Both the position numbers and the translations under genes were made by a program. From NCBI GenBank assembly GCA_945947845.1, contig CAMEZN010000006.1, positions 1-15,498 on the forward strand: a stretch of DNA of 15,498 bases. Reading direction: 5' to 3'. The notes beneath the pieces were generated by a model, which was not told the origin of the DNA, searched no databases, and was given only the letters and a program-made list of their open reading frames with translations. Of the stretch, positions 1 through 15,498 are shown in pieces; the stretch's first letter is position 1; every line of letters starts with the position of its first letter. Origin of the DNA: an uncultured Mucispirillum sp. (lineage in GTDB: Bacteria; Chrysiogenota; Deferribacteres; Deferribacterales; Mucispirillaceae).

Positions 1-150
1 TATACCCATACTGTTTTTATGCTGTGATTTCAGCTCCATAATAGTTTTTGCATAGCCTTTATCTAAGTCAAGGATTTTTATGTTCATGGCTTTTGCAAAA
101 GCACTGTGTGTTGAGTGGTATTCTTTAATACGCTGTAATTCTTCTGTCAT
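1..150 (-). CDS. PaaI-family hotdog thioesterase, N-terminal 50 residues (partial)
   Basis: Reading the minus strand from an ATG at 150 gives 50 codons with no stop before the window edge. The start reads MTEELQRIKEYHSTHSAF, followed by a stretch containing AMNIKILDLDKGYAKTIMEL and then HKNSMGI. This matches the opening of PaaI/YdiI-type hotdog-fold acyl-CoA thioesterases: a helix with F-A-K, 'GI-(x)-(I/V)-L-(x)3-G-A' strands, then 'H-x-N-x-x-G-(I/V)', which is normally followed by the HGG active-site turn lying just outside this window. Such enzymes hydrolyse acyl- or aryl-CoA thioesters in the cytoplasm; the substrate cannot be read here. An AAGGTG ribosome-binding site sits 4 nt upstream (155-160 on the plus strand). 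The gene diverges from the hydrolase at 427. The family call rests on the N-terminus only. Confidence 0.72.
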   Translation of the reverse strand, partial: MTEELQRIKEYHSTHSAFAKAMNIKILDLDKGYAKTIMELKSQHKNSMGI

Positions 151-426
151 AATTCACCTTTTATGTTTTGATTATATTAAAATATTAAATTATATTATAT
201 ATACAACAGATTAATTTAATAAAAACAAAAATTCTACATTGTTTTTTAAAAAATAAGGCTGGTAAAGAAAATATTTATTGAAAAATGTTTTTAATAAAGC
301 CAAGAAGTTGATTAAGCTGTGTTTGTGGAATGAGTATATAAAAATATGTTATTTTTTAATAACTTAAAAAAATATTTATACTCTTTGCCGAAAATCCTTG
401 TGTTTTGTTTTAAGTTACAATAATAT
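151..426. other. Divergent AT-rich intergenic region
   Basis: This 276-base spacer lies between two divergently transcribed genes, so it must hold both promoters. It is almost pure A/T. On the minus strand several TATAAT-like hexamers lie between 180 and 205, too many to choose one. On the plus strand a TTGTGT (398-403) and TAATAT (421-426) pair with a 17-base gap would start transcription inside the first codons of the downstream gene. A small perfect hairpin, GTTATT-TTTT-AATAAC, lies at 348-363. I see no RNA gene or ORF. Confidence 0.4.
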
Positions 427-1197
427 ATGAAAATGAATTTTAATGTGATAGCATCAGGCAGTTCAGGTAACTGCTATTGTATAGAGAATAATGGGCATTT
501 TATATTTGTAGATGCAGGAGCAACATTAACATCTATTAGAAAAGGGTTGGAAAATAGAAAGCCGGATAAAGAAAAGGGTGCAAGCCTTTTTATTACTCAT
601 GAGCATACCGACCATATTTCAGGTATTCTGCCATTAATATCTTGTTATAACCCAAAGATATATACATCAAAGGGCACAGCAGGTATTTTAGCAGCAAAAG
701 GGGTGGACCCTGAAATAATATATACGATAGATGCTAATATTACTTATGAGTTTGCAGATTTTACTGTTATGCCATTTAGAACTATGCATGATGCCAGTGA
801 ACCTTTTGGCTTTAAATTTGAATTTGGTAATAAAATACTATCTATTGCTACTGATTTTGGTATAGTTACTGATGAATTATATAAAGCCATAGAAAATACT
901 CAAATATTAACAGTAGAATCCAATTATGAAGATGACTTATTGAAAAAGAACCGCAAATATCCAGAATATTTAAAAAGGCGGATACTTTCAAAAGAAGGCC
1001 ATCTTTCCAATAAAGACGCTTTTTATCTTATAGGCGAACTAAGTAAACAGAGATTAAAACGCTGCTTTTTAGGGCATGTTTCTGAAAATAACAATAATTA
1101 TGATATTTTAGAAAAATATGCAGATGCTTGTTTAAATGTTCATAATATTGAAGCATCAGTTTTAAGACAAAAAACAAGTTCTTTATTTAATATATAA
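427..1197 (+). CDS. Metallo-beta-lactamase-fold hydrolase, YycJ/WalJ-like
   Basis: A 256-residue cytoplasmic protein with the metallo-beta-lactamase fold. It opens with the family's GSSGN segment (residues 11-15) and DAG (29-31), then the metal-binding HxHxDH motif as THEHTDH (57-63). Further probable ligands are H121, D143 in ATDFG and H217 in the LGH segment. The ESN (164-166), RRILS and GHLSN segments are typical of the YycJ/WalJ branch, single-domain nucleases or phosphodiesterases known from Firmicutes and found widely in bacteria; the exact substrate here is unknown. There is no convincing Shine-Dalgarno sequence before the ATG at 427. An in-frame ATG at 433 is an alternative start and would lose only two residues. 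It is followed after 23 bases by a small membrane-protein gene and then nhaB, so it may lead that transcript. Confidence 0.85.
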   Translation: MKMNFNVIASGSSGNCYCIENNGHFIFVDAGATLTSIRKGLENRKPDKEKGASLFITHEHTDHISGILPLISCYNPKIYTSKGTAGILAAKGVDPEIIYTIDANITYEFADFTVMPFRTMHDASEPFGFKFEFGNKILSIATDFGIVTDELYKAIENTQILTVESNYEDDLLKKNRKYPEYLKRRILSKEGHLSNKDAFYLIGELSKQRLKRCFLGHVSENNNNYDILEKYADACLNVHNIEASVLRQKTSSLFNI

Positions 1198-1220
1198 TTT
1201 TTTATAGAAGGAGTAGATAT

Positions 1221-1508
1221 ATGGATAACTCATTTAATGAAAATAAGGCTGATGAAATAATTGAAACTAAGCCTAAATGGCTGCAAACTTTAATAATGAT
1301 TTTTATGGTGGTTAATCCCATAGTAGTATTAGCTGCACATATTTTTATTGCAGCCCCATTTATTGTGGTGGAATATTTTATATTACTTTTATTATATGCT
1401 GTTAATCTGGAAAAAATGACAGATGATGTTAAAAAAACATATCGTTTTTATAATATTGAGTTTTTTATATTAATAATATTTATATACTGGTTTCGCCTAA
1501 TGGTATAA
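1221..1508 (+). CDS. Small membrane protein resembling the NhaB N-terminus
   Basis: A 95-residue protein with a good GGAG ribosome-binding site about 8 bases before the ATG. A polar N-terminus (1-17) is followed by three likely membrane segments (about 21-43, 45-62 and 78-94). I recognise no named family for the whole protein. However, residues 18-58 align without gaps to residues 19-59 of the adjacent NhaB, with the shared pattern P-x-W ... I-x-x-F ... NPI-x-x-L ... A ... E and 12 identities in 41 positions (P18, W20, I25, F28, N32, P33, I34, L37, A44, E51, L56, L58). The C-terminal part does not match. It may be a detached paralogue of the first two NhaB helices, perhaps an accessory subunit or regulator; this is inference. 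It lies 23 bases after the hydrolase gene and 28 before nhaB, probably co-transcribed with both. Confidence 0.75.
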
Positions 1509-1536
1509 TATAAGATATTTTTTTGGAGGAAAACAT

Positions 1537-3081
1537 ATGAAAGAAATGGGCTACGGAGCATCATTTGTAAAAAACTTTTTAGGTAATACACCAGCATGGT
1601 ATAAGCTTTCCATACTGGCATTTTTAATTATCAACCCAATACTTTTTTTGTTTGTAAGTAAAACACTTGCAGGCTGGGTATTAATTGCAGAGTTTATATA
1701 CACTCTTGCTCTTGCATTAAAATGTTATCCGCTGCCATCAGGTGGTCTTTTAGCTATTGAAGCACTACTTTTAGGAATGACAAGCCCTTCTACACTTTTA
1801 CATGAGGTGGAAGCAAACTTATCTGTTATACTTTTATTAATGTTTATGGTTGCAGGCATTTATTTTATGAAAGATTTTCTTTTATTTGTATTTTCAAGAC
1901 TGCTTGTAAAAGTAAAATCAAAACTGGCACTTTCTTTAATCTTTTCAATTTTAGGAGCATTTCTTTCTGCCTTTTTAGATGCTTTAACAGTAACAGCAGT
2001 AATAATTGCAGTAGCTTATGGTTTTTATGGTATATATCACAGGTATTCATCAAAATCAGGAGCACAGGGCAGCCTTTCTGATGACAGTAATATTCCAGAA
2101 GAAAGCAGGCAGGATTTGGAGCAGTTTAGAGGTTTTTTAAGAAACCTTATGATGCACGGTGCAGTGGGCACAGCATTAGGTGGTGCTATGACTCAGGTTG
2201 GAGAGCCACAGAATTTAATAATTGCAGCTGCTGCCGGCTGGAATTTTGTTGATTTCTTTATTCATTGTGCTCATGTTTCTATACCTGTATTTATTGCAGG
2301 TCTTTTAACAGTTATATTAGTGGAACTTACTCACTTTTTAGGCTATGGTTATAAGCTGCCTGAAAATGTCCGCAGAATATTAGAAGCAGATGTGGAAGAA
2401 AATGCAGCTAAAATGACAAAAAATACTAAAATGCGCTATATTGTGCAGGCAGTTGTTGGGGTAATATTAATTATTTCTCTTGCACTGCATATTGCAGAAG
2501 TAGGTTTTATAGGTTTAATGGTGATTATCTTATTAACAGCTTTTAATGGTGTAACTGATGAACATCATTTTGGTCATGCTTTTACAGAAGCTTTGCCGTT
2601 TACAGCATTACTTGTTGTATTTTTTGCAATAGTTGGTGTTATACAGGATTTAAAACTTTTTAAACCGATTATAGATATAGTTCTTAATATGCAGGGCAGT
2701 AACCAGCTTGTTGCATTTTTTGCGGCAAACGGTGTGCTTTCAGCTATCAGTGATAATGTGTTTGTGGCAACTGTATATATGAGTGAAGTAAAAACCCACT
2801 TTTTAGGTGCTGGTGCAAGAACAGCAGCTGATATTTCAACAGCTATTGCAGCACTTGATGATGCAACTCGTCAGCAGTATTATGATATAGCAGTAGCAAT
2901 CAATATGGGAACAAATATTCCGTCAGTAGCAACTCCTAACGGACAGGCTGCATTTTTATTTTTATTAACATCATCTCTTGCACCTTTAATAAGGCTTTCA
3001 TATTTTGAAATGATGAAGTTAGCAGCTCCTTATGCAGTAATAATGACAGCAACAGGTTTAGCAGCAACAGCATTTTTATAA
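1537..3081 (+). CDS. nhaB: Na+/H+ antiporter NhaB
   Basis: A 514-residue polytopic inner-membrane protein, the usual length for NhaB (about 510-530). It matches the E. coli protein over its whole length as I recall it: the N-terminal WYKL ... NPI segment, ALKCYPL (60-66), [14 protein letters not shown] (99-112), SAFLDALTV (144-152, with the membrane aspartate D148), [15 protein letters not shown] and [43 protein letters not shown], and the C-terminal [18 protein letters not shown]. NhaB exchanges cytoplasmic Na+ for external protons, aiding sodium and pH balance. A strong GGAGG ribosome-binding site precedes the ATG. The gene ends 8 bases before a strong intrinsic terminator. All 12 glutamines use CAG, in sharp contrast to the Zorya cassette downstream. 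Confidence 0.97.
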
Positions 3082-3088
3082 AATATAT

Positions 3089-3120
3089 AAACTGCCCCTT
3101 TAATATCGGGGCAGTTTTTA
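3089..3120 (+). terminator. Rho-independent terminator after nhaB
   Basis: A perfect 10-bp stem (3089-3098 pairs with 3108-3117; core ACTGCCCC/GGGGCAGT) with a 9-base loop is followed by a short T run. It ends the hydrolase/small protein/nhaB transcript. Its T run runs directly into the GGAG ribosome-binding site (3121-3124) of the next gene. Confidence 0.85.
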
Positions 3121-3129
3121 GGAGTATCA

Positions 3130-3882
3130 ATGGTATTTGGCAGATATAAAAAACCAGAGAATATTAGAAATAAATCAAAAAATGATAATCAAAGCCAAAA
3201 TAAAGCTCAAAATGTTTCTACTAAAAAACTTACTCCCCTTTCATTTAAGTATTCAAAAGATATTGATGACCATTTAAACTATATTTTCCCGGGGCGGAAA
3301 ACTGGGCTGCATATTGACCCAAGTGGAGCAAAATATCAGATAGATATAAATATTATGTATCCCTCAGATGATGAAGATTATTATGTTATCTATACATCAG
3401 GCATGAGCAGTGAAGATATGCTTTTACCAGAAGGGGTTGAAAAAGAATACCCAGAATTTAAACGGGCGGAGCTTTTTATGCTGCTTCCAAAGAACTGGGA
3501 TATAGATAATATGGTATCGCCTATCCCAAAACATGAAACATACTGGCCTATGCAGCTTTTACGAATGATGGCAAGGTATCACTACGAATTTTTTACATGG
3601 ATTGGACCGGGCTATACAATAGAGTATGAATCCTTTGCAAATAATACAAAATTAAGTGCTGCTATGGTGCTTTCTCTTGGTGATGAAATATCTGTTATAA
3701 AAACTAAAAGTAATCAGTTAATATCATTATATTTAGTGCTGCCACTATATAAAGAAGAAGTAAAATATAAAATGCAGCATGGCTATGATGCTTTTGTTGA
3801 CAGGTTTGCAGAATTTTTCCCAGCAAATAACGGAGCTGAATGGATTGTAGATATTAATAGAAAAAATATAGGGTTTGAATAA
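3130..3882 (+). CDS. Suppressor-of-fused (SUFU) domain protein
   Basis: A 250-residue cytoplasmic protein with no signal peptide or membrane segment. Residues 1-35 are a low-complexity N/K/Q-rich leader; the SUFU domain occupies roughly 40-245. Landmarks are IYTSGMSSEDMLLPEG (87-102), RAELFMLLP (112-120) with a following W, YWPMQLLRMMARY (138-150), F-F-T-W-I-G-P-G-Y-T-I (154-164) and LYLVLPLYKEE (200-210), all standard in bacterial SUFU proteins. In bacteria these are described mainly as immunity proteins of polymorphic toxin systems, but many stand alone, and no toxin gene is visible here. GGAG lies 5 bases before the ATG and directly follows the nhaB terminator, so expression depends on readthrough or on a promoter inside nhaB. 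It is the last host-like gene before the Zorya cassette. Confidence 0.82.
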   Translation: MVFGRYKKPENIRNKSKNDNQSQNKAQNVSTKKLTPLSFKYSKDIDDHLNYIFPGRKTGLHIDPSGAKYQIDINIMYPSDDEDYYVIYTSGMSSEDMLLPEGVEKEYPEFKRAELFMLLPKNWDIDNMVSPIPKHETYWPMQLLRMMARYHYEFFTWIGPGYTIEYESFANNTKLSAAMVLSLGDEISVIKTKSNQLISLYLVLPLYKEEVKYKMQHGYDAFVDRFAEFFPANNGAEWIVDINRKNIGFE

Positions 3883-3908
3883 TATAAAACTAATTGTTTT
3901 ATTATTGT

Positions 3909-3925
3909 TTGATTGGAGCTTTTAG
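3909..3925 (+). repeat. Left arm of an imperfect inverted repeat flanking the Zorya cassette
   Basis: TTGATT (3909-3914), two bases, then AGCTTTTAG (3917-3925). The reverse complement of 7469-7487 reads TTGATT, four bases, AGCTTTTAG. The pair brackets zorA, zorB and zorE with their promoter. All 15 aligned bases are identical, with a 2-base difference in the spacer. No transposase is present, and chance matches are possible in such AT-rich DNA. Confidence 0.3.
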
Positions 3926-4028
3926 TATATACTTCAACTCTTTCTACTCAATTTGTTTTATCTTTTTTATTTAATAAGATTATTTTTTGTCATTTTAACA
4001 ACTAGTTTGAAATAAATAAAATAAATTA

Positions 4029-4057
4029 TTGATTTTAATTTATTATATGTTTATAGT
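4029..4057 (+). promoter_or_regulatory. Candidate sigma-70-type promoter for the Zorya operon
   Basis: TTGATT (4029-4034), a 17-base spacer and TATAGT (4052-4057) lie about 40 bases upstream of the zorA start. The spacing is ideal and each hexamer has at least 4 matches to consensus. The surrounding sequence is very AT-rich, which lowers the weight of the match. Confidence 0.42.
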
Positions 4058-4094
4058 TTAGTATTAATTTATATATTATTCTGTTGGAGAATTT

Positions 4095-5579
4095 ATGGTA
4101 AGTTTTCTTGAAGATATTTTGACATATTTTATGCCAAATACTGTCAATAATAGTTTTGTTTATCTCATGCTTGGTATAGCTCTATTAGGTGTATACTTAA
4201 AATTTAAAAAAAGTGAACAATATAATAATATTATAAACTATATACCAAGCCTTTTAACATCACTTGGTATTTTTGGTACATTTGTTGGAATATCTATTGG
4301 TCTTGTTAATTTTGACCCTGCTAATATAGATAATAGTATATCAGAATTATTAGAAGGTATGAAAACAGCTTTTTATTCAAGTTTAGTTGGTATTTTCCTT
4401 TCTATTTGTTTTAAAATATTTCTATCTATTGTAAACTCTAATGTGATAGATACAGATGATAGTGAACAGATATTTAAGCTTATTGAGCGTCAGACAGTAT
4501 CAATAGAAAATATTACAAAGATATTAGGTGGTGATAGTGATACATCAGTATTAACCCAAATAAAGTTATTTAAATCTGATATTAATGACTATATTAATTA
4601 TACAAAAAATTTTGATGATAAGTTTGCACTCACATTATGGGATAAAATGGAACATTTTGCTGATATATTATCAAAATCAGCAACTGAAACAATTATTGAA
4701 GCTTTAAAGAATGTTATACAAGATTTTAATCAAAATCTTACAGAACAGTTTGGAGATAATTTTAAACAATTAAATGAAGCTGTATTTAAATTAGTTGAGT
4801 GGCAGGAACAGTATAAAGAACAAATAGAATTGTGGCAAAAAAATTATGATGACCATAAAATCAGAATAGACACTCTTATACAACAGCAGCAAGAATATAC
4901 AAATTTATTAATTGCAACTTCTCAAATGATAGAAAAAGCTAGGGCATCATTAGATGATATAGCAGAAACTACTAATTCTATATCATTTAATATGAAAGAT
5001 TTAGTTGAAATCATGAATGTGCATGAAAAACAATTAAACGATTTAGATATGCATATTAAAGCATTTGAAGAAGTAAAAGAAAAGGCAAGTAAGGCTTTTC
5101 CAGAAATAAAAGAAAATGTTAATGAAATAATAAATAATATAAAGAACTCCGTAGATACTACCACAATTCATTATAATAATTTAGTGTTAGAAACCCAAAA
5201 AATTCAAGAAACAGTTTCAAATATAATAGCAAATTTTATAAAGGAAGAAAGCGAACAGATTACAACAATGTTTACAACCTTGGATAAAAAAATCCAAGAA
5301 AATATTGTTAATATCAACAAAATAATAGAAAATAACTTGAATGATATGCTTATAAGTCAAAATAAAGGTATAGATGTATTATTTAGTAAAATAGATACTG
5401 CATTACAAGAACAAGTTTCAAAAACAACAAGTAATATCGATAAACAGGTTAAAATTATTGATGAATCAATGGAACAAGAATTAAAACGAGGACTTGAAGC
5501 AATAGGTAAAGCATTAGCACAAATTTCTGCAAAAGTTGTTGAAGAATATAACAAAATGTATGAAGCTAATAATAATTAG
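4095..5579 (+). CDS. zorA: ZorA: MotA-like stator protein of a Zorya defence system
   Basis: A 494-residue inner-membrane protein. Three membrane segments can be seen at about 21-36, 50-71 and 90-113. The second contains the MotA/ExbB-superfamily pattern SLGIFGTFVGISIGL (56-70) and the third GMKTAFYSSLVGIFLS (88-103); both are characteristic of ZorA. Residues from about 120 to the end form a long, charged, largely helical tail with many heptad-like stretches, the cytoplasmic tail that sets ZorA apart from flagellar MotA. In Zorya, a ZorA pentamer surrounds a ZorB dimer to form a proton-driven motor thought to signal phage entry to a cytoplasmic nuclease. GGAG (4086-4089) precedes the ATG by 5 bases. 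The stop is 7 bases before zorB. Glutamine is 19 CAA to 9 CAG. No flagellar or TonB genes are nearby, which argues against MotA or ExbB. Confidence 0.87.
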   Translation: MVSFLEDILTYFMPNTVNNSFVYLMLGIALLGVYLKFKKSEQYNNIINYIPSLLTSLGIFGTFVGISIGLVNFDPANIDNSISELLEGMKTAFYSSLVGIFLSICFKIFLSIVNSNVIDTDDSEQIFKLIERQTVSIENITKILGGDSDTSVLTQIKLFKSDINDYINYTKNFDDKFALTLWDKMEHFADILSKSATETIIEALKNVIQDFNQNLTEQFGDNFKQLNEAVFKLVEWQEQYKEQIELWQKNYDDHKIRIDTLIQQQQEYTNLLIATSQMIEKARASLDDIAETTNSISFNMKDLVEIMNVHEKQLNDLDMHIKAFEEVKEKASKAFPEIKENVNEIINNIKNSVDTTTIHYNNLVLETQKIQETVSNIIANFIKEESEQITTMFTTLDKKIQENIVNINKIIENNLNDMLISQNKGIDVLFSKIDTALQEQVSKTTSNIDKQVKIIDESMEQELKRGLEAIGKALAQISAKVVEEYNKMYEANNN

Positions 5580-5586
5580 GTAAGCA

Positions 5587-6315
5587 ATGAAAAGTTTATT
5601 TAATCTAAAAAAATCAAATCAAGATGGTGGATATTGGCTAACTATTTCAGATTTAATGTCTGGATTAATGATTGTTTTTTTATTTATTTCAATATCATTT
5701 ATGAGATATACCCAGATAGAAAAAGATAAGGTAGCGATTGAAAGAGATAAAATTAAAAATATTGCTGTTGCATATCAAGAAAATCAAGTAGAAATATACA
5801 ATGCTTTAAATGAAGAATTTATAAATGACTTACCAAAATGGAATGCATCGATTGATAAACATACACTATCATTTCAATTTAATGCACCAGAAGTTCTATT
5901 TGATGTTGGACAAAGTAATATGAATAAAATATTCAAAAATATCTTGGAAGATTTTATACCTAGATATTTGGAAATACTTTCAAATTATAAAAGTAGTATA
6001 GATGAAATAAGAATTGAGGGTCATACTTCTTCTGAATGGCGATATAAAACATCAGAAGATAAAGCATATTTTTATAATATGCAACTATCACAAGAAAGAA
6101 CTAGAAGTGTATTAGAATATGCATATCATATTAAAAATATAAATGATGAACAAAGACAATGGATTAAATAAAAATTTGCAGCAGTTGGATTTTCATCATC
6201 TAAAATTATCAAAGATATAAGAGGTAATGAAGATAAAAAACGTTCTAGGAGAGTAACATTTAGAGTTATAACAAATGCAGATATACAAATTAAAAAAATT
6301 ATCGAGAGCATGTAA
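5587..6315 (+). pseudogene. zorB: ZorB: MotB/OmpA-like Zorya protein interrupted by an in-frame TAA
   Basis: The reading frame runs from ATG 5587 to TAA 6313-6315 (242 sense codons) but contains one internal TAA at 6169-6171, so 194 residues are translated. The N-terminus has one membrane helix (about 20-38) with the MotB-type aspartate D22 in ISDLMSGLMIVFLF. The periplasmic part has APEVLFDVGQS (100-110), EGHTSSE (144-150) and the OmpA-type N-x-x-L-S-x-x-R (164-171), ending at QWIK. In the same frame after the stop come KFAAVGFSSSKII and KKRSRRVTFRV, the expected closing strands of the OmpA domain, including the arginine-rich segment that helps bind diaminopimelate. The lost 47 residues should cripple peptidoglycan anchoring. 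No ATG, GTG or TTG codon lies between the stop and the missing domain part, so a separate restart is unlikely. An AGG 6 bases upstream is a weak ribosome-binding site. Confidence 0.86.
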
Positions 6316-6317
6316 TT

Positions 6318-7457
6318 ATGAAATTAAATTTTGATTTATCTGCATTAAAGCAAATTGTTAAATCAATTGGAGCAGATAAAATAAATATAGACTTTTTGAT
6401 TGATTTTAACTTAGCACCAATAGATGATATAGATATAGAATTAGAAGCTGGTAAAGAAATATTTGTAAATCAAATACAAGATGTAAATGGACTTTTGTCG
6501 CATGCTGGAAGACAAGTTATATTATATATTAAAGACCATACATTTGAAAATAACCCTACACTTTCAAGTTTACAAAAAGATGGAAGTAAGGGTAGAAAAT
6601 TTCACATAACAGATTGTAAAACATTAAAAAATATGAGAACTAATCAAAGATTTGACAGATATGTTGTTACAACTAATACAACAGGATTTTTTAAAATATC
6701 AGCTAGAAATAGTTATGGAATGATAGAAGAAGGAGATGTCAAATTAGATGTTTGTCAAAACTGTTTAGAACAATTAAATTATAACGATTACAAATTTTTA
6801 AGTCAAGATAATAGAAAAAATGAAGTAAAAACTTTTAATATACTTAATTTTTTTGAGCAATATAGCTCATTTATTAGGTATTTACCTTCAGGAATAGCAA
6901 AAGTTAAAGATGTAACATATACAGATGATTGGGAAGAAATTTCTAGTGAATACAGAGCTAGTGTTCATTATAAATGTGAAGAATGTGGAGTAGATTTAAG
7001 TAATAATAGTCAAACAAGGAAGTTATTACATGTTCATCATATCAATGGAGTTAAAGGTGATAATAGATATGATAATTTAAAGGCTTTATGCTTTGACTGT
7101 CATAAAAAACAACCAAATCATAGTCATATGCTTTGTAAAAAAGATTATATTATTAAGATAAATGAATTACGACTAAAACAAGGAATAATTTCTGATATAA
7201 TATCATGGAATGATGTTTATAAATACAGTGATACAGCTTTATATGGTGTAATTAGAATGTTAGAGCATGAAAAAATTCAAATCCCAAGATTACATCAATA
7301 TATAGATAATAATAAAGTTGAATTATTATGGGTAAGATATAGAATAGGTATATCCCTTGAGCCAAAAACTATCAAAATTAATGATTATGTAATCTATTCA
7401 CATAAAGATATAATTGAAAATTATAATAAGTTTATAACTCATTTTAAAAATTGGTAG
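6318..7457 (+). CDS. zorE: ZorE: HNH endonuclease of a type II Zorya system
   Basis: A 379-residue soluble protein whose ATG lies 2 bases after the end of the zorB frame. The HNH core is at 218-265: C220-E-E-C223, then H-V-H-H-I-N-G (238-244, catalytic H240/H241), Y-D-N-L (251-254, N253) and C258-F-D-C261-H262, giving a two-CxxC zinc ribbon with the H-N-H triad complete. The N-terminal half has CKTLKNMR (100-107), RYVVTTNTTG (114-123) and C146-Q-N-C149-L; C100, C146 and C149 may form a second zinc site. The C-terminal region (about 290-379) has no motif I know. Type II Zorya pairs ZorA/ZorB with a single HNH protein, ZorE, which cuts or nicks phage DNA; the order here fits. All 15 glutamines use CAA. 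The zorB stop lies about 147 bases upstream and may reduce coupled translation. Confidence 0.85.
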   Translation: MKLNFDLSALKQIVKSIGADKINIDFLIDFNLAPIDDIDIELEAGKEIFVNQIQDVNGLLSHAGRQVILYIKDHTFENNPTLSSLQKDGSKGRKFHITDCKTLKNMRTNQRFDRYVVTTNTTGFFKISARNSYGMIEEGDVKLDVCQNCLEQLNYNDYKFLSQDNRKNEVKTFNILNFFEQYSSFIRYLPSGIAKVKDVTYTDDWEEISSEYRASVHYKCEECGVDLSNNSQTRKLLHVHHINGVKGDNRYDNLKALCFDCHKKQPNHSHMLCKKDYIIKINELRLKQGIISDIISWNDVYKYSDTALYGVIRMLEHEKIQIPRLHQYIDNNKVELLWVRYRIGISLEPKTIKINDYVIYSHKDIIENYNKFITHFKNW

Positions 7458-7468
7458 TTTATTATTTT

Positions 7469-7487
7469 CTAAAAGCTATTTAATCAA
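7469..7487 (-). repeat. Right arm of the imperfect inverted repeat flanking the Zorya cassette
   Basis: CTAAAAGCT (7469-7477), four bases, AATCAA (7482-7487) is the inverted counterpart of 3909-3925. It lies 11 bases after the zorE stop and upstream of the tgt promoter. Confidence 0.3.
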
Positions 7488-7553
7488 TAATTATAAAGTA
7501 TAAATTCAATATTTTTCAAAAAATATGCAAAAATGATGATTTTTCTCTTTATA

Positions 7554-7582
7554 TTTTCATAAAAATTATTTATAAGTATAAT
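7554..7582 (+). promoter_or_regulatory. Promoter of the tgt-yajC-secDF operon
   Basis: TTTTCA (7554-7559), a 17-base spacer and a perfect TATAAT (7577-7582) lie upstream of tgt. Transcription would begin near 7589, leaving a leader of about 26 bases that contains the GGAG at 7598-7601. Its position shows that tgt need not depend on the Zorya transcript. Confidence 0.6.
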
Positions 7583-7614
7583 TTCATGGACTATTATGGA
7601 GTGAAAAATTTATA

Positions 7615-8727
7615 ATGTTTTCTTTTGATTTAGAGTATATAGATAGTGAAACAAGTGCAAGGGCAGGCAGAATTAAAACTCCCCATGGGGAGATAGAAAC
7701 CCCTATATTTATGCCTGTGGGCACAGTAGGCTCTGTAAAGGCATTATCACCTGATGATTTAAATAATGCAGGTGCTCAGATAATTCTGGGTAATACTTAT
7801 CATTTATATCTTCGTCCCGGAACAGAAGTATTAAAACATTTTGGCGGGCTTGCTGCCTTTTCATCATGGAATAAACCAACATTAACAGACAGCGGCGGTT
7901 TTCAAGTATTTTCTCTTGCAGAGCTTAATAAAATAACAGAAGACGGGGTTAGTTTTAAATCACATCTTGACGGCTCATCACTATATCTTAATCCTGAAAA
8001 ATCAATTGAAATACAAGAAGCAATAGGCAGTGATATAATAATGTCATTTGATGAATGTATACCATATCCTGCAACTCATGAATATGTAAAAAATTCAGTA
8101 GATAGAACAGCCAGATGGGCAGAACGAGGTAAGGCTGCAAAAAAAAGAGATGACCAGGCATTATTTGGTATAGTGCAGGGCGGCATATACGAAGATATGC
8201 GCAGGCGTTCTGCTGAACAGCTTACATCAATAGGCTTTGATGGATATTCAATCGGTGGTCTTAGTGTAGGTGAAGAAATATCTCAAATGTATGAAGTATG
8301 CGGATATACTGCATCATTTCTGCCTAAGGATAAGCCCCGCTATCTAATGGGAGTAGGCACACCAGAAGATATACTCACATGTATAGGTTTAGGGGTTGAT
8401 ATGTTTGACTGTGTAATGCCTACACGAAATGCAAGAAACGGAACACTTTTCACAAGCAGTGGTAAATTTTCAATAAAACGAGCTGATTTAGCTTTCAGTG
8501 ATGATAAAGTAGATGAAAACTGCAACTGCTATACATGCCGCAACTTTTCCCGTGGTTATTTAAGACATTTATATAAGGCTGGAGAAATCCTTGCATTAAG
8601 ATTAAACAGCATACATAATATTTCTTTTTATCTTTCTATTGTAAAAAACAGCAGAAATGCTATAAAAGAAGGTAAATTTAAATCATTTCAGCAGGAAATG
8701 CTGTATAGATTAAAAAATAATAATTAA
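7615..8727 (+). CDS. tgt: Queuine tRNA-guanine transglycosylase
   Basis: A 370-residue cytoplasmic enzyme of normal family length. It replaces guanine-34 in tRNAs with GUN anticodons by preQ1, a step in queuosine synthesis. Visible landmarks are LGNTYHLYLRPG (58-69), LTDSGGFQVFSL (90-101, with D92), SFDECIP (144-150), GIVQGG (185-190), YSIGGLSVGE (211-220) and MFDCVMPTRNARNG (263-276, nucleophile D265). The zinc site is C303-x-C305-x2-C308 with H334, with the same spacing as the Zymomonas enzyme. GGAG lies 13 bases before the ATG, a rather long gap, but the residues following the ATG match the family start and no better start is in frame. It is the first gene of an operon with yajC (28-base gap), secD and secF, a common bacterial arrangement. 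Confidence 0.97.
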   Translation: MFSFDLEYIDSETSARAGRIKTPHGEIETPIFMPVGTVGSVKALSPDDLNNAGAQIILGNTYHLYLRPGTEVLKHFGGLAAFSSWNKPTLTDSGGFQVFSLAELNKITEDGVSFKSHLDGSSLYLNPEKSIEIQEAIGSDIIMSFDECIPYPATHEYVKNSVDRTARWAERGKAAKKRDDQALFGIVQGGIYEDMRRRSAEQLTSIGFDGYSIGGLSVGEEISQMYEVCGYTASFLPKDKPRYLMGVGTPEDILTCIGLGVDMFDCVMPTRNARNGTLFTSSGKFSIKRADLAFSDDKVDENCNCYTCRNFSRGYLRHLYKAGEILALRLNSIHNISFYLSIVKNSRNAIKEGKFKSFQQEMLYRLKNNN

Positions 8728-8755
8728 ATAAATTATAATACTTGGAGGTATTAAT

Positions 8756-9118
8756 ATGTTTTTTGAAACTGCAGCTTATGCACAGACAGCAGCAGGTGCT
8801 GCTCCGCAGACAGCCATGGGCGGCTTAATGAGTTTTATGCCTATTATATTAATGGTTGTTATTTTTTATTTTTTACTTATTCGTCCACAACAAAAAAGGC
8901 AGAAACAGCATGCTGCTATGATTGAAGCATTAAAAGCAGGAGATACTATCCTTACTAATGCTGGTATAATTGGCACTATTCATTCTGTTGACGGTAATGT
9001 TATGGTAGTTGATTTAGGCGGCACAAAAGTTAGAATGTTTAAAGGTTATATTGCTGATAAAATAGACCCTGCAACATTAAACACTGTTACAGATACTGCT
9101 GTTAAGGAGAATAAATAA
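8756..9118 (+). CDS. yajC: Sec translocon accessory subunit YajC
   Basis: A 120-residue inner-membrane protein. A short Ala-rich N-terminus is followed by one membrane helix (about 24-42, SFMPIILMVVIFYFLLI), the family hallmark RPQQKRQK (43-50), and a small beta-rich cytoplasmic domain with GDTILTNAGIIGTI and a basic V-R-M-F end. YajC joins SecD and SecF in the complex that binds SecYEG and aids late steps of protein export. GGAGG lies about 8 bases before the ATG. The stop is 3 bases before the secD start, and the secD ribosome-binding site (AAGGAGA) lies inside the yajC tail, so the two are probably translationally coupled. Confidence 0.96.
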   Translation: MFFETAAYAQTAAGAAPQTAMGGLMSFMPIILMVVIFYFLLIRPQQKRQKQHAAMIEALKAGDTILTNAGIIGTIHSVDGNVMVVDLGGTKVRMFKGYIADKIDPATLNTVTDTAVKENK

Positions 9119-9121
9119 ATT

Positions 9122-10681
9122 ATGGGGCTTACTTCACGCTGGGTATTAATTGTCCTTGTCCTTGGTTGGGCAATTTATGCAATAATCCCATTATCTGAAA
9201 AAATTAATTTAGGTCTTGACTTACAGGGCGGTATGCACATTGTCTTAGAAGTGGATACTGATAAAGCCATTGAAGGCAAGATTGATAATGCTGTTGCACA
9301 AATCCGTAAGGATTTAGAAAGCGAGCAGTTAGAATATACATTTGTTAGAAAGCAAAATGTTTATAATGTAGCAATCGGTTTATCTGATGCACAAGACAGA
9401 CAAAAAGTTGTTGATGCAATAGATAAAAATTATCCATACCTAACACAAGTTGGTTTAGATGATAATGAAAAAACAATACTTTTTGGTATTAAAAATGTAG
9501 ATGAAAACCGATGGAGACAAGATGCTGTTGACCAGTCTATTGAAGTATTAAGAAACAGAATAGATGAGTTTGGTGTTGCAGAACCATTAATCCAAAAACA
9601 AGGCAGCAATAAAATTGTTGTTCAGCTTCCGGGATTAGAAGACCCTGATGAAGCTCTTAACTTAATAGGTAAAACAGCTGTTCTTTCCTTTCATTTAGTA
9701 GATGAAAATGTTACAGCAGAAGCTATCAAAGATGGTTTACAGGCTCAGCCTATTGATGTGGAAATTATGCCATATAAAATGACAGACCCAGTTACAGGCG
9801 AACCAATTCCTTCTACTATGAATATGGCTGTTAAAAAAGAACCAGTATTAACAGGCAGCTACTTAATGGACGCAGAAGTTATGGTATCTCCGCAGGATAA
9901 CAGACCATATGTTGCAATTAAGTTTGACCCAACAGGTGCAAAACTTTTTGAAGAAATAACTAAAAACAATTTACAGAAAAACCTTGCAATCGTCCTTGAC
10001 GGCACAATTTACTCTGCCCCAACAATACAAAGTGTTATTTCTGGCGGAGATGCAAGTATTACTGGCAACTTTACATTTAAAGAAGCAAATAACTTAGCAA
10101 TTGTTTTAAAAGCAGGTTCACTGCCAGCCCCTGTTACTGTTGCAGAAAACAGAACTGTTGGTGCTTCTCTTGGTGATGACTCTATTAGAAGCGGTATTAC
10201 AGCAAGTATCATAGGGTTTATTTTAATAGTGCTGTTTATTGGCATATACTACCGTTTAAGCGGTTTAGCTGCCAATGTTGCACTTGTATTAAACCTTTTA
10301 TTAATTTTAGCTGTTCTTGCTCAGTTTAAAGCCACATTAACACTGCCGGGTATTGCAGGTATTATGCTTACTCTTGGTATGGCAGTTGATGCAAACGTTC
10401 TTATTTTTGAACGGGTAAGGGAAGAATTAAGAAAGGGCAGAACTGCAATAAATGCAATAGATATAGGCTATTCAAAAGCATTATCTGCAATTATTGACTC
10501 TAACTTAACATCATTAATTGCTGCTGTTGTATTATTTCAGTTTGGAACAGGTCCTATTAAAGGCTTTGCAATTACATTAAGTGTTGGTCTTATAGCTTCT
10601 ATGTTTACAGCAATATTTGTAACAAGAACTATATTTATGTCATTTATGTATAAACGCACTATAAAGCATTTAAGTATATAG
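9122..10681 (+). CDS. secD: Protein translocase subunit SecD
   Basis: A 519-residue inner-membrane protein of the RND superfamily. TM1 (about 7-23) is followed by the conserved LGLDLQGGMHIVLEV (30-44). A large periplasmic P1/head region includes VLRNRIDEFGVAEP and IVVQLPG, and five further membrane segments lie in the last 170 residues. Those contain GMAVDANVLIFERVREELRKG, with D423 in TM4 and its N-x-L-I-F-E-R loop, important for proton-driven function. SecD with SecF uses the proton gradient to pull exported proteins into the periplasm and recycle SecA. It is encoded separately from secF here, 13 bases apart, in the usual order. Glutamine codons are mixed (about 11 CAG, 9 CAA). Confidence 0.97.
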   Translation: MGLTSRWVLIVLVLGWAIYAIIPLSEKINLGLDLQGGMHIVLEVDTDKAIEGKIDNAVAQIRKDLESEQLEYTFVRKQNVYNVAIGLSDAQDRQKVVDAIDKNYPYLTQVGLDDNEKTILFGIKNVDENRWRQDAVDQSIEVLRNRIDEFGVAEPLIQKQGSNKIVVQLPGLEDPDEALNLIGKTAVLSFHLVDENVTAEAIKDGLQAQPIDVEIMPYKMTDPVTGEPIPSTMNMAVKKEPVLTGSYLMDAEVMVSPQDNRPYVAIKFDPTGAKLFEEITKNNLQKNLAIVLDGTIYSAPTIQSVISGGDASITGNFTFKEANNLAIVLKAGSLPAPVTVAENRTVGASLGDDSIRSGITASIIGFILIVLFIGIYYRLSGLAANVALVLNLLLILAVLAQFKATLTLPGIAGIMLTLGMAVDANVLIFERVREELRKGRTAINAIDIGYSKALSAIIDSNLTSLIAAVVLFQFGTGPIKGFAITLSVGLIASMFTAIFVTRTIFMSFMYKRTIKHLSI

Positions 10682-10694
10682 GGAGATACAAGGT

Positions 10695-11612
10695 ATGTTT
10701 GAATTAATTAAAACAGGAACAAAGATAGATTTTATTGGTAAATCTAAAATATATTTTACAGTCTCTATTATACTTTGTATTGCAGGGCTTGCATTAATTT
10801 TTGGCAAAGGCTTCAACTATGGTGTAGATTTTTCAGGTGGAACAAGTGTGCAGGTAACATTTGAAAAACCTGTTAATATTGATAAAATGAGAACTACATT
10901 AAGCCAAGATATTGGTGCTAGTGTAAGTATACAAACATTAGGTTCAGAAAGCTCATTTAGAATTAAAGTTGACCAGGGAGCAGGCGGAGAAGACTTGAAA
11001 AAAATCTCTGATACAATTAATAACTCTCTGGAAACAAAATTCTCAGAAGGCGGCAAAGTTGTAATAGACAGTGTAGAACAGGTTGGACCGCAGGTTGGTA
11101 AAGACTTAAAAAGACAAGCTCTTTTAGCAGTGCTTTATGCTGTTATCGGTATATTAATATATGTTGCTATCAGGTTTGAATTAATGTCTGCAACAAGTTC
11201 TATTATCGCCTTAATACATGATATCATCTTAACACTTGGTGTTATAATAGCATTAAATGTTACTTTTGATTTAACAGTTTTAGCTGCTCTTTTAACTGTT
11301 GTTGGTTACTCATTAAACGATAAAATCGTTATTTTTGACAGAATCAGGGAAAGGGCAAGAATGGACGAAAATAAAACTTTAATGGAAAGTATGAATATCA
11401 GTATTAATGAAACACTTTCAAGAACAATATTAACATCTACTTCCACTCTTTTAGCTGTAATAAGCTTGGCAATTTTTGGCGGTGAAGTAATTAAAGGCTT
11501 TGCTATTGTTATGATAGCAGGTATTATAATAGGCACATACTCATCAATAGGTATTGCAAGCTCACTTGTGTATAATATAAAGACACTAAAAGGTAATAAA
11601 TCAGTTAAATAG
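10695..11612 (+). CDS. secF: Protein translocase subunit SecF
   Basis: A 305-residue inner-membrane partner of SecD. TM1 (about 19-37) is followed by YGVDFSGGTSVQV (42-54), the diagnostic SecF segment. A short periplasmic domain contains DSVEQVGPQVG, then five membrane helices follow. YSLNDKIVIFDRIRE (205-219, N208-D209) is the TM4 loop equivalent to that of SecD. AGGGAGA lies about 6-8 bases before the ATG. It is the last gene of the operon: a strong terminator begins 8 bases after its stop. Confidence 0.97.
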   Translation: MFELIKTGTKIDFIGKSKIYFTVSIILCIAGLALIFGKGFNYGVDFSGGTSVQVTFEKPVNIDKMRTTLSQDIGASVSIQTLGSESSFRIKVDQGAGGEDLKKISDTINNSLETKFSEGGKVVIDSVEQVGPQVGKDLKRQALLAVLYAVIGILIYVAIRFELMSATSSIIALIHDIILTLGVIIALNVTFDLTVLAALLTVVGYSLNDKIVIFDRIRERARMDENKTLMESMNISINETLSRTILTSTSTLLAVISLAIFGGEVIKGFAIVMIAGIIIGTYSSIGIASSLVYNIKTLKGNKSVK

Positions 11613-11620
11613 ATATATAA

Positions 11621-11651
11621 AAAGCCTGCTTTTTCAGCAGGCTTTGTTTTT
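11621..11651 (+). terminator. Rho-independent terminator after secF
   Basis: A perfect 10-bp stem, AAAGCCTGCT (11621-11630) with AGCAGGCTTT (11636-11645), and a 5-base TTTTC loop, followed by a T-rich run broken by one G. It closes the tgt-yajC-secD-secF transcript. Confidence 0.9.
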
Positions 11652-11703
11652 ATCTGTCTGCATATAATTTTTTAATCAAGTATATAAATATATGGAGAAA
11701 ATA

Positions 11704-12135
11704 ATGAAAAAAATAATGTTTATAGTATTTTTATTTTTATCACTTAATAATGCCTATGCAGAACTAATCTTTCAAGAAGTAAAATATCCAGATAATAAAA
11801 ATGCTTTAAGAGATACATGCGGGCTGCCAGAATCAGCATATACTAATACAGCAGATTTTAATGAAAGTTATAAAATATTCTTGAAGGATTTATGCAGTAA
11901 TAAAGCAGATAGTTATTTTAATAGTTTTTGTAAGAATGTTTTAAAAGAGCTTCCAAAGGTTAATAAAAAAGTTATATATGATACAGTTTTCCAAGAAAAA
12001 TTATATATAAACTATGAAATAAGTGCAGAAAAGATAACCATACACCTTGAAAGCCCATGCTCTGATGGTGATTATTTTGTATTTACAAAAGAAAATAATA
12101 AAATAAAAATTTTGAAAACAACATACAGCTGTTGA
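11704..12135 (+). CDS. Small secreted protein with five cysteines, family unknown
   Basis: A 143-residue protein with a clear Sec signal peptide: MKK, a hydrophobic core (about 4-14) and a probable signal peptidase I site after AYA (17-19). The mature part of about 124 residues has five cysteines (C39, C64, C76, C119 and the C-terminal C143), which suggests disulfides in the periplasm. I recognise no family. I place the start at 11704 rather than the in-frame ATG at 11692, because GGAG (11694-11697) then sits at a good 6-base distance, while the upstream ATG has no ribosome-binding site. A TATAAT at 11663-11668 could be its -10 box, but no good -35 is visible. It stands alone after the secF terminator and converges on the MFS gene. 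Confidence 0.7.
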   Translation: MKKIMFIVFLFLSLNNAYAELIFQEVKYPDNKNALRDTCGLPESAYTNTADFNESYKIFLKDLCSNKADSYFNSFCKNVLKELPKVNKKVIYDTVFQEKLYINYEISAEKITIHLESPCSDGDYFVFTKENNKIKILKTTYSC

Positions 12136-12290
12136 ACTTAATAGTGCAAAAATATATTTTCTATTACATATCAAGCTGTGTTATTTTTTTATAACAATAT
12201 AATCTATCAAATATTTTCAGCTGTTTTTTTTGAGTATTTATTACATATTTAAATAGTCAAGCATATCAATATTGCAAAAGATATACCTGT

Positions 12291-12314
12291 AAGCATAAAT
12301 GCTATGCTTTTTTA
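12291..12314 (+). terminator. Possible terminator for the secreted-protein gene
   Basis: AAGCATA (12291-12297), a 5-base loop and TATGCTT (12303-12309), followed by more T residues. The stem is short and AT-rich and overlaps the 3' end of the convergent MFS gene. The T run follows the stem only in the plus direction, so it would serve the plus-strand gene. Confidence 0.35.
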
Positions 12315-13465
12315 CCCTTAAATATTAAGAAAAAATATAAAATAAGCACAATAAAAACAAGACCAGCACATATTTGATACATAGCCTTATACCCTAGATT
12401 TTGCCCTGCAAAACCAAAAATATATGGTCCTATGCCGCCGCCTATATCTAGAAATATGTAATATGTAGATGTGGCAAGCCCAAGTTTATTTTTAGGAGCA
12501 TTTAAAAGTGCATAACTTTGACCGCTTGAAAAAAATGAGCCGTAGCCAAGCCCAGTTAAAAGTGCAGAGAAAAGCAGTAAAAAGCTGTTATCTGAAATGG
12601 AGAGCATAATTAAGGCAAGCATAAATATAATAATTGCAGGCATAAGAACAAAGTTAGGTCCAAGGTTATCAAATAGTCTGCCGCTTGCAGGGCGGGCAAA
12701 CATAGATATTCCCGCATATACTACAAAAAACCAGCTGCCAGCTTCTACTAGATTGATATTAAATGAATAATCACCAATAAAGCTGAGTATTGGCATATAT
12801 GCAGCAGTCATTAAAAAAGCTAAAAATGATACTGGAAGTGCAGAATATTCTATGTAATTTGAAATAGAAAACTTCTTATTGCTTATATGATGGTTTGCTT
12901 TTTTCACCCTTAGATTAAAGGATAGAAAAACTGATATTAAAAGCAGAAAAGCTGGCACAATAAATGAAAGAGTAATAAAATCAATATGTATAAATAAAAT
13001 AGCAAGAAATGGAGCAGCAGCTGAGGCAAGCACTATGCTCAATCCGTAATAGCCAATAGCTGAGCCGCGAATAGATGCAGGCACATTTTGGGAAAGTATT
13101 ACACCAAGACATGTAGAAGTAACTCCGTAAAATACACCATGAAAAAATCGTAATATTAAAAGTGGTATATATTTATCTATAAGTATATATAATAAAGTTG
13201 TGATAAAATATATAAAAATAAATATAATTAATACTGGCTTTAAATAAAGTTCATCAGCATAGGAGCCAAAAATAAGTCTTGCAAATAGAGCACCAATTAT
13301 AAATATACCGCTTGCAAGACCAGCTAAATCATTTGATGTATTTAATATGCTGATTGCATAACTGGTAGTTGTAACAAATGTAATATAATAAGAGAAGGCA
13401 ACAGAAAAATTTACTGCCATGAGTATTATAAAATATTTATTAAAAATAGGAAATTTTTTAGCCAT
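12302..13465 (-). CDS. Major facilitator superfamily transporter, probable drug/metabolite exporter
   Basis: A 387-residue inner-membrane protein with about twelve hydrophobic segments in two six-helix halves. Loop 2-3 holds the MFS motif-A region, G-A-L-F-A-R-L-I-F-G-S-Y-A-D, and the second half holds the related RPASGRLFDNLGP; the G-x(3)-D pattern is kept in both. FFHGVFYGVTSTCLG resembles the TM4 segment of AraJ/YfcJ-type exporters. The substrate cannot be told from sequence. I choose the ATG at 13465: GGAG lies 6 bases upstream of it on the minus strand, whereas the TTG four codons earlier overlaps that ribosome-binding site. The promoter upstream overlaps a perfect palindrome, hinting at a local repressor, but no regulator gene is adjacent. 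Confidence 0.88.
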   Translation of the reverse strand: MAKKFPIFNKYFIILMAVNFSVAFSYYITFVTTTSYAISILNTSNDLAGLASGIFIIGALFARLIFGSYADELYLKPVLIIFIFIYFITTLLYILIDKYIPLLILRFFHGVFYGVTSTCLGVILSQNVPASIRGSAIGYYGLSIVLASAAAPFLAILFIHIDFITLSFIVPAFLLLISVFLSFNLRVKKANHHISNKKFSISNYIEYSALPVSFLAFLMTAAYMPILSFIGDYSFNINLVEAGSWFFVVYAGISMFARPASGRLFDNLGPNFVLMPAIIIFMLALIMLSISDNSFLLLFSALLTGLGYGSFFSSGQSYALLNAPKNKLGLATSTYYIFLDIGGGIGPYIFGFAGQNLGYKAMYQICAGLVFIVLILYFFLIFKGKKA

Positions 13466-13492
13466 AATATACTCCAATTTTAAAGACTTGAT

Positions 13493-13521
13493 TTAATATA
13501 TTAAAAATATGACTTTGTCAA
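13493..13521 (-). promoter_or_regulatory. Promoter of the MFS transporter gene
   Basis: On the minus strand a consensus TTGACA (plus-strand 13516-13521) is followed after 17 bases by TATTAA (13493-13498), or after 15 by TATATT (13495-13500). It lies about 28 bases upstream of the chosen ATG and overlaps the palindrome at 13520-13535. Confidence 0.55.
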
Positions 13522-13535
13522 TCAATAAATTGATT
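13520..13535. promoter_or_regulatory. Palindromic operator candidate at the MFS promoter
   Basis: AATCAAT (13520-13526), two bases, ATTGATT (13529-13535): a perfect 7-bp inverted repeat. It touches the -35 hexamer of the MFS promoter, where a dimeric repressor would block RNA polymerase. The half-sites are in the opposite order to an FNR box (TTGAT-N4-ATCAA). The regulator is unknown. Confidence 0.4.
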
Positions 13536-13828
13536 TATAAATAAAAATTTATACAAATACATTTTAATAGAAGTTTTTTTAAATATAATCAGTTAAATGA
13601 AATATATTATATGATAATAGTATGAAGAGCATAATTCTTTATATGTCTTTGGATTTTCAGCAAATAATAGAAGTAGTTTTAATGGCAGGTATTAAAATAT
13701 TTTTAAACATAACATGCTAAATTTTTTCTAAAATATAAAAAAATTATGTATAAATTATGCTGCTTAAAAAATAAGCAGGATAGGAAACCACTTGTAAAAT
13801 CAAATAAAATAACATCAGAATAAAGAAG

Positions 13829-13848
13829 TTATCAACAGAATAACCACA
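13829..13848 (+). other. Degenerate DnaA-box pair
   Basis: TTATCAACA (13829-13837; one mismatch to TTATCCACA) and ATAACCACA (13840-13848; two mismatches) have starts exactly 11 bp apart, the same phasing as the perfect pair 155 bp downstream. The AAG before the first box and the CAG after it are also shared, so the two pairs form an imperfect direct repeat. Confidence 0.45.
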
Positions 13849-13983
13849 ATGTATTTTTAAAAAAAATGCTTGACAAGAGTTTTGCCTTATATATCAATAC
13901 TTTTATATAACTTATTGATAAATAAGAATAAAATTAGATAATCCTGTATTATCAATGGTTTTAAAGGAAAATATAAGGAAAAG

Positions 13984-14003
13984 TTATCCACAGGTTATCC
14001 ACA
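13984..14003 (+). other. Tandem perfect DnaA boxes
   Basis: Two perfect TTATCCACA boxes (13984-13992 and 13995-14003) lie in the same orientation, 11 bp apart, so on the same face of the helix. This arrangement is typical of DnaA filament nucleation sites in origins and of DnaA-controlled promoters. TAATAA follows directly and then an AT-rich stretch. I noticed no other TTATCCACA box elsewhere in the window, on either strand. Confidence 0.7.
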
Positions 14004-14115
14004 GTAATAAGATGAAATTCTAACAGCAGTTCATTAGCTTTTATTTATAAGTAATTAATAATGAAAATAAAAGAATAAAGTAAATGACTTATTTTATATT
14101 GCATTTTGCAGAAAA

Positions 14116-14124
14116 TGATATAAT
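14116..14124 (+). promoter_or_regulatory. Extended -10 promoter for the DUF2007 gene
   Basis: TGATATAAT gives a perfect TATAAT (14119-14124) with the TG extension. No good -35 lies 16-18 bases upstream. Transcription would start near 14131, only about 5 bases before the ATG at 14136. Confidence 0.5.
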
Positions 14125-14135
14125 ATTATAAAGGT

Positions 14136-14366
14136 ATGGTTAAGATTAGAGAATATAAAAACAGAAAGTCTGCTGATAAAGCATCATCATATTTAATGTC
14201 AAAAGGAATTCCTGCTGTTATTAAAGGGTATGTGAATGTTCCTAAGGGTTTAGAGCATTTCAAGGATAGTATTGTGGAATTAAATGTGCCAGAACATTTA
14301 TATAATAAAGCCCGTGAATATTTATCTGAATACGAAAGCAGATTTGAAAATGACAGTAAAAAATAA
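14136..14366 (+). CDS. DUF2007 small putative signal-transducing protein
   Basis: A 76-residue soluble protein. The pattern (V-K-I-R-E-Y near the start, A-D-K-A-S-S-Y-L-M-S-K-G-I-P-A-V-I-K, then I-V-E-L-N-V-P-E with K-A-R-E-Y-L) fits the DUF2007 fold, a small beta-alpha-beta-beta-alpha domain that occurs alone or joined to other domains and has no proven function. The ATG has AAGG only 1-2 bases upstream, too close for a normal Shine-Dalgarno sequence, and the predicted transcript start leaves almost no leader, so initiation may be close to leaderless. The next in-frame ATG (residue 23) would cut into the domain. It ends 11 bases before the lipoprotein peptidase gene and is probably its operon partner. 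Confidence 0.75.
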   Translation: MVKIREYKNRKSADKASSYLMSKGIPAVIKGYVNVPKGLEHFKDSIVELNVPEHLYNKAREYLSEYESRFENDSKK

Positions 14367-14377
14367 GCGGAGGTTAT

Positions 14378-15498
14378 ATGAGCAAAAAGATATTATTTGT
14401 TGTAGTTGTAGTCCTGACCTCAATGATACTTTCATGTTCCAGCTCATCAGTTGGTAAAAGTAAGTTCTCACCTTATTATTTTTATACAGATACAAATAAA
14501 TATTTATTTGAAATAAGCCGTTATGAATTAAGCAAGTTTATAACTTTTGATAAACTGGCATATAATGGCTCTTTTATAGATGATAGAAAAATGACTAAGG
14601 AAGATTTAGAAAATATAAAAGATAACAGAAATATAAGTGCCATTCCATCAATAGTTGTGCCTCAAGTTGGTTTTACAACAGAAAGCCTTAATATGAGGCT
14701 TTATCCAACACACCATACTATACACAGAGGTAATAAAAAATTTGATTCTAACCAGTATACAAGAATAAGTGCATTTGCACCTGTATTTATCCTGCATACA
14801 TCAAAAGACCGGGAATTCTATTATATAATGACAGAATTTATGAGAGGCTGGGTGCCTGTAACACAAGTTAAAATATATTCTCAGGTAGCTTTTTCAGGTA
14901 TACAGCAAATGCCGTTTATAAGAGTGCTCAAAGATAATGTGAGTATAGGAAATGTAAAATACGGCATAGGTGATAAAGTGCCGCTTTTATCTCAGGATAA
15001 TAATACAGTAGTAGTTTTGACACCTATGGGCAGCTATACAACAGCATTAAAAGACGGTTCATTTGTAATAGGAAATGCTGTATATGATGAAAAATTAATG
15101 AAATCAATGGCAGAAAGCCTTTTAGATAACCCGTATGACTGGGGCGGTAAAGAAGGTTATAGAGATTGTTCTGCTTATGTGAGAGATTTATGGCGGGTTT
15201 TTGGGGCAGATATACCAAGAAGTTCAGGTTTACAGAAACTTGTAGGAAAGAAATTGATAGATAAGCCAAAAAATGAAGAAGAATTCTATGCAGTGCTCCG
15301 CAATGCAAAGCCTTTTAGAACTTTAATCTTCTTTAAAGGCCATGTAATAATGTATGGCGGTATGGAAAATGGCGATTACATTATCTACCATGCTGTAAAC
15401 ACACTGTTAAATGATAACGGTAAAAAAGTAGAGATTGCAAAAGTAGCAAAAAATAAGCTTCATGAAGAACAGTTTGTAAATATATGGCAGCGGGTAAT
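14378..15498 (+). CDS. NlpC/P60 lipoprotein endopeptidase with SH3 domains (3' end missing)
   Basis: The frame is open from ATG 14378 to the window edge (373 complete codons, no stop). A lipoprotein signal peptide ends in the lipobox I-L-S-C (17-20), so the protein is lipid-anchored and faces the periplasm. An N-terminal helical region is followed by bacterial SH3-like domains (about 100-240, including M-R-L-Y-P and R-G-W-V-P-V). The NlpC/P60 domain starts near 245 with PYDWGG; its catalytic residues are C264 in RDCSAYV, H322 in KGHVIMYGG and H338 in YHAV. The layout resembles the Desulfovibrio gamma-D-glutamyl-L-diamino acid endopeptidase type (stabilising N-terminal domain, two SH3 domains, NlpC/P60), which trims murein peptides. 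GGAGG lies 5-6 bases before the ATG. Confidence 0.88.
   Translation, partial: MSKKILFVVVVVLTSMILSCSSSSVGKSKFSPYYFYTDTNKYLFEISRYELSKFITFDKLAYNGSFIDDRKMTKEDLENIKDNRNISAIPSIVVPQVGFTTESLNMRLYPTHHTIHRGNKKFDSNQYTRISAFAPVFILHTSKDREFYYIMTEFMRGWVPVTQVKIYSQVAFSGIQQMPFIRVLKDNVSIGNVKYGIGDKVPLLSQDNNTVVVLTPMGSYTTALKDGSFVIGNAVYDEKLMKSMAESLLDNPYDWGGKEGYRDCSAYVRDLWRVFGADIPRSSGLQKLVGKKLIDKPKNEEEFYAVLRNAKPFRTLIFFKGHVIMYGGMENGDYIIYHAVNTLLNDNGKKVEIAKVAKNKLHEEQFVNIWQRV

What the first reader, a model, noticed from the sequence alone, without database searches (positions are those of the whole stretch)
6160..6315. zorB is broken by a single in-frame TAA inside the OmpA domain
The frame stays open on both sides of the TAA at 6169-6171, and the 47 codons after it encode exactly the expected end of the domain (A-V-G-F-S ... 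R-S-R-R-V-T-F-R-V). The gene therefore looks recently inactivated by one base change rather than decayed. zorA and zorE remain intact. Either the strain has lost the defence, or the short ZorB still works, or the stop is read through. It may reflect a cost of carrying an active Zorya motor, or phase-like strain variation.
Basis: seen in the sequence. Interest (0 to 1): 0.72.

Follow-up and report, generated by a model that had tools for sequence, protein, structure and literature searches.

The report
Recently broken Zorya phage-defence gene zorB
A bacterial anti-virus motor (a type II Zorya system) carries one premature stop in its cell-wall-anchor gene, which most likely switches the defence off; it looks like an ordinary, recent gene loss, and a related species carries a more decayed wreck of the same system.

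Summary
zorB (5587-6315) holds one in-frame TAA at 6169-6171; the next 47 codons match the end of the type II ZorB profile. None of 86 aligned intact relatives ends there; each runs 45-59 residues further (80 of them are the best-scoring 80 of 492, which favours intact copies). The lost piece holds two of four positions whose mutation abolished cell-wall binding and defence in E. coli ZorB (PMC11890865) and, in a model of an intact relative, two of three long sheet strands. The short protein is probably dead. zorA and zorE are uninterrupted, so the lesion is young: under about 0.4-0.8% neutral divergence. The island lies between a SUFU-domain gene and tgt; 8 of 9 same-genus genomes lack it there. 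The ninth, G002, has a zorB-zorE wreck beside tgt with different lesions, yet dN/dS over the shared zorB stretch is 0.11 (84 codons): selected for, then apparently lost in two lineages. Sequencing or assembly error cannot be excluded without reads. Recoding, restart and repeat-driven phase variation found no support. Pseudogenisation of a known system; low novelty.

The parts
4095..5579 (+). zorA (type II), 494 aa, uninterrupted
   Evidence: PADLOC PDLC00640 E 1.7e-121; PF01618 MotA_ExbB; no stop inside
5587..6171 (+). zorB as encoded: 194 aa, transmembrane part and first part of the peptidoglycan-binding (OmpA-like) domain, ends at the premature TAA
   Evidence: PDLC00641 positions 8-189; PF00691 OmpA positions 1-71 of 98
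6169..6171 (+). premature in-frame TAA
   Evidence: a residue, never a stop, at this column in 86 of 86 aligned relatives
6172..6315 (+). orphaned last 47 codons of zorB plus its normal TAA; no in-frame ATG/GTG/TTG except the last codon
   Evidence: PDLC00641 positions 191-236
6318..7457 (+). zorE (HNH nickase family), 379 aa, uninterrupted
   Evidence: PDLC00645 E 1.3e-118; PF01844 HNH; histidine and cysteine motifs aligned with E. coli and Vibrio ZorE
3889..7510 (.). approximate extent of the Zorya island between the SUFU-domain gene and tgt (edges blurred by about 20 bp); G+C 0.244 against 0.316 in the rest of the window
   Evidence: DNA matches to the eight empty sites end at 3867-3889 and resume at 7493-7519; composition over 3890-7493
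3130..3882 (+). SUFU-domain gene, left flank of the island
   Evidence: PF05076
7615..8727 (+). tgt, right flank of the island (gene name recalled)
   Evidence: found in 15 of 15 family genomes

Best explanation
This is a type II Zorya operon (zorA-zorB-zorE) recently inactivated by a nonsense change in zorB. Shown: the stop in the assembly, the otherwise uninterrupted operon, the presence of the missing segment in all 86 aligned relatives, and a separately decayed remnant beside tgt in a sister species. Inferred: the 194-aa ZorB has its membrane helix and ion-channel aspartate (D22) but cannot complete its cell-wall-binding domain (two sheet strands and the positions R221 and K236 are gone), so ZorAB cannot sense phage entry through peptidoglycan and cannot recruit ZorE; ZorE without ZorAB is reported not to protect. 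The stop also moves the end of zorB translation from 2 to 146 bases before zorE, which may lower zorE translation. The island seems to be eroding in this genus.
For: Profile match continuous across the stop; 86 of 86 aligned relatives continue 45-59 residues, 0 of 80 fetched relatives have a stop inside; E. coli ZorB D24, H141, S143, R215, R230 map to window D22, H146, S148 (before the stop) and R221, K236 (after it; the window has K where E. coli has R), and H141, S143, R215 and R230 mutants lose peptidoglycan binding and defence, and the peptidoglycan-binding domain is required for defence (PMC11890865, abstract, passages and sections 6 part 1, 7, 8); the model of an intact relative (L108) puts strands 188-194 and 212-220 and helix 221-232 after the stop position (about residue 186), and the truncated window model forms no counterpart of long strand 129-138; no further lesion in 1114 codons bounds the age to about 0.4-0.8% divergence; wreck at the same site in G002 with dN/dS 0.109, bootstrap 0.045-0.232 over 84 codons.
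Against: No reads, so a consensus error or a minority allele is possible. Loss of function is inferred from homologues, not assayed. The truncated protein's model is as confident overall as the intact relative's (mean pLDDT 86.4 against 84.8, pTM 0.67 against 0.74), so the models do not by themselves show instability. Only 51 of 86 relatives carry at this column a residue with a codon one substitution from TAA, so a one-step origin is plausible, not shown.
Confidence: 0.78

Rival explanations
1. Sequencing, assembly or strain-mixture error: the living strain, or most of its population, has a sense codon here and an intact Zorya.
For: The source is a fragmented, 75%-complete assembly; a single codon differs; no reads are available.
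Against: The four flanking window genes compared with sister genomes (MBL-fold, NhaB, SUFU, Tgt) align over their full length or all but one residue, so the local error rate is not high; a random substitution in these frames makes a stop only about 6% of the time; a sister species also shows a broken copy.
Confidence: 0.15
2. The 194-aa ZorB is functional or has a new role, for instance as an un-anchored stator.
For: The membrane part, the ion aspartate D22 and the positions H146 and S148 are kept; zorA and zorE show no lesion.
Against: All 86 aligned relatives keep the C-terminal segment, with 16 of its 47 positions at least 90% conserved; it holds positions needed for peptidoglycan binding and defence in E. 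coli (PMC11890865); uninterrupted zorA and zorE are equally expected of a young lesion.
Confidence: 0.04
3. The stop is read through or bypassed, giving some full-length ZorB.
For: The frame after the stop is open and conserved.
Against: TAA ends 7 of 12 other listed window genes; 16 tRNAs found in the assembly, none with a TAA-reading anticodon, though the genome is incomplete; no ATG/GTG/TTG restart codon after the stop except the last codon (only ATT/ATC/ATA); the frame does not change, so slippage would not help; a conserved tail is equally expected of a young lesion.
Confidence: 0.03

Closest known systems
Type II Zorya (zorA2-zorB2-zorE), e.g. the E. coli ATCC 8739 system and the S. kujiense ZorAB structure 8VVI
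   Same: Same three genes in the same order; ZorB 55% identical to the E. coli plasmid copy L041; solved relative 8VVI matches query residues 7-240
   Different: zorB carries a premature stop; the operon sits in a SUFU-tgt intergenic site of an AT-rich genome
Decayed Zorya remnant in same-genus genome G002
   Same: Same right flank (tgt), homologous zorB and zorE DNA (about 83% identical over the 274-base zorB piece)
   Different: Broken by an in-frame TAA at a different codon, a deletion of about 1.1 kb fusing zorB to the end of zorE, and frame changes; its contig ends inside zorB, and no zorA was found
V. coralliilyticus pOCN014 zorB (L040)
   Same: zorB disrupted (two frames) while zorA and zorE each match in one frame; a sister plasmid (L039) is intact
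   Different: Frame disruption near codon 94-100, not an in-frame stop; may itself be a sequencing error

Membership tests
Type II Zorya system | ZorA of type II next to ZorB | tested here: met
   PDLC00640 ZorA2 E 1.7e-121, ahead of the type I models
Type II Zorya system | ZorB with transmembrane aspartate and peptidoglycan-binding domain, type II profile | tested here: met
   PDLC00641 ZorB2 over both pieces; D22 aligned with E. coli D24. Met by the DNA as a whole, not by the 194-aa product
Type II Zorya system | Uninterrupted full-length zorB reading frame | tested here: not met
   TAA at 6169-6171. The locus is a type II Zorya by descent; it is not a complete one as assembled
Type II Zorya system | ZorE HNH effector in the operon | tested here: met
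   PDLC00645 E 1.3e-118; HNH motif and paired cysteines conserved
Type II Zorya system | Protection against phage | not testable with these tools
   No assay
Pseudogene (recent nonsense allele) | Intact homologues in relatives, lesion in this copy, conserved remainder | tested here: met
Pseudogene (recent nonsense allele) | Lesion confirmed in reads or other strains of the species | not testable with these tools
   No reads or same-species genomes on hand; the 9 other genomes of the genus that were searched hold no intact zorB
Stop-codon recoding or reassignment | Suppressor tRNA, or TAA not used as terminator elsewhere | tested here: inconclusive
   TAA ends 7 of 12 other listed genes; none of 16 tRNAs reads TAA, but the genome is incomplete

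The most novel reading that the evidence does not exclude
The nonsense allele is a maintained polymorphism: populations keep a silenced but whole Zorya operon, with occasional mutation to and from the full-length zorB, trading protection against the cost of a host-DNA-nicking defence; separate zorB breakage in two species of the genus would be a sign of this.
Probability: 0.05. Interest if true: 0.5.

Novelty: new member of a known kind. Interest (0 to 1): 0.2.

Why it matters
It is a natural, apparently young loss of one Zorya motor component with the rest of the operon whole, in a genus where another species carries the same system further decayed after a period of purifying selection. It offers a natural test of whether the cell-wall-binding part of ZorB is where losses begin, and a caution that a profile search can call this locus a complete Zorya. 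Otherwise ordinary.

Tried and rejected
Rejected: functional ZorBs of the group end here (0 of 86). Rejected: an old, decayed gene (no further lesion in 1114 codons). No support found for: a split gene with restart (no ATG/GTG/TTG between the stop and the last codon); a described RNA element (no Rfam match at gathering score in the window); repeat-driven phase variation (the frame is the same on both sides; I ran no repeat search). Promoter- and terminator-like scans over 3850-7650 were no better than shuffles (38 against a mean of 37.0; 1 against 0.5) and are not used. A second, complementing zorB in the assembly was looked for: the only other ZorB2-profile match is a motB-like gene beside a motA-like gene at G000:C165 (the names rest on my reading of the sequences). 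A tree of tgt alone did not resolve which species is closest to the window's, so the number of gains and losses of the island is open. The start of the island in G002 could not be read: 222 bases after its SUFU gene show no zorA, then the contig ends. Searches with the ZorB2 profile of 39 genomes of one phylum and 50 of the window's own gave weak matches in most genomes but only 5 strong ones (E under 1e-30): two without a stop in the first (G072, G056) and, in the second, G031 without a stop, the window's and G002's with one; too few for a rate of breakage. E. coli counts (zorB2 at least 80% covered in 524 of 525 matched genomes, zorA2 in 522 of 526, zorE in 533 of 581) do not detect point stops. 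Print: Zorya with pseudogene gave 10 papers, of which I opened one for passages (PMC9608740); Zorya/ZorB/premature stop gave 118 papers holding at least two of the terms, 15 listed; none of the 25 rows listed by these two calls presents such a case in its title or the start of its abstract. PMC12409362 (listed) was seen in passages. Mucispirillum with Zorya gave none.

Full report
WHAT IS THERE. The window is contig C6 of a 1.93-Mb, 336-contig assembly rated 75% complete. It holds, on the + strand, an MBL-fold gene, a short NhaB-like ORF, NhaB, a SUFU-domain gene, zorA (4095-5579), zorB (from 5587), zorE (6318-7457), then tgt, yajC, secD and secF (the last four named by me from their sequence, recalled). 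zorB is interrupted by an in-frame TAA at 6169-6171; 47 codons follow before the normal TAA at 6313-6315, two bases before the zorE start. The two pieces match positions 8-189 and 191-236 of the 238-position ZorB2 profile, and a profile search of the genome reports one TAA inside a continuous match.

DO OTHER ZorB PROTEINS END THERE? Not in what I examined. Selection by score favours intact copies, so this is not a rate of breakage. Outside this set, the Vibrio coralliilyticus pOCN014 copy is broken by a frame change while its zorA and zorE match in one frame each, and same-genus genome G002 is broken (below).

WHAT IS LOST. Mariano et al. 2025 (PMC11890865; I saw the abstract, passages, section 6 part 1 of 2, and sections 7 and 8) report that in E. 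[quoted passage not shown] In the alignment with an E. coli plasmid copy these positions map to window H146 and S148 before the stop and R221 and K236 after it; the ion aspartate maps to D22. A model of an intact relative, L108 (mean pLDDT 84.8), has long strands at 129-138, 188-194 and 212-220 and a final helix at 221-232; its best solved match is the type II ZorB of 8VVI. The stop falls at about residue 186 of that protein (offset), so two of three long strands and the last helix are lost. The model of the window's 194-aa protein has similar overall confidence (mean pLDDT 86.4, pTM 0.67 against 0.74) but shows no strand for the remaining one. I infer that the domain cannot form properly. No protein was tested.

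HOW OLD IS IT? zorA, zorE and the rest of zorB show no other stop or frame break. In these 1114 codons about 5.8% of substitutions would make a stop; with indels assumed at 5-15% of substitutions, a further lesion would be expected with 95% probability by 0.4-0.8% divergence. Synonymous distances from the window to the five closest species are 0.62-0.81 in tgt (five compared), 0.35-0.94 in SUFU (four compared) and 0.46-0.53 in NhaB (three compared). The lesion is therefore young, or it is an error in the data.

THE SITE AND THE SISTERS. All 15 family genomes searched have tgt. For 12 of the 14 other than the window's I took the upstream DNA. In 8 of 9 same-genus genomes SUFU and tgt lie next to each other, 119-536 bases apart, without Zorya; the 536-base gap, in G008, holds another short ORF. 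In G002 a zorB stretch (window residues 70 to about 154) with its own in-frame TAA at a different codon runs into the last part of zorE after loss of about 1.1 kb, with frame changes, next to tgt. Its contig ends inside zorB; its SUFU gene is on another contig that ends 222 bases later without zorA, and no zorA was found in that 86%-complete genome. The shared zorB stretch has dN 0.081, dS 0.743, ratio 0.109 (bootstrap 0.045-0.232, 84 codons), with dS near that of tgt (0.617). The pooled zorE remnant is less clean: dN 0.299, dS 1.145, ratio 0.26 over 96 codons, as a decayed piece with uncertain alignment would be. I read this as an island about as old as the species split, kept under purifying selection for most of the time in both lineages and broken later and separately. 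The tree of tgt does not resolve the order of the six close species, so ancestral gain with several clean losses, or repeated gain at one site, both remain possible.

OTHER EXPLANATIONS. Recoding: TAA ends 7 of 12 other listed genes in the window, and none of 16 tRNAs found reads TAA, but the assembly is incomplete. Restart: there is no ATG, GTG or TTG between the stop and the final codon. Complementation: the only other ZorB-profile match in the assembly is a motB-like gene next to a motA-like gene. Error: not excludable; the flanking genes compared are full-length.

VERDICT. A type II Zorya whose zorB has most likely been inactivated recently by one nonsense codon. It is a new example of a known kind of event in a known system, with one useful addition: the same system lies in ruins in a sister species after a period under selection.

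Noticed in passing
L040 (V. coralliilyticus pOCN014) 3001-3703: zorB split over two frames near codon 94-100 while zorA and zorE each match in one frame; a sister plasmid (L039) is intact. Could be real or a sequencing error.
   Followed up: partly
L033 (G008), SUFU-tgt gap of 536 bases: A short ORF that looks to me like a small membrane protein sits where the Zorya island lies in the window, so the SUFU-tgt gap may be a repeated insertion site.
   Followed up: no
window 3889-7510: The island is poorer in G+C (0.244) than the rest of the window (0.316); it abuts the SUFU gene and tgt, and the window has no RNA-family match that could mark an integration site.
   Followed up: partly
window 1221-1508: A 95-aa ORF resembling the N-terminal part of NhaB (22.8 bits, below Pfam's cut-off of 27) lies just before the full nhaB gene; perhaps a partial duplicate.
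   Followed up: no
E. coli genomes: 48 of 581 E. coli genomes with a zorE match hold no place with 80% of it, against 1 of 525 for zorB and 4 of 526 for zorA: ends of zorE may outlive the rest of the operon.
   Followed up: no
window 3130-3882: A SUFU-domain protein, a family I recall mainly from animal signalling, lies next to tgt in 8 of 9 same-genus genomes (and on a separate contig in the ninth).
   Followed up: no
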